Made by a program: the position numbers and the translations under genes | Source: Komagataeibacter medellinensis NBRC 3288 | GTDB lineage: Bacteria; Pseudomonadota; Alphaproteobacteria; Acetobacterales; Acetobacteraceae | Direction: 5' to 3' | Length of the DNA stretch: 64,000 nucleotides | Assembly: GCF_000182745.2 (NCBI RefSeq) | Contig: NC_016027.1 | Span: forward strand, 1,789,501-1,853,500 | Notes under the pieces: model-generated | Seen by the model: the letters and a program-made list of their open reading frames with translations, nothing else | Told to the model about the DNA's origin: nothing | Databases searched by the model: none | Part shown: positions 1 to 64,000 of the stretch, one piece after another | How the letters are laid out: each line of letters starts with the position of its first letter | Numbering within the stretch: the stretch's first letter is position 1

Positions 1-1
1 G

Positions 2-70
2 CTGACCTATGCGGGCACGCCAGGCACACCCACGTCTGTTCCGGCCAAAGGTGAAAAGCCTGAATACTGA
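2..70 (+). CDS. C-terminal end of an unidentified protein (partial)
   Basis: An open frame enters from the left edge and ends with TGA at 68-70; the last 22 residues are rich in Gly, Pro, Thr and Lys and end in GEKPEY. Codon choice resembles the GC-rich genes around it. Too little remains to name a family. The 206 bases to the next gene are AT-rich. Confidence 0.5.
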   Translation: MTYAGTPGTPTSVPAKGEKPEY

Positions 71-232
71 TTCTTGATCCATACGAAATTTCAAATACAG
101 GACAATCGTAATTTCCGAAAAAACAGTCAACGGATTCAAAAATCATGCAATCCGCACACCCTTACGAGGCCACAAAACTGCCGTATTATTTTTAATAATC
201 TCTTCATAATCTGTTTTTGCTGACTAAAACTG

Positions 233-242
233 CCCCCCCCCC
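233..242 (+). repeat. Run of ten cytosines upstream of the cyclic-di-GMP gene
   Basis: A homopolymer of ten C lies 34 bases before the first ATG of the GGDEF-EAL gene, in otherwise AT-rich DNA. Tracts this long are prone to slippage, which could change promoter or leader spacing; this is inference. Confidence 0.85.
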
Positions 243-276
243 GCCTTCTGTCTGACCTTATTTCCGACCATACAGT

Positions 277-2835
277 ATGAAAGACATAACCATGACGGAC
301 ATCACACGGATTGCTTCCTCCCTGCTGGAGAAACTGCCGCTGGCCGTCATGATGGCGGATGTATCCGGCAGGGTTGTCTATGCCAACAGGCAGGCCATCA
401 TCCTGACTGGCCATGACCCCGCAAACCAGGAGGAAATATGGCTTGGCCGCCTTTTTCCCGAACAGATGCAGCACGCCAATACCCCGGCCGCGTGGGAGGG
501 CACGCCCCCGCCACCTGGCCCATCCGGCATCACACGGCAGGAAAGCTGTGCAACCCTGCGCCGCAGGGACGGACTGGGCCTACCGGTGCGCCTGTGGCGC
601 GAAAGCGTGGACTGGGATGGTACGCTGCATGAACTGATTGCCCTGCAGGACCGCACGCAGGAAGAGCAGGCGCGCGAGGACGCAGCCATCAGCGCCCTGA
701 TCATGCAGGCAACTGACCGGGGAATCCTGCTGCTTGACCCGCAATACCGGATCACCCATGCCAACCGGGCTGTGACCAGCCTGCTGGGCATGCAGCCGGA
801 CGCCCTGCGCAATGCCCCTTTTGGCGCGCTCCTGTCGGGTGCCGAGCGCGATATCGAGACTCTGCGCCAGTTCCGCCAGAACCTTGCACATCGCATCGGT
901 TTTGAGCTGGATGTGCATACCCGTGGCCCGCAGGGCACAGACCTGTGGCTGCGCTGCGCGGTGACTCCGCATTTTAGCGCTGAGGGTGAACTGACAGACA
1001 TCATCGTCATCCTGCATGACATTACCCATGACCGGCAACTGCGCGACCTGCAACGCGATGTGGTGGAGGCGCTGACAGACCAGTTCTCGCTACGTGAAAT
1101 GCTGGATTTCATGTGCCGTCGTATTGAACTGATCGCACCGGACTGCATGGCGGTGGTCATGCTCAGCACCGGCGCTGTTTTGTGTGCGGGCGGCCATGGC
1201 GGGATGCCCATGCCTGTGCTGCAAGCGTTCGAGGGGCTGGAAGCCAGCATGGCTGGGGGTGCGTGCGGCACCGCCATCACCACGGCAGAGGAAGTGGTGA
1301 TACCCGATTTCAATCAGGAAACCCGCTGGCCGGTCCTGCGCTCGGTCGCAGGCCAGCACGGGCTGGCCGCAGAATGGGCCGTACCCATCATCCTGCGTAA
1401 TGGTGATGTGGCAGGCAGCTTTTCGCTGTATTTCCGCAAACCGGGCAAACCCGACCGGTGGCACCGGCGCATTGTCAATGCCTGCGTGCATCTGGCCATG
1501 CTGGCGGTGGAGCAGCAGCGCAGCCGTGAATCCATCATTCGCCTGTCCTATACCGACCGGCTGACCAGCCTGCCCAACCGTACGTGGCTCAACCGCCGCA
1601 TGGCCGAACTGACCGCACGCCCCCCTGCCGTGCCACTGAGCGTGCTGATCATCGATCTCGACCGTTTCCGTAAGATTGTACAGGCGCTGGGACAGGGCCG
1701 CGCGGACCAGTTGTTGCTGGAATTCGCCAGCCGCCTGCGCCAAGGCATTGTCGGGCGCGACGTACTGATCCGAACCGAAGGCGATGAGTTCGTGGTGCTG
1801 ACTGAAGAAAGCAGCGCCGACATTACCCTGCTGGCCGAACGGATCATCCACAATCTGGAAGAACCCTTCAGCGTGGACGGCATTCCCGTCAGCATATCGG
1901 GCAGTATCGGCATCTGTACCCATGACGACGGGCACGACGTGGAAGAACTCCTGCATCAGGCCTATACCGCGCTGGCACAGGCAAAAAAGGCAGGCCGGTG
2001 CTGCTACCGTTTCTTCCATCCCTCCATGAACCGGCAGGCGGATGACCATGTCATTCTGGCATCTGCATTACGCGAAGCCATTGCTGATAACCGGCTGACC
2101 CTTGTCTACCAGCCACAGATTGACCTGCGTACCGGCGAACTGCACGGGGTGGAAGCCCTGTCACGCTGGAACGACCCGGTACTGGGCATGGTCTCGCCGG
2201 GACGTTTCATTCCCGTAGCCGAGGAAACCGGTCAGATCCGTGAACTGGGCCTGTGGTCGCTGCAGGTTGCCTGTGAACAGATGGCGACGTGGATCGCACG
2301 CGGCGTTATGGTGCCCACGGTCTCGGTCAACCTGTCCGCCATCCAGTTCCAGGACCCCGAACTGGTATCGCGGCTGGCCACCATCCTGCACCGGACCGGC
2401 GTGCCGCCGGAACGGCTGATCGTGGAACTGACCGAAACGGCGATGATCGAGAATTTCGACCAGACCGTAACCACGGCTACCGCCATTCGCAACCTTGGCA
2501 TCGGCCTGTCGATGGATGATTTCGGCACCGGCTATTCCAGCCTGTCCAACCTGGCCAGCCTGCCGATAAGTGAGGTCAAGATCGACCGCAGCTTCATGAA
2601 TGGCTTTGGCAGCACCGGCAACGTACGCCAGGTGGTGACCGCCATCATCCGTATCGGCCACACACTGGGCATGACCGTCATTGCCGAAGGGGTGGAGGAA
2701 GCCGAACAGTGCCAGCAGTTGCGCGCGATCGGCTGCGACGTGATCCAGGGCTATTATTTTGCCCGCCCCATGGATACCGCATCCCTTGACGCCTGGATCA
2801 ACGAACGCAGTGCGGAACCCCTGCCCGTGGCATGA
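277..2835 (+). CDS. PAS-PAS-GAF-GGDEF-EAL cyclic-di-GMP signalling protein
   Basis: A cytoplasmic 852-residue sensor with no membrane segment. Order: PAS at about 10-130, second PAS about 135-255, GAF about 265-415, GGDEF about 420-580, EAL about 595-845. The EAL domain looks catalytic: EALSRW near 625, the Asn of VSVNLS, the Glu of VELTET, DDFGTGYSS, the Lys of EVKIDRS and the Glu of IAEGVE are all present, so phosphodiesterase activity is expected. The cyclase signature reads RTEGDEF near 497-503: the first Gly of GGDEF is Glu, so cyclase activity is doubtful and this half may be a GTP-binding regulatory domain. In cellulose-making acetic acid bacteria such proteins set the cyclic-di-GMP level that activates cellulose synthase. 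ATG 292 is an alternative start. The gene stands alone. Confidence 0.93.
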   Translation: MKDITMTDITRIASSLLEKLPLAVMMADVSGRVVYANRQAIILTGHDPANQEEIWLGRLFPEQMQHANTPAAWEGTPPPPGPSGITRQESCATLRRRDGLGLPVRLWRESVDWDGTLHELIALQDRTQEEQAREDAAISALIMQATDRGILLLDPQYRITHANRAVTSLLGMQPDALRNAPFGALLSGAERDIETLRQFRQNLAHRIGFELDVHTRGPQGTDLWLRCAVTPHFSAEGELTDIIVILHDITHDRQLRDLQRDVVEALTDQFSLREMLDFMCRRIELIAPDCMAVVMLSTGAVLCAGGHGGMPMPVLQAFEGLEASMAGGACGTAITTAEEVVIPDFNQETRWPVLRSVAGQHGLAAEWAVPIILRNGDVAGSFSLYFRKPGKPDRWHRRIVNACVHLAMLAVEQQRSRESIIRLSYTDRLTSLPNRTWLNRRMAELTARPPAVPLSVLIIDLDRFRKIVQALGQGRADQLLLEFASRLRQGIVGRDVLIRTEGDEFVVLTEESSADITLLAERIIHNLEEPFSVDGIPVSISGSIGICTHDDGHDVEELLHQAYTALAQAKKAGRCCYRFFHPSMNRQADDHVILASALREAIADNRLTLVYQPQIDLRTGELHGVEALSRWNDPVLGMVSPGRFIPVAEETGQIRELGLWSLQVACEQMATWIARGVMVPTVSVNLSAIQFQDPELVSRLATILHRTGVPPERLIVELTETAMIENFDQTVTTATAIRNLGIGLSMDDFGTGYSSLSNLASLPISEVKIDRSFMNGFGSTGNVRQVVTAIIRIGHTLGMTVIAEGVEEAEQCQQLRAIGCDVIQGYYFARPMDTASLDAWINERSAEPLPVA

Positions 2836-2909
2836 AGGCTGCCTGTCCATTCAGATTACTTCCCCCCACGGATACTTTTTCGTAAGACCGTTTCAAAAGT
2901 AATATGGTA

Positions 2910-2934
2910 CCCCGTCATGAAGAACCTGACGGGG
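2910..2934 (+). terminator. Stem-loop after the GGDEF-EAL gene
   Basis: CCCCGTC (2910-2916) pairs with GACGGGG (2928-2934) across an 11-base loop, 75 bases after the stop codon. No T-run follows, so intrinsic termination is only possible. Confidence 0.45.
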
Positions 2935-2937
2935 CTT

Positions 2938-3250
2938 ATACCAAAGATTACTGTCTCTGACTTATCTGTGCAGTGACACGAATGGCCTGTTCGGCTGGCT
3001 GCTCGTGCATGGGATGCGCATGTTGCGCGGCATCTTTTGTCTCTGGCTGCGGTGCGAGAGGGTATCAGCGAGGGGACGCGGTACGGATCGGTGGCATGAA
3101 CCGGCAGACCCTGCGGGACTGGGGCACCGGTTCAATGCTGCGGGATCAATGGCGAAATGGCTCTGCCTGCTGCGTGACCGCGGACCAGCAGAATGACGCC
3201 AAAGCGTTGCTGGATAGAATTGATGAAGAAAAGGTCAAAATGACCAAATA
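2938..3250 (+). mobile_element. Decayed left end of an IS630-family element
   Basis: Starts with ATACCAAAG and the following ~35 bases resemble the left end of the separate remnant at 6364. Broken frames after it contain the IS630 helix-turn-helix region: GGMNRQTLRDWG in one frame continues as GHRFNAAG in another, so at least one frameshift has occurred. The DDE catalytic domain and right end are absent. A 92-residue open frame at 2973-3251 crosses it but is not a working transposase. Confidence 0.7.
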
Positions 3251-3312
3251 ATTCATATCCGCGTTTCCCTATATTCGACCAGGAAACGCGGACGGTCAGA
3301 AAGTCGACCGCC

Positions 3313-3864
3313 TCAATGCCATGCGGGAAAAGGCTGGTGATGAATTCTTTTATATTCGCTTGCGAAATATTGGAAGGCTTGACTAAATCCGGTTAAGTCT
3401 ACCGTACTCGTACCTGAATCGCTTGTGGCACTGAAGGTTTCAGCACTCATTAGTGCTTGAAGTGCTGGCGTCCAGATGGACAAACGACCTTCATCTATGA
3501 ACCATGCTCCTGGTGGGATTGTAACCCAACCGTTGATATAATGATAGGAGCCAAAATCGAACGTGACGTTTTTATTTATATCTTTGTTATGGAGATCATA
3601 ATAATATAAAATTGGAACCCTTTTTTTCGGGCTTCCATCGTCAATCGTAGTTCCTATTACGATACTTGGTTCTGTTTTAATCTCTCCACAAAACACAATA
3701 ACCGCATCAAAATCATTGTGAGAAGGACCGACCGCGCAGTGTCCGAATACTCTCGGCATTACATCTGGGTCAGCGTACGTCGTCGACATCAAGGAAGCTA
3801 ATGTTCCAAATAAACCGACTGAAAACGCGACGCGAACGAGATGTTGTCTCGCAGTTTTACGCAT
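3313..3864 (-). CDS. AT-rich exported protein of unknown function
   Basis: A 183-residue protein with a clear signal peptide (basic start, hydrophobic residues about 10-27, cleavage probably after TTYA near 31). The mature part has two Cys near 43 and 59 that could form a disulfide and is rich in Tyr, Asp and Ser; no family recognised. A GGGGATGA ribosome site precedes the ATG. The gene is much more AT-rich and differs in codon use from its neighbours, and it is boxed in on both sides by IS630 remnants, which suggests acquired cargo. Confidence 0.7.
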   Translation of the reverse strand: MRKTARQHLVRVAFSVGLFGTLASLMSTTYADPDVMPRVFGHCAVGPSHNDFDAVIVFCGEIKTEPSIVIGTTIDDGSPKKRVPILYYYDLHNKDINKNVTFDFGSYHYINGWVTIPPGAWFIDEGRLSIWTPALQALMSAETFSATSDSGTSTVDLTGFSQAFQYFASEYKRIHHQPFPAWH

Positions 3865-4578
3865 GATCTAATCATCCCCATATTGTTTTTCCACTTTGCG
3901 ACTATGGGAAATATCATCACGCGCGACGCTATACGTAGGCCGGAAAATGCATTCTAGAGCGTTTTCTGCGCAGAATGAGTCGTCAGGGATTCCCAAAGTG
4001 GTTGTGATCTGATTCAAGATGATAACCGGGATGGGGGCCGGCTGTGGATGTCATCACGCACATTGTCTCTGGATCTTCGCGAACGTGTTGTCGCTGCTGT
4101 CTCGAATGGTCTGTCGCGTCGTCAGGCGGCTGAACGGTTTGGCGTCAGTCCTGCGAGTGCGGTTCGCTGGTGCGCTCTTGCCGCCACGACCGGCAGCGCT
4201 GCCGCCAGACCGCGTGGCGGGGATCGTCTGTCTCACCGGATCGAGGCGCAGGCTGAACGCATTCATGCTCTGATTGCCGGGAAGGATGATCTGACCCTGT
4301 CCGAGATCCGTGCCCGACTGGCTGAGGATGGCCATCACTTTGCAATCGGCACGCTGTGGCGTTTCTTCGCCCGTCATAAGATTACATGGAAAAAAAGACC
4401 GCTCACGCGTCGGAACAGGACAGGCCGAACATCCTGACACGACGCCAGGAGTGGTTCGATGCCCAGCCCGATCTCGATCCAACACGGTTGGTCTTCATTG
4501 ATGAAACCTGGGCCTCCACCAATATGGCACGCCGTTATGGGCGGTGTCTGCGCGGCCAGAGGCTGCGCTCTGCCGTGC

Positions 4579-4586
4579 CACATGGT
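4579..4586. repeat. Target-site duplication of the IS256 element (left copy)
   Basis: CACATGGT occurs here and at 5903-5910, immediately outside the IS256 ends. Removing one copy plus the element restores the IS630 transposase frame. Confidence 0.88.
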
Positions 4587-5902
4587 GAGACTGTGTAGAA
4601 TTTTGTGCGGTGCCATTTTTTCAGGCCATTGGGAAACGATCATCGAACATGATAGCGAGCTGGCATCTGACAGCGTACCATTCGCGCACTGAGCGCTTCC
4701 ACTGTGCTGAGGTAGCATTGAGCGCCAGGTAAATCAATTTTGCTGCGGCCTCTTCACTGGGGAAATGGCCGCGGGTGCGCACGGCACGACGGATCTTTGA
4801 GTTCAGGGCCTCAATGGCATTTGTTGTGTAAATCAACCTGCGCACTTCTGGAGGATAATCGAGGAACGGAATGACCTCATTCCATGCCCTGCGCCAACTG
4901 GGCGCGATGGCCGGGTATTGTCTGCCCAGATCGCTTTCTTCGAACCCGCCGAGGGCTGCCTCGGCCTCTGTGGCGTCCACTGCTGTATAGATTGCCTTGA
5001 GAGCTGTGGCGATGGCCTTGCGGTCCTTGTAGCTGGCAAAGCTCATGGAATGACGCAGCAGATGAACGATACACGTCTGAATGCGGGTTCTGGGGAAGAC
5101 CGCCTCAATGGCCTGCGGAAAGCCCTTCAGCCCGTCGACTACGGCGATCAGGATGTCCTGCACACCCCGATTGCGCAGGTCGCTGAGGACCTTGGCCCAG
5201 AATTTGGCCCCTTCATTCGCCTGGAACCACAGCCCCAGAACGTCCCGTGTGCCGTCAGGCAGGATCGCGAGCGCCACGAAGACAGCCTTGTTCGAGACAG
5301 TCCCATCACTGCGGATATTGACCCGGATCGCGTCCATGAAGACGATCGGGTAGCAGGGTTCCAGCGGACGGTTCTGCCAGGCGGCGACCTCCTCCATCAC
5401 GGCGTCGGTAATCGCGGAAATGAGGCTCGGGGAGGCCTCAACGCCATAGATTTCTTCAATATGCCCCTGGATTTCGCGGGTTGTCAGACCTCGGGCATAC
5501 ATGCTGATGATCTTGCGGTCGAACTCGGGAAAGCGACGCTGATACTTTGCAATCAACATCGGATCAAACGTACCGTTCCGATCCCGGGGAATATCCAGAA
5601 CAACCTTGCCGCTCTGTGTCGTCACGGTCTTCTGGCTATTGCCGTTTCTGCGGTTGGGCGGCTGATTATCCTCAGCAGAGGCGCCATCGGCGCGCTCCTC
5701 ATCAAGATGAAGTGTCATCTCCGTGTTGAGCGCCCGCTCCGCCAGAGCCTTCGTCAATTCCGAGAGTATGCCGCTTTTGCCAAACAGGTCGCCCGGTGAA
5801 CGACCTTCCATCAGACGGTCCAGAAGATCTTTATCAATGCTCATGCGGGGGCTCCTCTTCGAGCAGATTATCACCGCACCGCACAAAATTCAGGATAGTC
5901 CC
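4587..5902 (-). mobile_element. IS256-family insertion sequence
   Basis: A 1.3-kb element bounded by imperfect inverted ends that share GAATTTTGTGCGGTGC a few bases in from each tip (left about 4598-4613). The 8-base direct repeat CACATGGT flanks it (4579-4586 and 5903-5910; a preceding C also matches), agreeing with the 8-9 base duplications of IS256. It holds one complete transposase gene. The intact ends, repeat and gene suggest a recent arrival. Confidence 0.88.
4621..5844 (-). CDS. IS256-family (mutator-type) transposase
   Basis: DDE transposase of 407 residues from the start at MSIDKDLL; the frame is open further upstream, but GAGGAG sits just before this ATG. Family blocks include PRDRNGTFDP, an YARGLTTREIQ stretch, FMDAIRVNIR with the first Asp, VVDGLKGFPQAIEAVFP with the second, CIVHLLRHS, and the C-terminal YTTNAIEALNSKIRR region with the catalytic Glu. 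Length is normal for the family and no internal stop is visible, so it may be active. Confidence 0.92.
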   Translation of the reverse strand: MSIDKDLLDRLMEGRSPGDLFGKSGILSELTKALAERALNTEMTLHLDEERADGASAEDNQPPNRRNGNSQKTVTTQSGKVVLDIPRDRNGTFDPMLIAKYQRRFPEFDRKIISMYARGLTTREIQGHIEEIYGVEASPSLISAITDAVMEEVAAWQNRPLEPCYPIVFMDAIRVNIRSDGTVSNKAVFVALAILPDGTRDVLGLWFQANEGAKFWAKVLSDLRNRGVQDILIAVVDGLKGFPQAIEAVFPRTRIQTCIVHLLRHSMSFASYKDRKAIATALKAIYTAVDATEAEAALGGFEESDLGRQYPAIAPSWRRAWNEVIPFLDYPPEVRRLIYTTNAIEALNSKIRRAVRTRGHFPSEEAAAKLIYLALNATSAQWKRSVREWYAVRCQLAIMFDDRFPMA

Positions 5903-6363
5903 CACATGGTCACTGGAAAACGACGACATTCGTCGCCGGGTTGCGGCTGAGCGGTATCGTAGCGCCCATGGTGCTGGATGGTCCGATCAATGGCCGCAGC
6001 TTCCAGACCTACGTCGACCGCGTGCTGATACCCGATCTGCGGCCAGACGACATTGTCATCATGGATAACCTCAGCTCTCACAAAGGCTCAGGTGTGCAGG
6101 CCGCCATCGAAGCCGCAGGAGCAACCGTGCGCTACCTTCCACCCTACAGCCCGGACTTCAATCCAATCGAGAAGGCCTTCTCCAAACTCAAGGCCCATCT
6201 CCGTAAAGCCGCAGAACGCACACGCGACGCCCTCTGGGACAGGATCGGCACACTGATCAATCAGGTCTCACCAGCAGAATGCGAAAACTTCTTTACAGCC
6301 GCTGGATATGAGCCAGATTGAGAGGAAATTGCTCTAGATATACAGGCGAACTTACGGATTGGT

Positions 6364-7089
6364 ATAATACCAAAGGCAATTACATCTGACTCACCTGTAA
6401 AGTGACATAGTCATCCTGTTCTGTTTCTGTCTTGTGAGGGAGGATAGGGCTTCAATCATGTCAGCGCACGACCCTGCCATCCGGGACAGGACCTGTCTGT
6501 CATGGACGCCTTCAAAAAAACTTCCCGACAATCCTGAAGTTCCACACCGGCCATCTGCCGCGCAGCAAACAGATTGAAATCTGATTCCAGAACGAAGCGC
6601 GGATCGGGCAAAAGAACGGTGTCGTCCGGCAAGGAGCCAGACGGGGAACCCGGCCATGCCAGCCCGCTGACCAGCGCCATGCCAACGCCTGGCTTTTCGG
6701 GGTAATCCGTCCCGCATGGGGCAACAAGGCCGCAGACCTCGCTACGGACAGTATGCACCTGCATCTCGACGGGATTGCGCGCTGTGTAGCCCGGGAAACC
6801 CATGCCGTCGTTCTGCCTGATCGCGCGCCATGGCATACGACCGCCAAACTCAGACTGCCGCGCAATATCAGCCTGGTCTTCCTGCCATCGCGTGCTCCCG
6901 AACTGAACCCGGTCGAAAACGTCTGGCAGTTCCTCCGCGCCAACTGGCTGGCCAACACCGTCTTCGATCATATCATCACTGCCGCCAGTAACGCGTGGAA
7001 CAATCTCGTCGCGCTCCCCAAAACCATCCGGTTCATTGGCCTCAGAAAATGGATGCATCAAGGTCAAAGGGGATAGTCGTTGGTATTAT
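6364..7089 (+). mobile_element. Decayed IS630-family element with both ends
   Basis: Terminal inverted repeats ATAATACCAA (6364-6373) and TTGGTATTAT (7080-7089). At 726 bp it has lost the N-terminal half of its transposase: the left end is followed within about 130 bases by the catalytic part. Its first ~45 bases resemble those of the remnant at 2938, so both derive from the same IS type. Confidence 0.78.
6500..7076 (+). pseudogene. IS630 transposase C-terminal half, frameshifted and with a stop
   Basis: Frame shift at the A-run near 6515 (AFKK then NFPTILKF), then an in-frame TGA at 6583-6585 where the family has Trp (EI-stop-FQNEARIGQKN). The rest is well kept: GTRPCQPADQRHANAWLFGVI, then VLPDRAPWHT where the second Asp lies, then APELNPVENVWQF with the final Glu. 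No full-length protein can be made. Confidence 0.82.
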
Positions 7090-7330
7090 TCAGGAAACCG
7101 TCCCCGCAGGTCAGAGATCGGCGGGTGGGCCTGTACCATGGGAATGCAGCAGGATAGACCCTTGCGTGAATTTAGCGAAATTCTCTGGATTCATTTAAAT
7201 CTATATTTATGAAATAAAAATTTCATAATTGATAATTCAGTTCACATCCCTGTGTTGCAGAACAGCACCGTCATAAAACCTTAATATGAAATCCCGAAAA
7301 TGAATCCCTATACGGTTCCTGCTATTTATA
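7090..7330 (+). other. Intergenic leader of the TonB receptor-GlpQ pair
   Basis: About 240 bases that become AT-rich after 7190. The only clear structure is the palindrome at 7207-7228. No gene recognised. Confidence 0.5.
7207..7228. promoter_or_regulatory. 22-bp palindrome, possible operator
   Basis: TTATGAAAT, four bases, then ATTTCATAA: a perfect 9-base inverted repeat about 100 bases before the TonB receptor start. It does not match the classical Fur box. A repressor or activator site is a reasonable inference; the protein is unknown. Confidence 0.5.
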
Positions 7331-9760
7331 TTGCGGGAAAAAAGACCTGTGGCACCGAAATTACTGCTCAATGGCCGTATTACCCTAGGCCTGTTCTGTT
7401 CCGTTCTGGCGCTCTCCACGGCACATGCACAGACCATCCAGCCTTACACAAAGGACCGCAAGCCTGCGCGGGCTTCTGCCCAGGCTACGAACACGGCCGG
7501 CAAGGGTGTGCAGGCGTCCTCTGCCAATGTGGAACAGATCATGGCTACCGCCAAACGTTCGCGTTCCGAGCAGAGCGTCAACCATACCCAGTTGCAGCGC
7601 CTGCTGCCGGGCATAAACCCGCTCAAGGCACTCGAGATCCTGCCGGGCGTCGTGTTCGAAAATGCCGATCCTTGGGGCAATAACGAACAGAATTCATCAC
7701 TCTACATTCATGGTTTCAACCAGAACCAGCTTGGATTCACCCTTGATGGCGTCCCGCTGGGCGATCAGTCCTACGGCAACTATAACGGGCTTTCCCCCCA
7801 GCGTGCGGCGCTGAGTGAAAACATTGGTTCCGCCTCGGTGGCAACGGGCTCGGGTGCGCTTGGCACGGCCTCGACAAGCAATCTGGGCGGATCACTTGAA
7901 TTCACCACACAGGACCCGCTGCACAAGGCCGGGGGGCAGTTATCCCAGACCTTTGGCAGCTGGTCGACCTTCCGCACATTTGCGCGCGTCGATACCGGTG
8001 ATTTCGGCAATGGCAACTCCGCCTATTTCTCGTGGGCACGCCAGGATGCGCGGGCATGGGACTTTGCAGGGCACCAGGGTGGTAATCAGGTCAACGCCAA
8101 ATTCGTACATCAGGGGTCCAAGGACAAAGTCACGGCTTTCTTTGATTGGTCGGACAAGGTCGAACCCAACGAGGATGGCGTTGTCGAACCCATGGGCGGC
8201 AGCCTGTATGTCCGCCCGTTCATGTACCCCAACCTGAACGAGGCCGTTAATTACTACAATTCATCAGCTTACAAGAACGCGGGGCTTAATTACCGCAATT
8301 ACTATTCCGATGCACAGCGTGAAGATTTTCTGGCTTATGTAAAGTGGTCCCACACTTTCAATTCCCACCTGCGCTGGGACAACCAGATCTATTACCATCA
8401 TGATCTGGGTGAAGGTGTCGTGGCCGGACCGATTTCAGCGGCGGGCCTGCCGACACTGTTCAGCGCCTATTTCCCCAGTTATTCTTCAGGTCAGCTTTCC
8501 GATGTCTTTGGTGGCTCGGGCATGGCCACACGCACGACGGAATACTGGGACAACCGCGGTGGTCTCATGTCCACCCTGCATTACGATGTTGGACACCACC
8601 ATATTGAACTGGGTGGCTGGTACGAGCGCAACAACAACACACAGGCCCGTCGCTGGTATGCATTTGACATAAACAGCCCGACCACACCTTATGACCGCCA
8701 GTCCAATCCGCTGATCCATCAGTATACCAATTACTTCTATACCAATACATGGACTACCCATCTTCAGGACAGCTGGCAGATTACCAAGAATTTCAATCTG
8801 AACGCTGGCTTCAAGTCCGAACTGGTCTATACGAATGGCATCCTGCCGGTAGCAGGGCTTCCGGGTTCGCTATCTCCCGCATCGGCTCAGACCATTCCCG
8901 GTGGCCGGATCGCGACCGTAAAACCGTTCCTGCCTTCATTCGGTGCCTTGTGGAACATTACGCCGCATGAGCAGTGGTTCGCCAACATCCAGGAAAACAT
9001 GCGTTCATTCCAGGATACAGGTTACGGTAACGCCAGTCCGTGGGGCATGACCAGCCAGTCAGCCTTTGAACTGTTCAAGAAGGAAGGCAAGCCTGAAACC
9101 GCCTGGACCTATGAGACCGGGTTCCGTACCAACCGCCACCTCAATGCCGGCCCCCTTACCAATATCAGCGGGCAGATCGAATATTACCACGTCCACTTTT
9201 CAAACCGCCTTCTGGCCGTCTCGTCCACACCCACCATTGCCTCGATCGTGGGCAGCGCCACGGTCCTGACCAATGTTGGCTCGGTATCGACCGATGGTAT
9301 GGATTTCTCCTTTACGGCCCAGTTCGGGCGGCATTTTTCATTCTATAATGCGCTGTCCTATAACAAATCGGTCTATAACGACAATTACATGAGCGGCACC
9401 ACCCTGGTTTCCACCGCAGGGAAAAATGTTGTCGGCATTCCCAACTGGACAGAAAAATTCGTAGCCTCCACCAACTGGGGCAATTTCTATGCCCAGTTCA
9501 TCGGTGATGTGATCGGCAAACGGTACACGACCTATACCAATGACCTTTCCGTCAAGTCCTATGCCCTGTTCAGCATCAACGCAGGTTACACCATTCGCGG
9601 CATTCCCCATGTCCAGGGCCTCAAGGTACAGGGCAACATCACAAACCTGACCGGCACGCGCGGGTGGTCCACACTCAGCACCTCCTATGCCAGCGGTCAG
9701 TATTCCGCATTTCCCATTGCGCCGCGCATGTTCTTTCTTACCATTGGCGCCAGCTTCTAG
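7331..9760 (+). CDS. TonB-dependent outer-membrane receptor (paired with GlpQ)
   Basis: An 809-residue receptor with a signal peptide ending near STAHA (33). The plug domain follows (about 65-190: INPLKALEILPGVVF, YIHGFNQNQLGFTLDGVPLGD), then a long beta-barrel rich in aromatic, Asn and Gly residues ending in a C-terminal Phe (FLTIGASF), as expected for outer-membrane barrels. The longest frame starts with TTG at 7331; GTG 7349 has a GGGAAA stretch upstream and may be the true start. Only 12 bases separate it from a glycerophosphodiesterase gene, which suggests it imports glycerophosphodiesters or a related phosphorus source; the substrate is inferred from context only. Confidence 0.92.
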   Translation: MREKRPVAPKLLLNGRITLGLFCSVLALSTAHAQTIQPYTKDRKPARASAQATNTAGKGVQASSANVEQIMATAKRSRSEQSVNHTQLQRLLPGINPLKALEILPGVVFENADPWGNNEQNSSLYIHGFNQNQLGFTLDGVPLGDQSYGNYNGLSPQRAALSENIGSASVATGSGALGTASTSNLGGSLEFTTQDPLHKAGGQLSQTFGSWSTFRTFARVDTGDFGNGNSAYFSWARQDARAWDFAGHQGGNQVNAKFVHQGSKDKVTAFFDWSDKVEPNEDGVVEPMGGSLYVRPFMYPNLNEAVNYYNSSAYKNAGLNYRNYYSDAQREDFLAYVKWSHTFNSHLRWDNQIYYHHDLGEGVVAGPISAAGLPTLFSAYFPSYSSGQLSDVFGGSGMATRTTEYWDNRGGLMSTLHYDVGHHHIELGGWYERNNNTQARRWYAFDINSPTTPYDRQSNPLIHQYTNYFYTNTWTTHLQDSWQITKNFNLNAGFKSELVYTNGILPVAGLPGSLSPASAQTIPGGRIATVKPFLPSFGALWNITPHEQWFANIQENMRSFQDTGYGNASPWGMTSQSAFELFKKEGKPETAWTYETGFRTNRHLNAGPLTNISGQIEYYHVHFSNRLLAVSSTPTIASIVGSATVLTNVGSVSTDGMDFSFTAQFGRHFSFYNALSYNKSVYNDNYMSGTTLVSTAGKNVVGIPNWTEKFVASTNWGNFYAQFIGDVIGKRYTTYTNDLSVKSYALFSINAGYTIRGIPHVQGLKVQGNITNLTGTRGWSTLSTSYASGQYSAFPIAPRMFFLTIGASF

Positions 9761-9772
9761 GGATACGGGTTC

Positions 9773-10876
9773 ATGCTAACACGCAGACAGACCATAACAG
9801 GCACTCTTATGGGCATGAGCCTGCTCCTTACGCGCAATGCCCATGCGGCCCCTTCGCTGGCACCGGTGCCACTGCTCATGGCACACCGTGGCGCTTCGGC
9901 GCTTCGGCCTGAACACACGCTGGCGGCCTATGCGCGCGCCATCATGGACGGGGCCGACTATATCGAGCCTGATCTGGTGCCCACCCGTGATGGCGTGCTG
10001 ATCGCCCGCCATGAAAGCAACATCGCCGCCACGACGGATGTTGCAACCCATGCCGAGTTCGCCTCCCGCCGCCGCACCCAGACCATTGATGGCATGGAGG
10101 AGACCGGCTGGTTCACCACCGACTTCACCCTGGCTGAACTCAAGACCCTGCGCGCAAAAGAACGCCTGCCCACGGTGCGCGCGCACAACACCCGTTATGA
10201 CGGGCATTTCGATATCCTGACCTTTGAGGAAGTCATCGATTTTGTCGCAGCCGAAGCCGCAGCCCGCGGGCGCGTGATCGGACTGATACCCGAGATCAAG
10301 AATTCCACCCATTTCCACAAGTTGGGCCACATACCAGAAGAAACATTCCTGCGCGTGATCGCGGCCCACGAATACACGCGTTTCTGCCCGCTTGAAGTAC
10401 AGTCCTTCGAGACCGCAAACCTGCGCGCACTGCACGGCAGGGTGCAGACCATCAACCCGCAGGCCCGCCTGATGTTCCTGATGGGGGAACGCACGCAGCA
10501 TGTACCCGACACGCTGGGCACATCCCGCCCCCTGACCTTCGGCGACCTGATGAGCGCTGAAGGGCTGGCGGGCGTACGCCAGTATGCCGATGTGATCGGG
10601 CCATCCAATACCGACATCATTCCGCGTGACGCCACCGGGGCATGGCTTGAGCCAACCACACTGATTGATGACGCACACCGGGCCGGGCTGCTGGTCCATT
10701 CCTATACCTTTCGGCCCGAAAACCGTTTCCTGCCCGCCCAACTGCGCGATGACCGTGGCGATGATGCCCGCAACCCACGCGGCTCCATTGCCGAAATCCA
10801 GCGCATGCTGAACATGGGACTGGACGGGTTCTTTACCGATGACCCGGCTATCGGGCGCGCGGCCTTGCGCGGTTAG
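9773..10876 (+). CDS. glpQ: Periplasmic glycerophosphodiester phosphodiesterase
   Basis: Hydrolyses glycerophosphodiesters to glycerol 3-phosphate and an alcohol. Of its 367 residues, the first ~28 form an export signal (RR near the start, hydrophobic run, AHA). The GlpQ-type active site is clear: HRGASALRPEHT, then ADYIEPDLVPTRDGVLIARHE holding the acidic metal ligands and second His, a middle block with LIPEIKN, and the late block HSYTFRPENRFLP found in periplasmic GlpQ rather than in short cytoplasmic forms. It is almost certainly co-transcribed with the TonB receptor 12 bases upstream. Confidence 0.95.
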   Translation: MLTRRQTITGTLMGMSLLLTRNAHAAPSLAPVPLLMAHRGASALRPEHTLAAYARAIMDGADYIEPDLVPTRDGVLIARHESNIAATTDVATHAEFASRRRTQTIDGMEETGWFTTDFTLAELKTLRAKERLPTVRAHNTRYDGHFDILTFEEVIDFVAAEAAARGRVIGLIPEIKNSTHFHKLGHIPEETFLRVIAAHEYTRFCPLEVQSFETANLRALHGRVQTINPQARLMFLMGERTQHVPDTLGTSRPLTFGDLMSAEGLAGVRQYADVIGPSNTDIIPRDATGAWLEPTTLIDDAHRAGLLVHSYTFRPENRFLPAQLRDDRGDDARNPRGSIAEIQRMLNMGLDGFFTDDPAIGRAALRG

Positions 10877-10886
10877 GAAATATCCA

Positions 10887-10970
10887 CCAAAAAACCGGTT
10901 CGGTGAAAATGCTCCAGTCTGCTGTTTTTACGAGCATCCTCACCTGTCTGAATGCACGCATTCGAACAGG
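10887..10970 (-). repeat. 84-bp intergenic repeat, copy 1
   Basis: On the minus strand this matches 16319-16401 along its whole length. It begins with an imperfect palindrome (CCTGTTCGAATG...CAGACAGG) and ends with CATTTTCACCGAACCGG. It lies between glpQ and rlmJ, 10 bases after glpQ stops, and could act in transcript ending or stability. Confidence 0.85.
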
Positions 10971-11097
10971 ATCGGCCCCAGGGCACGCTCCACCCGTCAC
11001 AGGGCGGCACGTCCCCCATGGAAAAAGGCATGGCCTTGCAGTAACACTCCTGCCTGATACCCCCATGGGGGCCGGCATGCTGCGGGGCAACAGGACA

Positions 11098-11949
11098 TTG
11101 AATTACAGACACAGCTATCATGCAGGCAATTTTGCCGATGTCATGAAACACGTCATGCTTGTGGCGCTGATCGACATGCTGCGCCGCAAGCCCTCGCCGT
11201 TTTCCATCCTTGATACGCATGCCGGTATCGGACTGTACGACCTTTCGGGGCGGGAAGCCCAGTCCACAGGTGAATGGCGCGAAGGCATCGGCCGCCTGCT
11301 GGCCCTGCCAACCGACCCGGCAACACCCCCGTGCCTGCAGCAGTGGCTGGACATGGTCCGGGCGGTGATGGCAGCCCATGATGGCCAGTTATTCTATCCC
11401 GGCTCTCCCGTCCTTGCCGCCCGCCTGCTGCGCCCCGATGACAGCCTGACCTGCTGTGAACTTCACCATCAGGACCAGCAAAGCCTGAGACGCCTGTTCC
11501 GCCACGACCCCGCCGTATCCGTGCATGGCCGCGATGGCTACGAGGCCATTACCGCATTGCTGCCGCCCCGGCACGCCAGGCGCGGGCTGGTGCTCATGGA
11601 CCCGCCGTTTGAACAGCCCGGCGAGTTCGATCGCCTGGCGCAGGCCATCATCACGGCCCGGCGGCGCTTTGCCACTGGCATGATTGCCGCATGGTACCCC
11701 ATCAAGCACCGTGCGCCCACGCGCGCCTTCCTCAACACGCTCAAGGATGCGGGCCAACGCAACCTGCTGGCCATCGAACTGACACTGCGCCCGCCACTTG
11801 ACCCTGCGCGACTGAACGGCAGCGGGCTTCTTATCGCCAACCCACCATTCCAGTTTGAACACACCGCGCGCGCCGTAACCGCCATGCTGGCCCGTCATCT
11901 GGGCGATGGTGAAGCACAGGCCAGCGTGGAATGGGTCGTGCCAGAATAA
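11098..11949 (+). CDS. rlmJ: 23S rRNA (adenine-N6) methyltransferase RlmJ
   Basis: Methylates A2030 of 23S rRNA (E. coli numbering) using S-adenosylmethionine. The conserved family opening NYRHSYHAGNFADVMKH comes directly after a TTG at 11098 with AGGA just upstream. The frame is open 65 codons earlier, but that part overlaps the 84-bp repeat and has no family similarity, so TTG is preferred, giving the usual ~283 residues. The SAM loop is LDTHAGIGLYDL and the catalytic motif is DPPF near 167-170 (DPPY in most relatives). Single-gene unit. Confidence 0.93.
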   Translation: MNYRHSYHAGNFADVMKHVMLVALIDMLRRKPSPFSILDTHAGIGLYDLSGREAQSTGEWREGIGRLLALPTDPATPPCLQQWLDMVRAVMAAHDGQLFYPGSPVLAARLLRPDDSLTCCELHHQDQQSLRRLFRHDPAVSVHGRDGYEAITALLPPRHARRGLVLMDPPFEQPGEFDRLAQAIITARRRFATGMIAAWYPIKHRAPTRAFLNTLKDAGQRNLLAIELTLRPPLDPARLNGSGLLIANPPFQFEHTARAVTAMLARHLGDGEAQASVEWVVPE

Positions 11950-12028
11950 AGCGGCCACCCTACTCCATCACACCCGATGATGGTATGATTGGACCCGTCA
12001 TCCGTTCCAGTCCTCCTGCAGGTTCCTC

Positions 12029-12973
12029 ATGTCCAGCCCATGTACCCATATTGCCGTGATCGGCAGCACCAACATCGATTTTGTCATGCATGTCACCCGC
12101 TTTGCCCAGCCAGGCGAGACGATGCATGTCCGTTCTTCCTCCACCGGTCTGGGTGGCAAGGGCGCCAACCAGGCCATGGCGGTCGCCAGGCTGGGACAGA
12201 CGGTGGCGCTGGCTGGGTGGACCGGCCAAGACATGCTGGCTGACATGGCGCGTACGACACTCGAGGCTGCCGGAGTGAACACGCGCTGGCTGCTTGAAGA
12301 TACCACCTGCGGCACGGGGCGCGCCTTCATTACCATCAACGCGGCGGGTCAGAACCAGATCCTGGTGGATGGTGGGGCCAACATGGCCCATACCGACGCA
12401 TCCCTGGCCCATATCCTGCCCGCGCTGGACGGGGCCGGGCTGGTCATGATGCAGATGGAAATGGACCCCACGCTGATGCTGGCCATCGCCCGCCACGCCC
12501 GGGCGCATGCCATACCGGTCATGCTGGATCCCGCGCCGGTTCCCACCGATGGCCTGCCCGAAGCACTCTGCGCGCTGGCCGATCTCATCACCCCTAACGA
12601 GCGTGAAACCGCCGCCCTGACCGGCATTGAACCGACGGATGAGACAACCGCCCTGGCCGCCGCACGCATCCTGCACGCGCGCGGCGTGGGCACCGCCATC
12701 ATCAAGCTGGGGCACCGGGGCGTGGTCTATTCCGCCCCCGATGCACAGGGTTTTGTTCCCCCCTTCAGGGTGCATGCCATCGATACAGTGGCGGCGGGCG
12801 ACTGCTTCAACGCGGGCCTGGCCACGGCGCTGGTTACGGGTCACCCGCTGGGGCAGGCCGTACGGATTGCCGCTGCGTGCGGTGCCCTGGCCACCACGCG
12901 GGCAGGTGCCGCGCAGGCCGCCCCCACCATGGACGAAGTCATGACCCTCATGGCAACCCAGTCCGTACCATGA
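12029..12973 (+). CDS. rbsK: Ribokinase (PfkB family)
   Basis: Phosphorylates D-ribose to ribose 5-phosphate with ATP. The 314-residue protein shows both PfkB signatures: the sugar-binding GGKGANQA block (about 42-49) and DTVAAGDCFN near 252-261, whose last Asp (258) is the catalytic base. GSTNIDFVM near the N-terminus and LITPNERETAAL in the middle are also typical. No ribose transporter or rbsR is adjacent, so another sugar or nucleoside-derived substrate is possible. The gene ends just before a cobalamin riboswitch that belongs to the next gene. Confidence 0.9.
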   Translation: MSSPCTHIAVIGSTNIDFVMHVTRFAQPGETMHVRSSSTGLGGKGANQAMAVARLGQTVALAGWTGQDMLADMARTTLEAAGVNTRWLLEDTTCGTGRAFITINAAGQNQILVDGGANMAHTDASLAHILPALDGAGLVMMQMEMDPTLMLAIARHARAHAIPVMLDPAPVPTDGLPEALCALADLITPNERETAALTGIEPTDETTALAAARILHARGVGTAIIKLGHRGVVYSAPDAQGFVPPFRVHAIDTVAAGDCFNAGLATALVTGHPLGQAVRIAAACGALATTRAGAAQAAPTMDEVMTLMATQSVP

Positions 12974-12995
12974 TCTTGCCGGGCTGCACACACTC

Positions 12996-13190
12996 TAGGT
13001 TCGGGGCGGAAGTCAACGGTCCCGTGCAAGCGGGTGAGAAAGGGAATGCCGTAAGCCCTGGCTGGGTTTTTGAAAACCCGGGGGTGTAGTCGGCAACTAT
13101 GCCCGCAACTGTAGGCGGAGAGTGCGTCATCCATTGCAGCAGGCGCACCATGACCCGCAAGTCAGGAGACCTGCCGTTGTTATTTGCGAT
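12996..13190 (+). promoter_or_regulatory. Cobalamin riboswitch
   Basis: Conserved blocks occur in order: GGTGAGAAAGGGAATGCCG near 13033-13051, GCCCGCAACTGTA at 13101-13113 and the B12 box AAGTCAGGAGACCTGCC at 13159-13175. Together they define an adenosylcobalamin aptamer. The next gene on the strand is an OprB-type porin starting at 13344. Between them, GTCAGG...CCTGAC (about 13310-13326) forms a short hairpin close to the start codon, a candidate expression platform. Boundaries are approximate. Confidence 0.93.
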
Positions 13191-13343
13191 ATTGCCGGGC
13201 GGGATCGACCGGAGATGGATACCGGACCATGCCTCAGATTACCTGAACGCCCGTTACCCCGTAGCAGTGTTGGCTCCATTGCGGGGTCATTCCCTTTCTG
13301 GCCCACCGGGGTCAGGCCCATCCTGACGGGATGTCTCCATTTC

Positions 13344-14987
13344 ATGAAAATTTTTCCCATACCTCACCCGCAACGGCGCGTGATCCTGCCGCGCGCCCTT
13401 TTCCTGTCCTGTGCGCTGATCGGCACAGGCACGGTCACGGCCCGTGCGCAGGCGCTCCCGACCCAGATTGCCGATGACCGCGCCCGCCTTGGCAATTCCA
13501 CACCGCTGATCCAGCAGATCGACCCCGCCACCGTGCGGGATTCCGAACGCGCGCAGGCTGATGCGCAGAAAGCACACGAAGCCGCCGCCGATGATGGCGA
13601 CAGGCTGGACACCAGCGGCAACCTGCTGGGCAACATGTGGGGCGCGCGGCCATGGCTGTACAGGCATGGCATCAGTTTTGACATCCAGGAAGTCGATGAA
13701 CTGTGGGGCAACGGCACTGGCGGTTCGGCTTCGGGTAATGATGGCGCGGCAGGCTCGGGTACCGGCCCGTCCTATGATGGCGTGACCATGCCAACACTTA
13801 CCGTCGATACCGAAAAGCTGTTCGGGCTGAAGGGTGGCCTGTTCAATGTCAGCGCCCTGCAGATACACGGGCGCTCGATCTCGCAGGACCACCTGGCCAA
13901 CTTCAACCCCATAAGTGGGTTCGAGGCCGACCACTCCACCCGCCTGTTCGAACTGTGGTACCAGCAGTCCTTCCTTGGCGGCAAGCTGGATGTAAAGGTG
14001 GGGCAGCAGGATCTCGATACCGAATTCCTGATCAGCGATTACGCCTCGCTTTACCTCAACGCCAATTTCGGCTGGCCCATGGCGCCATCGGTCAACCTGT
14101 ATGGCGGCGGCCCGTCCTGGCCGCTGTCATCCCCCGCCATCCGTATCCGCTACCGGCCCAGCGAGAAGTTCACCTTCATGTTTGCGGCAGCGGACGACAA
14201 CCCGCCGGGCAACCGTTACAATTCCACCCCCATCCAGCAGGCCACCGGGTCACTCAGCGGTTACAATTCCGACCCCACCAGCCAGACCTATGATGGCGCC
14301 AACGGTACCAATTTCAACATGAACACCGGGGCGCTGCTGATGACCGAACTGCAATACGCGCTCAACCCCCAGCCTGCCGACATGTCCAACGTGACCAAGA
14401 ACCCCGGCCTGCCGGGCGTGTACAAGCTGGGCGGGTTCTATGATACCGCGAAGTTCGCCGACTACCGCTACAACCGCAATGGTGGCTCACTGGGTGCGGC
14501 CTCGGTCAATCCCGCCAGCACCGAAAGCGACCTGACCCCGCGCTGGGACCGGGGTAACTGGATGGTCTACGGCATCATTGACCAGATGATCTGGCGGCCC
14601 TCGTTAACATCCGCCCGCTCGGTGGGTGTGTTCGTGCGCGCCACCGGTAATGGCGGCGATCGTAACCAGATCAGCTTCGCCATTGACGCAGGACTGAACC
14701 TGAAGGCGCCGTTCAGGGGGCGTAACAACGATACGATCGGTCTGGGCTGGGGCATCGGTCGCGCCAGTTCTGGCCTGCGGCAATTTGATCGAGACAGGCA
14801 GACGCTTGTGCAGGGCAATGAAAACCACCTGGAACTGACCTATCAGGCTCAGGTCACGCCGTGGATGGTGATGCAGCCTGACTTCCAGTACGTCTGGCAC
14901 CCTTCGGGCGGAACGCCCGACTGGACCCGACGGCGTCGCGTGGGGAATGAAGCCATATTCGGCCTGCATACCAGCCTGACATTTTAA
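13344..14987 (+). CDS. OprB-family carbohydrate-type outer-membrane porin under B12 control
   Basis: A 547-residue outer-membrane beta-barrel. The start at 13344 gives a proper signal peptide (MKIFPIPHPQRR, hydrophobic run, ARAQA near 33); the longer open frame runs back into the riboswitch and is rejected. OprB-type blocks include NMWGARPWLYRHGISF, FNVSALQIHGRSIS, FELWYQQSFLGGKLDVKVGQ and AIRIRYRP, and the chain ends in Phe (LHTSLTF). Relatives let sugars through the outer membrane. A cobalamin riboswitch directly upstream suggests this one serves cobalamin, cobinamide or cobalt, or a B12-dependent carbon source instead. Substrate unknown. Confidence 0.9.
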   Translation: MKIFPIPHPQRRVILPRALFLSCALIGTGTVTARAQALPTQIADDRARLGNSTPLIQQIDPATVRDSERAQADAQKAHEAAADDGDRLDTSGNLLGNMWGARPWLYRHGISFDIQEVDELWGNGTGGSASGNDGAAGSGTGPSYDGVTMPTLTVDTEKLFGLKGGLFNVSALQIHGRSISQDHLANFNPISGFEADHSTRLFELWYQQSFLGGKLDVKVGQQDLDTEFLISDYASLYLNANFGWPMAPSVNLYGGGPSWPLSSPAIRIRYRPSEKFTFMFAAADDNPPGNRYNSTPIQQATGSLSGYNSDPTSQTYDGANGTNFNMNTGALLMTELQYALNPQPADMSNVTKNPGLPGVYKLGGFYDTAKFADYRYNRNGGSLGAASVNPASTESDLTPRWDRGNWMVYGIIDQMIWRPSLTSARSVGVFVRATGNGGDRNQISFAIDAGLNLKAPFRGRNNDTIGLGWGIGRASSGLRQFDRDRQTLVQGNENHLELTYQAQVTPWMVMQPDFQYVWHPSGGTPDWTRRRRVGNEAIFGLHTSLTF

Positions 14988-15156
14988 GGGCGCACGCCAC
15001 ACACACCCCCATACCAGCCAACAGGCAAGAGAAGACAAAAGCACAGACCCGGATTGAAAATTTATATCATTGTGGGAGCCAACCCCCTCCTGTACCCCGG
15101 GTGAAACGGGCATGGGAAGCCACCCTGTACCGCACCATAAAAAAAGGATAAGAGCG

Positions 15157-15789
15157 TTGCGCCGTCTTGTAGCTTTATGTCTTCCGCTTGGTATGGCCGC
15201 CTGCGCGCAGCATACGCCCCGCCCCATGGTGAATTACTGCCAGCAACCAGCCGTAGACACCGCCATCGTGGCCATTGCCAACCAGGGCACGACCAGCACC
15301 TCCCCCGCCCGGCGCTTCGAGAACGGCACGATAAAAAGTGCTGTCTACAACGACCACATGCAGGTCATGTCCTGCCATGGTACGCTGGTGCGCCAGGACG
15401 GCACCCGGCAGGATGGCGTGGCCGTTGCCCGCCTGCCCAACATGCGCACGGACTGGAAGGAAATATGGACAACCACTGCCGCCAGCCACCAGTGGGTATC
15501 CGATGCCGATATCAGCAAGAACAGGCAGGAACGCTACGCCACCTATTACGACCACACGCCACAGGCGTGCAAACCTTACGCGCATGACCTGTTTTTCGGC
15601 GCACCAAAGTCGGACAAAGACACCCAACACCTGCGCGAGACGCTGTACGACTGCCTGGACGAGCATAAGGTGAAGCCCATCCGCCCCGTATCTGGCGTGG
15701 ACCATACCTACAGCCCGTTTGGCATGAATTTCTATATTCCCTACTACACCAACGTCAGCCCGGACGATAACGGTCCCTTCCTGTACTGA
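15157..15789 (+). CDS. Putative lipoprotein of unknown function
   Basis: The TTG at 15157 has AAGGA 10 bases upstream and gives a short lipoprotein signal, MRRLVALCLPLGMAAC, with the acylated Cys at 16. The mature part of ~195 residues has several Cys (YCQQP, VMSCHG, QACKPY, YDCLDE) and aromatic-rich stretches, ending in NGPFLY. No family recognised. The frame is open 29 codons further upstream without a better start. It precedes the deformylase-like gene by 13 bases, so the two are likely co-transcribed. Confidence 0.75.
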   Translation: MRRLVALCLPLGMAACAQHTPRPMVNYCQQPAVDTAIVAIANQGTTSTSPARRFENGTIKSAVYNDHMQVMSCHGTLVRQDGTRQDGVAVARLPNMRTDWKEIWTTTAASHQWVSDADISKNRQERYATYYDHTPQACKPYAHDLFFGAPKSDKDTQHLRETLYDCLDEHKVKPIRPVSGVDHTYSPFGMNFYIPYYTNVSPDDNGPFLY

Positions 15790-15802
15790 ACGGACCCACA
15801 CA

Positions 15803-16312
15803 ATGGCCATCCTGCCGATCATCCGCTACCCGCATGCCTGCCTGCAGCAGGTGGCCACACCGGTTGATGCAACCAGCACACAGACCGCTCGACTGGCGCG
15901 TGATCTGCTGGAGACAATGCACGCCGCACCGGGCATAGGCATTACGGCGTGCCATGTGGGTATTCTGCTGCGGCTGGTGGTCATTGACCTGCCCGAAGGC
16001 CCCGGCCCACGAATCTATGCCAACCCCGAGATCGTGTGGCAGGACAGCGAAACCGCAACGGGCGAGGAAGGCAGCGTGTCCATGCCCGGTATCCATGCCC
16101 CCGTCACCCGTCCCGCGCGCGTACGGGTGCGCCATACCGGACCCGATGGCGTGGACATGGAAGAAGAGGCCGAAGGGTTGCTGGCCGTCTGCCTGCAGCA
16201 CGAGATCGACCAGATCAACGGCATTTTCTGGACCCGCCGCCTCTCGCCCCTGCGGCGCGAACGGGCCATGAAACGTTATGGCAAACAGGCCCGACTGAAC
16301 GGGGCCGGCTAG
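15803..16312 (+). CDS. Peptide deformylase-like protein lacking metal ligands
   Basis: A 169-residue protein with the peptide deformylase fold but with all three signature motifs altered. Motif 1 (GxGLAAxQ) is GIGITACH at 44-51; motif 2 (EGCLS) is EGSVS at 89-93, losing the metal-binding Cys; motif 3 (HExDH) is HEIDQ at 133-137, keeping the first His and Glu but losing the second His. Two of three iron ligands are therefore missing and ordinary deformylation of N-formyl-Met is unlikely. The rest of the sequence is well kept without stops, so it may have taken another role. Probably co-transcribed with the lipoprotein upstream. Confidence 0.88.
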   Translation: MAILPIIRYPHACLQQVATPVDATSTQTARLARDLLETMHAAPGIGITACHVGILLRLVVIDLPEGPGPRIYANPEIVWQDSETATGEEGSVSMPGIHAPVTRPARVRVRHTGPDGVDMEEEAEGLLAVCLQHEIDQINGIFWTRRLSPLRRERAMKRYGKQARLNGAG

Positions 16313-16318
16313 GCAGAC

Positions 16319-16401
16319 CCTGTTTGGATGCGTGCGTCCAAACAGGTGAAGATGCCCTTAAAAGCAATAAATCAGGACATTTTCACCGAACCGGTTTTCG
16401 G
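16319..16401 (+). repeat. 84-bp intergenic repeat, copy 2
   Basis: Same element as 10887-10970 in the opposite orientation. It opens with the imperfect palindrome CCTGTTTGG...CCAAACAGG, reads through CAGGTGAAGATGC and ends in CATTTTCACCGAACCGG. It sits between the convergent deformylase-like gene and phoB. Confidence 0.85.
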
Positions 16402-16411
16402 TAGGAATGTT

Positions 16412-17146
16412 TTAGTTCGCCTTGCCATCATCAAGCATGTAACCGCTGGAACGCACGGTGCGGATCAGGTCCGCGCCACCGCTGGCGTTCAGCGCCAGAC
16501 GCAGCCTGCGGATGTGCACGTCCACCGTGCGTTCTTCCACATGAATGCGATCATCCCACGCGGCAGCCAGTATTTCCGCGCGTGAGAACACGCGGCGCGG
16601 GTTACGCAGCAGATGCAGCAGGATCCGGTATTCGGTCGGACCAAGGGCGATCGTGCTATCGCCGCGCGTGACCCGACGGCCGCCATGGTCCACCGTCACA
16701 TCGGCAAAGCGCAGTACATCAGCATCCTGTTCAGCGCCTCCCGCCACGCCTCGGCCCGCACACCGCCGCATGACCGCACGCACGCGCGCATGCAGTACAT
16801 CCATCCCGCAGGGCTTGACCAGATAGTCATCAGCCCCGGTATCCAGTGCATGGATGGAATCGCGTTCCTCCCCACGCGCGGTCAGCATGATCACAGGCAG
16901 GTAGCGCGTGGTCGTGGCCATGCGCAGCCTGCGGCACACATCCACCCCGGACAGGCCGGGCATCATCCAGTCCAGCAGCACGAGGTCGGGCTTCCATTCC
17001 GTTACCTCCCGCAGGGCATCCACCCCGTTATCCACGGGCATGACCGCGTGGCCCGCCGCTTCAAGGTTGTAGGACAGCATGACGGACAGGGCGGCATCAT
17101 CCTCCGCCACAAGGATGCGCAGCGGCCGGTCAACCTGTGGGTTCAC
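16412..17146 (-). CDS. phoB: Phosphate regulon response regulator PhoB
   Basis: OmpR/PhoB-type transcription factor of 244 residues. The receiver domain (about 9-125) has the acidic pair Asp16-Asp17, phospho-acceptor Asp59 (LVLLDWMMPG), the Thr in MLTARG and Lys111 (LVKPCG, where most relatives have KPF). The winged-helix domain (about 145-240) has the typical LGPTEYRILLHLLRNP, FSRAEIL and ERTVDVHIRRLR blocks. It starts 5 bases after phoU ends on the same strand. The partner kinase PhoR and the pst transporter genes are not in the window. Confidence 0.93.
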   Translation of the reverse strand: MNPQVDRPLRILVAEDDAALSVMLSYNLEAAGHAVMPVDNGVDALREVTEWKPDLVLLDWMMPGLSGVDVCRRLRMATTTRYLPVIMLTARGEERDSIHALDTGADDYLVKPCGMDVLHARVRAVMRRCAGRGVAGGAEQDADVLRFADVTVDHGGRRVTRGDSTIALGPTEYRILLHLLRNPRRVFSRAEILAAAWDDRIHVEERTVDVHIRRLRLALNASGGADLIRTVRSSGYMLDDGKAN

Positions 17147-17151
17147 GGCAC

Positions 17152-17856
17152 CTAGCTCCCCTGTCCTGAAAAGCTGCCGCGCGGGCGCACCACCGGCAGG
17201 ATCTCACCGGTTGCGGTATAGTACACGCGCTCGGCAATGTTGGTGGCATGGTCACCGATACGTTCCAGGTTCTTGGCAATGAACAACAGGTGGGTACAGG
17301 CGCTGATGTTACGCGGATCTTCCATCATGTAGGTAACCAGTTCACGGAACATGGCGTTATAGAGTTCATCCACCGCCGTATCGGACTGCCAAACTTCCCG
17401 CGCAAGGTCGGCATTGCGCTGGCCGAGCGCATCAATCGCGCGCCGCAGGTTGTCCTGCACAAGCCGGCCCATACCACGCAGGCCGCTGAGCGATACGCGC
17501 GCGTTCACCAGTTCCACGCGCAGCGAACGCCGGGCGATGGAGGCCGCGCAGTCACCAATACGCTCTAGGTCTCCCGTGATCTTGAGTGCCGAGACGACCT
17601 CGCGCAGGTCACCTGCCACGGGCGAGCGCAGGGCGAGTATGCGGATGACCATCGCCTCCACATCGCGTTCCAGCGTATCGACCTGGGGGTCGAGGTCGGA
17701 AGCAACGCCAGCGGCATTTTCATCCATATCAGCAATGGCCGCGACAGCCTGCGAGGTCTGCCGTTCCACCAGGCCGCCCATACGCGCCATCATGGAGCGC
17801 ATCTGCTCGAGTTCCTGCTCGTAACTGCTTACGATATGTGCCGATTCCTGTTCCAC
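17152..17856 (-). CDS. phoU: Phosphate signalling protein PhoU
   Basis: Negative modulator linking the Pst transporter to PhoR/PhoB. It is all-helical with the two PhoU repeats: DPQVDTLERDVEAMVIRILALRSPVAGDLRE with LKITGDLERIGDCAASIAR in the first, and FIAKNLERIGDHATNIAERV in the second. The GTG at 17856 has AAAGG 7 bases ahead and is preferred to the TTG two codons upstream. It is first in a two-gene unit with phoB, split from any pst genes and divergent from a TonB receptor. Confidence 0.94.
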   Translation of the reverse strand: MEQESAHIVSSYEQELEQMRSMMARMGGLVERQTSQAVAAIADMDENAAGVASDLDPQVDTLERDVEAMVIRILALRSPVAGDLREVVSALKITGDLERIGDCAASIARRSLRVELVNARVSLSGLRGMGRLVQDNLRRAIDALGQRNADLAREVWQSDTAVDELYNAMFRELVTYMMEDPRNISACTHLLFIAKNLERIGDHATNIAERVYYTATGEILPVVRPRGSFSGQGS

Positions 17857-18027
17857 CCGCAAACCTTTCCACCTGTCCGTACATTTATACGGGATATGCC
17901 CGATATCAGGGCTTACGATACGTCACGCGAGTATACTATATCGGTCCCGCATTTGTTCAAAGCGATCTCATACCCGCCCGCACTGACACATAATAATGAA
18001 ATAAAAAGATTTTTGCAGGAACGCCCC

Positions 18028-20355
18028 ATGCCGCACGCCACCCGCCACCCCGCTGCGCCGCGGGCCTGCCCCCTTTCATCCCGGCTGACGCTTGGCGTAG
18101 CACTGGGTGCTTTGCTGGGCATGAGTGTTGATCCTGCCCTGGCCACGCCGCGCAAGGGCAGCACCACCCCGCCTGGCCCGCAGGGCACGACCGCCCCGCC
18201 CGACAAGGCGGAAACCCTGACCGTGACAAGCCAGCATGTAGTGGGCACCCAGCCCGGCGGCGGCCTGATCCGCGAGGAAGACGCACCGAAATCGGTCAGT
18301 ACGATCGGTACGGATTTCATGCGCAAGCAGGCCCCCAGTGCCACGGCGTTCGACATGGTCAGCCTGCTACCCGGCGCCAACGTGGCCTCATCAGACGCGC
18401 TGGGCTTTTCACCCCAGACCAACATAACCGTGCGTGGACTGGGCGGAGATTCGATCGGCTACCTGCTTGAAGGCATGCCGCTCAACGATATTGCCTATTA
18501 CAACGGCTATCCCGGCCAGTTTGCTGATACCGAGAACTACCAGAGCGTCTCCCTCGCGCAGGGGGCAGCCGACCTTGATGCCCCTGTGCTCAACGCGGCG
18601 GGTGGCCTGATGAACATGACCTTCCGTGACCCCTCCCTGCGGGCCGGGGGATATGCGGATGTCTCGTACGGGTCATACAACACCAACCGGCAGTTCCTGC
18701 GGCTTGAAACCGGGCAGATCGGCAATACGGGCCTGCGTGGTTTCGTATCCTACTCCCACGGTTATACCGACAACTGGCGTGGCCCCGGCCATGACGAGCG
18801 CCAGCACATAGACTTCAAGTTCCTGCGCGAATGGGGGGATGGCAACCGGGTCTCGCTGATCGGCACATGGAACACGATGGTGGCCAGCTACTACCCCACC
18901 GTGAACAAGGCCAACTGGCAGGCACAGGGGCCGCATGGGGCCGCCAACAACCTTGCCGCCAGCTACAACCCGAACAATGCCGCAGACGGCACCAACTACT
19001 GGGAACTGTACCGTCAACCCGAACGCATTGCCTACATGGCGGCCCCCGCGCGCTTCACGCTGGCACGTAACCTGCACCTGAAGGTCACGCCCTATGCGCA
19101 GTGGAGCTACGGCAATAACCCCAGCGGCACGACCATGGGCGATGCCGGGCTATGTGACGGCACGGGAGGGTGCGACATGAATGCGGTGGTACGCGCCAAC
19201 TGGAAGCAGACCAGCTACCGCTCGGGCTTCAACACTACGCTGGACTGGCAACTGGGCAATCATGACCTGGTGTTCGGCTACTGGTACGACTACTCCGATG
19301 ATAGCGAACACCAGCCCTTCACCGCCGTCAATGCACAGGGTTATGCGACCGACATATGGGTGGACCGGATTAGTCGCACCCTGCTTGACGCGAGTGGACA
19401 GCAGGTGAATGCGGGCAGCTATCACATGGTATCGCAGACCAATGCCCTCTATATCGGTGACCGGATGCATTTCCTGCGCCGCAGGCTGATGGTCGATGTG
19501 GGCTTCAAGGAAGTGATGCTGGACCGCACCGGCACCACTACCTCTGCCGGGGTGCAGACGGCTGCTGGCAGCAACAGTGCCACCCCCCTGCCGCGTATCG
19601 CGATCCGCTATGCCATCACGCCACACCACATGGTATTCTTCAACACTACCACCAGTTTCCGCACGCCAGATGAGACCGCACTATTCGGTGGGGTCACGGC
19701 CAGCGGCATCACAACACAGCTTAAAAATGAATATTCCGTGTCGGAAGAACTGGGCTACCGCTATAACGGCAACCTGCTAATGGGCAGCCTGACCCTGTTC
19801 AATTACGACTTCACCAACCGCGAGATCCAGACCCAGATCGGCCAGATCGAATCCACCATCAATGGTGGCGGCCAGACCTCACGCGGGGTAGATGTGGAAA
19901 TCGGTATGAAGCCCTGGCACCACTGGGCGCCCTACGTGTCGGGCGAGTACCTGCATGCCACCATCGACAGCGACATCCCCAATGGAGCCGGCCTGCTGGC
20001 CACACGCGGCAAAACCGCGGTGGAAAGCCCGCGGCTGCAGGCTTCCGCCGGGCTGAGCTATGATGATGGGCACTTTTTCGGCATGGCATCCATCCATTAT
20101 GTCGGGCGGCAGTATGCCACCTTCATGAATGATGAGCGCATGCCCGACCACACCACGGGCAACCTGGCCATCGGGTACCGGATGGATGACCACGCGTTTC
20201 TCGCGCACCCTGAATTTCGGATGAATTTCAACAATATCACCAACCAGCATTACCTCTCTGGCGTGGCAACCCCAACGCTTACAGCGGCTAACGGACCGCA
20301 ATACTACGTGGGCGGCGGGCTGGCCGTGCTGTTTACGGCGGCCACGGGGTTCTGA
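18028..20355 (+). CDS. TonB-dependent outer-membrane receptor, divergent from phoU
   Basis: A 775-residue receptor from ATG 18028; the open frame runs 64 codons further upstream but this ATG gives a proper signal peptide ending near PALA (38). Plug domain about 60-180 (EEDAPKSVSTIGTDFMRKQAPS, ITVRGLGGDSIGYLLEGMPLND), then a barrel with many Tyr/Asn/Gly strands ending in FTAATGF. Its 3' end overlaps the convergent transporter gene by 52 bases. Substrate unknown; sharing a divergent promoter region with phoU-phoB makes a phosphorus compound worth considering, though no clear Pho box was seen. Confidence 0.9.
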   Translation: MPHATRHPAAPRACPLSSRLTLGVALGALLGMSVDPALATPRKGSTTPPGPQGTTAPPDKAETLTVTSQHVVGTQPGGGLIREEDAPKSVSTIGTDFMRKQAPSATAFDMVSLLPGANVASSDALGFSPQTNITVRGLGGDSIGYLLEGMPLNDIAYYNGYPGQFADTENYQSVSLAQGAADLDAPVLNAAGGLMNMTFRDPSLRAGGYADVSYGSYNTNRQFLRLETGQIGNTGLRGFVSYSHGYTDNWRGPGHDERQHIDFKFLREWGDGNRVSLIGTWNTMVASYYPTVNKANWQAQGPHGAANNLAASYNPNNAADGTNYWELYRQPERIAYMAAPARFTLARNLHLKVTPYAQWSYGNNPSGTTMGDAGLCDGTGGCDMNAVVRANWKQTSYRSGFNTTLDWQLGNHDLVFGYWYDYSDDSEHQPFTAVNAQGYATDIWVDRISRTLLDASGQQVNAGSYHMVSQTNALYIGDRMHFLRRRLMVDVGFKEVMLDRTGTTTSAGVQTAAGSNSATPLPRIAIRYAITPHHMVFFNTTTSFRTPDETALFGGVTASGITTQLKNEYSVSEELGYRYNGNLLMGSLTLFNYDFTNREIQTQIGQIESTINGGGQTSRGVDVEIGMKPWHHWAPYVSGEYLHATIDSDIPNGAGLLATRGKTAVESPRLQASAGLSYDDGHFFGMASIHYVGRQYATFMNDERMPDHTTGNLAIGYRMDDHAFLAHPEFRMNFNNITNQHYLSGVATPTLTAANGPQYYVGGGLAVLFTAATGF

Positions 20356-21665
20356 GCGGACAGCGCACGCAGCACCACTCCACCCGCCAGCAGGTACAGC
20401 ACGCCTGGCACCAGCAGGAAGCCGGCATGAATACCTGCCTGCGCATGCGCTGACTGTACGCTCTCCCCGCTGGTCAGGCCAAATGCCGCCAGCACCCCGG
20501 CCAGCAGGCTGCCACCAATGTCAAACGCCATCTTGGACGCCGTGGAGTTGAGGGCCCAGGCCAGCCCCACCGTCTGCACGCCACCAGCCACACGGTCCCG
20601 GTCCAGACAGTGCGCAAGCAGGGTAAAACAGACCGGGTTGCAGATCCCCACGCACAGGCCAAACAATGCAAGCAGGCTGCCCGTTACCTCCAACCGCGCA
20701 GGCAGCCCGTACGCCACCAGCAAAACAGCCCCCGCCGCTACTGTACCACCGCGCATGACGCGCGCCGCCCCCCACCGCAGCGCCAGTGGCAGGGACACAC
20801 AGCACCCCACCAGCACCATCAGGCTGATCAGGCCCAGCAGTCCGCCCGCCATGTAGTCCTTCTGCCCCAGCACATAGCGCACATCATATACCAGCGCGCC
20901 AAACAGGAAGGTGCTGCCCAGCATGGTCAGCAGCATGGCCCCGGTCAGCCGCCGCCACCTCCGGTTGGCCATAAGGGCGGCTACAAGCCGGCGGACAGGC
21001 GCACGCACCGTTTTACCGGCATGCGCGGGCGTCACCACGCGCTCGTGGCAGAAACGGGCCGACAGCCACAAAAGTCCACCCACAACACACGCCACCCCCA
21101 CCATGAACAGGGCAAATCCTACCTGCCGGTTGCCATGGCCCAGCCAGTCCACTGCGGGCAGGGTCACGATGCTGATGACAAACCCACCCAGCGTAGCCCC
21201 GACCATGCGGCTGGTAGCCAGGCGCAGGCGCATGTCCGGGACAGATGTGATCAGGCTGGTCATGGCGCCATAGGCGGTGTTGACCACGCCATAGGCTACG
21301 CACAGGCCCATGTAGCCCATGGCGGCACAGACGCCGCGCACCACGACCGGCCACCCACCTGGCAGTGGCACGAAGGTCAGCATGACCAGCAGCATGAACG
21401 GCACAATGCCCGCGCGCAGCAGCGGCAGGGCCTGCCTGCCCACCGGCCTGCGATCAATCCACACCCCCACTGCCGGATCAGTCAGCAGGCTGGCCGCGCG
21501 CGCGGCCATGAGCATGAAGCCCACCATCTGCACCGGGAAAAGGCAGATTTCGGTATAGAAGTATGCAAGGTAGCTGAGCATCAGCCCCCAGATGATGTTG
21601 AACCCCATGTCACCCGCGCCAAACGCCACGATCTCCAGCATCCCGACAGGGGGCGGCGTAGGCAT
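20304..21665 (-). CDS. GPH/MelB-type sugar:cation symporter (major facilitator)
   Basis: A 453-residue membrane protein with about 12 hydrophobic segments. The first block FGAGDMGFNIIWGLMLSYLAYFYTE and the loop DPAVGVWIDRR match the glycoside-pentoside-hexuronide family, which imports sugars or sugar acids with Na+ or H+. The frame is open to 21977, but the extra N-terminal part is not membrane-like; ATG 21665 with GGGG upstream is preferred (ATG 21689 also possible). It overlaps the TonB receptor tail-to-tail by 52 bases and is divergent from the beta-propeller gene. Confidence 0.85.
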   Translation of the reverse strand: MPTPPPVGMLEIVAFGAGDMGFNIIWGLMLSYLAYFYTEICLFPVQMVGFMLMAARAASLLTDPAVGVWIDRRPVGRQALPLLRAGIVPFMLLVMLTFVPLPGGWPVVVRGVCAAMGYMGLCVAYGVVNTAYGAMTSLITSVPDMRLRLATSRMVGATLGGFVISIVTLPAVDWLGHGNRQVGFALFMVGVACVVGGLLWLSARFCHERVVTPAHAGKTVRAPVRRLVAALMANRRWRRLTGAMLLTMLGSTFLFGALVYDVRYVLGQKDYMAGGLLGLISLMVLVGCCVSLPLALRWGAARVMRGGTVAAGAVLLVAYGLPARLEVTGSLLALFGLCVGICNPVCFTLLAHCLDRDRVAGGVQTVGLAWALNSTASKMAFDIGGSLLAGVLAAFGLTSGESVQSAHAQAGIHAGFLLVPGVLYLLAGGVVLRALSAQNPVAAVNSTASPPPT

Positions 21666-21979
21666 GGCGGCCCCACGCGCATACCTCATCCCGACGTAGC
21701 CTGCTGGCGCATGACCCATGCGTAATGGGCAATGGGGGCACCGGTCGTACCATTGTCGCAAACATGGTGGCAGACAGGATACAGGGCTGCGGTGCCCGGT
21801 AGGCCCGCCACTGCCATCTCCCTGCCTGCTCCCCCCATGGTCCGGCAACGGGGTTGTTCCGCCCTGCCCATGCTTGCTATTCCCCTGACATGTGCCTCTG
21901 GTACAGATGATAGCTGGCATATTGCAGCATATGCGTATTTGCAAATCCGCCATGGCAGGAATGAACAGGGACCGCACGC

Positions 21980-22903
21980 ATGGGACTGGGCCGGACCGAC
22001 ATATGGCAGACGGGCATTATCGATCGCCCTCTGCCCGATATACTGCGTGCGGGGCAACTGGATGGCCTGCCGGTTACGTGGCTGCCCGATCCCGGCCCCT
22101 TCCGCTTCCTTGCCGACCCGTTTGGCATCTGGCACGAAAACAGGTTGTACCTGTTTGCCGAGGCCTATGACTACCGCGTCAGGGTCGGGCGGATCGATGT
22201 ATTCATCCTCGACCGCGCGCTGCGCCTGCTGGCCCATGCGCCCGTACTGGTGGAACCGTGGCACCTGTCCTATCCCGTTATCCTACGCGAGCGGGACGGT
22301 ACATTCGTCATGATGCCGGAATCGGGTGGCAGCGGCAGGCAGCGCCTGTACCGCGCAACGGATTTTCCCTATCGCTGGCAGGAAGTGGAAGGGTGCGCCT
22401 TTCCCGGCCCCATGATCGACGCCTCCCCCCTGTTCCATGATGGACGGTGGTGGCTGTTCTACACACCGTGGCATGAACTTGAGCGGCCCCGCGTCGATAC
22501 GCTGCATGTTGCCTGGGCCGACAGGCTGGCTGGCCCATGGCACCAGCACCCCGGTAACCCCGTACGCCGCGATATCCACAGCGCACGCCCCGGTGGCACG
22601 CCGGTGGCCATGGAGGACGGTACCATCATCCTGCCTACGCAGGACTGCGCGCAAACTTATGGCGGGGCTATCACGCCACTGGCCATAACCACCCTGACCA
22701 CCCGGGAATTCGCAGCTCATCCGCGACCCATGCTCCATGCGCCCGCCCCATGGCGCCCCGCAACCGACGGGCTGCATACCCTGTCTGCGGCCGGAACCGT
22801 AACCTTGGTCGATGCCAAACATACCAGTCGTTCGGTCATACGCCGGGCCGGGGTAGATATTGCCCGCATGACCCGCGAACTTATCCGCCACATACCGCGT
22901 TAG
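21980..22903 (+). CDS. Five-bladed beta-propeller protein, GH43/GINT1 N-terminal-like
   Basis: A 307-residue soluble protein. The blocks FLADPFGIWHENRLYLFAEAYD, LSYPVILRERDGTFVMMPES and DASPLFHDGRWWLFYTP recall the propeller domain fused to glycosyltransferases that add sugars to inositol-phosphoceramides, and distantly glycoside hydrolase family 43. Repeated Asp-Pro-Phe and Trp-Trp-Leu-Phe motifs fit propeller blades. No glycosyltransferase domain follows, so this is a free-standing version. It is divergent from a sugar symporter with about 300 bases between starts. Catalytic activity is not assured. Confidence 0.65.
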   Translation: MGLGRTDIWQTGIIDRPLPDILRAGQLDGLPVTWLPDPGPFRFLADPFGIWHENRLYLFAEAYDYRVRVGRIDVFILDRALRLLAHAPVLVEPWHLSYPVILRERDGTFVMMPESGGSGRQRLYRATDFPYRWQEVEGCAFPGPMIDASPLFHDGRWWLFYTPWHELERPRVDTLHVAWADRLAGPWHQHPGNPVRRDIHSARPGGTPVAMEDGTIILPTQDCAQTYGGAITPLAITTLTTREFAAHPRPMLHAPAPWRPATDGLHTLSAAGTVTLVDAKHTSRSVIRRAGVDIARMTRELIRHIPR

Positions 22904-22960
22904 ATTCAGGGTAGCCCATGGCGCCGCCCCAGCAGGCATAAAAATCTGTCATGAATTTAA

Positions 22961-22985
22961 TGTGATATTAATTAGCAATATCACA
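22961..22985. promoter_or_regulatory. Inverted repeat, possible operator
   Basis: TGTGATATT (22961-22969) and AATATCACA (22977-22985) form a perfect 9-base inverted repeat with a 7-base spacer in the AT-rich gap before the 331-residue protein. The halves resemble CRP-type TGTGA/TCACA but the spacing is too wide for a classical CRP site. Confidence 0.45.
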
Positions 22986-23187
22986 TAATATGCCTGTAAC
23001 ATACATCAATGCGGCACCCCATGGCACGCGTGTCACACACGCCCCTGATGTATAGGGGAAACATGCCGTTATCCCCATTACCGGCAACACTGCACGGTAC
23101 GGGGACCAACCCATGCGGACGTAGCCCTTTGCTCGGACCGCCAACCCGCCCTGATCCTTCGGCCACAGATACTTCAAGGACTGCCTG

Positions 23188-24183
23188 ATGCGTGAACTTC
23201 ACACCGCCCCGGCTGCCTGGCATCTGCAGCATTCGCACCCCGAGACGCTGGTAAGCTATTTTGACCCATGGCAGCCAGTCACGCGGCAGCTTGACATGCT
23301 TGCGCACCGCTTCAGTGCCGTAAAGGCCCTGTGCGATGCACAGATGGACAGCCCCGCCACGGAAAATGCCGAATTGGCCGCGCTGCGCGACTCGCTTGCA
23401 TTCCATCTGCTGCGAGCGAGTATGTGGTGGCAGGTCGATTTTTCGCCCCGTGCCGTAACCGGCCTGCAAGCGACCAGTTTCATGCAGCATGTCCGCCGCC
23501 ATACCGACCGGATGGTGGATGACGAGACCCTGCTTGATGTCCTAACGTGGCAGCACTACATGCACCGTGCCGATAGCGGTCATATCATGGTGACAGGCGT
23601 CGACCCGCTGTGTCGTGGTAACACCACCATCCTGTACGGCATTGACGGTCACCGCGGCTTCCGCTTTGCCCTGCGGCGCGCGGGGCAGTCCCTGTCATGG
23701 AACGACATCACGCACCCTGATTTCATTGCGGCATGCCTTAATGCCCGGGCCCTGCACTGCCTGCTCGAGACGGAATGCACGGCGATTGGCGAATGGGATC
23801 TTGCGCGTGAGGAGCATATCCAGGCATCGCGCTACCATACCCAGCATTTCCGTACCGCAAATCAGCCCACCGCAGTGGAAAACTATGCCACGGCGCTGGA
23901 ACAGTTCAGCCGCTGCCGCTCGCGCTTCGGGCGGTTCGAGTTCGAGAGCATCGTCAACAAAATGGCATTCTCGGTCATCCTGGCCGCTCATGAACAGAGC
24001 GCAAGCATTGCCGACCTGCTTCGCCATGGTGCAACGCGACCGGTCAGTTCGCGGGTTGCCGGCAGCCTGAAAAAACGTGCACGCACCCATGTGGCCACTG
24101 GTACCGACCCCCTGCGCCGCCCCGGGCTTGATGCCATGCTGGACCAGGTCGAGACCGGTTTCGCCCTGTCGGGGGGCAACTGA
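23188..24183 (+). CDS. Protein of unknown function upstream of an AAA+ ATPase
   Basis: A 331-residue soluble protein with AAGGA before the ATG. No signal peptide or membrane segment. It is rich in His, Arg and Ala, largely helical by composition, with one more hydrophobic stretch around NTTILYGIDGHRGFRFALR (about 148-166). No family recognised. It is followed after 91 bases, including a possible hairpin, by a double AAA+ ATPase on the same strand, which suggests but does not prove a functional pair. Confidence 0.75.
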   Translation: MRELHTAPAAWHLQHSHPETLVSYFDPWQPVTRQLDMLAHRFSAVKALCDAQMDSPATENAELAALRDSLAFHLLRASMWWQVDFSPRAVTGLQATSFMQHVRRHTDRMVDDETLLDVLTWQHYMHRADSGHIMVTGVDPLCRGNTTILYGIDGHRGFRFALRRAGQSLSWNDITHPDFIAACLNARALHCLLETECTAIGEWDLAREEHIQASRYHTQHFRTANQPTAVENYATALEQFSRCRSRFGRFEFESIVNKMAFSVILAAHEQSASIADLLRHGATRPVSSRVAGSLKKRARTHVATGTDPLRRPGLDAMLDQVETGFALSGGN

Positions 24184-24224
24184 ACGCGGGTGGGGGAAAA
24201 CATATTCCCCTTCCCCACGCGACA
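24184..24224 (+). terminator. Possible hairpin between the unknown gene and the AAA+ gene
   Basis: GTGGGGGAA and TTCCCC...CCAC around 24190-24220 can pair across AACATA. Pairing is imperfect and no T-run follows, so it may only weaken read-through. Confidence 0.3.
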
Positions 24225-24274
24225 TCTGCGCCAGCAACCCCTATATTGCACAGGAGTAGCAGGAGACCCGATAC

Positions 24275-26365
24275 ATGGCGCTAGCCAGAAGCAGAAAACC
24301 GGTACCCCGGCGCCGGACGGCCCAGCCCCGCTCACCACGCGTACGGGGTGAGACACGCCGCCTGCTGGAAATGCTGTGTATCCTGCATGGTTCGATCCAC
24401 CGAGGGTCACGTGATGCAGGCGCCCTGGTGCGCTGCGTGGTGCAGGCACAGCCCGATCTGGGCCTGCCGGACAAGGATCTGCCCGCCAGCCCCCGCCATG
24501 ATGGCGAGAACCCGCCCACCGCCACAGAATGGAAGCGCCTTGGTCACGCGCTGGAGGAAGTGCGCCTCCAGCATGCGGGCGACCGGGGTTACGTGGATAC
24601 GTGGCTCGAGGAACTGACCCAGGCCACTGGGCTGGGCCGGGTGGCAAGCGAAGTGCTGGGCCTTGCCATGTGCTACCGGCTGAATGGGCATTTCGAACAG
24701 TTGTGGGATGACCTGTGCGAGAACCGCTCGCGCGGGCCGTTCCTGTGCGAGGATATCCCGCTGCTGCACTTGCTTCTAGGGCAAGAGGAGGATGCGATCG
24801 CCACTGCCCTGGCCCCGGATGGCCAGTTGCGCATGAGCGGGCTGATGACCGTGGACGAGGATGGCGACATTACCCTGCTGCCCCGTCTCATGGCGCTGAT
24901 GAACCGGCGCGCAAACGTAGTGGGCGACATTCGCTCCCTGCTGCTGGGCCAGCCGCGCGCGGCAACCCTGCCATGGGATGCCTTTGCTCATCTGGGCCAG
25001 CAGGCGGAGATCGCGGCAAAGCTGGTGAAAGCCGCCATCGCGCAGCATGCTACGGGCATCAATATCCTGCTGTACGGTCCGCCGGGCACCGGCAAGACCG
25101 AATTTGCGGCAACGCTGGCCCACCATATCGGCGCAACCCTGTACCCTGTGGGTGAAGCCGACAGCGCAGGCGACGAACCTTCGCGTCATGAACGCCTGGC
25201 CGACCTGCGGTGCAGCACGCGGCTTTTGCGCAACACCGATTCCATCCTGCTGTTTGACGAGGCGGAGGACCTGTTCACCGCCAGTCTGTTCGACCCGCCA
25301 CAGTCCTACAGCCGTGTCTTCTTCCATCGCCTGCTGGAACAGGGCGGCACGCCCGTCATCTGGACAGCAAACGACCTGAATACGCTTGGCCCCGCCATTG
25401 CGCGGCGCATGGCGCTGTGCATCGAAGTCCGCCAGCCCGGAATCGGTGTGCGCACCCGCCTGTGGCAGGACATGGCACGGGAGGAAAAGGTGGCCCTGGC
25501 CCCGGCGGATGCCGCCGACCTTGCCCGTGCCATTCCCGCAGCGCCGGCCATTTTCCGCAACGCGCTGCGCTCCACCCATCTGGCAAATGGGGATTCGGCC
25601 ATGGCCAGCATGATCGCGACCGGTATTGCCCGTGCGGCCGCAGGCGGCCAGATGCCCATGCCATCACAGCCGGACGTGGCGGATTACGATGCAACGCTGA
25701 TCAATGCGGATTGCGACCTCAATGCCCTGACCGCGCGCCTTGCCCGCCCCGGCGCGCCGCGCGCGGTGTCACTCCTGCTGTCCGGGCCGCCGGGTTCAGG
25801 CAAGAGTGCCTATGCCCGCCATCTGGCCACCCGGATGGACATGCCGGTGCTGCAGAAGCGCGCGTCTGACCTGCTGGACAAGTATGTCGGCCAGAGCGAG
25901 CAGCAGATTGCCGCAGCCTTTGCCGAAGCATGCGACAGTGGCGCCTTTCTGGTAATTGACGAGGCCGACAGCCTGCTGGGCGACCGCCGGGCGGCCGAAC
26001 GCTCATGGGAGATCAGCCAGGTCAACGAAATGCTGACATGGATGGAGCAGCACCCGCTGCCCTTTGCCTGCACCACCAACCTGGTGGAAAAGCTGGACCC
26101 CGCCAGCATGCGGCGCTTCCTGTTCCGCGCGCGTTTTGACTACCTGACCGAACAGCAGGCGGCGCATGCGTTCCAGAGCTTCTTTGGCAAGACCGCACCC
26201 GCCGCGCTACGCCATGTGCGCACACTGGTACCATCGGATTTCGCGCTGGTGCTGCGCCGGGCGCGCCTGCTGGATGAAGACCCCACGCCGGATGAACTGC
26301 TTGAGCGCCTGCGGACGGAAACGGCGGGGCGGGACGGCAACCGGCGGATCGGGTTCCTGTCCTGA
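24275..26365 (+). CDS. Double AAA+ ATPase (Cdc48-like arrangement)
   Basis: A 696-residue cytoplasmic ATPase with an N-terminal ~240-residue helical region and two AAA+ modules. Module 1: Walker A GPPGTGKTE near 268, Walker B LLFDEAEDLF near 324-333, sensor in VIWTANDL. Module 2: Walker A GPPGSGKSA near 505, Walker B FLVIDEADSLL near 557, then LLGDRR and ACTTNLVEKLDPASMRRFLFRARF with sensor Asn and arginine-finger candidates. Both modules look able to bind and cleave ATP. The layout is that of unfolding or remodelling enzymes, but the N-terminal part is not a known Cdc48 or ClpA domain and the substrate is unknown. The unknown 331-residue gene upstream is the best partner candidate. Confidence 0.85.
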   Translation: MALARSRKPVPRRRTAQPRSPRVRGETRRLLEMLCILHGSIHRGSRDAGALVRCVVQAQPDLGLPDKDLPASPRHDGENPPTATEWKRLGHALEEVRLQHAGDRGYVDTWLEELTQATGLGRVASEVLGLAMCYRLNGHFEQLWDDLCENRSRGPFLCEDIPLLHLLLGQEEDAIATALAPDGQLRMSGLMTVDEDGDITLLPRLMALMNRRANVVGDIRSLLLGQPRAATLPWDAFAHLGQQAEIAAKLVKAAIAQHATGINILLYGPPGTGKTEFAATLAHHIGATLYPVGEADSAGDEPSRHERLADLRCSTRLLRNTDSILLFDEAEDLFTASLFDPPQSYSRVFFHRLLEQGGTPVIWTANDLNTLGPAIARRMALCIEVRQPGIGVRTRLWQDMAREEKVALAPADAADLARAIPAAPAIFRNALRSTHLANGDSAMASMIATGIARAAAGGQMPMPSQPDVADYDATLINADCDLNALTARLARPGAPRAVSLLLSGPPGSGKSAYARHLATRMDMPVLQKRASDLLDKYVGQSEQQIAAAFAEACDSGAFLVIDEADSLLGDRRAAERSWEISQVNEMLTWMEQHPLPFACTTNLVEKLDPASMRRFLFRARFDYLTEQQAAHAFQSFFGKTAPAALRHVRTLVPSDFALVLRRARLLDEDPTPDELLERLRTETAGRDGNRRIGFLS

Positions 26366-26376
26366 TCCTTTAAGGA

Positions 26377-26443
26377 TGTAAAACGTAAAGAAGTTTTTGG
26401 GTGCCGTGTTTTTAGAAAAAAGCTTCACCAAAAACTTTTATTA
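26377..26443 (+). repeat. Short palindromic intergenic repeat, copy 1
   Basis: Contains AGAAGTTTTTGGGTGCCG and, about 25 bases on, GAAAAAAGCTTCACCAAAAA: the two arms are roughly inverted. Related sequence occurs at 45856-45944, and single arms at 31105-31130 and 37664-37692. It lies between two convergent genes and may act as a two-way terminator. Confidence 0.7.
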
Positions 26444-26455
26444 CTTGTGAACTAT

Positions 26456-27295
26456 CTACTGGGGTGGATGGGCAGCGGCATCCGCTTCCACCGCGCATTC
26501 GGCGGCGGGCGGTGCGGCCATGGTGGTGCGCAGGGCCATGACCTCGGTCCGGGCCGCATCCATTTCCTGCCGGAAGCCCTCATCCTGCTCCATGGCGGAA
26601 TACAGCACGCCACCATTAAGCCAACCCGCCGTGACATCGCTCTGCCACTGCACGCCGCACACAACCCGGCTTTCCCCGAACACGCGGGCACGCTGCATGA
26701 TCCATGCCGTGCGTTCGGGCAGGATATCGGCCAGGATCAGCCCCGCCACCCAGCCCAGCGTGGCATGGAGCGAGGGGTAGGACGGGTCCTGCCGCAGACT
26801 GGCACGCAGGGGAATGCACAACGGCAATTCGGCTTCGGTAAACGGACGTGGGCGGTTCCATAGCGTTTTCTGCGCGTGCACGGCCGGGTCAAGCCGGCGT
26901 TCGATACGGGCAAACAGGCCTACCAACTCCGGCAGGTGTTCGGGCGGTAGGGTAAAGCCCACCGCGCAGGAAAAGGCCGAGACTAGATGGGCGGGCGTAT
27001 CGCGGTTATCGGCCTGCGCCAGCTTCCACCGCAGCGTGCCTTCCAATGCACGGGTAGCCGCATAGATGGAAGCATCCGCCGCGCGCTGCGCCGTCTCCGG
27101 TCCCGGCGGCGGAGGCAGGAAAACCTGGCCATCAGGCAGGGGCGGACCTACCGGTGCCTCGGTGGTGGTGGTATGCCGCGCGACCACGTTCGACCCATGG
27201 TGGTGGGGGTGTGCCCGCGCGGGTGCTGCCAGCAGCACGGTCATCACAGCACAGGCGGCAAGCGTGCCAGCAGGGGCACAGCGATCAAGGCGCAT
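26456..27295 (-). CDS. Class A acid phosphatase (PAP2 family) with nucleophile His replaced by Gln
   Basis: A 279-residue periplasmic protein with a signal peptide ending at ARA (28). The three PAP2 motifs are K143-TLWNRP-R150-P151, P174-S-L-H177 and S209-R210 with D220, all spaced as in class A non-specific acid phosphatases. Position 216, the His of SRxxxxxHxxxD that takes the phosphate, is Gln (codon CAG): the sequence reads SRVVCGVQWQSDV. Relatives read GYHWQSDV or GVHWQSDV. The protein should therefore be inactive or very weak as a phosphatase, though the frame and the other motifs are intact. Confidence 0.9.
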   Translation of the reverse strand: MRLDRCAPAGTLAACAVMTVLLAAPARAHPHHHGSNVVARHTTTTEAPVGPPLPDGQVFLPPPPGPETAQRAADASIYAATRALEGTLRWKLAQADNRDTPAHLVSAFSCAVGFTLPPEHLPELVGLFARIERRLDPAVHAQKTLWNRPRPFTEAELPLCIPLRASLRQDPSYPSLHATLGWVAGLILADILPERTAWIMQRARVFGESRVVCGVQWQSDVTAGWLNGGVLYSAMEQDEGFRQEMDAARTEVMALRTTMAAPPAAECAVEADAAAHPPQ

Positions 27296-27450
27296 TCTTT
27301 TCCTGTCAGTTCACCGGTAGCCATGACCCGTATGGCCTAGCATGCGCATAGCATGCACGGCGACGGGGGCAAATCCTGACATGAAAGACGCTGCTTCTGC
27401 CACGCCGGTTTTTATGGCATGCTGGCACCAAAACCTGGAGAGCTGCCGCC

Positions 27451-27660
27451 ATGAACCGCAAGAACCCGATATGGCCCGTTACGGTCAGCCCCGTGCGCAT
27501 CGGCCTGTGCGTGGTTGGGCTAACACTGGTGGTGGTCCAGTTCATCCACGGACTGAACATAACGCCCGACTACATGCCAGGGCAGGTCATGTTCCATATC
27601 GCCATGCTTGCCCTTGGGGCAATCGTGTTTGTGGCGGGTATGTGGGGGCCATCGCTTTAG
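27451..27660 (+). CDS. Small two-helix membrane protein
   Basis: A 69-residue protein with GGAG before the ATG and two hydrophobic segments (about 15-35 and 46-66) joined by a short polar loop (HGLNITPDYMPG). No family recognised. It stands alone just before an IS5 remnant. Confidence 0.65.
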   Translation: MNRKNPIWPVTVSPVRIGLCVVGLTLVVVQFIHGLNITPDYMPGQVMFHIAMLALGAIVFVAGMWGPSL

Positions 27661-27691
27661 ACGGCTCCATTTAAGAGACTGTTTGAAAATA

Positions 27692-28509
27692 ACCTGTTGG
27701 GAATTATCTTGAATTGATGACTGCGCCAACGAGAGAGATCATGGCTGCGCATGATCTGTCAGTCTTCTCGCTTCGCATGGCGATGCGCCTGAACGCCTTG
27801 AGCTTGCAGAAGACGTTCTCGATGAGATGGCCTACCTTGCAGGGCGCCATCGAAGGGGCGCCTGTCGATGCGGTTTTTGCGCTGGAGAATGACCACGCAG
27901 GCACCTTGCGCGTGTAGGGCGTCCACGATCCAGTGGACGTCAAACGCTTTGTCAGCAAGAATTCCCTCGGAATCCACCGGTTCGAGCAGGGGTGCAACGC
28001 CGACCGTGTCATAATGCTGGCCGGAGATGAGCGTAAAGCGGACCAGATTACCCAGGGCATCGGTCATGGCGATGATCCTGGTCGACCACCCTGTCACACT
28101 GCGTCCTGTTGCCTGGCTTTGGGGTCCTGTTTTGCGCCCTGACCGTGGCGGTGAACCCGAACCACCGTGCTGTCGATCATCGCATAATCCATGTCGGCAT
28201 CGTCAGAGACAGCTTCAGAAAGCCGTTTGAAAACACCGGCTTTCATCCAGTCACTGTAGCGGGAATAAACCGGGTTCCAATGTCCGAAATACGTTGGCAG
28301 GTCCCGTCACGGACTCCCGGTCCGCGCTATCCATAAGACCGCTTTGATAAAGAGGCGGTTATCCTTCCCGCTGCATCCCCGATCCGTCTTCTTGCCAAGG
28401 CATAGCAGTTCCATTTTCGCCCATTGGGCATCGGTCAGGATGAAGCGATCCATCTCAACTTTGAAACGCATCACGGCCCTTTAGAAAACCCAATTCCAAA
28501 CGACCTCTG
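27692..28509 (-). mobile_element. IS5-family (IS427-like) element, copy 1, near full length but inactive
   Basis: Ends carry AACCTGTTGGGAATTATC on the left and AATTCCAAACGACC on the right, imperfect versions of CAGGGCCTGTTTGGAATT. On the minus strand the transposase begins MRFKVEMDRFILTDAQWAKME near 28472 and continues through MDYAMIDSTVVRVHRHG, where the first catalytic Asp lies; the second frame (28097 to 27709) ends in ISLVGAVINSR. An in-frame TGA replaces the Trp of GSPWRDL, so the first frame is broken. About 818 bp, close to the normal IS427-group length. Confidence 0.85.
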
Positions 28510-29012
28510 AAAGAATCTTTACCAGAAGCTTACTTATAATTACAGGATGTTTTTCAAGAAGTCTTGTTAGACAAGCCTCCAAGTCAAAGCGACCAGATCC
28601 ATGTCCTTCTGGTGGATACATCCAAGAAATGACGAGATGAATCCGGATATATCCTGCAGGCTTGGCAGGCGTAATCAGGTAACGGTATATGGGAACATGT
28701 AAGCGTGCTGCGGGAAGGTATGCTGTGGTCCTTTGTTGTTCCCGTACCTCGACACGCCTGCTTTGTTCAGGCCGTATTCCCCGAATCCGGCAGGAAAATC
28801 GGCAGCATAACAGACCATATTTTCACACTTCCATCTGGAAGCCGGAAGACTGCCCTCCCCAACGGTGATCCGGTTCATGATATGCGTGTATATATCAGGG
28901 ATATTGCTTGCCCGCACCATAAGCAAACCAGACGCTCAGCAATTCACTGCATATAAAAATATCACCCTGTTCTGCCAACCAACATGACGACACGGTAAAA
29001 TGCCCCATCGTC
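28510..29012. other. Half-kilobase without a recognisable gene
   Basis: Lies between an IS5 remnant and the hydrolase terminator. Short open frames exist on both strands (about 83 codons each at 28675-28926 and 28705-28956) but they overlap, lack clear ribosome sites and have no family resemblance. Possibly decayed DNA left by insertion events. Confidence 0.5.
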
Positions 29013-29047
29013 CGCCGGTCATGACAACATGGTCACGGCCGGCGGCA
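29013..29047 (-). terminator. Hairpin after the HSL-type hydrolase gene
   Basis: On the minus strand CCGCCGG and CCGGCGG flank a further inner pairing (GACCATG with CATGA), immediately past the hydrolase stop codon. A few T follow, so intrinsic termination is plausible. Confidence 0.55.
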
Positions 29048-29056
29048 AGCTTTATA

Positions 29057-30013
29057 TTACAGGTTCAGGGTCCGCTTCAGGCCCGCGCAATATGCATCCA
29101 TGAACCGGCGCGACAGTTCCGCATCGGGCACGAACATGTCAAAGACATGATATGCGCCCGGCACGACCATGACTTCGGTTGGCACACCTGCGGCCATAAG
29201 GCGGCGGCTGTAGTCCAGATCCTCGCACAGGAACAGGTCCATTGACCCCACTCCGACAAAGGTCGGCGGCAGGCCCGACAGGTCCTTTGCCCGCGCGGCC
29301 GATGCATAGGCAGGCGTGTCGTCACCCCCTGCCGCAGTCCCCAGATACGCTTCCCATGCGTATTTATTGGCCGAACGGGTCCAGACATATTCACCAAAAT
29401 CGGGCGCGGGATCGACCTTCGTCGCCGTACGATCATCCAGCATAGGATAGATCAACAACTGATAGGCCAGTTTGTATTCCTTGCGGTCCCGCGCCATCAG
29501 CGCCAGTGCGGCACTCAGGCCGCCACCGGCACTTTCACCCGCCACGACAACCTTGTCGCGGTTGATACCCAGTCCGGGCGCGTTTTCATGCACCCATTTC
29601 AAGGCCGCATAACAATCCTCGATCGCGCCGGGATACCTGACTTCCGGTGCCAGCCGGTAATCAACCGAGACAATGACAAACCCCATCCTGCTGGCCAGTA
29701 CCTGGCACTTGGGATCATCTACTTCCGGATGGCCCGAAACCAGTCCGCCACCATGGATATAGACCATTGCCGGAGCATTGAGCTGCCTGGCACGAGGGCG
29801 ATAGATCAGGACACGGACATCCGGTGCGCCAGCAGGGCCGGGAATGTATTCTTCCTGCGTTTCAATATCCGGCAGGGGGCGCCCTTCAATCAGCCTGACT
29901 GCAGTCATGAATACCTCACGCACTTCCGGCAGCGACCGCCCGGACAGGCCATCAAACGACGGCATTTTTTCCAAGACCGGCAGGAATTCAGGATTTACGA
30001 CATTTTTGGGCAT
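29057..30013 (-). CDS. Alpha/beta hydrolase of the hormone-sensitive lipase type
   Basis: A carboxylesterase of 318 residues from the ATG at 30013, which has AAGGA upstream (a TTG seven codons earlier is the longer alternative). The oxyanion-hole motif HGGG appears in YIHGGGLVSG, and the nucleophile Ser lies in GESAGGG; the Asp is probably in GSMDLFLCEDLDYS and the His in GAYHVFDMF near the end. YRLAPEVRYPGAIEDCYAALKW is typical of the family. No signal peptide, so probably cytoplasmic; natural ester unknown. It stands alone among IS remnants. Confidence 0.92.
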   Translation of the reverse strand: MPKNVVNPEFLPVLEKMPSFDGLSGRSLPEVREVFMTAVRLIEGRPLPDIETQEEYIPGPAGAPDVRVLIYRPRARQLNAPAMVYIHGGGLVSGHPEVDDPKCQVLASRMGFVIVSVDYRLAPEVRYPGAIEDCYAALKWVHENAPGLGINRDKVVVAGESAGGGLSAALALMARDRKEYKLAYQLLIYPMLDDRTATKVDPAPDFGEYVWTRSANKYAWEAYLGTAAGGDDTPAYASAARAKDLSGLPPTFVGVGSMDLFLCEDLDYSRRLMAAGVPTEVMVVPGAYHVFDMFVPDAELSRRFMDAYCAGLKRTLNL

Positions 30014-30486
30014 GGTGACGCTGGTCCTTTTCAATCAGAAGCCGCCCATTGGGGCGCCTTCACTTCCGGCAAGGGTCAAGCACGCATGTGTGCTTGGCCA
30101 TGACCGACATCAAATAATATTCTATATTATTGAATATAAACTATAAAATTATAGGTTTTGTTTATCTGTTATATTTTAAAACCAACTTATTTTCATAGTT
30201 TATATTTTCTATATATCCTATGAATATAAAATATTATTACACTTCTGGAACTGCCCTGCTCCATCCCGTCTGGCATGGTTCATTACCAATCAGAACGTCA
30301 ATGAAGGCAACGCAGACGCCACAACATGCTTTTGCATAAACAGAGCCGCGATCCACTCTTTTTACTGTCCGAAGCCTGGACGCCCACAAATCCAGCGTCT
30401 TTACAACAGATGCACCGCCACTCGTCAGATCCTGAATCATGGTAATCCATGGATTCAAAACTCGACACAAAATGCAACTGTAGCGT
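30014..30486. other. AT-rich gap upstream of the hydrolase
   Basis: About 470 bases. The first 230 are very AT-rich with several TGAATATAAA-like repeats around 30130-30230, likely the hydrolase promoter region. A 77-codon frame at 30237-30470 (minus) has no clear ribosome site or family and is left out. Confidence 0.45.
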
Positions 30487-31106
30487 CAGGGCCTGTTTGG
30501 AATTGGGTTTTCTAAAGGGCCGTAATGCCTTGGCAAGAATACGGATCGCGGACGTCGCGGGAAGGATAACCGCCTCTTTATCGAAGCGGTCTTATGGATA
30601 GCGCGGACCGGCAGTTCGTGGCGGGACCTGCTAACGTATTTCGGACATTGGAACCCGGTCTATTCCCGCTACAGTGACTGGATGAAAGCCGGTGTTTTCA
30701 AACAGCTTTCTGAAGCTGTCTCTGACGATGCCGACATGGACTATGCGATGATCGACAGCACGGTGGTTCGGGTTCACCGCCACGGTCAGGGCGCAAAAGG
30801 ATGCCCCAAAGCCAGGCGACAGGACGCAGTGTGACAGGGTGGTCGACCAGGATCATCGCCATGACCGATGTCCTGGGCAATCTGGTCCGCTTCACGCTCA
30901 TTCCCGGCCAGTATTATGACACGGTCGGCGTTGCACCCCTTCGATGGCGCCCTGCAAGGTACGCCATCTCATCGAGAACGTCTTCTGCAAGCTCAAGGCG
31001 TTCAGGCATATCGCCATGCGAAGCGAGAAGACTGACAGATCATGCGCAGCCATGATCTCTCTCGTTGGCGCAGTCATCAATTCAAGATAATTCCAAACAG
31101 GATCTG
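30487..31106 (+). mobile_element. IS5-family element, copy 2, internally deleted
   Basis: Begins CAGGGCCTGTTTGGAATT and ends AATTCCAAACAGGATCTG. Against copy 1 it lacks the transposase start (after TAATG at about 30527) and an internal stretch after GCACCCCTT near 30940. The Trp that is a stop in copy 1 is intact here (AGTTCGTGGCGGGAC), so the two diverged independently. It keeps MDYAMIDSTVVRVHRHG but cannot make a full enzyme. Confidence 0.87.
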
Positions 31107-31145
31107 GAAAAACTTCATCAAAAACTTTTTCTCGCGATCACAGAA

Positions 31146-31484
31146 TTAACGCTGCTCTGAATCGGCACCGCTACCCGCCTGCGTAATGCCGCTGCGCGAG
31201 GGTGCATCGGTATCCGGCTCCACCGTACGGCTCATCCGCGCAACGCCCGCGTCATCGCCAAATCCCCGCCCCGATACACGCCGGCGGGGAACGGGATTGT
31301 CCCGCAGCACGGTTTCCAGCGCTTCAGGGTCAGTGCGCTCGGCTTCGTCAAATAGTTTATCGGCACGAGCCTGGTCGCCCGCACGCTCGGCACGCAACCC
31401 GGCCTCGGCCAGACTGCGGGCGGTAGCGTGCTTGCCTTTCCCGCCATCGTCGGGACGGTCATCATCATTCATGAAACGGGGCAT
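31146..31484 (-). CDS. Small charged protein of unknown function
   Basis: A 112-residue hydrophilic protein. The start at 31484 (MPRFMNDDDRPDDGGKG) is preceded by GGAGAGGGAA; the frame is open another 81 codons upstream without protein-like sequence. The centre (ARSLAEAGLRAERAGDQARADKLFDEAERTDPEAL) is helical and resembles a tetratricopeptide-type hairpin; the tail is rich in Arg, Ser and Gly and looks disordered. Function unknown. Confidence 0.65.
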   Translation of the reverse strand: MPRFMNDDDRPDDGGKGKHATARSLAEAGLRAERAGDQARADKLFDEAERTDPEALETVLRDNPVPRRRVSGRGFGDDAGVARMSRTVEPDTDAPSRSGITQAGSGADSEQR

Positions 31485-31741
31485 CGGGTTCCCTCTCCGT
31501 ATAATGCGCGACCTGAGCCATGGCCGCTGGCAGACAACACACAGCGTGAACCACGGTTCACCACCATGCACCCCGCCCGGTTTCATGGCTGGGGGGCGCC
31601 ACATGCACGGCACGGGTAGACCTGCGCCCAACCGGGGGCAACCATGTCCAAAAACCGCCGCGAAATATGGCGGGCATGCATGTAATATCATGCTGACCTT
31701 ACGTTGCCAGATGATGGCGACTATCACAAACGGAGTATCCT

Positions 31742-32281
31742 ATGTCCGATCTGATCGTTGTCGGTTTTGACAACACGGCCGAAGCCACGGCCGCCCTGAC
31801 CGAATGCAAGAAGCTGGAAAAGGAATACCTGCTGGATCTGGAGGACGCGGTTGTCGTAGTGCGCAGTGCTGACGGCAAGCTACACCTGCAGCAAAGCGTC
31901 AATCTGGAAAAGCTGGGTGCGTCTTACGGACTGTTTTCCGGTGGGTTCTGGGGTGCGCTGGTGGGGCTTCTGTGCCTGAACCCGCTGGCGGGTTTCGTGG
32001 CTGGCAGCCTTGTTGGCGCGGGAGCTGGTGCGATTGCGGGTAAGATGTCCGATTATGGAATTGATGACAACTTCATCAAGTCGCTTGGCGCCACCATTCC
32101 CGCCAACACATCGGCACTGTTCGTACTGGTGCGCAAGTCGCAGCCGGACAAGGTGCTGGCCGACCTTTCACAGTTCAGGGGCCATGCCCGCGTGCTGCAG
32201 ACCTCGCTCTCGCCCGAGAACGAAGGCAAGCTACGCGCGGCACTGGGGCAGCTGGCGGCGGCCCCGGCTTCCGCAGCCTGA
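31742..32281 (+). CDS. DUF1269 family membrane-associated protein
   Basis: A 179-residue protein with GGAG before the ATG. The N-terminal 60 residues form a small alpha/beta domain (MSDLIVVGFDNTAEA, DLEDAVVVVRS); then two glycine-rich hydrophobic helices (about 63-100: GLFSGGFWGALVGLLCLNP, AGSLVGAGAGAIAGK), and a C-terminal domain with GATIPANTSALFVLVRKSQPDKVLADL. This arrangement is typical of DUF1269. The molecular role is not established. Confidence 0.88.
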   Translation: MSDLIVVGFDNTAEATAALTECKKLEKEYLLDLEDAVVVVRSADGKLHLQQSVNLEKLGASYGLFSGGFWGALVGLLCLNPLAGFVAGSLVGAGAGAIAGKMSDYGIDDNFIKSLGATIPANTSALFVLVRKSQPDKVLADLSQFRGHARVLQTSLSPENEGKLRAALGQLAAAPASAA

Positions 32282-32383
32282 TCCCACGGTCTGGCATCCT
32301 GCCCCCGTATGGCCCTGGTGCCATGTGGGGGTAGGCACGCATCCGTGATGCCACATGCGCGGGAGTGGTGATAGGCTAGGCCC

Positions 32384-33514
32384 ATGCCAACCTTACGCCC
32401 CCGCTGGCGCCCGTGGCGCGCCATGCTTGCTGTCAGCCTGCTGTCCTGCGCCGCGCCACTGCGGCACGCCATGGCGCAGCATGCTGACAAACTCCATGTC
32501 GCCCTGACATCGGAGCGCGTCCTCAACGCTGTGGCCATTGCGGATGACGGGCGCAGGTTCGTTTCGTTTCCCTATTGGGGCGGCGGTGGCAGCAGCGGCC
32601 CCACGGTGGCCGAGATTGACGCAAGCGGCCAGACCCATGCCTTTCCCGATGCGCGCTGGAACCACCCCGATGGCACGAAGGGTATGCTCCAGCCTTTCGT
32701 GCGGGTAAACGCCATCCGTATCGGGCCAGACGGGCTGCTGTGGGTTGTAGATTCGGGCGATGCGAATGTGGGCGGCCCGCCCAGCCCGACGGGGGGCGCA
32801 CCGGCCCGGCTGCTGGCCTTTGACATCATGACCGGCGCAGTGGTTCATGCTCTTTCGCTGCACGCAGCCAGCACACCGCACAGCTACATGGATGACATCC
32901 GCTTCCATAATGATACGATTTTCGTAACCGACGCAGGCGATCCGGCGCTTGTCGTGGTCAACCTCACCACCGGTGCACAGCGCCGCGTGCTGGCCCATGA
33001 CCGCTCCACGACCGATGAACGCCCGATGTATGCCGAAGGCAAGCTCCTACGCGTGCATGGCCAGCCTGCCCGTATCCATGCCGACCAGCTTGAAGTCTCG
33101 CCCGATGGGCAAATCCTTTACTTCCAGCCCAGTTCTGGACCGATGTGGACCGTACCCACCGCAGCCCTTGAAAACCCGGCCCTGCCTGCCACCGACCTCG
33201 CACGCGCCGTTAACCTGTTCTACAACACGCCAAGTAGCGGCGGCAGCGCCATTGATGGCGATGGCAACCTGTATGTATCGGATGTGGACCGGTTGCGTAT
33301 CCTGCGCATCACGCCGCAAGGAAAGGCCAGCACGCTGATCCATGACAAACGGCTGGTCTGGGCAGATGCCATGTGGATCGACAGCCACGGCGTGCTGTGG
33401 ATTCCGGCCGTGCAACTCAACCGCACCGCCACATTCCAGTCCGATGGTGTCTCACGCGTGCGGCTGCCGGTGGCGATCTACACCATGGACCTGCATCTCA
33501 AGCCTGTCCGTTAA
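32384..33514 (+). CDS. Secreted major royal jelly/Yellow-family beta-propeller protein
   Basis: A 376-residue exported protein with a signal peptide ending near AMAQ (29). The sequence has the Yellow/MRJP features: VAIADDGRRFVSFPYWGGGG, VNAIRIGPDGLLWVVDSGD, YMDDIRFHNDTIFVTDAGDPALVVVNL, and a late YVSDVDRLRIL block. Bacterial members are annotated as related to L-dopachrome tautomerase, but activity is rarely shown; binding or lactonase-like chemistry on a six-bladed propeller is equally possible. Stands alone. Confidence 0.86.
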   Translation: MPTLRPRWRPWRAMLAVSLLSCAAPLRHAMAQHADKLHVALTSERVLNAVAIADDGRRFVSFPYWGGGGSSGPTVAEIDASGQTHAFPDARWNHPDGTKGMLQPFVRVNAIRIGPDGLLWVVDSGDANVGGPPSPTGGAPARLLAFDIMTGAVVHALSLHAASTPHSYMDDIRFHNDTIFVTDAGDPALVVVNLTTGAQRRVLAHDRSTTDERPMYAEGKLLRVHGQPARIHADQLEVSPDGQILYFQPSSGPMWTVPTAALENPALPATDLARAVNLFYNTPSSGGSAIDGDGNLYVSDVDRLRILRITPQGKASTLIHDKRLVWADAMWIDSHGVLWIPAVQLNRTATFQSDGVSRVRLPVAIYTMDLHLKPVR

Positions 33515-33616
33515 ACATTTATTTTAAATAAACAATTGATAAATAAATACAAATTTTTATTTCGGCATTCTCTGAAGCTCTTTGCCTCTTGTTGAGGAAC
33601 AGGTAGCAGACAGAAA

Positions 33617-33634
33617 AGAGACGACTGGTCTAAT
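33617..33634. promoter_or_regulatory. Operator candidate upstream of the TetR gene
   Basis: AGAGACGACTGGTCTAAT differs at one base from the sequence at 34332-34349 in front of yqhD. Being shared by the regulator and its target points to autoregulation by the TetR-family protein. Confidence 0.75.
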
Positions 33635-33677
33635 TTTTATCTGGACACTCTGACTGGTCCTCCGTATATACACTCCC

Positions 33678-34274
33678 ATGAAGATCGCAGAAAAACATCG
33701 CGCTGCCCGGCAGCACATCCTTGAAGCGGCCCGGCCGCTGATCGGCCAGCGTGGTTTTTCGGCTGTCGGTCTGGCGCAGATACTGGATGTCGCGGGCATT
33801 CCCAAGGGATCATTTTATCACTACTTCGAGTCAAAAGAAGCATTTGGTGAGGCCCTGCTCCAGACTTACATAGATGACTATCTGATAAAGATGGATGACA
33901 TTCTTGGTGACCGCAACACGAATGCAGCGCAACGGATCACCCGTTACTGTCAATTCTGGCGCGATACCCATATCGAAGGGCAGATCGGGAACAAATGCCT
34001 GATCGTAAAGCTGGCAGCCGAAGTATCAGACCTGTCCGAACGGATGCGCGCCATTCTGGATGTCGGCACCCGTACGGTCATTGACCGGATCAGCGCAGTC
34101 ATTGCCACCGGTCAGGCGGAAGGGTCCATTGGCAATACACGGCAACCCGCGCCGGTGCTGGCGGCATCGCTGTACCAGCTCTGGCTGGGTTCGACGCTTA
34201 TGGTGAAGATCACCCACAGCTCTCCGCCGTTTGATCATGCCAGGGCAGCAAGCAGGCAGCTACTGGAAATCTAG
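33678..34274 (+). CDS. TetR-family repressor of the yqhD-aldehyde dehydrogenase operon
   Basis: A 198-residue regulator with an N-terminal helix-turn-helix: ILEAARPLIGQRGFSAVGLAQILDVAGIPKGSFYHYFESKEAF (about 14-56). The C-terminal ligand domain has two motifs common in NemR/AcuR-like members (CLIVKLAAEVSDLSERMR, with a Cys near 108 that might sense electrophiles). It is 85 bases upstream of yqhD on the same strand. Nearly identical operator sequences lie before both genes, so it likely represses the whole unit and is released by reactive aldehydes or quinones. Confidence 0.92.
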   Translation: MKIAEKHRAARQHILEAARPLIGQRGFSAVGLAQILDVAGIPKGSFYHYFESKEAFGEALLQTYIDDYLIKMDDILGDRNTNAAQRITRYCQFWRDTHIEGQIGNKCLIVKLAAEVSDLSERMRAILDVGTRTVIDRISAVIATGQAEGSIGNTRQPAPVLAASLYQLWLGSTLMVKITHSSPPFDHARAASRQLLEI

Positions 34275-34311
34275 TTTCCGGAGCATGGCAGAGTGCCCTG
34301 TTCCACGATTT

Positions 34312-34349
34312 TAATAGATGACCGGTCTATTAGAGACGACCGGTCTAAT
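34312..34349. promoter_or_regulatory. Double operator in front of yqhD
   Basis: Two neighbouring sites share GACCGGTCTA: TAGATGACCGGTCTAT at 34315-34330 and AGAGACGACCGGTCTAAT at 34332-34349. The second repeats the site before the TetR gene. The core resembles the TAGACC/GGTCTA half-sites of NemR-type regulators. Confidence 0.78.
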
Positions 34350-34359
34350 AGGTGTAAAA

Positions 34360-35517
34360 ATGCAGAATTTCGAATTCTACAACCCCACCCGGGTCCTGTT
34401 TGGCAAAGGCATGATTGCACGCCTTGATGAACAGCTGTCACCTGAAGCCCGCGTACTCGTTCTGTATGGTGGCTCCAGCGCGGAACGCAGCGGCACGCTG
34501 AATGAGGTACGAGCGGCACTGGGCAAGCGGACCTTCCGTGAGTTTGGTGGCATTGAAGCCAACCCCACTTACGAAACCCTGATGAACGCCGTGGCCATGG
34601 TACGGGCAGAAAAGCTTGACTTCCTGCTTGCAGTCGGTGGCGGATCGGTCATGGATGGCACCAAATTCGTTGCTGCCGCCGTGCCGTATGAAGGCGAACC
34701 ATGGGACATTCTGGTCAGTAAGGGCGAAGCGGCAAAGAGAGCGCTGCCGCTGGGCACCGTTGTGACCCTGCCCGCCACCGGGTCTGAAATGAACTGCCTG
34801 AGCGTGATTTCACGCCAGTCAACGGGCGACAAACTGCTGTTTTCCAACCCGTTGGTCTATCCGCGCTTTTCCGTGCTCGACCCCATGCGCACCATGAGCC
34901 TGCCCATGAAGCAGGTCATCAATGGTGTTGTGGACTCCTTCGTGCATGTGATGGAGCAGTACATGACCTATCCGGTCGACGGCATGGCGCAGGACCGCTT
35001 TTCCGAAGGGCTGCTGTCCAGCCTGGTGGAAATCGGGCCGCGTATCGTCGCCACACCGGAAGATTATGATCTGCGCTCCAACCTCATGGGGGTTGCGACC
35101 CTGGCACTGAATGGCCTGATCGGCGCGGGCGTGCCGCATGACTGGACCACGCACATGATTGGCCATGAAATCACGGCAAAATACCACATCGACCACGCCC
35201 GCACGCTGGCCACGGTGTTCCCCGCCCTGCTGAAGGTGCGGCGCACTGAAAAGCGCGCCAAGCTGCTGCAGTATGCCGCACGGGTATGGAACCTGACCGA
35301 AGACAAGGAAGACGAGCGGATCGACGCGGTCATTCGCAAAACCGAGGAATTCTTTGAAAACCTTGGCGTACCAACCCACCTGTCGGCTTACGGCATCGGG
35401 GCTGAAGGCATCAACGATCTGGTGCAGCAGCTTGAAGATCACGGCATGACCCATCTGGGTGAAAACGGTGATGTCACGCTGGATGTCAGCCGCCAAATCC
35501 TCGAAGCCGCTGCCTGA
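34360..35517 (+). CDS. yqhD: NADPH-dependent aldehyde reductase YqhD
   Basis: An iron-type alcohol dehydrogenase of 385 residues that reduces short and reactive aldehydes with NADPH. From ATG 34360 (AGGTG upstream) it lines up with E. coli YqhD over its full length. Metal ligands are Asp192, His196, His265 and His279, each two positions before the YqhD residues; LLAVGGGSVMDGTKFVAAA and TLPATGSEMN are typical. The longer frame from 34318 would run through the operators and is rejected. Together with the downstream dehydrogenase it forms a TetR-controlled aldehyde-detoxification operon. Confidence 0.95.
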   Translation: MQNFEFYNPTRVLFGKGMIARLDEQLSPEARVLVLYGGSSAERSGTLNEVRAALGKRTFREFGGIEANPTYETLMNAVAMVRAEKLDFLLAVGGGSVMDGTKFVAAAVPYEGEPWDILVSKGEAAKRALPLGTVVTLPATGSEMNCLSVISRQSTGDKLLFSNPLVYPRFSVLDPMRTMSLPMKQVINGVVDSFVHVMEQYMTYPVDGMAQDRFSEGLLSSLVEIGPRIVATPEDYDLRSNLMGVATLALNGLIGAGVPHDWTTHMIGHEITAKYHIDHARTLATVFPALLKVRRTEKRAKLLQYAARVWNLTEDKEDERIDAVIRKTEEFFENLGVPTHLSAYGIGAEGINDLVQQLEDHGMTHLGENGDVTLDVSRQILEAAA

Positions 35518-35607
35518 TTTTGACTGGAATACCACCGGGATACAGCCACGCGAGCCACGCGCCATATCCCAAGCATAACGAACTTTATTAAGGGACAGAT
35601 ATCTAAA

Positions 35608-36999
35608 ATGGCTTACGCATCAACCAATCCTTATACTAACGAAGTTGTCGCCACTTTCCCCGATGCCACGGATGCGGAAGTACAGACAGCACTGAGCGAA
35701 GCACATGCTGCATTTGAAAGCTGGCGCAACACGTCCTTTGCTGACCGTGCAAAGGTCATGAACGCGGCAGCCACCATCCTACGCCGTGACATGGACAAAT
35801 ATGCCCGCCTTGGCACGCTGGAAATGGGCAAGCTGTTCGAAGAGTCAAAGAAGGAAGTCATTCTTTCTGCCCAGATCTTCGAATACTACGCAAATCATGC
35901 CGAAGAACTTCTGAAGCCGGAAATACTGCCGGTTGCCAACGCCGCAGAAGGCAGGCCCGTTCTGGTGCATGAACCGCTGGGCATCGTGCTTGCAATCGAG
36001 CCGTGGAACTTCCCTTTCTATCAGGTCGTGCGCATCATAGCGCCGCAGCTTTCGGCCGGTAACGCCGTGCTGCTCAAGCACGCATCCAACCTGCCGCAAT
36101 GCGCGGCCGCCTTTGATACGCTGATGGCCGAAGCGGGCCTGCCCAAAGGCCTGTTCCGCAACCTGTATGCGGCACGCCCCCACACTGCCATGATCCTGAA
36201 CGACCCGCGCGTATGTGGTGTTGCCCTGACGGGTTCGGAAGGTGCTGGCACCGTTATTGCCGGCATTGCGGGCAAGGCGCTGAAAAAAGCGACCATGGAA
36301 CTGGGGGGCGCGGACGCCTTTATCGTTCTGGATGATGCCGATGTAGAAAAAGCAGCCCGCTGGGCGGTTATCGGTCGCCACTGGAATGCCGGTCAGGTCT
36401 GCGTTTCGGCCAAGCGCCTGATCGTGGCAGATAGCGTTTATGACCAGTTCCTTGCCCTGTACAAGGAAGGTGTTACAGCCCTGAAGGCAGGCGACCCGAT
36501 GGACCCGTCTACCACACTTGCTCCCCTATCGTCACAGGCAGCGGCAGACGACCTGCGCGATCAGGTCACGCGGGCGATGGATCTGGGCGCGAAGGTCGAG
36601 ATCATCGGAGCGCCAGTGCCGGAACAGGGTGCGTTTTTCCAGCCGCTGCTCATGTCGGGGCTTGATGAAAAGAATGCTGCCCGTCACTGGGAATTCTTTG
36701 GTCCCGTTACCCAGATATACCGCGCAAAGGATGAAGCGGACGCCATCCGTATCGCCAATGACTCCCCTTACGGACTGGGTGGTTCCGTCTTTACGAAGGA
36801 CGAAGCACGCGGTGCACGGGTGGCACGCGCCATCCGCACGGGCATGGTGTTTATCAACCATCCGCTGTCACCCAAGGCCGACCTGCCGTTCGGTGGCATC
36901 AAGAACTCGGGCTATGGCCGTGAACTGATCGGCCTTGGCATCAAGGAGTTCATTAACCACAAGCTGATCAACGTGGTGGATATCGACGCGGCATTCTGA
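35608..36999 (+). CDS. Aldehyde dehydrogenase, succinate-semialdehyde dehydrogenase (Sad/YneI) type
   Basis: Oxidises aldehydes to acids with NAD(P)+. A 463-residue protein with the short N-terminus and features of the YneI group: NPWxF-like EPWNFPFYQVVR, the cofactor loop LTGSEGAG, catalytic Glu231 in MELGGADAF and catalytic Cys265 in NAGQVCVSAKR. It follows yqhD by 90 bases on the same strand and is probably read from the same promoter, giving the cell both a reductive and an oxidative route for toxic aldehydes. Confidence 0.92.
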   Translation: MAYASTNPYTNEVVATFPDATDAEVQTALSEAHAAFESWRNTSFADRAKVMNAAATILRRDMDKYARLGTLEMGKLFEESKKEVILSAQIFEYYANHAEELLKPEILPVANAAEGRPVLVHEPLGIVLAIEPWNFPFYQVVRIIAPQLSAGNAVLLKHASNLPQCAAAFDTLMAEAGLPKGLFRNLYAARPHTAMILNDPRVCGVALTGSEGAGTVIAGIAGKALKKATMELGGADAFIVLDDADVEKAARWAVIGRHWNAGQVCVSAKRLIVADSVYDQFLALYKEGVTALKAGDPMDPSTTLAPLSSQAAADDLRDQVTRAMDLGAKVEIIGAPVPEQGAFFQPLLMSGLDEKNAARHWEFFGPVTQIYRAKDEADAIRIANDSPYGLGGSVFTKDEARGARVARAIRTGMVFINHPLSPKADLPFGGIKNSGYGRELIGLGIKEFINHKLINVVDIDAAF

Positions 37000-37009
37000 C
37001 GAAACAGGA

Positions 37010-37041
37010 GAGATCGGGCACAATGATGCGTGCCCGGTCTC
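37010..37041 (+). terminator. Strong hairpin after the aldehyde dehydrogenase gene
   Basis: GAGATCGGGCAC (37010-37021) pairs with GTGCCCGGTCTC (37030-37041) with a single mismatch and an 8-base loop, 11 bases past the stop codon. Few T follow. The rest of the gap to 37299 holds nothing recognisable. Confidence 0.65.
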
Positions 37042-37299
37042 ACCCATAACGGGAAACGGTTATAAAGAAGCAGGCTGTGCCAATATTTATTGAGAGTTGA
37101 TCGAAGCAGAACATAAATCTTGATCCACATCTTACTTATTGTATTTACACATCCGCTTCGACCCTTGCACGGGGGCATATATGAACTGCGATCTCATCTG
37201 GGCAGGAAGACACTGGCGATCATGCCAACCCTGTTGAGATTGATTGTCCGCGATCAGAGGTAAGAATAGTGTCTTTTTTCAGCATTGTAGTGGGTTAAC

Positions 37300-37665
37300 C
37301 AGACCCTGTTTGGAATTGGGGTTTCTAAAGGGCTGTGATGTGTTTCAAAGTTGATATGGATCGCTTCATACTGACGGATGCCCTGGACAATCTGGCCCAC
37401 TTCACGCTCATTCCCGGCCAGTATTATGACACGGTCGGCGTTGCACCCCTGCTCGAACCCGCGGATTTCGAGGGAATTCTTGCTGACAAGGCGTTTGACG
37501 TCCACTGGATCGTGGACACCATATACGCGCAAGGCGCCTACGTGGTCATTCCCCAGCGCAAAAACCGTATCGCCATGCGACGCGAGAAGACTGACAGATC
37601 ACGCGCAACCATGATCTCTCTCGTTGGCGCAATCATCAATTCAAGATAATTCCAAACAGGCCCTG
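37300..37665 (+). mobile_element. IS5-family element, copy 3, 366-bp deletion derivative
   Basis: Begins CAGACCCTGTTTGGAATT and ends AATTCCAAACAGGCCCTG. Two internal deletions relative to copy 1 join the transposase start (MDRFILTDA) to the second catalytic region (LDNLAHFTLIPGQYYDTVG) and then to the end (ISLVGAIINSR). The joins keep a 104-codon open frame (37335-37649), but the first catalytic Asp is lost, so it is a MITE-like non-autonomous copy. Confidence 0.88.
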
Positions 37666-37744
37666 AAAAAAAGCTTCACCAAAAACTTCTTTATGATTTT
37701 CAGGTTATTTTGTGGGCGGACTGGTCACGCGCTTTGTAACATAA

Positions 37745-38374
37745 TCAGAGTTGAAGAATGGTCGAGAAATCAAATTCCTGCCCCGTCGGATTCTCGCCCA
37801 GGCGGATCAGGGTGGGAGACGGCATGCTGTATGGCGGCACCGGCAGGTTGTAGGGCGCGGGCGCACCACGGAATACCCGGCCCGCCAGATCGAATCTGGA
37901 GCCATGGCAGGGGCAGGCATAGCCCCCCGCTGTGCTACCGTTCCCTTCGGGCGTGGGGCGGTAGGCGGGCACGCAGCCCAGATGCGTGCAGATGCCCACC
38001 ACCACGCCGTAGCGTGGGTCGATGGAGCGGTGCCAGTTGGCGGCATAGGGGGGTTGCTGCAGGTCGCGGGACTGCCCGTCACGCAGGCGGGCCGTGAGTG
38101 CTGTATCCTGCAGGGAGGCAAGGGCTTCGGGCGTGCGGTGGGTAATGAAAACCGGCCTGCCCTGCCATGTCACGACAATCTGCTGCCCCGGTGGCAGGGC
38201 CGAGATATCCACATCGACCGGCAGGTGTGCTGCCGCACTGTCACGCGGGGCCAGGCTTTGCAGGAATGGCCACAAGCAGGCCCCCGCGCCGGCAACAGCC
38301 GTGGCGGCCGTGACAAGCCCAAGGAAATTCCGGCGCCCACCGGGTGCCGCGTGTGTATCCGACGCGTTTTCCAT
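37745..38374 (-). CDS. petA: Rieske iron-sulfur subunit of the cytochrome bc1 complex
   Basis: Carries electrons from ubiquinol to cytochrome c1 at the periplasmic face. From ATG 38374 it has 209 residues: a twin-arginine-like [14 protein letters not shown] anchor (about 14-38), then the Rieske domain with Cys129-Thr-His131-Leu-Gly-Cys134 and Cys154-Pro-Cys156-His157-Gly-Ser. All cluster ligands and both disulfide Cys are present. The open frame extends to 38476 and ATG 38416 is possible. petB and petC, which normally follow, are absent: the next features downstream are an IS5 remnant and the aldehyde operon. Confidence 0.93.
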
Positions 38375-38676
38375 CCTGCGTTTTCTATCCCGATCACTGA
38401 CCAAAAGGAAGGGCATACACACCCGACGGGCACGTGCGAAGCACGGGAAACAGGATCCGGCTGCACGAGCACGCAATTCGCCCTAGCAGGCTGTCGAATT
38501 GGAAGCTAAAATAGATATTATCCATAACTTACTTATGAAAACATATTTCTGTTCTTTGTGTTGAAAATTCTATAATTTTTATAATTAAAGCAATTTTATT
38601 GCGTAAAAAACCTTAATCTGACAGCTTTCTGGACTGATAGACCCCGACCTGAAAAGCCCCTGTAAGGAGACCCGAC

Positions 38677-38865
38677 ATGCGGCTCATTCTCGCACTGCTT
38701 CTGCCCTGGCTGCAATTCTTCACCATCGGCCGCCCCTTTGCGGGGCTTGTCTGCCTTGTGCTGCAGTTTACCCTGATTGGCTGGATTCCCGCCGCGATCT
38801 GGTCCGTCTATGCGCTGAGCCAGTACAAGACTGATCGTAAGATCGCGACACTGACACGCCCCTGA
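38677..38865 (+). CDS. YqaE/Pmp3-family small membrane protein
   Basis: A 62-residue protein with AAGGAG before the ATG and two hydrophobic helices (about 2-15 and 22-46). LVCLVLQFTLIGWIPAAIWSVYAL matches the Pmp3 family, small inner-membrane peptides linked to salt and membrane stress. It lies 7 bases before grxB and shares its transcript. The 160 bases upstream are very AT-rich. Confidence 0.88.
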   Translation: MRLILALLLPWLQFFTIGRPFAGLVCLVLQFTLIGWIPAAIWSVYALSQYKTDRKIATLTRP

Positions 38866-38872
38866 GGTCGGG

Positions 38873-39514
38873 ATGAAGCTCTATATTTACGATCACTGCC
38901 CCTTTTGTGTGAAAGCCCGCATAATCTTTGGCCTCAAGCACGTACCGGTTACGGATGTTGTGCTACTCAATGATGATGTGGAAACGCCTACCCGCATGAT
39001 CGGGCGTAAGCTGGTGCCGATTCTGGAGCATGATGGCCGGTTCATGGGCGAGAGCATGGACATTGTCGCCCATATCGATGCAATGGACGGCAAGCCCGTA
39101 CTGACCGGACCAACCCGTCCCGAGATCAGCCAGTGGATCAGCGATGAGGCGCGGGCTTACACCCTCATGCTACCCCGTTTTGCAGCGGCACCCCTGCCGG
39201 AATTCGCCACTACGGCGGCACGACTGTATTTCATCCGCAACAAAGAAGACATGATCGGCCCCTTCAATGCAGCCTTGGCCGACAGTGCCGCCCTGTGTGC
39301 CAGCACCAGCAGGGCACTTGCGCGGCTGTCGGGACTGATACAGCAACCCGGTGCGGTAAACGGTACCCTGTCGCAAGATGACATTCACCTGTTTGCCTAC
39401 CTGCGCGGCCTGACAATCGTGGCGGGGCTGGAATGGCCCGCACCGGTATGGGCGTATTGCCGACACATGGCGCAGGCAACCGGCATCCCACTGCTTGATA
39501 ACATGGCGGCCTGA
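38873..39514 (+). CDS. grxB: Glutaredoxin 2
   Basis: A 213-residue glutathione-dependent thiol reductase with a glutathione-transferase fold. The N-terminal thioredoxin-like domain has the CPFC active site at Cys9-Cys12 in YIYDHCPFCVKAR and the glutathione-binding VPILEHDG and GESMDIVAHID. The C-terminal helical domain (about 85-213) matches bacterial Grx2, including DIHLFAYLRGLTIV. Second gene in a unit with the Pmp3-type peptide. Confidence 0.94.
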   Translation: MKLYIYDHCPFCVKARIIFGLKHVPVTDVVLLNDDVETPTRMIGRKLVPILEHDGRFMGESMDIVAHIDAMDGKPVLTGPTRPEISQWISDEARAYTLMLPRFAAAPLPEFATTAARLYFIRNKEDMIGPFNAALADSAALCASTSRALARLSGLIQQPGAVNGTLSQDDIHLFAYLRGLTIVAGLEWPAPVWAYCRHMAQATGIPLLDNMAA

Positions 39515-39610
39515 TGCCACGGGTCATGGCAGTATGCGGGATGGATGGAAACTGTCGGACCGCTCCGACCGTTTCCTATCTGACAGCCCACGCTGGCAGA
39601 GAGGCAACCC

Positions 39611-39814
39611 ATGTCATCATTACCCGATATCGTGCAGCACCATAGCCCGAGACGAACCTTTTCACCATTCGAGTCCTGGGTACGCCAGTCCCTGCGCAAT
39701 CGGTTCACCATGGTCAGCAATGAGAACCTGCCGCCGGAAATCCTGCTGCAGATTGACGATGCATACGTAACCGCCCATACAGCCACGGTCGGGCATAAAC
39801 GCACGGGGGGATAA
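39611..39814 (+). CDS. Short protein of unknown function
   Basis: A 67-residue frame starting 97 bases after grxB; GAGGCAAC precedes the ATG. The centre reads PFESWVRQSLRNRFTMVSNENLPPEILLQIDDAY. Composition is protein-like and codon use fits, but no family is recognised. The 268 bases after it hold no evident gene. Confidence 0.45.
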   Translation: MSSLPDIVQHHSPRRTFSPFESWVRQSLRNRFTMVSNENLPPEILLQIDDAYVTAHTATVGHKRTGG

Positions 39815-40082
39815 AGTGGCCGATCCGCTCAGGTGTGGACTTTTTTTCTGGACTCAACCCGAGTCCAGTCGATAACAGCACAGGCCGGGACACGCAGGAG
39901 GCAAACAGAATCCTGCCAATGGCGGAAAATAGCCATTTATTGTCTCTTTTCCGCACCATAAAAACAGAGTCGCAAGGTTGGGTCCGAGTTGAACGCCTGT
40001 GGATAACTCTGTTGGTTCTTTAATATCAAGGCTCTGCTTGTACAGAGTCCTCTCGTTTTGGTGATATGTTCGTAGCCTGCGC

Positions 40083-40719
40083 TTAGCCCGGAAGGGTCAG
40101 GGTAACGGTCTCGCACTTATCCGCCGGCCACTCCCGGCGCAGGACGGGCTTGCCAATGCCCGGCAGGTTGACGGCATTGTCGATCTGCCACGGATTGCCA
40201 TCCAGCCTGACTGCTATCCACCCATGGGGCAGTTCATATTCTGGCATCAAACCCACCAGGGTAATGTCCGTCATGGGATCATAATGGGCGAACTGTAGCG
40301 CACATCCCTGAAAGACAAGTTGCACGGGCGCATGGGCGTTGCTGGAACGCAGCAGATGAACGAGCAGGGTACCGGATGCATTCTCCGCCGCAGTGAAGAT
40401 CAGGCAGGCTGCCTCCGTGGCTGCGAATATCGATCGGCAGCATGGTAACCGTATCGACGGCGGCAGGATGAATGACAAGGGTACCCCCATCAAGACTGAA
40501 AAGCCCCTGATTCCATCCCTGAAGTTGCTGCAGGCGCAGACTCAGCCATGCGCCGGAGTGCATGACAAGGGGTTGCAGGTGCAGGGAATCGTAGACGGTA
40601 TCCCTACGGGAATGAGTAATGGCCTGCTTTATCATGTCCATGTCAAAATGACCGGTACGAAAAGACAGATGCCCTTCTTCATACGCGATTTCTGCCGCTG
40701 GACCATATTGCCTGCTCAT
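40083..40719 (-). pseudogene. Frameshifted gene of unknown function
   Basis: Two overlapping minus-strand frames read as one protein if joined near 40440: the first runs from MSRQYGPAAEIAYEEG through TVTMLPIDI, the second continues FAATEAACLIFTAAENASG to ETVTLTLPG. The joined ~210-residue product has no obvious family; the tail with VRLDGNPWQIDNAVNLPG hints at a beta-rich domain. A one-base indel would explain it, either real decay or an assembly error. The next 240 bases (to 40958) are AT-rich and empty. Confidence 0.55.
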
Positions 40720-40958
40720 GAATGGTATTCCCTGCTTCAATACATGACCTGCCCGTTCCCGATAATCTGTTACCGATCACATAGCTCTGGACAATTATTC
40801 CAAAAAATTAATTATTTTTAATAATAAAAACAAAATCCAAAATAATAATTGCTGTTTTTCTCACATTATCAGAATATTCACAAAAATAATTTCTTATATA
40901 TAATGTTAATATGTTTTTTTATTTCAAAAAACAATACGTTCCTCGACCTGAAACAAAA

Positions 40959-42359
40959 TCACGCATCCTGTAGTGTTTGCCATGCCGCAAGCGCGCGCGT
41001 GCGCCCTGCCGTCAGGTCCACAATAGGAGCAGGGTAGCCACGCGGGGCCATCTTCCATGGCGTATGGAGATCCCTGCCGGTCAAGTGTGCGATTTCGGGC
41101 ACCCACCGGCGCACGTAATCACCTGCGGGATCGAATTTCTCCCCCTGCAGGACCGGGTTGAAGATACGGAAATAAGGTGCCGCATCCAGTCCACACCCCG
41201 CCACCCACTGCCAGTTAAAGGGATTGCTCGCCCCGTCGGCATCCACCAGCGTATCGGCAAACCACCGCTCACCCGCGCGCCAGTCAAGCAGCAGATGCTT
41301 GGTCAGGAAGGATGCGACGATCATCCTTACCCGATTATGCATCCAGCCTGTATGCCACAGTTCACGCATGCCCGCATCGACAATGGGATAGCCCGTGCGC
41401 CCCTGCTGCCAGGCCTGCAATGCCGCAGGGTCAGTACGCCACGGCATGCGGTCATATTCGGGTCGCAGGCTGCGCGTCGCCATTTCGGGGAATTCAAATA
41501 GTGTAGCATGGGCAAAATCCCGCCAGCCCACCTCGCTGAGGAAACAGGCGCCATCTTCATCCATCTCCTTCCCCGCTGCCACCGCATGCCAGACCTGCCG
41601 GGAGGAGACATGGCCGAAGCGCAGATAGGGTGACAGGGCCGACGTCGCAGGCCGGGCGGGCAGGTCGCGCTGGCGGGCATAGCCTGCCATCCGTTTTGCA
41701 ACAAAGCTATCAAGACGTGCCTGACCGGCCTGCTCACCGGGCTGCCATGTATCGCGCAGCCCCTGCGCCCAGTCCGGGCGGGTCGGCAGCAGGCGCAGCG
41801 CGGACGGAGCGAGTTGCTGCTCCCCCACAGCGGGGGGCAGCGAAGCAAAGGTCAGCGACGCGGGCACGGACACAGGTGGCAGCGGTGCCTCCATGGCCTG
41901 AACGGCCCGCCACCACGGGGTATAGACCCGAAATGGCGTACCCTGCCGGGTACGCACCTGCCAAGGTTCATGCAGCATGTTGCCCGGGTGGCTGCGGGCG
42001 TCGATACCCATTACCTTCAGCGCGGTCTTGATATCCGTATCGACCTGCCGCGCAGGCCCGCCATAACGGCGGTTCCACACCACTGCCGTTGCACCCGCCT
42101 GCTGCGCGAGCCATTGCACAACCGCCTGCGCTGACCCTTCCATGATACAGAGCTGCCCACCACGGGCACGCAGGTCATGGTCCAGTGCCGTCAGGGCATC
42201 ATGCAGCCACCACCGTTCGGCCGCACCCAACGCGAAAGCAGGGTCATGCACATACAAACAGATGACCGGACCCTGCGTCGCGGCATCAGTCAGAGCCGGG
42301 TTATCCGCCAGACGCAGGTCATCACGAAACCACATGACTGTGGGGGCACGATCGGGCAT
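40959..42359 (-). CDS. phrB: Deoxyribodipyrimidine photolyase (CPD photolyase)
   Basis: Repairs UV-made pyrimidine dimers using blue light and FADH-. From ATG 42359 it has 466 residues (the frame opens at 42416): an N-terminal antenna domain starting MWFRDDLRLADNPAL, and a C-terminal FAD domain with SPYLRFGHVSSRQVW, EVGWRDFAHATLFEFPEM, TGYPIVDAGMRELWHTGWMHNRVRMIVASFLTKHLL and NPFNWQWVAGCG. These are the class I signatures, including the Trp-rich electron path. Stands alone. Confidence 0.96.
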   Translation of the reverse strand: MPDRAPTVMWFRDDLRLADNPALTDAATQGPVICLYVHDPAFALGAAERWWLHDALTALDHDLRARGGQLCIMEGSAQAVVQWLAQQAGATAVVWNRRYGGPARQVDTDIKTALKVMGIDARSHPGNMLHEPWQVRTRQGTPFRVYTPWWRAVQAMEAPLPPVSVPASLTFASLPPAVGEQQLAPSALRLLPTRPDWAQGLRDTWQPGEQAGQARLDSFVAKRMAGYARQRDLPARPATSALSPYLRFGHVSSRQVWHAVAAGKEMDEDGACFLSEVGWRDFAHATLFEFPEMATRSLRPEYDRMPWRTDPAALQAWQQGRTGYPIVDAGMRELWHTGWMHNRVRMIVASFLTKHLLLDWRAGERWFADTLVDADGASNPFNWQWVAGCGLDAAPYFRIFNPVLQGEKFDPAGDYVRRWVPEIAHLTGRDLHTPWKMAPRGYPAPIVDLTAGRTRALAAWQTLQDA

Positions 42360-42452
42360 CAGCTTTCTGTTCCGGTTCAGCCTTCGGGCAAAGGCGGCCA
42401 GTACTGTGTGTGACACAAAAAGGCAACCGTCAAATGTTCGTAACGCTGACTC

Positions 42453-42773
42453 TCAATGCTCGGTGGCAGGAGCCGCCGAAGCAGGCGGCATACCAGATTG
42501 GCCTGACCGGGTCGCGGATGGCGGATCATCTTCAAACTGGGCACGGCACCGGGGGGAAAGGCGTTCACGCTTGCTTTCCAGGCAGGCCGACATCAGCTTT
42601 TCATTGGGAATGTCGAGAAAGCACAGCCGGAAGACATCATCCTTGCACGCACGGATCTGCTCCTCGCGTTCGCTCGCGCATGCGGGCAGGACGCCTGACA
42701 GGATCATCACGAAAGGGATGACCCGGACCAGGGTCCATGCTCCAGAAGGGCGGACATCTGGCATGCAGTGCAT
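42453..42773 (-). CDS. Exported cysteine-rich-repeat protein
   Basis: A 106-residue protein with a hydrophobic export segment (VIPFVMILSGVLPACAS, about 18-35). It carries one cysteine-rich repeat of the type found in Golgi GLG1 and many bacterial proteins: IRACKDDVFRLCFLDIPNEKLMSACLESKRERLSPRCRAQFE, with Cys spacing that would form two disulfides. The tail is Pro, Ser and Ala-rich. Function unknown. It ends 93 bases before the photolyase start on the same strand. Confidence 0.7.
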   Translation of the reverse strand: MHCMPDVRPSGAWTLVRVIPFVMILSGVLPACASEREEQIRACKDDVFRLCFLDIPNEKLMSACLESKRERLSPRCRAQFEDDPPSATRSGQSGMPPASAAPATEH

Positions 42774-43009
42774 CCTTCTCTCTCCATTGGCGAGACCAGG
42801 GCGGAGTTTGTCATATCATCTCCCAGCGCAATACACTTTGACAGCCGAGTCAAATCACAACCCCACAGCAGGGCCATCCGACCGCCCGTGACGCATGCCC
42901 CCATGAAGGGTTTCGCCGAGAAAGGCCGGCAGAATTCATAAATCCGTGATGCCACGCATACCGCCTTTTTTACGTTGCTATCGCATACGGAACTTAAGGA
43001 AGGCACATC

Positions 43010-43363
43010 ATGACCACCACCACGACAAAGATCGGGACTGCCGCCAGCAAGGTTGCCGATACCCTGACCGGCGCCCGCACCGATACCTCCGGTCTCATGA
43101 GCGTCGTGATCGCGTATATGGGCGATGCGAACAGCCCCGGCCGCCGCGAAGTGCATGAACGCGCCCGTCATGCTGGTCTGGAATCCCGGCTTGACCAGTG
43201 GGGAAATCACACCAGCAGCGCACCGGCGGATGAAGAGACCGTAAAAAAGCTCTTCCCCACACCCGTCATCGAGCGTTTTGCCAATGAGACGGGCCATACC
43301 CCCAACGCCACCATCAAGGCCCTGGCTGACCTGATGCCCCACCTGTCGCGGCTGGATGGCTGA
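43010..43363 (+). CDS. YidB-like (DUF937) protein
   Basis: A 117-residue soluble protein with AAGGAAGG before the ATG. The second half follows the YidB pattern: GLESRLDQWGNHTSSAPADEETVKKLFPTPVIERFANETGHTPNATIKALADLMPHLSRLDG, with the invariant Trp-Gly near 64-65 and the LMPHL ending. YidB-like proteins are small and helical; no biochemical role is established. Stands alone. Confidence 0.82.
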   Translation: MTTTTTKIGTAASKVADTLTGARTDTSGLMSVVIAYMGDANSPGRREVHERARHAGLESRLDQWGNHTSSAPADEETVKKLFPTPVIERFANETGHTPNATIKALADLMPHLSRLDG

Positions 43364-43465
43364 TATACGCCCCACAGCCTGCAAACTGTCCTTTTAAGTG
43401 TTTGCAGGTGGGCGGGGGAGCCTATGATCGCCCATAATGGACGACACAGCAGGCAGGACAGACCC

Positions 43466-44230
43466 ATGAACAGCAATTCCCCCTCCCCCCCGGCACAGAC
43501 ATCCGGCGTGGTGATCGTGACCGGCGGCAGCAGGGGCATTGGCCACGCCATAAGTACCCTGCTGGCACGCCGCGGGCACACTGTCGCCATCAATTACGCC
43601 ACCAACGCCGCCCCAGCAGAGGAACTGGCCCACACCATCATGGCACAGGGCGGCCGCGCACTGGCGATCCGGGCCGACCTCTCGCAACCGGCGCAAATCC
43701 CCACCCTGTTCGACCGCGCGGCCACGCTCGGCCCCCTGGCGGGGCTGGTCAACAACGCTGGCATTACCGGCACCAAGGTCCGCATTGACGAGCAGACGGC
43801 AGAGACACTCGATACCCTGTTCAACATCAACGTACGCGCCACCATACTGGCGGCGGGCGAGGCCGTGCGTCGCATGTCCATCCGCCATGGCGGAAACGGC
43901 GGGGTCATCGTGAACCTGTCTTCCGTCGCGGCGCGTCTGGGGGGCTTGCCCGGGCTTGTGCCCTATGCCGCGACCAAGGCAGCGGTAGAGACCTTTACCC
44001 GTGGCCTTGCCAACGAGGTCGCGCATGAAGGCATACGCGTCAACGCCGTGGCCCCCGGCCTGACCGCAACCGACATGGTCCCGCCCGAGACCGCAAAACT
44101 GGCCGAAACCGTAGTGCCCATGGGCCGCGTGGGCCATGTGGACGAGATTGCGCAGGCGGTAGCGTTTCTCCTTTCGCCCGCATCATCCTATATGACAGGA
44201 AGCGTGATGACGGTGTCCGGCGGGCGCTAG
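43466..44230 (+). CDS. Short-chain dehydrogenase/reductase
   Basis: A 254-residue NAD(P)-dependent oxidoreductase. From ATG 43466 (AGGACAG upstream) the cofactor loop TGGSRGIG is at 19-26, NNAG follows in GLVNNAGITG, catalytic Ser lies in VNLSSVAA and Tyr-x-x-x-Lys in YAATKAAVETF. The end (ASSYMTGSVMTVSGGR) is typical of FabG-like members. The substrate cannot be told. An IsdG-like gene follows after 26 bases and a gluconolactonase after that, all on one strand and likely one transcript. Confidence 0.9.
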   Translation: MNSNSPSPPAQTSGVVIVTGGSRGIGHAISTLLARRGHTVAINYATNAAPAEELAHTIMAQGGRALAIRADLSQPAQIPTLFDRAATLGPLAGLVNNAGITGTKVRIDEQTAETLDTLFNINVRATILAAGEAVRRMSIRHGGNGGVIVNLSSVAARLGGLPGLVPYAATKAAVETFTRGLANEVAHEGIRVNAVAPGLTATDMVPPETAKLAETVVPMGRVGHVDEIAQAVAFLLSPASSYMTGSVMTVSGGR

Positions 44231-44256
44231 CCCGGCACGCAACAGGAGAATCGAAC

Positions 44257-44571
44257 ATGTACATCGCCATGAACCGTTTCCGTATCCCGCCCGGAAACGA
44301 GCAGGAATTCCGTGAACGCTGGCTGGGACGCGAGGTCCACCTGCGCACGGTGCCCGGTTTTGTCAGCTTCCAGTTCCTCAAGGGGCCGCAGCAAGAGGAT
44401 TATATCCTGTACGCCTCCCACACCGTATGGGAATCCTACGAAGCCTTTCTGGGCTGGACCCAGTCCGAGCAGTTCCGCGCCGCCCACGCCCATGCGGGCA
44501 ACCGTAAGCCGCTGATGGCGGGGCCACCGGTATTTGAAGGATTCGAGGTGCTGCAGAACATCGAGAGCTGA
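44257..44571 (+). CDS. Antibiotic-biosynthesis-monooxygenase-fold protein, IsdG-like
   Basis: A 104-residue ferredoxin-like protein. The residues used by IsdG heme oxygenases occur at the expected places: Asn6 (MYIAMNRF), Trp67 (GWTQSEQF) and His77 (AAHAHAG). This suggests it opens heme to release iron, as in IsdG or rhizobial HmuQ, though other fold members act on quinols. GFVSFQFLKGP is typical of the family. AACAGGAGAA precedes the start. No heme transporter is adjacent; the neighbours are an SDR and a gluconolactonase. Confidence 0.8.
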   Translation: MYIAMNRFRIPPGNEQEFRERWLGREVHLRTVPGFVSFQFLKGPQQEDYILYASHTVWESYEAFLGWTQSEQFRAAHAHAGNRKPLMAGPPVFEGFEVLQNIES

Positions 44572-44641
44572 GTCACCTTCAGGCCCCGACACCTCCGGGG
44601 ACCTTTCATTTATGCCCGACCCGAAGCGGAGAAAAAGATCC

Positions 44642-45853
44642 ATGCCCCCAGCCAGCCACCAGCCCCGCTTTCCCCGGCGTGCCCTGCTTGCAGGGGGGCT
44701 GGCGGCAGGGGGGGTATGGAGCAGTGGGCTGGCCGCCCGCGCAGCCGGGGGAGACGGGCTAGCCCAGCCCGCAACCGTCATTTCCAGCCCGCCGCGCCAA
44801 TGGGGGCCAGATGCGCCCATCAGCCCGATGCCCGACCCGGACATACTGGTGCTTGACCCCAGTTTCGGCAATCTGGCCTACGCCAATGCCAACATCAAAC
44901 TGGCATGGCGCGGCGGTGGCTGGCTGGAAGGACCGGCGTGGAATAGCGAAGGCCGCTTTCTTTTGCTGAGTGATACGATCCGCGCCGTACAGTACCGCTA
45001 TCTGTGGGAAAACAGCGCGATCTCGATCTTCCGCAATTATTCCTACAACAGCAACGGCAACATCTTCGACAATGAGGGCCGTCTGGTCAGTTGCGAGCAC
45101 GGCATGCGCCGCGTGGTGCGCTGGGAGCATGATGGCTCGTGCCACGTGCTGGCCGACAGTTATGGCGGCGCGGCGCTGAACTCCCCCAACGATCTGGCGG
45201 TTCACCCCGATGGCAGCATCTGGTTCACCGATCCGGGTTATGGCGACACAATTGTCGAAGGCCACCCCGATGCCCCCGGCGGCCCCGCCAACCGCAACGG
45301 CGTGGAACGCTGGACGCTGGATGGCGAAGTGGTAACCCAGTTCGGTGGCCACAGACGGCAGGAGGACCACGTCTTCCGCGTGGATCCCACGACGGGTGAG
45401 GTTCGCGCCGTCCTGACCCAGAAGCAGCTGGCGGACCCGAACGGGATTGCGTTTTCACCCGATGGCAAGATCGTTTACGTCATTTCGGCAGGGCCGGGAC
45501 CGGGGCAGGACGGTCATGGCGGCGACCTGCACATCCACGCAGGTGACGTGACCAGCAGAGAAGTGCATAACCTGCGCCCCTTTGCCGACATGATGCTGAA
45601 TGGCCACCAAATGATTGCCGATGGCATGCGCGTAGATGTATTTGGCAACCTGTGGTGTGGTGCTGGCGGCCCGCTGGGGCTATGCGGGGTGGTGATCTAC
45701 AACCCGCAGGGCCACATGATCGGGCGCATCCGCCTGCCGCGCGGCGTGTCGAACCTGACATTTGGCGGCCCCAAGCGCGACATGCTGTTCATGTGTGCAG
45801 GCGATGCGCTGTTTACACTGCAGGTCAACACGCAGGGGGCTGCATCTTCTTAA
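44642..45853 (+). CDS. gnl: Periplasmic gluconolactonase (SMP-30 family)
   Basis: Hydrolyses glucono-1,5-lactone, the product of membrane glucose dehydrogenase, to gluconate. A 403-residue protein with a twin-arginine-like signal (FPRRALLAGGLAAGG, cleavage near ARAA). The SMP-30 propeller shows Glu in WLEGPAWNSEGRF, Asn in ALNSPNDLAVHPDGSIWFTDPGYGD and a metal-site block LADPNGIAFSPDGKIVYV. ATG 44642 has GGAG 10 bases upstream; ATG 44612 has none. It is last in a unit with the SDR and IsdG-like genes. Confidence 0.9.
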   Translation: MPPASHQPRFPRRALLAGGLAAGGVWSSGLAARAAGGDGLAQPATVISSPPRQWGPDAPISPMPDPDILVLDPSFGNLAYANANIKLAWRGGGWLEGPAWNSEGRFLLLSDTIRAVQYRYLWENSAISIFRNYSYNSNGNIFDNEGRLVSCEHGMRRVVRWEHDGSCHVLADSYGGAALNSPNDLAVHPDGSIWFTDPGYGDTIVEGHPDAPGGPANRNGVERWTLDGEVVTQFGGHRRQEDHVFRVDPTTGEVRAVLTQKQLADPNGIAFSPDGKIVYVISAGPGPGQDGHGGDLHIHAGDVTSREVHNLRPFADMMLNGHQMIADGMRVDVFGNLWCGAGGPLGLCGVVIYNPQGHMIGRIRLPRGVSNLTFGGPKRDMLFMCAGDALFTLQVNTQGAASS

Positions 45854-45855
45854 GA

Positions 45856-45944
45856 AATAAAAGTTTTTGGGTGCCGCCTTTTTAAATAAAGGCGGCATTC
45901 TTCGGTGCTTTTGGAAAAAAGCTTCACCAAAAACGTCTTACTGT
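45856..45944 (+). repeat. Short palindromic intergenic repeat, copy 2
   Basis: AAAAGTTTTTGGGTGCCG at the left and GAAAAAAGCTTCACCAAAAA at the right match the element at 26377-26443. An extra hairpin sits between the arms. It lies between convergent gnl and fumC. Confidence 0.75.
45873..45896 (+). terminator. Hairpin between gnl and fumC
   Basis: GCCGCCTTT (45873-45881) pairs perfectly with AAAGGCGGC (45888-45896) over a 6-base loop. Placed between two convergent genes, it could terminate both. Confidence 0.65.
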
Positions 45945-45952
45945 CTTCAATC

Positions 45953-47407
45953 TTACGCGCCGCCTACACCCTTGCCCACCATGTCCAGCGGCCGAACAAG
46001 GCGATCAAAGGTCGCGCCATCCACAAAGCCTGAAGCCAGGGCTGCCTCACGCAGACTGATGTCGTGCTCCATGGCCTGATGGGCAATGGCAGAAGCACGA
46101 TCATAGCCGATTTCGGGGCTGAGTGCCGTCACCAGCATGACCGATCCCGCCACATACGCATCAATGCGCTTGCGGTTGAGCGTGGTCCCCTCTACCGAAA
46201 AGACACGGAAGTTGTGGCAGCCATCGGCCAGGATGCGGATGGCATGCAGCACATTGGCCACAATGACCGGGCGCATGACGTTCAGGTCAAGCTGGCCCTG
46301 GCTGCCCGCAAACGCCACGGTGGTATCGTTGCCCAGCACCTGCGTGCAGATCATCACCATGGCCTCGCACTGGGTCGGATTGACCTTGCCGGGCATGATG
46401 GAGGAACCGGGTTCGTTTTCAGGCAGGTGCAACTCCCCCAGGCCACAGCGGGGGCCAGAGCCGAGCAGGCGCATGTCATTGGCGATCTTGAGCAGGCTGA
46501 CCGCCACCCCGCGCAACCCGGCTGAAGCCCGCACCATGGCATCCAGCCCGCCAAGGGCCGCGAATTTGTTGGGTGCGGTCACGAACGGCCTGTCGGTCAG
46601 TTCGGCAATGCGCTTTGCAATGGCACGGCTGAAACCCGGCGGAGCGTTCAGGCCAGTACCCACCGCCGTGCCACCGGCGGCCAGTTGCAGCAGGCCGGGG
46701 CGGGCGGCCTCGACCGCCTCCAACGCATCTTCAAGCTGCTGTGCCCAGCCCGACCATTCCTGCCCCACTGTAAGCGGCACCGCATCTTGCAGGTGCGTGC
46801 GGCCGATCTTGACAACCTGCATCCATTCCTCTGCCTTGGCGCGCAGGCTTTCGATCAGTTCACGCACACGCGGCAGCAGGCGGCTGTCAATTTCCAGAAG
46901 GGTTGCAACATGCATGGCGGTGGGAAACGAGTCATTGCTTGACTGACCCATGTTCACGTCATCATTGGGATGGACCGGGCTTTTGGACCCGACCACGCCA
47001 CCCAGAAGCTGGATGGCACGGTTGGCGATCACCTCATTCACGTTCATGTTCGTCTGGGTGCCCGACCCGGTCTGCCAGACAAAAAGCGGGAATTCGGAAT
47101 CCAGCCTGCCCGCAATCACCTCATCCGCCACACGACCAATGGCATCGGCCTTCCACTGCGGCAGGCGCCCCTCGGCTGCATTAACCTGGGCTGCCGCCTT
47201 TTTCACGATACCGTAGGCGTGACAGACCTCGATGGGCATGTGGTCGCGACCAATGGAAAAATGCACAAGGCTGCGCTGGGTCTGGGCACCCCAGTAATGA
47301 CTGGCGGGGACATCGATCTCCCCCATCGAATCCTTTTCGCGCCGCGTGCCAGTGGCATCAAGGCCGATGGGGCAGTCTTTCAATACAGGGGGGGCGGGTT
47401 CGGTCAT
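45953..47407 (-). CDS. fumC: Class II fumarate hydratase
   Basis: Oxygen-stable, iron-free fumarase of the citric acid cycle, interconverting fumarate and malate. It has 484 residues, a little longer than usual because of ~20 extra N-terminal residues before the conserved RREKDSMGEIDVPASHYWGAQTQRS. Catalytic signature GSSIMPGKVNPTQCEAM is complete, as are GSGTQTNMNVNEVIANRA, the HPNDDVN block and KIGRTHLQDAVPLTVGQE. GGAAGGAA precedes the ATG. Stands alone. Confidence 0.96.
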   Translation of the reverse strand: MTEPAPPVLKDCPIGLDATGTRREKDSMGEIDVPASHYWGAQTQRSLVHFSIGRDHMPIEVCHAYGIVKKAAAQVNAAEGRLPQWKADAIGRVADEVIAGRLDSEFPLFVWQTGSGTQTNMNVNEVIANRAIQLLGGVVGSKSPVHPNDDVNMGQSSNDSFPTAMHVATLLEIDSRLLPRVRELIESLRAKAEEWMQVVKIGRTHLQDAVPLTVGQEWSGWAQQLEDALEAVEAARPGLLQLAAGGTAVGTGLNAPPGFSRAIAKRIAELTDRPFVTAPNKFAALGGLDAMVRASAGLRGVAVSLLKIANDMRLLGSGPRCGLGELHLPENEPGSSIMPGKVNPTQCEAMVMICTQVLGNDTTVAFAGSQGQLDLNVMRPVIVANVLHAIRILADGCHNFRVFSVEGTTLNRKRIDAYVAGSVMLVTALSPEIGYDRASAIAHQAMEHDISLREAALASGFVDGATFDRLVRPLDMVGKGVGGA

Positions 47408-47588
47408 GGTGGCGTTCCTTCCTTTTGTATCAAGAGGAATATGGGAACGTCACAACGCTTTCGCGCCCTTGCCCGGCATCACAAGCGAGTGCGCATGATT
47501 TGCGGGACCGGCTTTGGCACCCCGTCATGGCGTAGGTGTCACGCCCGGCCGGTGACGATCACCGCGTCCGTGACCGACTGGTACATCA

Positions 47589-48218
47589 CTATACATGCGC
47601 CATGAGCAGCATGATGCCAAACCCCATGAACACCGCTCCCGTAACCCACGCAAAGAGCGCCTGCACACGGGGCGTGCGCAACCAGGTAGACAGGACGCGC
47701 CCCGCCGTTGCGTAAACCGCGTACCAGAATGCCTCCGCCCCCACAAAGGTGGCGACGAGCAACCCGTATTGCGGCATGCGCGCCGCCATGGGGTTGACGA
47801 ACTGCGGCAGGAAGGCCGCCGCGAACAGCAGCAGCTTGGGATTGCTGATCCCGGTCAGGAATCCGTCACGTAAAAGATCACGCACATCAGCGCGCATCGG
47901 TTGTGACATGCCACCCGCACCCGCCTGCACGGCGTGGCGCGCCATCCACACCCGCATTCCCAGAAAAACCAGATACGCCGCCCCCACCATGCGCAGCACG
48001 GCAAACAGCCGGGGGGAAGCTGCCAGCACGCCCGCCATACCCCCCAGAGACGTGACAATCACCAGCACGATGGCCAGCATACACCCAACCATCACCGCCA
48101 TACTGCGCGCCACCCCGTAGCGCACGCTAACCGACATTACATGCATCATGTTCGGCCCCGGCATCGCCGAAAGCACGAAAGTGGTCGTTAAAAATAACAG
48201 CCACGTATGAAACGTCAC
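47589..48218 (-). CDS. LysE/RhtB-family amino acid exporter
   Basis: A 209-residue inner-membrane protein with about six hydrophobic segments. The opening LFLTTTFVLSAMPGPNMMHVMSVSVRYG is the family signature, and the third block AAYLVFLGMRVWMAR also fits. Members export amino acids, homoserine lactones or related small molecules; the substrate here is unknown. Its start faces the zinc operon with about 100 bases to the Zur-like site. Confidence 0.9.
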   Translation of the reverse strand: MTFHTWLLFLTTTFVLSAMPGPNMMHVMSVSVRYGVARSMAVMVGCMLAIVLVIVTSLGGMAGVLAASPRLFAVLRMVGAAYLVFLGMRVWMARHAVQAGAGGMSQPMRADVRDLLRDGFLTGISNPKLLLFAAAFLPQFVNPMAARMPQYGLLVATFVGAEAFWYAVYATAGRVLSTWLRTPRVQALFAWVTGAVFMGFGIMLLMAHV

Positions 48219-48324
48219 CCGCCTGCCCTACCCCTGTTACCATCCGCGCATGGCCACGGTGCGGCTATGCGGGCTGCACCATGCCGTCTTCCCTTGACGG
48301 CAGGCAAGCCCCTGGTATAGAGAT

Positions 48325-48339
48325 TGTTATATTATAACA
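48325..48339. promoter_or_regulatory. Zur-type operator
   Basis: TGTTATATTATAACA is a perfect palindrome 28 bases before the first small gene of the zinc importer unit. It fits the GTTAT...ATAAC pattern of alphaproteobacterial Zur sites, so repression by zinc is expected. Confidence 0.72.
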
Positions 48340-48352
48340 TTTTGAGCACATC

Positions 48353-48544
48353 ATGCCGCCCCTCGCCAACGCGCCCGTTCCTACCCAAGGCATACAGACA
48401 GCCATGCCCGCGCCAACGCCCCATGTCACATCTCCCCTACCGTTGACATGGATGGCACGCGCATGGTGGCAGCGCCTGGCCTGCGTTGCCCTACCCTGCG
48501 CCCTGATGTGGGGGTTGATCGGCTGGGCCGTGACACAGCCATGA
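48353..48544 (+). CDS. Small membrane peptide at the head of the zinc operon
   Basis: A 63-residue frame, proline-rich for the first 30 residues and then with one membrane segment (RLACVALPCALMWGLIGWAV, about 41-60). It lies between the Zur-type site and znuC with only 10 bases to the latter. No family recognised; it may be a leader for translational coupling or a minor transporter component. Confidence 0.45.
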   Translation: MPPLANAPVPTQGIQTAMPAPTPHVTSPLPLTWMARAWWQRLACVALPCALMWGLIGWAVTQP

Positions 48545-48554
48545 CCGCCCATTC

Positions 48555-49283
48555 GTGAAACAGGGTACGATCAGGCTGGACGACGCGGGCGTGGTGCTCA
48601 ACGGCACGCCTGTATGGCAGCATGTGACCGGCGGCTTTAACCCCGGCAGCATGACCGCCATCGCAGGGGCCAACGGGGCGGGCAAGTCCACGCTGCTGCG
48701 CGCCATACTGGGTGAAGTGCCGCTGACCACGGGCACGGTCACGCTTGATGGCCTGCGCCCGCAGGATTTTGGCTACCTGCCGCAGGCCCGCAAGATCGAC
48801 CGCGCCTTTCCCATCAGTGTGACCGACATGGTGCTGAGCGGCGCATGGCACCACATGGGCGCCTTTGGCCAGGCCGGATGCACCATCCGCCAGCGCGCGG
48901 CCGATGCGCTGGCGCGTGTCAAGCTGTCCGGTCAGGCGGGGCGCATGATCGATGCCCTTTCCGCAGGTCAGTTCCAGCGCTTGCTCTTCGCCCGCCTGCT
49001 CATGACCGATGCCCGCGTCATCATGCTTGATGAACCCTTTACCGCCCTCGATGCGCCCACAACGCAGGACCTTCTGGGGCTGGTATGCGAATGGCATGGA
49101 CAGGGGCGCACCATCATTGCCGTGCTGCATGACATGCACCAGATCCGCCGCTGCTTTCCCCATGTTGTCCTGCTCTCGGACAGGCGGGCAGTCTGGGGTG
49201 AGACCGCCCGCATCCTGACCCCCGCCACACTGCAACAGGCCTATGGCGGCCTGCAGGCCCACTGGCCGGGTATGGATACATGA
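48555..49283 (+). CDS. znuC: Zinc ABC transporter ATPase
   Basis: A 242-residue ATP-binding subunit. Walker A is GANGAGKST (38-46), the Q-loop is in GYLPQARK, the signature is LSAGQFQR, Walker B is VIMLDEPFTALD and the switch His is in AVLHDMHQ. It begins with GTG at 48555, without a strong ribosome site, so coupling to the small frame upstream is likely. It overlaps znuB by 4 bases (ATGA). Confidence 0.93.
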   Translation: MKQGTIRLDDAGVVLNGTPVWQHVTGGFNPGSMTAIAGANGAGKSTLLRAILGEVPLTTGTVTLDGLRPQDFGYLPQARKIDRAFPISVTDMVLSGAWHHMGAFGQAGCTIRQRAADALARVKLSGQAGRMIDALSAGQFQRLLFARLLMTDARVIMLDEPFTALDAPTTQDLLGLVCEWHGQGRTIIAVLHDMHQIRRCFPHVVLLSDRRAVWGETARILTPATLQQAYGGLQAHWPGMDT

Positions 49284-50143
49284 GCAGTCTGGTTGCCGCC
49301 CTGTGGGGTCCTTTTGCCGATTTCGGCTTCATGCGCCGCGCCCTTGTAGCCTGCGTGACCCTGGGCATGGGAGCGGGACCGGTTGGCGTGATGCTGCAAC
49401 TGCGGCGCATGAGCCTGATCGGCGATGCGATGAGCCATGCCATCCTGCCCGGTGCTGCAATCGGCTTCCTGCTGGCGGGCGGGCTGTCACTGACCGCCAT
49501 GGGGCTGGGGGGCATCGGGGCGGGGCTGGGGGTGGCGCTGCTGGCGGGGCTGGTCAGCAGGCGCACCCACCTGGCCGAAGATGCAAGCTTTGCCAGCTTC
49601 TACCTGACATCGCTGGCGCTCGGCGTGCTGATCGTCTCGGCACGCGGGTCGAACATCGACCTGCTGCATGTGCTGTTCGGTACCATCCTCGCCATTGATG
49701 GCCCGGCGCTTTACCTGATGGGCGGCATCACCACGCTCAGCGTAGCCCTGCTGGCCGTGATCTGGCGGCCACTGGTCATGGAATGCGTCGATCCCGGCTT
49801 CATGCGCATGAGCGGCGGGCGCGGCGGGCTGTACCACATGGTGTTCCTGTTCCTTGTGGTCATCAACCTGGTGGCGGGGTTCGAGGCGCTGGGCACGCTC
49901 ATGTCGGTTGGTATGATGATGGTGCCCGCCGCCACCGCACGGCTGTGGACGCGCCGCCTGCTGCCCATGATGGCGCTGTCCGCCATGGTGGGGGTGATGG
50001 CGGGTCTGGTGGGGCTACTGGTATCCTACCATTTCCAGCTGGCGGCAGGCCCCACGATCATCCTGACATGCAGCGTGCTGTATATTTTTTCCCTTCTCGC
50101 CTCCCCTACCGGCATCCGGGCGGGAGCGGGCCTGTCCCTTTAA
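49280..50143 (+). CDS. znuB: Zinc ABC transporter permease (ABC-3 family)
   Basis: A 287-residue membrane protein with about eight to nine hydrophobic segments. The cytoplasmic coupling region RRMSLIGDAMSHAILPGAAIGFLL is the family hallmark, and FEALGTLMSVGMMMVPAATARLW is the second conserved block. It forms the channel used by ZnuC and ZnuA; the genes overlap or nearly touch. Confidence 0.94.
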   Translation: MSSLVAALWGPFADFGFMRRALVACVTLGMGAGPVGVMLQLRRMSLIGDAMSHAILPGAAIGFLLAGGLSLTAMGLGGIGAGLGVALLAGLVSRRTHLAEDASFASFYLTSLALGVLIVSARGSNIDLLHVLFGTILAIDGPALYLMGGITTLSVALLAVIWRPLVMECVDPGFMRMSGGRGGLYHMVFLFLVVINLVAGFEALGTLMSVGMMMVPAATARLWTRRLLPMMALSAMVGVMAGLVGLLVSYHFQLAAGPTIILTCSVLYIFSLLASPTGIRAGAGLSL

Positions 50144-50156
50144 GGAAATCCCGATC

Positions 50157-51053
50157 ATGCGCCGCCTGTCCTGCCTGCTGGGCCTTTACGGGTTCCTGTC
50201 GCTCACACCCGCCCACGCGGACCCCGCGCCGCACACCGTGCGCGCAGTGGCCAGCTTTACCGTGCTGGCCGATGTCGTGGCCCATGTGGGGGGCACGCAT
50301 GTTACCGTAACCTCACTGGTGCCGCCCGATGGCGACCCGCATGAGTTTGAACCCACCCCCAATGACGCGCGCGTGCTGCGGCAGGCCAATATCGTGTTCA
50401 TGAGCGGCGAGGGGCTGGAAAGCTGGTTTAGCCGCCTGGCCCATGCGGCGGGCTACCATGGCACACCCGTCATCGTCTCGAATGGGATCAGCCTCTATAC
50501 CCCGCCGGGCGGCAGGCAGGCGGAAGCGGACCCCCATGTATGGAACAACGTGGCCAACGTGATTGTCTGGGCCAACAACATCCGCGACGCGCTGGTTGCC
50601 ATCGACCCTGCGGATGCCGACAGCTTCCGTACCTCGGCTGCGGCTTACATCAGCCAGCTTGAAGCGCTTGACCGCGATATCCGCACCCGCATCGACACCA
50701 TTCCCGCCAACCAGCGGCGCGTCCTGACCAGCCATGACGCCTTTGGCTACTTTGGCCGTGCCTATGGGGTCACATTCCTTGCCCCGCAGGGTCTTTCTAC
50801 CGAAACGGAAGCCTCGGCGGGCGATATGGCCAGCCTGATCGCGCAGATCCGCGCCAATCATGTCACCACCTATTTCATGGAAAACGCCACCGACCCGCGC
50901 ATGGTCAGGCAGGTGGCGCATGCAACGGGGGCAACACCGGGCGGTGAACTATATGCCGAAGCTCTGTCACCCCCCACCGGCCCGGTGCCGGACTACATCA
51001 CGATGATGCGCCACAATACCGATCTCATGCTTGCGGCGATGCGCCTGCACTGA
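50157..51053 (+). CDS. znuA: Periplasmic zinc-binding protein of the ABC importer
   Basis: A cluster A-I metal-binding protein of 298 residues with a signal peptide ending at AHA (21). Metal ligands are His62 (GDPHEFEPTP), His126 (EADPHVWNN) and His192 (TSHDAFGYFG). A third His rather than Glu favours zinc over manganese, agreeing with the Zur-type site. The His/Asp-rich loop of some ZnuA proteins is missing. Its last 29 bases overlap the convergent ABC exporter gene. Confidence 0.9.
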   Translation: MRRLSCLLGLYGFLSLTPAHADPAPHTVRAVASFTVLADVVAHVGGTHVTVTSLVPPDGDPHEFEPTPNDARVLRQANIVFMSGEGLESWFSRLAHAAGYHGTPVIVSNGISLYTPPGGRQAEADPHVWNNVANVIVWANNIRDALVAIDPADADSFRTSAAAYISQLEALDRDIRTRIDTIPANQRRVLTSHDAFGYFGRAYGVTFLAPQGLSTETEASAGDMASLIAQIRANHVTTYFMENATDPRMVRQVAHATGATPGGELYAEALSPPTGPVPDYITMMRHNTDLMLAAMRLH

Positions 51054-52794
51054 CATCCGTCCCCCCCTTCACGGCAAAGGGGGTCAGGTCGATGCGGTTG
51101 GCATGCATGTCCACAACCGACTGCCGATGCGTGATCGAGACCACCGTCATGCCAGGGCAGACCTGCCGAAGCAGAGCGTAAAGCGCTGCCTCCGACGCGG
51201 CATCGAGGTTGGATGTCGATTCATCAAGAAAGACCCAGTCCGGCCGGGCCAGCAGGATCCGGGCAAAGGCCAGACGCTGGAGTTCCCCCGGCGAGAGAAT
51301 CTGCCCCCATGGTTCCTCGTTCTCCATGCGCGGCACCAGCCCCTCCAGTCCGACCTGGCGCAGTACCTGCGCCACCTGGGCTGTCGGGCAGGACTCCACA
51401 CCCTCCGGGTAGGCTACGGCGCGATGCAGCGTGCCGGTGGGCACGTAGGGGCGCTGGGGGATAAACATCATGGCTGCATCGGGCTGGGTGATGCTGCCCG
51501 TGGCAAAGGGCCAGATCCCCGCCAGCACACGGAACAGCGTGGACTTGCCGGTGCCCGAAGGCCCCGTCACCACCGTCATCTGCCCATGCGGCAGGGTCAG
51601 GTTCACGCCGTGCAGCAGCGGCGTGCCATCGGGGCGGAAGACATCCAGCCCGGCCGCCACCATATCGGCCCCGGCGGGGGCGGGCAGTACCTTCACCTCA
51701 TCGCGCATGGCGCGGGCGCGATCCATCACACGCTGGAAAGTGGCCAGACGCGCCACCTCCGCATGCCATGTGGTCAGCGAGGCATAGGATGTGGACAGCC
51801 AGCTCAGCGCGCCCTGAACGCGCGAGAACGCCATAACCAACTGCATGAGCGTGCCGAAGCTCATCTTGCCGGCAAAATAGCGGATGGAGCCGATCAGCAG
51901 GGCAAAGTTGCCCGAGACCACCTCCAGCCCGGTGGTGAGCAGCCCCAGCCACTTGGTGCGCCGCATGATGGAGAGGAAATTGTGATAGACAACGGAAAAG
52001 GACCGGTCCAGCCCGGCCTGTTCCTCGCCCTCACCACGGTACAGCGCAATACCCTCGGCATTGTTGCGGACATGAACAAGGCTGTAGCGAAAATCGGCCT
52101 CGGCACGCTGCTGGAAAAACTGCAGCCCTGCCAGTTTGCGCCCTGCAAGGTGCGTGACCCACGTCGCCCCCACCGAATAGATCAGCGCTGCCCAGAAGAA
52201 GTAGCCCGGTATGGAAATGCCCAGCACCTCCAGCGGGCCGGACAGCGCCCAGAGCAGCCCGATATAACTGAACAGGGTCACGACATTGGTAACGAGGTTG
52301 ATGAACTGCGTCAGCGTATCGGTCACAAAGCTGTTCAGGTCTTCCTGTATGCGCTGGTCGGGGTTGTCGGTCCCGGTCTCGATGCCCGATGTGGTGATGG
52401 CGATGCGGAAAAAGGTCTGGTTTTCCATCCACTGCCGGGTCATGCGCACGGTCAGCCACCGCCGCCAGCGCAGGCCCAGCATCTGCTGCAGGTAGGTTGC
52501 GTAGATAGAGCACATGATGGCCGGAATGGTGATGACAAAGAAGCCCAGCACGAAGCCTTCATCATTATGCACATACCAGAACAGCCCGCGCAGGAAGGTG
52601 GTCGCATCGCGCTGCTGGAGCGCTGTGTAATACACATTGCGCGAGAAGGACTGGAGCAGGTCCAACCCTACCATGGAGAAGGTCAGGGCCAGTACGGCGG
52701 CCAGCAGCCCCCAGGCCCATTTCCTGTCCTCCGAGACAAAATAGGGGCGGGTAAGATACCAGACGTCTTTCAGGAGAAGGCGCAGATGCTGCAT
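51025..52794 (-). CDS. SbmA/YddA-type ABC transporter, permease fused to ATPase
   Basis: A 589-residue half-transporter. The N-terminal membrane domain (about 1-350) has roughly six helices and the SbmA/BacA-like blocks LRWRRWLTVRMTRQWMENQTFFRI and NPDQRIQEDLNSFVTDTL. The C-terminal ATPase has Walker A GPSGTGKST, signature LSPGELQR and Walker B WVFLDESTSNLD. Relatives carry peptides, vitamin B12 or long-chain compounds across the inner membrane. ATG 52794 opens with MQHLRLLLKDVWYLTRPYF; the open frame goes on to 52944 without family similarity. The 365 bases up to the next gene hold only its likely promoter. Confidence 0.9.
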   Translation of the reverse strand: MQHLRLLLKDVWYLTRPYFVSEDRKWAWGLLAAVLALTFSMVGLDLLQSFSRNVYYTALQQRDATTFLRGLFWYVHNDEGFVLGFFVITIPAIMCSIYATYLQQMLGLRWRRWLTVRMTRQWMENQTFFRIAITTSGIETGTDNPDQRIQEDLNSFVTDTLTQFINLVTNVVTLFSYIGLLWALSGPLEVLGISIPGYFFWAALIYSVGATWVTHLAGRKLAGLQFFQQRAEADFRYSLVHVRNNAEGIALYRGEGEEQAGLDRSFSVVYHNFLSIMRRTKWLGLLTTGLEVVSGNFALLIGSIRYFAGKMSFGTLMQLVMAFSRVQGALSWLSTSYASLTTWHAEVARLATFQRVMDRARAMRDEVKVLPAPAGADMVAAGLDVFRPDGTPLLHGVNLTLPHGQMTVVTGPSGTGKSTLFRVLAGIWPFATGSITQPDAAMMFIPQRPYVPTGTLHRAVAYPEGVESCPTAQVAQVLRQVGLEGLVPRMENEEPWGQILSPGELQRLAFARILLARPDWVFLDESTSNLDAASEAALYALLRQVCPGMTVVSITHRQSVVDMHANRIDLTPFAVKGGTDVSAGASPQA

Positions 52795-53178
52795 GTCGAT
52801 CCCGTGCAGTGGGTGGGCGTGGAACCTCCAGCATTCCCACGAAGCGGGGATGGACTCAATCTCCATTGCATGCCAGCGGCATGTCTGTTGCCCTGAAGAC
52901 GGATACTTAAGGCATCTCACAACTTCTTGACATGTCCGGGCCACCCTTCATCCCGTTGTGCCCCCTGTAGCCAAAACCCGGCCATGCCCGCTGATAACAG
53001 GGGTTTATGCTCGCCCCTGTGCCCTGAATAATGGCGCGATACATCGAAAAGCCGAATGCCTGCCCCATCAGACTCAGGGGTACAGGCTTGGAACATCGTG
53101 ACTATAGTTTAACGCATAAATTCACAAAGGAAGTGGGTACAGCCCACTCCCCGATGAACAATGCAAGGAAGAATGAAT

Positions 53179-53628
53179 ATGGTGTCGTTCAGTCGTGTCC
53201 TGTCCGCCAGTGCCTTTGCAACCGTGCTGGCAACAGCACCGCTTGCGGCCCATGCCGCTGAGGTCTCTCCCCCCACGGGTGCGGGCGTTGCCAACCAGGT
53301 TGAACAGATTGCCCCCGGTTCCCTGTCCGCCGATACGGTCTTCTCCGCCGTTGAATCCGCCAAGCCGGCCGATCTGGGCGGGATCATGAACTACTGCATC
53401 CAGTCCAACTACCTGACCGCGTCCGAAGCATGGCCGGTGCTGGCTGCCTTTAATAAGAAGACGAACGACGTGCCTTCCAACCAGAAGGGCAACATGTCCT
53501 ATGCCGATGGCTCCACCGGTCTGCTTAAAGTGGGTGGCAAGGAACCCATCTCGCTGGAAAATGCCTCGACCGACATCCGCAAGCAGGCCTGTGCAAAAGT
53601 GGAAGCCCGTGCGAAGTCCCTGCTCTGA
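53179..53628 (+). CDS. Exported DUF2501 (YjjA-like) protein
   Basis: A 149-residue protein. AGGAAG lies 7 bases before ATG 53179, preferred to ATG 53161 and 53173. The signal peptide ends at AAHA (about 26). The mature part shows the DUF2501 pattern: AKPADLGGIMNYCIQSNYLT, a middle spacer, KGNMSYADGSTGLLKVGGKEPISLENASTDIRKQACAKV and final KSLL, with the conserved Cys pair. Periplasmic; function unknown. A strong terminator follows. Confidence 0.87.
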   Translation: MVSFSRVLSASAFATVLATAPLAAHAAEVSPPTGAGVANQVEQIAPGSLSADTVFSAVESAKPADLGGIMNYCIQSNYLTASEAWPVLAAFNKKTNDVPSNQKGNMSYADGSTGLLKVGGKEPISLENASTDIRKQACAKVEARAKSLL

Positions 53629-53660
53629 ACCGGCATACCCGTTCCACTGGTCTGATGATG

Positions 53661-53688
53661 CCCCGCCGGTTCTTCCGGCGGGGTTTTT
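53661..53688 (+). terminator. Intrinsic terminator after the DUF2501 gene
   Basis: CCCCGCCGG, loop TTCT, TCCGGCGGGG, then TTTTT: a textbook hairpin plus T-run, 33 bases after the stop codon. It also lies 13 bases past the end of the convergent peptide-binding gene. Confidence 0.92.
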
Positions 53689-53700
53689 CATATCCCGCGC

Positions 53701-55380
53701 CTAACGCACCCATACGCGTGAGAACGCCATGTGGTACAGGCTGGTGGAAAAGTAATGGCCCAATCGGGGCGAGACCAGATCCACATAACTGATGCTGATC
53801 ATCGGGGCGGCGGGGGCCAGACGGGTAATGCGGTCGTCCACCTGCTGCCATAGCGCCTGTGCCGCCTGCGTGTCGGGTGCCTGGCGGATACGCGCCACCA
53901 GCGCCTGCACCACCGGATCGCACAAGCCAGAGAAGTTTATGGAACTGTCGGAGCCAGGATGAAAGTTCTCGCAGCCGAACACGGTATCAAGGAAGTTGGA
54001 GGGGGACGCATAATCCGCGTACCACCCTATCAGGCTGATCTGAACATGATTGGCCGTGTTCTGGGAATAGGACAGTTGCATGGCGGGCGAGAGCGGGTGC
54101 AGCCGCGCGTGATAGCCTATGGCCTGCAGCATGTCGCGCAGGTAGGTGCCCATGCTGGTGTCCATGGCCGTGGCCTCCACGATCAGGGTCACGTCCTGCC
54201 CCTCCGTCCCGCTTTCATGCACAAGCTGGCGCGCACGGGTCAGGTCGGGATGGGTCCAGGCAGGGGCCGGATGGTCGGGGTCGGCGCCACGGGTCCACGC
54301 ACAGGCGCCATCGCCGGGCAGCAGGCCCGGCGGTACCATGCGGCATAGCGGGGCGGCAATGCCCGACCCGCCGTACAGGATGGTCATGGCGCGGCGATCC
54401 AGCGCGTAATTGACCGCCTGCCGCGCCTTGATGTTGTTGAAGGGTGGAATGTTGACATTCATCGGCAGGAACAGGAGGCCATAGAGCGGATAGACATGCA
54501 CCTGCGCGGTGTACTGCCCCCCGATCTCCCCCAGCCGGTCCAGCGGCTTGAGACCCGCCATCCAGTCATACTGCCCGCGTTCCACAGCGGTCAGCGCATC
54601 TTCCTCCGACAGGCCGAAATCATAATCGATGGCGTCCACATAGCCATCGGGCTGCGCCGCCTCGCTCCATTCATGAAAGTAGGGATTGCGCGTCAGCCGC
54701 ATGCCCTGTTCGGGATCGGAGGAGACGATCTGGTACGGTCCGGTACCAGGTGCAATGTCATTGCCCAGGTCATGGGTGGGGGTATTGGCGGGCAGGATGA
54801 CCGCGTGGCCGAAAGCAAGCTTGTAGGGAAATTCGGAATCCGGCGCATTCAGGCGGATGGTGATGCGACGCGTGGCTTCATCCGTTTCCACCCCGCCACG
54901 CAGCGTGCAGGCCGCCGGGGTACGCAGGCAGGCATCCGCGCCGATGATGTCGCCATAAAACGATCCCGCCGTGGGTGAGCCCACCATGAAGATACGCCGC
55001 AGCGATGCCGCCACATCCGCCACCGTAACGGGCGCGCCATTGGAAAAGCGGATGCCCTCCCGCAGCGTGAAGACCCATGTCCGCCCCCCGTCCAGCCGCT
55101 CGGGCTGGGCCTGCGCCAGATCGGGCACGACCTGCGCACCCGCCGGTCCCTCCAGCTTGGGATAGGTCAGCAGCCCGTCATAGACGACGCTTTCGACCTG
55201 CATGTACTGGCTGGTGTAGTTGATCTGCGGGTCCAGCGTACCGGCAGAACTTGCGGCGGTCAGGCGCAGGGTGCCGCCGCGGTGGGGGCTGGCCTGCGTA
55301 TCCGCCCACACGGGCAGGGCCAGCAGGGCAAGGCCACCCGCAAGGGCAAGCCTGCCCGCATGCCGCCACGCGGGCTTCAT
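53701..55380 (-). CDS. Peptide/nickel-type ABC solute-binding protein (family 5)
   Basis: A 559-residue periplasmic protein with a signal peptide ending at VWA (26). Family 5 blocks are clear: GGTLRLTAASSAGTLDPQINYT, VFTLREGIRFSNGAPVTVADVAASLRRI, GTGPYQIVS and AVNYALDRRAMTILYGG. Relatives bind di- or oligopeptides, nickel, heme or glutathione. No permease or ATPase genes are adjacent, so it either serves a distant transporter or acts alone. It is 14 bases upstream of nothing on its strand but follows the SCO-like gene by the same distance, suggesting read-through from polA. Confidence 0.9.
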   Translation of the reverse strand: MKPAWRHAGRLALAGGLALLALPVWADTQASPHRGGTLRLTAASSAGTLDPQINYTSQYMQVESVVYDGLLTYPKLEGPAGAQVVPDLAQAQPERLDGGRTWVFTLREGIRFSNGAPVTVADVAASLRRIFMVGSPTAGSFYGDIIGADACLRTPAACTLRGGVETDEATRRITIRLNAPDSEFPYKLAFGHAVILPANTPTHDLGNDIAPGTGPYQIVSSDPEQGMRLTRNPYFHEWSEAAQPDGYVDAIDYDFGLSEEDALTAVERGQYDWMAGLKPLDRLGEIGGQYTAQVHVYPLYGLLFLPMNVNIPPFNNIKARQAVNYALDRRAMTILYGGSGIAAPLCRMVPPGLLPGDGACAWTRGADPDHPAPAWTHPDLTRARQLVHESGTEGQDVTLIVEATAMDTSMGTYLRDMLQAIGYHARLHPLSPAMQLSYSQNTANHVQISLIGWYADYASPSNFLDTVFGCENFHPGSDSSINFSGLCDPVVQALVARIRQAPDTQAAQALWQQVDDRITRLAPAAPMISISYVDLVSPRLGHYFSTSLYHMAFSRVWVR

Positions 55381-55394
55381 GCGCGGGCCGTGTT

Positions 55395-56024
55395 TCAGTG
55401 CCCGTCCCGTGCGTTCATGAGTTCGGTCATACGCGCCGTAATCTCGGCTGCCGTGGCGGTGGCGGGCAGGCTGCCCTCATACCGGCCGGTAGGGGACATG
55501 ATCACGATCTGGGTGGCGGGTTCCATGGTGTAGTCGCCATTCTCCCCTTCATGGCGGACATAGGGGGCGTGGTATTCCTTCGCCACCGCCTCAATCATTT
55601 TAGGGGATGCAGTCATGACCGTGACATGCGAGCCGTAGCGCAGCGCATAGGTGCGCAGTATGTCCGACGTATCACGCATGGGATCGAGGGTGATGAAGAT
55701 GGGCACCGCCAGACGCGCGCGGTCATGGCCCAGTGCCTCCACCCCCTCCGCCATGGCCTTGACCGTGGCACCACAGACCGTGTCCGGGCAATGGGTGGAA
55801 CCGAAATAAACCAGCATCCACCGGCCCCGGAAATCGGTATCCAGCACCGACCCATCCGCCCCGTTGACCAGCCTGAACGAACCACCCACCGGGTTGCCAT
55901 AGCTGGTCAGCGGTACCGGTGCGCTATCCGACCAGCGATAGCCCACATAGCCAAAAATTGAAGAGACCACCACGATGGCCAGTCCGACCAGCATAAAAAA
56001 CCGGTCCCGTTCATTTCGCATCAT
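55395..56024 (-). CDS. SCO1/SenC-like protein with altered copper site
   Basis: A membrane-anchored thioredoxin-fold protein of 209 residues (hydrophobic anchor about 8-28). Family blocks GGSFRLVNGADGSVLDTDFRGRWMLVYFGSTHCPD and PIFITLDPMRDTSDIL are clear. Classic SCO proteins bind copper with CxxxC and a late His; here the Cys motif reads CPDTVC (CX4C) and the late DH(S/T) is EPAT, so the His is missing. Copper delivery to cytochrome oxidase is doubtful; a redox role is possible. The start overlaps the polA stop codon (TGATG), so the two are translationally coupled. Confidence 0.86.
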   Translation of the reverse strand: MMRNERDRFFMLVGLAIVVVSSIFGYVGYRWSDSAPVPLTSYGNPVGGSFRLVNGADGSVLDTDFRGRWMLVYFGSTHCPDTVCGATVKAMAEGVEALGHDRARLAVPIFITLDPMRDTSDILRTYALRYGSHVTVMTASPKMIEAVAKEYHAPYVRHEGENGDYTMEPATQIVIMSPTGRYEGSLPATATAAEITARMTELMNARDGH

Positions 56025-58798
56025 CAATGTGCATCCGCCCAATTCGTTCCGGTCCCGGTTTCCACGACCAGCGGCACCGAAAGGGTGGCTGCGGATTCCA
56101 TGACCTGCCTGACGAGGGCTGCCAGACGATCAGCATCATCCTTGCGCACCTCGAACACAAGTTCGTCATGGACCTGAAGGAGCATGCGTCCGTCAAGCCC
56201 CGCATCCGCAAGGGCCGTGGGAATTCGCACCATGGCGCGTTTGATGATATCGGCAGCGCCCCCCTGCAACGGGGCGTTGATGGCCTGGCGTTCGGCATAA
56301 TTGCGGCGCATGGCGCTTTTATCACCAATGCCCGGTACCCAGCAGCGGCGGCCGAATGGCGTGGTGACATATCCCTTCGCCCGCGCCTGCGCCTTCACCC
56401 GTTCCATGTAGTCGCGGATGCCAGGGTAACGGGCGAAATAGGCGTCAATGTAACCACGCGCCTCACCGGGCGGAATGCCAAGCTGGCGCCCCAGCCCGAA
56501 GGCGCTGATGCCATAGATGATGCCAAAGTTGATGGCCTTGGCCCGCCTGCGTGTCAGCGGGTCCATGCCTTCAAGCGGGATACCGAACACTTCGGACGCC
56601 GTGCGGGCATGAATGTCCTGCCCCAGTTCAAACGCCTCACGCAATGCGGGAATATCCGCCACATCCGCCAGAAGCCGCAGTTCGATCTGGGAATAGTCAG
56701 CCGAGACCAGCACATTCCCGGGGGCCGCGACAAAGGCCCGGCGGATGCGCCCGCCTTCTTCCGTGCGGATGGGGATGTTCTGCAGGTTGGGATCATTTGA
56801 TGACAGGCGGCCCGTTGTCGTTACCGCCATCTGGAACGATGTATGCACCCGTCCCGTTGCCGGGTTGATCTGGTTGAGCAGCGCATCGGCATAAGTGCTT
56901 TTCAGCTTGGCCAACTGCCGCCACGCCAGAATCCGCTCGGGCAGGTCGTGCCCCTGATCCGCCAGGTCCTGCAATACCGATGAATCCGTGCCCCATGCCC
57001 CCGCCTTGGTGCGCTTGCCACCGGGCAGGCCCATTTCATCGAACAGGATCTCGCCCAACTGCTTGGGGGAACCGACATTGAAGTCACGCCCGGCCAGCTT
57101 GTGGATCTCGGCCTCGATCACGCCCATGCGCTGCGCGAATTCGGTGGACATGGCGCGCAGGTCATTGGCATCGACCGCAATGCCAGCCCGTTCCATATCC
57201 GCCAGGATCGGTACCAGCGGGCGCTCCATTTCCTCATACAGCGCCAGCGCGTGGTTGGTACGCAGCCGGGGTTTCAGCATCTGCCACAGCCGCAGGGTGA
57301 CATCCGCATCCTCTGCCGCATAGGGCGTGGCGCGCGCGATATCGACCCTGGAGAACACCACCCGGTTGCGGCCCGTGCCCGTGACCTCGTCATAAGGAAT
57401 GGGTGTGTGGTCGAGCGTGAGGCGCGAAAGCTCATCCATCCCCTGCCCATGCTTGCCCGCCGACTGGGCGTAGGAAATCAGCATGGTGTCATCAATCGGC
57501 GTGGGCTGGACGCTGCCTGCCTGTGTCAGTACCAGCAGGTCGAACTTGGCGTTCTGGAACACCTTGAGCACCGACGGGTCGGCAAATAGCGGTTCAAGGA
57601 TTTCCAGCGCGGTTTTCACCGGCATCTGGGGCGTGCCAGGGCTGTCCATCAGATCCACCTGATGACCAAGCGGGATATAGCACGCGCGGCCACAGTGCGG
57701 GGCGAGTGATATGCCGATCAGCGGGGCGGTGAGCGGGTCCAGCCCGTCTGTTTCCGTATCCACCGCACACACGCCGCTGGTGCGGGCCTGTTCCACCCAT
57801 TCACGCAGCACTGCGGGGTCGGTCACCGTTTCGTAACCACCATAGGGTTCGGGCGGAATGGGGGGCAGTTCGCTCTCAGGCTGACTGAGCCCTTCAGGTG
57901 TAACATGGGCGGAAATACGCGGGCGTGGCTTCGCCTTGAGGCCCATACGCTGCAGCAGCGATGAAAACCCCATATCCGACAGCCATGCGCCCAGACGCTC
58001 CATGTCCACATCGCAGCAGGCAAGATCGGACAGCGGTTCGGGGCACGGCGCGTCCTCACGCAGTGTGACCAGTTGCAGCGACAGGCGCGCCATGTCGGCA
58101 TGGGCCAGCAGGTTGTCGCGCCGCTTGGACGCCTTCATGCTCTCGGCCCCGGCCAGTATGGCGTCCAGCGACCCGTATTCCGCCATCAGCGCCGATGCGG
58201 TCTTGGGGCCGATGCCCGGCACGCCGGGCACGTTGTCTACCGGGTCGCCAATCAGGGCCTGTACCTGCGCCACCCGATCCGGGGCTACACCAAACTTGGC
58301 CTCGACCTCCTTGGGTCCGATCGGGCGGTTCTTGATCGGGTCCATCATCATCACGCCGGGGCGGATGAGCTGCATGAGATCCTTATCAGATGAATAGATG
58401 GTGCACTGTCCGCCCGCATTGGTCACCTTGCGGGCATAGGCTGCGATCAGGTCATCGGCTTCCCATCCCGCTTCCTCCAGCGCTGGCACGCCGAAAGCGG
58501 CGGTCGCATCGCGCACGAGGCTGAACTGCGGGCGGAGTTCTTCCGGCGGTTCGGGACGATGGGACTTGTATTCGCCATACAGGTCATTGCGGAAAGTATG
58601 GCGTCCCGCATCGAATATGACCGCCAGATGGGTACCTGCATGTTCGCGCAGCAGGCGCGACAGCATGTTCGAAAAACCATAAACCGCATTGACGGGCGTG
58701 CCGTCGGGGCTGGTCATGGAGGGCAGTGCGTGGAAGGCGCGGAAAATGAAGCCCGAACCATCCACCAGGATCAGGTGAACCTGCTTGTCGCTGGACAT
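56024..58798 (-). CDS. polA: DNA polymerase I
   Basis: A 924-residue repair and Okazaki-fragment polymerase with all three domains. The 5' nuclease is at about 1-300 (LILVDGSGFIFRAFHALP, SDKDLMQLI, GDPVDNVPGVPGIGPKTA); the 3'-5' exonuclease at about 320-520 has an intact acidic site (CAVDTETDGLDP, YAAEDADVTLRL), so proofreading is expected; the polymerase domain at about 540-924 has SADYSQIELRLLADVA, the finger helix RRRAKAINFGIIYG and the catalytic VHDELVFEV. The product is normal length. It is the first gene of a unit with the SCO-like gene. Confidence 0.97.
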   Translation of the reverse strand: MSSDKQVHLILVDGSGFIFRAFHALPSMTSPDGTPVNAVYGFSNMLSRLLREHAGTHLAVIFDAGRHTFRNDLYGEYKSHRPEPPEELRPQFSLVRDATAAFGVPALEEAGWEADDLIAAYARKVTNAGGQCTIYSSDKDLMQLIRPGVMMMDPIKNRPIGPKEVEAKFGVAPDRVAQVQALIGDPVDNVPGVPGIGPKTASALMAEYGSLDAILAGAESMKASKRRDNLLAHADMARLSLQLVTLREDAPCPEPLSDLACCDVDMERLGAWLSDMGFSSLLQRMGLKAKPRPRISAHVTPEGLSQPESELPPIPPEPYGGYETVTDPAVLREWVEQARTSGVCAVDTETDGLDPLTAPLIGISLAPHCGRACYIPLGHQVDLMDSPGTPQMPVKTALEILEPLFADPSVLKVFQNAKFDLLVLTQAGSVQPTPIDDTMLISYAQSAGKHGQGMDELSRLTLDHTPIPYDEVTGTGRNRVVFSRVDIARATPYAAEDADVTLRLWQMLKPRLRTNHALALYEEMERPLVPILADMERAGIAVDANDLRAMSTEFAQRMGVIEAEIHKLAGRDFNVGSPKQLGEILFDEMGLPGGKRTKAGAWGTDSSVLQDLADQGHDLPERILAWRQLAKLKSTYADALLNQINPATGRVHTSFQMAVTTTGRLSSNDPNLQNIPIRTEEGGRIRRAFVAAPGNVLVSADYSQIELRLLADVADIPALREAFELGQDIHARTASEVFGIPLEGMDPLTRRRAKAINFGIIYGISAFGLGRQLGIPPGEARGYIDAYFARYPGIRDYMERVKAQARAKGYVTTPFGRRCWVPGIGDKSAMRRNYAERQAINAPLQGGAADIIKRAMVRIPTALADAGLDGRMLLQVHDELVFEVRKDDADRLAALVRQVMESAATLSVPLVVETGTGTNWADAH

Positions 58799-58812
58799 GT
58801 ATCAGGATGCGA

Positions 58813-59028
58813 TCAGTGGCCGGTATCTGCCGGGGCGTCGGGGCTGAGCACAAACAGCCGCGAGCAGTAAGGGCAGAACGTCTGGTGATGCGCGATGCGC
58901 AGGAACACCCGCGGATGCCCCAGCGCGCCGAGGCCGCCATCACAGGACAGAGTACGCGAATCGACAACGATGGTTTCAATCATACCCAGACGAGGGTGCG
59001 GGACGGGATCGTGGGACAGGGCTTGCAT
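58813..59028 (-). CDS. CHCC-type zinc-finger protein
   Basis: A 71-residue protein from the ATG at 59028 (GAGG upstream). The core reads VVDSRTLSCDGGLGALGHPRVFLRI, eleven residues later CPYCSRLFVL: Cys, His, Cys and Cys in the pattern of the zinc-finger family that includes the complex I subunit NDUFS6. Free-standing bacterial versions are common in alphaproteobacteria and of unknown role. It ends 14 bases before the polA start. Confidence 0.85.
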   Translation of the reverse strand: MQALSHDPVPHPRLGMIETIVVDSRTLSCDGGLGALGHPRVFLRIAHHQTFCPYCSRLFVLSPDAPADTGH

Positions 59029-59088
59029 TTTGACGGGCCTCGGGTTGTTGTCCGGCTTTGGTCTGCATGGCCCGCCTGCGGGCGGGCC

Positions 59089-60186
59089 ATGCACCTGTTC
59101 ATGATGATACGCAGGATTGCCGTGCTTTCAAACATTCGCCTGTCACGCCTGCTTTATCCAGCGCTTTTTGTGATGCTGACGGCCTGCACCACACAGGAAG
59201 CTCCGCCCCCGGCACCGCCTACCCGCCACCCGGACCTTGCCCGCCTGGTACCTGCTGACCAGACGGTCACGATTGCGGGCGTGGGCGCGGTGCCGCTGCG
59301 GATCTGGCCCGCGCGGAGCGCGGAGCGGGCCGTCATCCTTGCGCTGCATGGCTTCAATGACAGTCGTGATGCATGGGAACGCCCAGCCCCTGCGCTGAAT
59401 GCGGCGGGCATGACCATCATTGCCCCTGACCTGCCCGGTTTTGGCCAGACGGTACAGCGTGGCGGATGGGTGGGAACGGATGCCCTGCTACGCACCGCAT
59501 CCACGCTTGTCATCACCATCGGGCGCGAACATCCCGGCATGCCCGTATATGTCGTGGGGGAAAGCATGGGCGGCGCGCTGGCGATCATGCTGGCATCACA
59601 GCCCGACACACCGCCGGTTGCAGGCTACATCCTGCTCGCCCCCGCAGTATGGGATCTTGATACCGGCACGCGCACGACCACGCACCTGCTCGCGGCACTC
59701 GCACCCCGGTGGCGGCTGAGCGGGCGTGAACTGCCCGTCCACGTCACGGCGGCGGACAACATGCTGGCCCTTGCCCGCCTGTATTACGACCCGCTGACCC
59801 TGCGGGACACCAGCACGGTGGCGCTGTCCGGGTTGACCGACCTCATGCACCGCGCAGCACGGGCGGATGCCCACATGGCGGGGCGCGTGCTGGTGATCTA
59901 TGGCGGGCATGACCAGATCATTCCCGCCCCGGCCATGGCACGGGCGTGGCGGCGCATGCCACAGGCCACGCGACATGACTATATTCCCGGCGGCTACCAT
60001 CTGCTGCTGCGTAGCCATAACGCCGAGCAGATCACGGCGGACATGACGCACTGGATCATCAATCCCGACAGCTTCCTGCCATCGGGCGGCGACATGGCAG
60101 CAGCGGCATGGATGGCGGACCAGAAAGGACGTAGCGCCCCACCCCCCATCGTGCCGGGATGGATGGATTGGATCACGCCGCAATGA
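59089..60186 (+). CDS. Lipoprotein alpha/beta hydrolase (serine aminopeptidase/lysophospholipase type)
   Basis: A 365-residue hydrolase anchored by lipidation: the lipobox LTAC lies at the end of a hydrophobic run (LLYPALFVMLTAC, Cys near 32). The oxyanion region is LALHGFNDSRDAW, the nucleophile Ser is in VGESMGGALA, Asp in YGGHDQIIP and His in GGYHLLLR, so the triad is complete. Resembles monoacylglycerol lipase or lysophospholipase. The open frame extends far upstream over the antisense zinc-finger gene; ATG 59089 or 59101 is the likely start, though no strong ribosome site is visible. Confidence 0.88.
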   Translation: MHLFMMIRRIAVLSNIRLSRLLYPALFVMLTACTTQEAPPPAPPTRHPDLARLVPADQTVTIAGVGAVPLRIWPARSAERAVILALHGFNDSRDAWERPAPALNAAGMTIIAPDLPGFGQTVQRGGWVGTDALLRTASTLVITIGREHPGMPVYVVGESMGGALAIMLASQPDTPPVAGYILLAPAVWDLDTGTRTTTHLLAALAPRWRLSGRELPVHVTAADNMLALARLYYDPLTLRDTSTVALSGLTDLMHRAARADAHMAGRVLVIYGGHDQIIPAPAMARAWRRMPQATRHDYIPGGYHLLLRSHNAEQITADMTHWIINPDSFLPSGGDMAAAAWMADQKGRSAPPPIVPGWMDWITPQ

Positions 60187-60243
60187 TTTTTCCTGCTTTC
60201 AGGGGTGGCATTTAGCCCAATCCCGATGTATGCAGGCGAAAGT

Positions 60244-60320
60244 GGACTCGTAGCTCAGCTGGATAGAGCGTCGCCCTCCGAAGGCGAAGGTCGAAGGTTC
60301 GAATCCTTTCGAGTCCGCCA
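60244..60320 (+). tRNA. tRNA-Arg (anticodon CCG)
   Basis: Acceptor arms GGACTCG and CGAGTCC pair perfectly; the D-arm GCTCAGCTGGATAGAGC, anticodon stem-loop CGCCCTCCGAAGGCG with CCG, and T-arm GGTTCGAATCC are all present, and CCA is encoded. It reads codon CGG. A recombinase and foreign-looking genes lie downstream, so its 3' end may be an island attachment site. Confidence 0.97.
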
Positions 60321-60451
60321 TTATCCCGTAAAATTATCAATAAAATCAGCACTTTATGGCATGACATCTGGGTTTTACCCATGATTAAACCCACGATAGC
60401 GCATACTATTGTGAGATACACTCAGGGACAGCCAGTGCGAGCTTAGACTTT

Positions 60452-60694
60452 TCAAGCATCCAGCTTTTGGGCTTCTGCGGCAGGGTCAAAAAACAGGCTG
60501 GACTGACTTTTAATCAAATCAGGCGCGAGGCGATCAGCGGCAACACGCACGGCACGCGAGAGCATTTTGGCATCTGCGGGCGTCACAGGCGTGAAAACGA
60601 GGGTTAGGCGCGCGCGTAGGCGCGTTGAAGCCTTATTGGCACCAAATGGAAAAGCGTACCTTCTCTTAAATAGCCTCCAGACACCGATAAACAC
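60452..60694 (-). CDS. Small island protein overlapping the recombinase gene
   Basis: An 80-residue frame whose first 29 bases overlap the end of the recombinase gene. The second half (PADAKMLSRAVRVAADRLAPDLIKSQSSLFFDPAAEAQKLDA) is protein-like and helical; the first 20 residues may not be translated, as AGAAGG lies inside them. No family recognised. Ends about 130 bases from the tRNA. Confidence 0.45.
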   Translation of the reverse strand: MFIGVWRLFKRRYAFPFGANKASTRLRARLTLVFTPVTPADAKMLSRAVRVAADRLAPDLIKSQSSLFFDPAAEAQKLDA

Positions 60695-61226
60695 TCATGC
60701 GTGAGATCCCCAGGCGGCGGGCGATCTCGGTCGGGCTAATCCCTTCCGACTTGAGGGCCTGCACCTGGGAGGCTTTCTCCATCGCCGTAGGCCGCCGCCC
60801 CTTGTATTTTCCGTCTGCCTTGGCTTTGGCAATCCCCTCTCGCTGGCGCTCCAGCATCAGGGAACGCTCAAACTCAGCCACGGCCCCCAGCATGGTCAGC
60901 ATCAGCTTGCCGGTCGGAGTGGTCGTGTCCAGCACCTGCCCGGACATGGACAGGATGACCAGACCAGCCTTGCGGGCCTCCACACGCTCAATCAGGCCCA
61001 GCAGGTCAACCGTGGAGCGGGCCAGACGGTCTGGCTTGCAGACCACCAGCACGTCACCCTCGCGCAAATGGCTGATGGCCGTCTCCAGTTCAGGACGGGC
61101 CGCCTGCGTTGCGCTCACCTGCTCGGAAAAGACCTGCTCGCATCCATGCGCCTGCAAATCGCGCACCTGCGCCTCAAGCCCTGCGTCCTGATCGACCGTG
61201 CTGGTCCGTGCGTAACCGATTTTCAT
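60666..61226 (-). CDS. Serine recombinase (resolvase/invertase)
   Basis: A 186-residue site-specific recombinase. The catalytic Ser is in IGYARTSTVDQDAGLEAQ (Ser9); the conserved Arg pair lies in KPDRLARSTVDL; the long helix E has GKLMLTMLGAVAEFERSLMLERQREGIAKAK; the C-terminal helix-turn-helix is ISPTEIARRLGISRMSVYRCL. Size and layout are those of Tn3-type resolvases and DNA invertases. It is probably the resolution or inversion system of the island or of an integrated plasmid. Repeated TGTCAC motifs upstream look like its binding site. Confidence 0.93.
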   Translation of the reverse strand: MKIGYARTSTVDQDAGLEAQVRDLQAHGCEQVFSEQVSATQAARPELETAISHLREGDVLVVCKPDRLARSTVDLLGLIERVEARKAGLVILSMSGQVLDTTTPTGKLMLTMLGAVAEFERSLMLERQREGIAKAKADGKYKGRRPTAMEKASQVQALKSEGISPTEIARRLGISRMSVYRCLEAI

Positions 61227-61234
61227 GCGTCACC

Positions 61235-61353
61235 TGTCACAATAAGGTCTATGATGTTCATAACGTAGTGTCACAAAAAACCAAAAATCAACCCTAATGT
61301 GACGTAAAACTGTAACAGCGCAAATGTCACTATGAACCTTGCCCTATTGTGAC
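61235..61353. repeat. Five TGTCAC/GTGACA motifs upstream of the recombinase
   Basis: TGTCAC at 61235, 61269 and 61325 and its partner TGTGAC at 61298 and 61348, within 120 bases starting 9 bases before the recombinase ATG. The mixture of orientations and spacings resembles the subsites of a res region, where resolvase would also control its own gene. Confidence 0.6.
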
Positions 61354-61964
61354 AGCGGGAAACAGCCAGAGCCATCACGAGACACCAAATCAGCACCAAA
61401 GTAGCTTCCGCGCGAACGCGTGCGATCTATCTGCCCGATTTCGTCCAGCGCGGACGCTTTGACGCCTTCGCGCGGCTCTATTTTGACGCGTGCGCGATCT
61501 GGAGGCTTTTCGGGCGACGCATCCACGCTTGTGAGCGCCATCCGCAATTTCGTCCAAACGCGCCAATCTGACGCGTGACGATTTCTGAGGCTTTAAGGAG
61601 CCCCCGCACCAACGGTGCAATGGTGTATGAGAGCCCGCATTTCTATGGGGAGCGTTCAAGGAGCGATGGATGCCTGATTGTGCGTTACTCCGTCGAGCAT
61701 GCAATGCAAGTCAGGCCGGTGCCCCGGACGGGGCAACACATCTTGCCAGCCCAGATTTGTTCCAACTCAGCCCGAGATGGCCCTAAACGGCCCGGACAGG
61801 CTGTTTCTTTGCTTCGGGCCAAGTCGGGCCATTTGAGGCCGAACAAGACAGAAAACGGATCAGCAAGATGTGTGACCCTAGCTAGGGAAACGGACTTACT
61901 CGCCTTTAGCTCAACGTGTGGATAGACCGCGCGCCAATATCCGACCGGGCATTGCAAAAAATTG
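61354..61964. other. Non-coding island DNA between res-like region and octamer array
   Basis: About 600 bases with GCG-rich stretches (TTTCGTCCA, GACGCGTG repeated around 61440-61580) and CCCGA/GGGCC elements near 61770-61830 that resemble weak versions of the octamer. Overlapping frames of about 100 codons on both strands lack ribosome sites or families. Confidence 0.4.
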
Positions 61965-62211
61965 GTCGGGCAGGTCGGGCAGGTCGGGCAGGTACTCTAG
62001 AAGCCCCTGAAAACCGCCATTTTTATCTATCTCTTTTCTGCCCGACATAAGGTTGCCCAGTCGGGCAGGTCGGGCACACATCCCGTCCCTTTCCATCTTC
62101 TGCCCGACATGCCCGACTGCCCGAATGTATGTCGGGCAGCTTTTTGGAAACCAGAATGGTGGAAAACTGCGGGGTATAGCGTGCCTGCCCGACATGCCCG
62201 ACATGCCCGAC
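61965..62211. repeat. Symmetric array of 12 GTCGGGCA octamers
   Basis: Forward copies start at 61965, 61974, 61983, 62060, 62069 and 62131; complementary TGCCCGAC copies start at 62039, 62101, 62110, 62186, 62195 and 62204. Neighbouring copies in a cluster are 9 bases apart. The order is FFF R FF | RR F RRR, and each forward copy has a reverse partner at the mirrored distance from about 62088, within one base. Sequence between the octamers is only weakly mirrored. Located just past the DUF927 stop codon. Likely a binding array for an island protein (replication, partition or transfer). Confidence 0.9.
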
Positions 62212-62236
62212 ATAAAAACCCATGTTGGGGTGTCGG

Positions 62237-64000
62237 TCAGGCTTCGTCATCGCCAAGGATCGCTCCCCGGATGACATAGACACGGGGACGGCCTTCGCCG
62301 GGGATGGACACCTTGCGGGTCAGGTCACGCCCCTCCTCCGTCACAAGATACCCCGCATCCCTCACAGCCTTGGCGGCACGCACGGCATCCAGTCCCTGAC
62401 AGACTTCCGTTTTCCACATCTCCCGCAGGATCAGGTATTCCCAGCGGACCTGCCCGCCTGTTTCGACCTTGCGCTTGAACCCCACGCGGTTGATGGTCCG
62501 GCTGGCAGCCAGAACGCCTTCGGCTTCGCTCATGGGGGTAATGAGAGCAATGTTGGTAAAGCGGCTCTCCCCGTGCTTCTCGATAAAGCCCCGGACCTGA
62601 TCGACCGCCTTCATGTCCTCACTGGCTCCAGCACTCCCTCGCTCGGCAAACCACGCCGCAAAGCACGCCCCGGCAGCATGGAACGCTTCGCCCCGCTTCC
62701 ACGGCAGCACCCCGTAACTGGTCGCCAGTTCCCCTGCTCCAGCGATCAGGGCAAAACGGGCGGCCACGCTCCGCACCTGGCCATCAGCCTTGGGTGGCAC
62801 GAAGCGGGCCTCAAACTGTCGGCGGATAGCCTTGAGGCGTTTTTCCAGCCCTTCGGCATCATGTGCCCGGTCATGCACCAGACGGGACAGGAAAGCCCGT
62901 GAGGCCGTGCCGTAGCAGGTGCGTGCGGCGTCACGTAAGTGGTCGGCCAGTGCCCCGCCTGATTCCATATCGTGCAGATTCTCGAATGCACCCATGCCTG
63001 CCCCTGCATCAGCGGGGATATTGACCAGACGCACCTCCTGCCCTGCCATGATCCGCTTGCCAGCCTCGCCCATCTTGGCGGCCAGGGTGACTTCGCCGGT
63101 GGACAGGAACAGAACACGCCATGTCTTGCGAGCGCGGGCATTGCCGGTGCGTCCGGCCCGCATCTTGCCGCTGTTGTTCGCCAGCATATAGGTGATCTCG
63201 CCCACCTCCCGGCTGTCGGCCTGCCCCATTTCATCAAGGATCAGCACGGTATCCGAAGTCTCGGACGCAACCCCTTCCAGCCCGTTCGCGGTGCCGCGCC
63301 ATGCCCGTATCTGGCCTTCCCGGTCACCGCGTCCCCATACGCTACCCGCGATATAGGCGGCAGTGGACTTGCCGGACTGGGCCTTGCCGACCAGATGGAT
63401 GCCGCCGGACTGCTCGCCTACAATGTCCAGCAGCGGCCCGGCAAAGGCTGCGGACAGGAACAGGGCAAGACGACTGTTGCCCACGGCACAGGCCGCAACC
63501 TTGTGCTGCCACTCCGCCAGCGTGCCCGCCACGGCGAATTCCTGCCCTGTTGTGGCCCGTGATGACTGAAACACGACCGACCGTGCCCCGGTGCCGATGG
63601 GCAGGCCGCCCGGCAGGATGAAGGTATGACCATCTGGCGCGGTATGCCACCCGGCACGGTCCACGCACCGCAGCCGAGCCTTGGTGCGGGCGCTGGCGAT
63701 GAACTGGCGCAGGTATCGAGTGGCGGAAATGGAGCAGTTCAGCCCAGCATCCTCCAGTTCGCCTGAAATGTCCTTGCCGTCGCCGTGCACCATGCGCTTG
63801 GGAATGGCCCATTCATGCTTGCGGTTGTCACGGTCCTGCCAACGGATCATCAGTCCCCAGCCGAAGCCGGTACCGTCATTGGTCTCGGCCACCACATCAA
63901 ACGGGGCTGCGATCCAGATGGGCGGTGCGGGTATATCGCCGTTGCTGTCAGGCATGAAATGCAGCCCAGCCGGGTTCATGAAATAGCCAGGCGGCATCTG
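62237..64000 (-). CDS. DUF927-family ATPase (partial, runs off the window)
   Basis: At least 587 residues; the frame is still open at the right edge, so the N-terminus is missing. The DUF927 core is seen in FILPGGLPIGTG, the P-loop VGKAQSGKSTAAYIAGSVWG, Walker B-like VLILDEMGQADSREVGEITYMLANNSGK and arginine-containing GNARARKTWRVLFLSTGEVTL. The C-terminal 180 residues are helical with a possible winged-helix end. Such proteins are common on plasmids, phages and integrative elements next to primases and are thought to be helicase-like ATPases in replication. Together with the octamer array it may be part of an origin system. Confidence 0.88.
   Translation of the reverse strand, partial: QMPPGYFMNPAGLHFMPDSNGDIPAPPIWIAAPFDVVAETNDGTGFGWGLMIRWQDRDNRKHEWAIPKRMVHGDGKDISGELEDAGLNCSISATRYLRQFIASARTKARLRCVDRAGWHTAPDGHTFILPGGLPIGTGARSVVFQSSRATTGQEFAVAGTLAEWQHKVAACAVGNSRLALFLSAAFAGPLLDIVGEQSGGIHLVGKAQSGKSTAAYIAGSVWGRGDREGQIRAWRGTANGLEGVASETSDTVLILDEMGQADSREVGEITYMLANNSGKMRAGRTGNARARKTWRVLFLSTGEVTLAAKMGEAGKRIMAGQEVRLVNIPADAGAGMGAFENLHDMESGGALADHLRDAARTCYGTASRAFLSRLVHDRAHDAEGLEKRLKAIRRQFEARFVPPKADGQVRSVAARFALIAGAGELATSYGVLPWKRGEAFHAAGACFAAWFAERGSAGASEDMKAVDQVRGFIEKHGESRFTNIALITPMSEAEGVLAASRTINRVGFKRKVETGGQVRWEYLILREMWKTEVCQGLDAVRAAKAVRDAGYLVTEEGRDLTRKVSIPGEGRPRVYVIRGAILGDDEA

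What the first reader, a model, noticed from the sequence alone, without database searches (positions are those of the whole stretch)
61965..62211. Twelve identical octamers arranged with dyad symmetry over 247 bp
The octamer GTCGGGCA occurs six times forward and six times as its complement. The pattern FFF R FF | RR F RRR mirrors itself around position 62088 within one base, although the DNA between octamers is only weakly mirrored. Selection appears to keep octamer identity, spacing (9 bases in clusters) and symmetry while the rest drifts. It follows directly after a DUF927 ATPase in an island. An iteron-type origin, a partition centromere, a transfer origin or a large structured RNA are all possible; I know of no described site with this layout.
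Basis: seen in the sequence. Interest (0 to 1): 0.78.

Follow-up and report, generated by a model that had tools for sequence, protein, structure and literature searches.

The report
Island replication origin with swappable octamers
The repeated octamers look like the replication start site of a mobile DNA island: related islands often keep the same layout but use another octamer, and a few amino acids near the end of the island's copying enzyme appear to tell which one.

Summary
Twelve exact GTCGGGCA lie in 247 bp as FFF R FF | RR F RRR, mirrored around 62088, 25 bp 3' of a TOPRIM-DUF927 helicase gene in a 13.4-kb tRNA-Arg island.

In 115 DUF927 loci, a scan told only the geometry found a six-octamer module (RR-F-RRR) scoring above all shuffled controls in 66. 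Of 60 arrays left after removing exact duplicates, 55 start within 600 bp 3' of the gene. Octamers differ between elements; the layout stays. The window has two mirrored modules; many relatives have one. The pair-to-triple distance falls in classes about 11 bp apart. P4 ori1/crr and PICI/SaPI origins are close parallels, so this is most likely the island's iteron origin.

New: octamer sequence tracks residues 836-838 near the helicase C-terminus. In 49 elements, N837 goes with C at base 3 in 16 of 16; G is usual otherwise. In one genome two closely related elements differ mostly across about 420 bp holding these codons plus the array, with similarity on both sides: a likely specificity cassette. 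49 of 115 loci missed the threshold, and the residue rule has exceptions. Binding and replication were not tested.

The parts
61965..62211 (.). Octamer array, proposed replication origin: two mirrored six-octamer modules (FFF R FF | RR F RRR), dyad near 62088
61965..61990 (+). Outer triple, three GTCGGGCA (61965, 61974, 61983)
61991..62038 (.). Long spacer of one module, 48 bp; holds ATGGCGGTTTTC, a form of a spacer element seen in relatives with other octamers
62039..62046 (-). Single reversed octamer
62060..62076 (+). Inner pair of octamers (62060, 62069)
62077..62100 (.). Centre between the two modules, holding the dyad
62101..62117 (-). Inner pair of octamers (62101, 62110); a one-mismatch extra copy follows at 62118-62125
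62131..62138 (+). Single octamer opposite to its neighbours
62139..62185 (.). Long spacer of the other module, 47 bp
62186..62211 (-). Outer triple (62186, 62195, 62204)
62237..64000 (-). TOPRIM-DUF927 helicase gene, proposed initiator (865 aa; runs beyond the window to L003:4834)
62321..62329 (-). Codons of residues 836-838 (RDL), the proposed octamer-reading residues
   Evidence: coordinates counted back from the stop codon
60307..60323 (.). One att copy: 17-bp direct repeat at the 3' end of tRNA-Arg; the other at L003:13676-13692 past the integrase

Best explanation
The array is the replication origin of a tRNA-Arg-integrated mobile island of PICI/P4-like build. The island's DUF927 helicase binds the octamers with a C-terminal domain in which residues 836-838 read bases near the octamer's middle. 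Six octamers in fixed, helically phased positions make one loading site; the window carries two, back to back. The helicase melts the AT-rich long spacer and starts replication of the excised island. The gene's tail and the array form a cassette that can be exchanged whole, giving an element a new specificity in one step. Shown here: layout conservation, octamer swapping, residue-octamer covariation, one mosaic block bounded by similarity on both sides. Inferred: binding, melting, double loading, replication, and the reason for swapping.
For: Position: of 60 arrays scoring 43 or more (6 exact duplicates dropped from 66; near relatives remain), 55 start 0-600 bp and 58 start 0-1500 bp 3' of the DUF927 stop, in a scan from -3000 to +1500. 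Shuffles reached at most 41 (115) and 42 (290). Layout kept with swapped octamers. Distances of 53-57, 66-69 and 76-78: resultant 0.85 at 11 bp against 0.04 in shuffles; class changes at least 10 times on the tree. Covariation: C-terminal motif in 18 of 19 GTCGG elements and 0 of 39 others (motif chosen after seeing part of the data, with EEGRD added for the window and L012; 16 of 19 without it). Tree made without the last 75 residues: 9 independent pairs on supported branches, 8 same way, 0 opposite, 1 without difference, p 0.0078. Residues 837, 836, 838 rank 1, 2, 3 of 570 columns (55 elements) and 1, 2, 4 of 570 (49 elements). L026 and L028 in one genome: identity falls to 33-62% from -120 to +300 and is 83-100% after. 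Profile match to 5dgk 'Active helicase' and 8tch 'Pathogenicity island protein'. Circular plasmids pMNOD05 (scan score 42) and pSR-7 (48) and phage phiAH14b (46) have an array 3' of DUF927. [quoted passage not shown]
Against: No binding or replication data. 49 of 115 loci score under 43; some hold arrays of other layout (L025, 42), others show none nearby; 2 of 60 arrays lie upstream (L018, L021). Plasmid pTAO100 has DUF927 and its own RepM; its scan gives 43 at +641, but no 8-mer occurs more than twice in the 500 bp 3' of the gene. In one search only residue 837 (0.44) beats all 500 permutations (largest 0.38), and these do not keep relatedness; residues 690 (0.28) and 788 (0.25) also rank high and follow base 1 (0.60, 0.61). 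G at base 3 is also the default: 6 of 6 elements with neither N, D, K nor R at 837 have it. Exceptions: L036 (KDP, D837 with G), L119 (RNL without GTCGG), L120 (KGL with GTCGG), L156 (N837 without GTC). The GTGT rule is weaker: motif in 14 of 20 against 0 of 38, pairs median p 0.125. No structure could be predicted.
Confidence: 0.88

Rival explanations
1. A cis site bound by the same helicase for another purpose (P4 crr-like control or incompatibility region), with the true origin elsewhere in the island.
For: In P4, crr lies 3' of alpha and ori1 4.7 kb away.
Against: No second tandem octamer cluster in the genome and one further single exact copy in the 14 kb of L003 searched; an origin with other sites was not excluded. 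PICI origins lie 3' of rep (PMC6092414, passages). Single-module relatives resemble P4 ori1 in copy number and reversal.
Confidence: 0.08
2. A large structured RNA or cruciform made by the inverted octamers.
For: The window strand folds into one long hairpin, z -9.6; five two-module arrays give -6.7 to -14.9.
Against: Nine single-module arrays give -1.5 to -5.8 (shorter sequences, 40 mononucleotide shuffles each): weaker, not absent. L144 and L051 have their octamers all or nearly all in one direction. No Rfam match reached its gathering score. Octamer choice tracks protein residues; distances step by about a helical turn.
Confidence: 0.02
3. A partition centromere or transfer origin.
For: Repeat arrays are common in both (general knowledge).
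Against: No Par or relaxase family among the nine island proteins scanned against Pfam (initiator, seven neighbours, integrase; not every island ORF was scanned). The array keeps company with, and covaries with, the helicase gene.
Confidence: 0.02

Closest known systems
Phage P4 ori1 and crr, bound by the alpha primase-helicase
   Same: Octamers in both directions; ori1 has six with one reversed, gaps 22 and 43; crr lies directly 3' of the initiator gene (record). The scan's best hit in the whole P4 genome is ori1. Binding by alpha is recalled.
   Different: P4 alpha matches Zn ribbon, D5_N, DUF5906 and Pox_D5, the window's protein DUF927. In P4 ori1 the triple lies on the short-gap side, crr units are direct repeats, and ori1 and crr are separate.
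SaPI and Gram-negative PICI rep-ori modules
   Same: Origin immediately 3' of rep, two iteron sets around an AT-rich stretch, C-terminal domain recognises the origin; Cch with DUF927 is related to SaPIbov1 Rep (PMC6092414 and PMC7581432, passages).
   Different: The passages seen give no six-octamer rule with one reversed copy, no helical-step distances, no residue-base correspondence and no cassette exchange. The SaPI original was not held.
SCCmec Cch and Cch2 helicases
   Same: Cch carries DUF927; the C-terminal domain of Cch2 binds direct repeats 3' of its gene (PMC7581432, passages).
   Different: Cch2 has three iterons and belongs to another helicase family.
Iteron plasmid origins with a RepA/Pi-type initiator (recalled)
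   Same: Short repeats bound by the replicon's own initiator.
   Different: The initiator there is not a helicase (recalled).

Membership tests
PICI/SaPI-type rep-ori | Iteron array immediately 3' of the initiator gene | tested here: met
PICI/SaPI-type rep-ori | Two iteron sets around an AT-rich stretch | tested here: met
   Long spacer mean AT 0.50, gene 0.32, 58 elements
PICI/SaPI-type rep-ori | Initiator helicase of the SaPI Rep / Cch kind | tested here: met
   Pfam DUF927 E 6e-75; profile match to 8tch and 5dgk
PICI/SaPI-type rep-ori | Element with its own integrase at an att site | tested here: met
   17-bp repeat at tRNA-Arg and past the integrase
PICI/SaPI-type rep-ori | Induction and packaging by a helper phage | not tested
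   No search for packaging genes or cos sites was made
PICI/SaPI-type rep-ori | Supports autonomous replication | not testable with these tools
   Bench test; indirect support from circular plasmids with DUF927 plus array
P4 alpha/ori1/crr | Six octamers, five one way and one reversed, phased gaps | tested here: met
   the side of the triple differs
P4 alpha/ori1/crr | Alpha-type initiator (Zn ribbon, D5_N, Pox_D5) | tested here: not met
P4 alpha/ori1/crr | Separate ori and crr sharing one octamer | tested here: not met
   One tandem cluster in the genome
Structured RNA | Strong fold kept across relatives | tested here: inconclusive
   Strong in two-module arrays, weaker in single-module ones; no Rfam match at gathering score

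The most novel reading that the evidence does not exclude
DUF927 elements use a readable protein-DNA code: residue 837 sets base 3 of the aligned nine-mer counted from 0 (N gives C; K or R gives G), residue 838 sets base 4 (L gives G; S, A, G or T gives T), residue 835 goes with base 5. Because these codons lie about 110 bp from the origin, gene tail and origin travel as one cassette, so elements sharing a cell can change origin identity in one recombination event and avoid cross-replication, while the six-octamer, phased geometry stays fixed.
Probability: 0.5. Interest if true: 0.77.

Novelty: new variant of a known kind. Interest (0 to 1): 0.62.

Why it matters
It assigns a likely origin and a likely origin-reading segment to a family still named 'domain of unknown function', and offers a rule that predicts part of the origin sequence from protein sequence. 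It makes a general question testable: how satellites and plasmids change replication specificity without losing function, here by changing protein tail and site together as one short block. The phased six-octamer module with one reversed copy also constrains models of helicase loading.

Tried and rejected
Structured RNA: the window folds strongly, single-module arrays less so; Rfam gave 5 hits, none at its gathering score. A second octamer cluster in the genome: none. Viral contigs: no stretch matched the protein patterns. The template puts the long gap next to the triple; P4 ori1, built the other way, scores 41, under the threshold, although it is P4's best hit (run with a looser seed of 18 instead of 20), so modules of other build are undercounted. 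L016's distance of 68 in the scan disagrees with its layout (77).

Held-out loci (34 from other classes of the phylum, 6 of the same family): 14 of 40 score 43 or more (shuffles not rerun for these). Only 1 of 40 proteins carried the KN motif (L144); its array is GTCGG as predicted, but the scan missed it and I read it by eye; 18 elements (14 of these 40 with score 43 or more, L144 by hand, and L167, L169, L170; L167 let in at score 42): mean octamer similarity 6.19 for the nearest C-terminal segment, 5.72 for the nearest core, 5.34 for all; segment against all p 0.003, core against all p 0.13. A modest effect.

Other pairs: L037 with L038 and with L039 also dip over the array and recover partly; L078 with L069 and L028 with L030 drop without recovery; L082 with L104 shows no sharp block. 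Control pairs with like octamers (L013/L087, L031/L034, L026/L027, L062/L064) or untyped (L093/L094) show at most mild dips (lowest 62%). Co-resident typed elements: 6 pairs in 4 genomes (G277, G372, G059, G300), none with the same consensus, L104 and L122 differing by little; equal octamers are uncommon anyway, so this is no test.

Full report
CHECK. The window holds 20 GTCGGGCA against 4.04 expected; twelve lie at 61965-62211. The layout FFF R FF | RR F RRR and the dyad at 62088-62088.5 follow from those coordinates. The stretch matches its own reverse complement at 66%. Two octamers with one base between occur nowhere else in the genome.

SURROUNDINGS. The array lies 25 bp beyond the stop codon of an 865-aa protein with TOPRIM-like and DUF927 parts. 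A 17-bp direct repeat sits at the 3' end of tRNA-Arg and again past a tyrosine integrase, giving an island of about 13.4 kb. The nearest named relative is L012, Komagataeibacter europaeus, 97% identical over the 587-residue part in the window. A profile of that part and ten relatives matches two solved chains, 'Active helicase' (5dgk, E 4e-19) and 'Pathogenicity island protein' (8tch, E 8e-17).

RELATIVES. Searches showed arrays 3' of the gene with other octamers, in several cases with the window's full layout (L013 GTGTTCCA, L028 GTCGGAAC, L030 GTGTAACC). A scan told only the geometry scored 43 or more (of 48) in 66 of 115 loci; shuffles reached at most 41 (115) and 42 (290). After dropping 6 exact duplicates, 55 of 60 start within 600 bp and 58 of 60 within 1500 bp 3' of the stop, in a scan from -3000 to +1500. 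The other 49 loci fall below threshold.

MODULE. The unit is two octamers, one reversed, then three. Of 58 arrays, 24 hold ten or more copies within 400 bp of the module, one mismatch allowed, stray copies included; the window and others carry two units as a dyad, while L040, L044, L119 and L120 have other two-part forms. The distance from pair to triple is 53-57 in 24 of 60, 66-69 in 4 (L016's is doubtful) and 76-78 in 32. On the tree (58 elements, quick method) the class changes at least 10 times, and the values cluster at a period near 11 bp. P4 ori1, at 65, fits the middle class. The long spacer is the most AT-rich part measured (0.50; gene 0.32), and GAAAAC occurs in 20 of 58 long spacers against at most 8 in mononucleotide shuffles.

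PROTEIN-DNA COVARIATION. In the first C-terminal alignment (29 rows) GTCGG octamers went with a G-[DE]-G-K-N segment. On 58 elements the motif is in 18 of 19 GTCGG elements (16 without the variant added for the window and L012) and in 0 of 39 others. On a tree built without the last 75 residues, 9 independent pairs differing in octamer class lie on supported branches; the motif follows in 8, opposes in 0, does not differ in 1, p 0.0078. A second rule, GTGT with K followed by a small residue, holds in 14 of 20 against 0 of 38, but its pairs give median p 0.125. Without choosing a motif, the correlation of octamer distance with residue difference, corrected for core distance, ranks residues 837, 836, 838 first to third of 570 columns (55 elements); on 49 less redundant elements they rank first, second and fourth, and residue 837 (0.44) exceeds all of 500 permutations (largest 0.38), which do not keep relatedness. 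By base: base 3 follows 837 (0.47) and 836 (0.39), base 4 follows 838 (0.39) and 797 (0.37), base 5 follows 835 (0.40), base 1 follows 788 and 690 (0.61, 0.60). In those 49, N837 goes with C at base 3 in 16 of 16 and D837 in 1 of 2; K or R goes with G in 23 of 25, the other two (L073, L117) unsure in register; the remaining 6 of 6 also have G, so G may be the default. S, A, G or T at 838 after K837 goes with T at base 4 in 10 of 10; L838 after K or R837 with G in 7 of 8.

CASSETTE. L026 and L028 are two elements of one genome (G277). Before the last 120 bp of the gene their 60-bp bins are 78-98% identical, with one dip to 55% at -300; from -120 to +300 they are 33-62%, and from +300 to +900 83-100%. 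L027 against L028 shows the same block. L031 against L032 drops at the gene end; the far side cannot be judged, since L032's stretch ends. Other pairs are listed under tried and rejected. One well-bounded example, supported by partial ones, is what this rests on.

REPLICONS. Circular plasmids pMNOD05 (20 kb) and pSR-7 (35 kb) list DUF927 and no other annotated replication initiator, in a gene table that the tool calls incomplete, and both have an array 3' of it; so has phage phiAH14b. pTAO100 has RepM as well and no clear array beside DUF927.

KNOWN PARALLELS. P4 (record X51522): crr directly 3' of alpha with octamers both ways; ori1 with six, one reversed, gaps 22 and 43. PICI and SaPI origins lie 3' of rep with two iteron sets around an AT-rich stretch, and the C-terminal domain of SaPI Rep recognises them (PMC6092414, PMC7581432; passages only). 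A P4-satellite survey has no mention of crr or iterons (PMC8628076, term search). The listings of searches showed me no paper on a residue code, helical-step module or cassette exchange in this family; I saw titles and starts of abstracts, and most subscription papers are not held.

VERDICT. Most likely an iteron origin of the PICI/P4 kind in a DUF927 family of islands, plasmids and phage-like elements. New here are the regularity of the module, the residue-octamer covariation and the swap of gene tail and origin as one block.

Noticed in passing
L018 and L021: The best-scoring module lies upstream of the DUF927 stop (-2890 and -1960), unlike the other 58 of 60.
   Followed up: no
Long spacers, e.g. 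window 61991-62038; L029, L031, L089, L092: A shared element near GGCNGAAAACNGCCA persists while octamers change; what reads it is unknown.
   Followed up: partly
L026 (contig 6172 bp) and L028 (contig 4691 bp), genome G277: Closely related elements on very small contigs, possibly circular or repeated DNA.
   Followed up: no
L040, L044, L119, L120: Two-part arrays in other relative orientations, some with the triples facing inward.
   Followed up: no
L003:5918: A single further GTCGGGCA inside the island, about 3.7 kb beyond the array.
   Followed up: no
L170 (phage phiAH14b): A 16.8-kb phage record with integrase, AlpA, topoisomerase-primase and a DUF927-like helicase gene and a GGGGAACA array; its gene order resembles a satellite.
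   Followed up: partly
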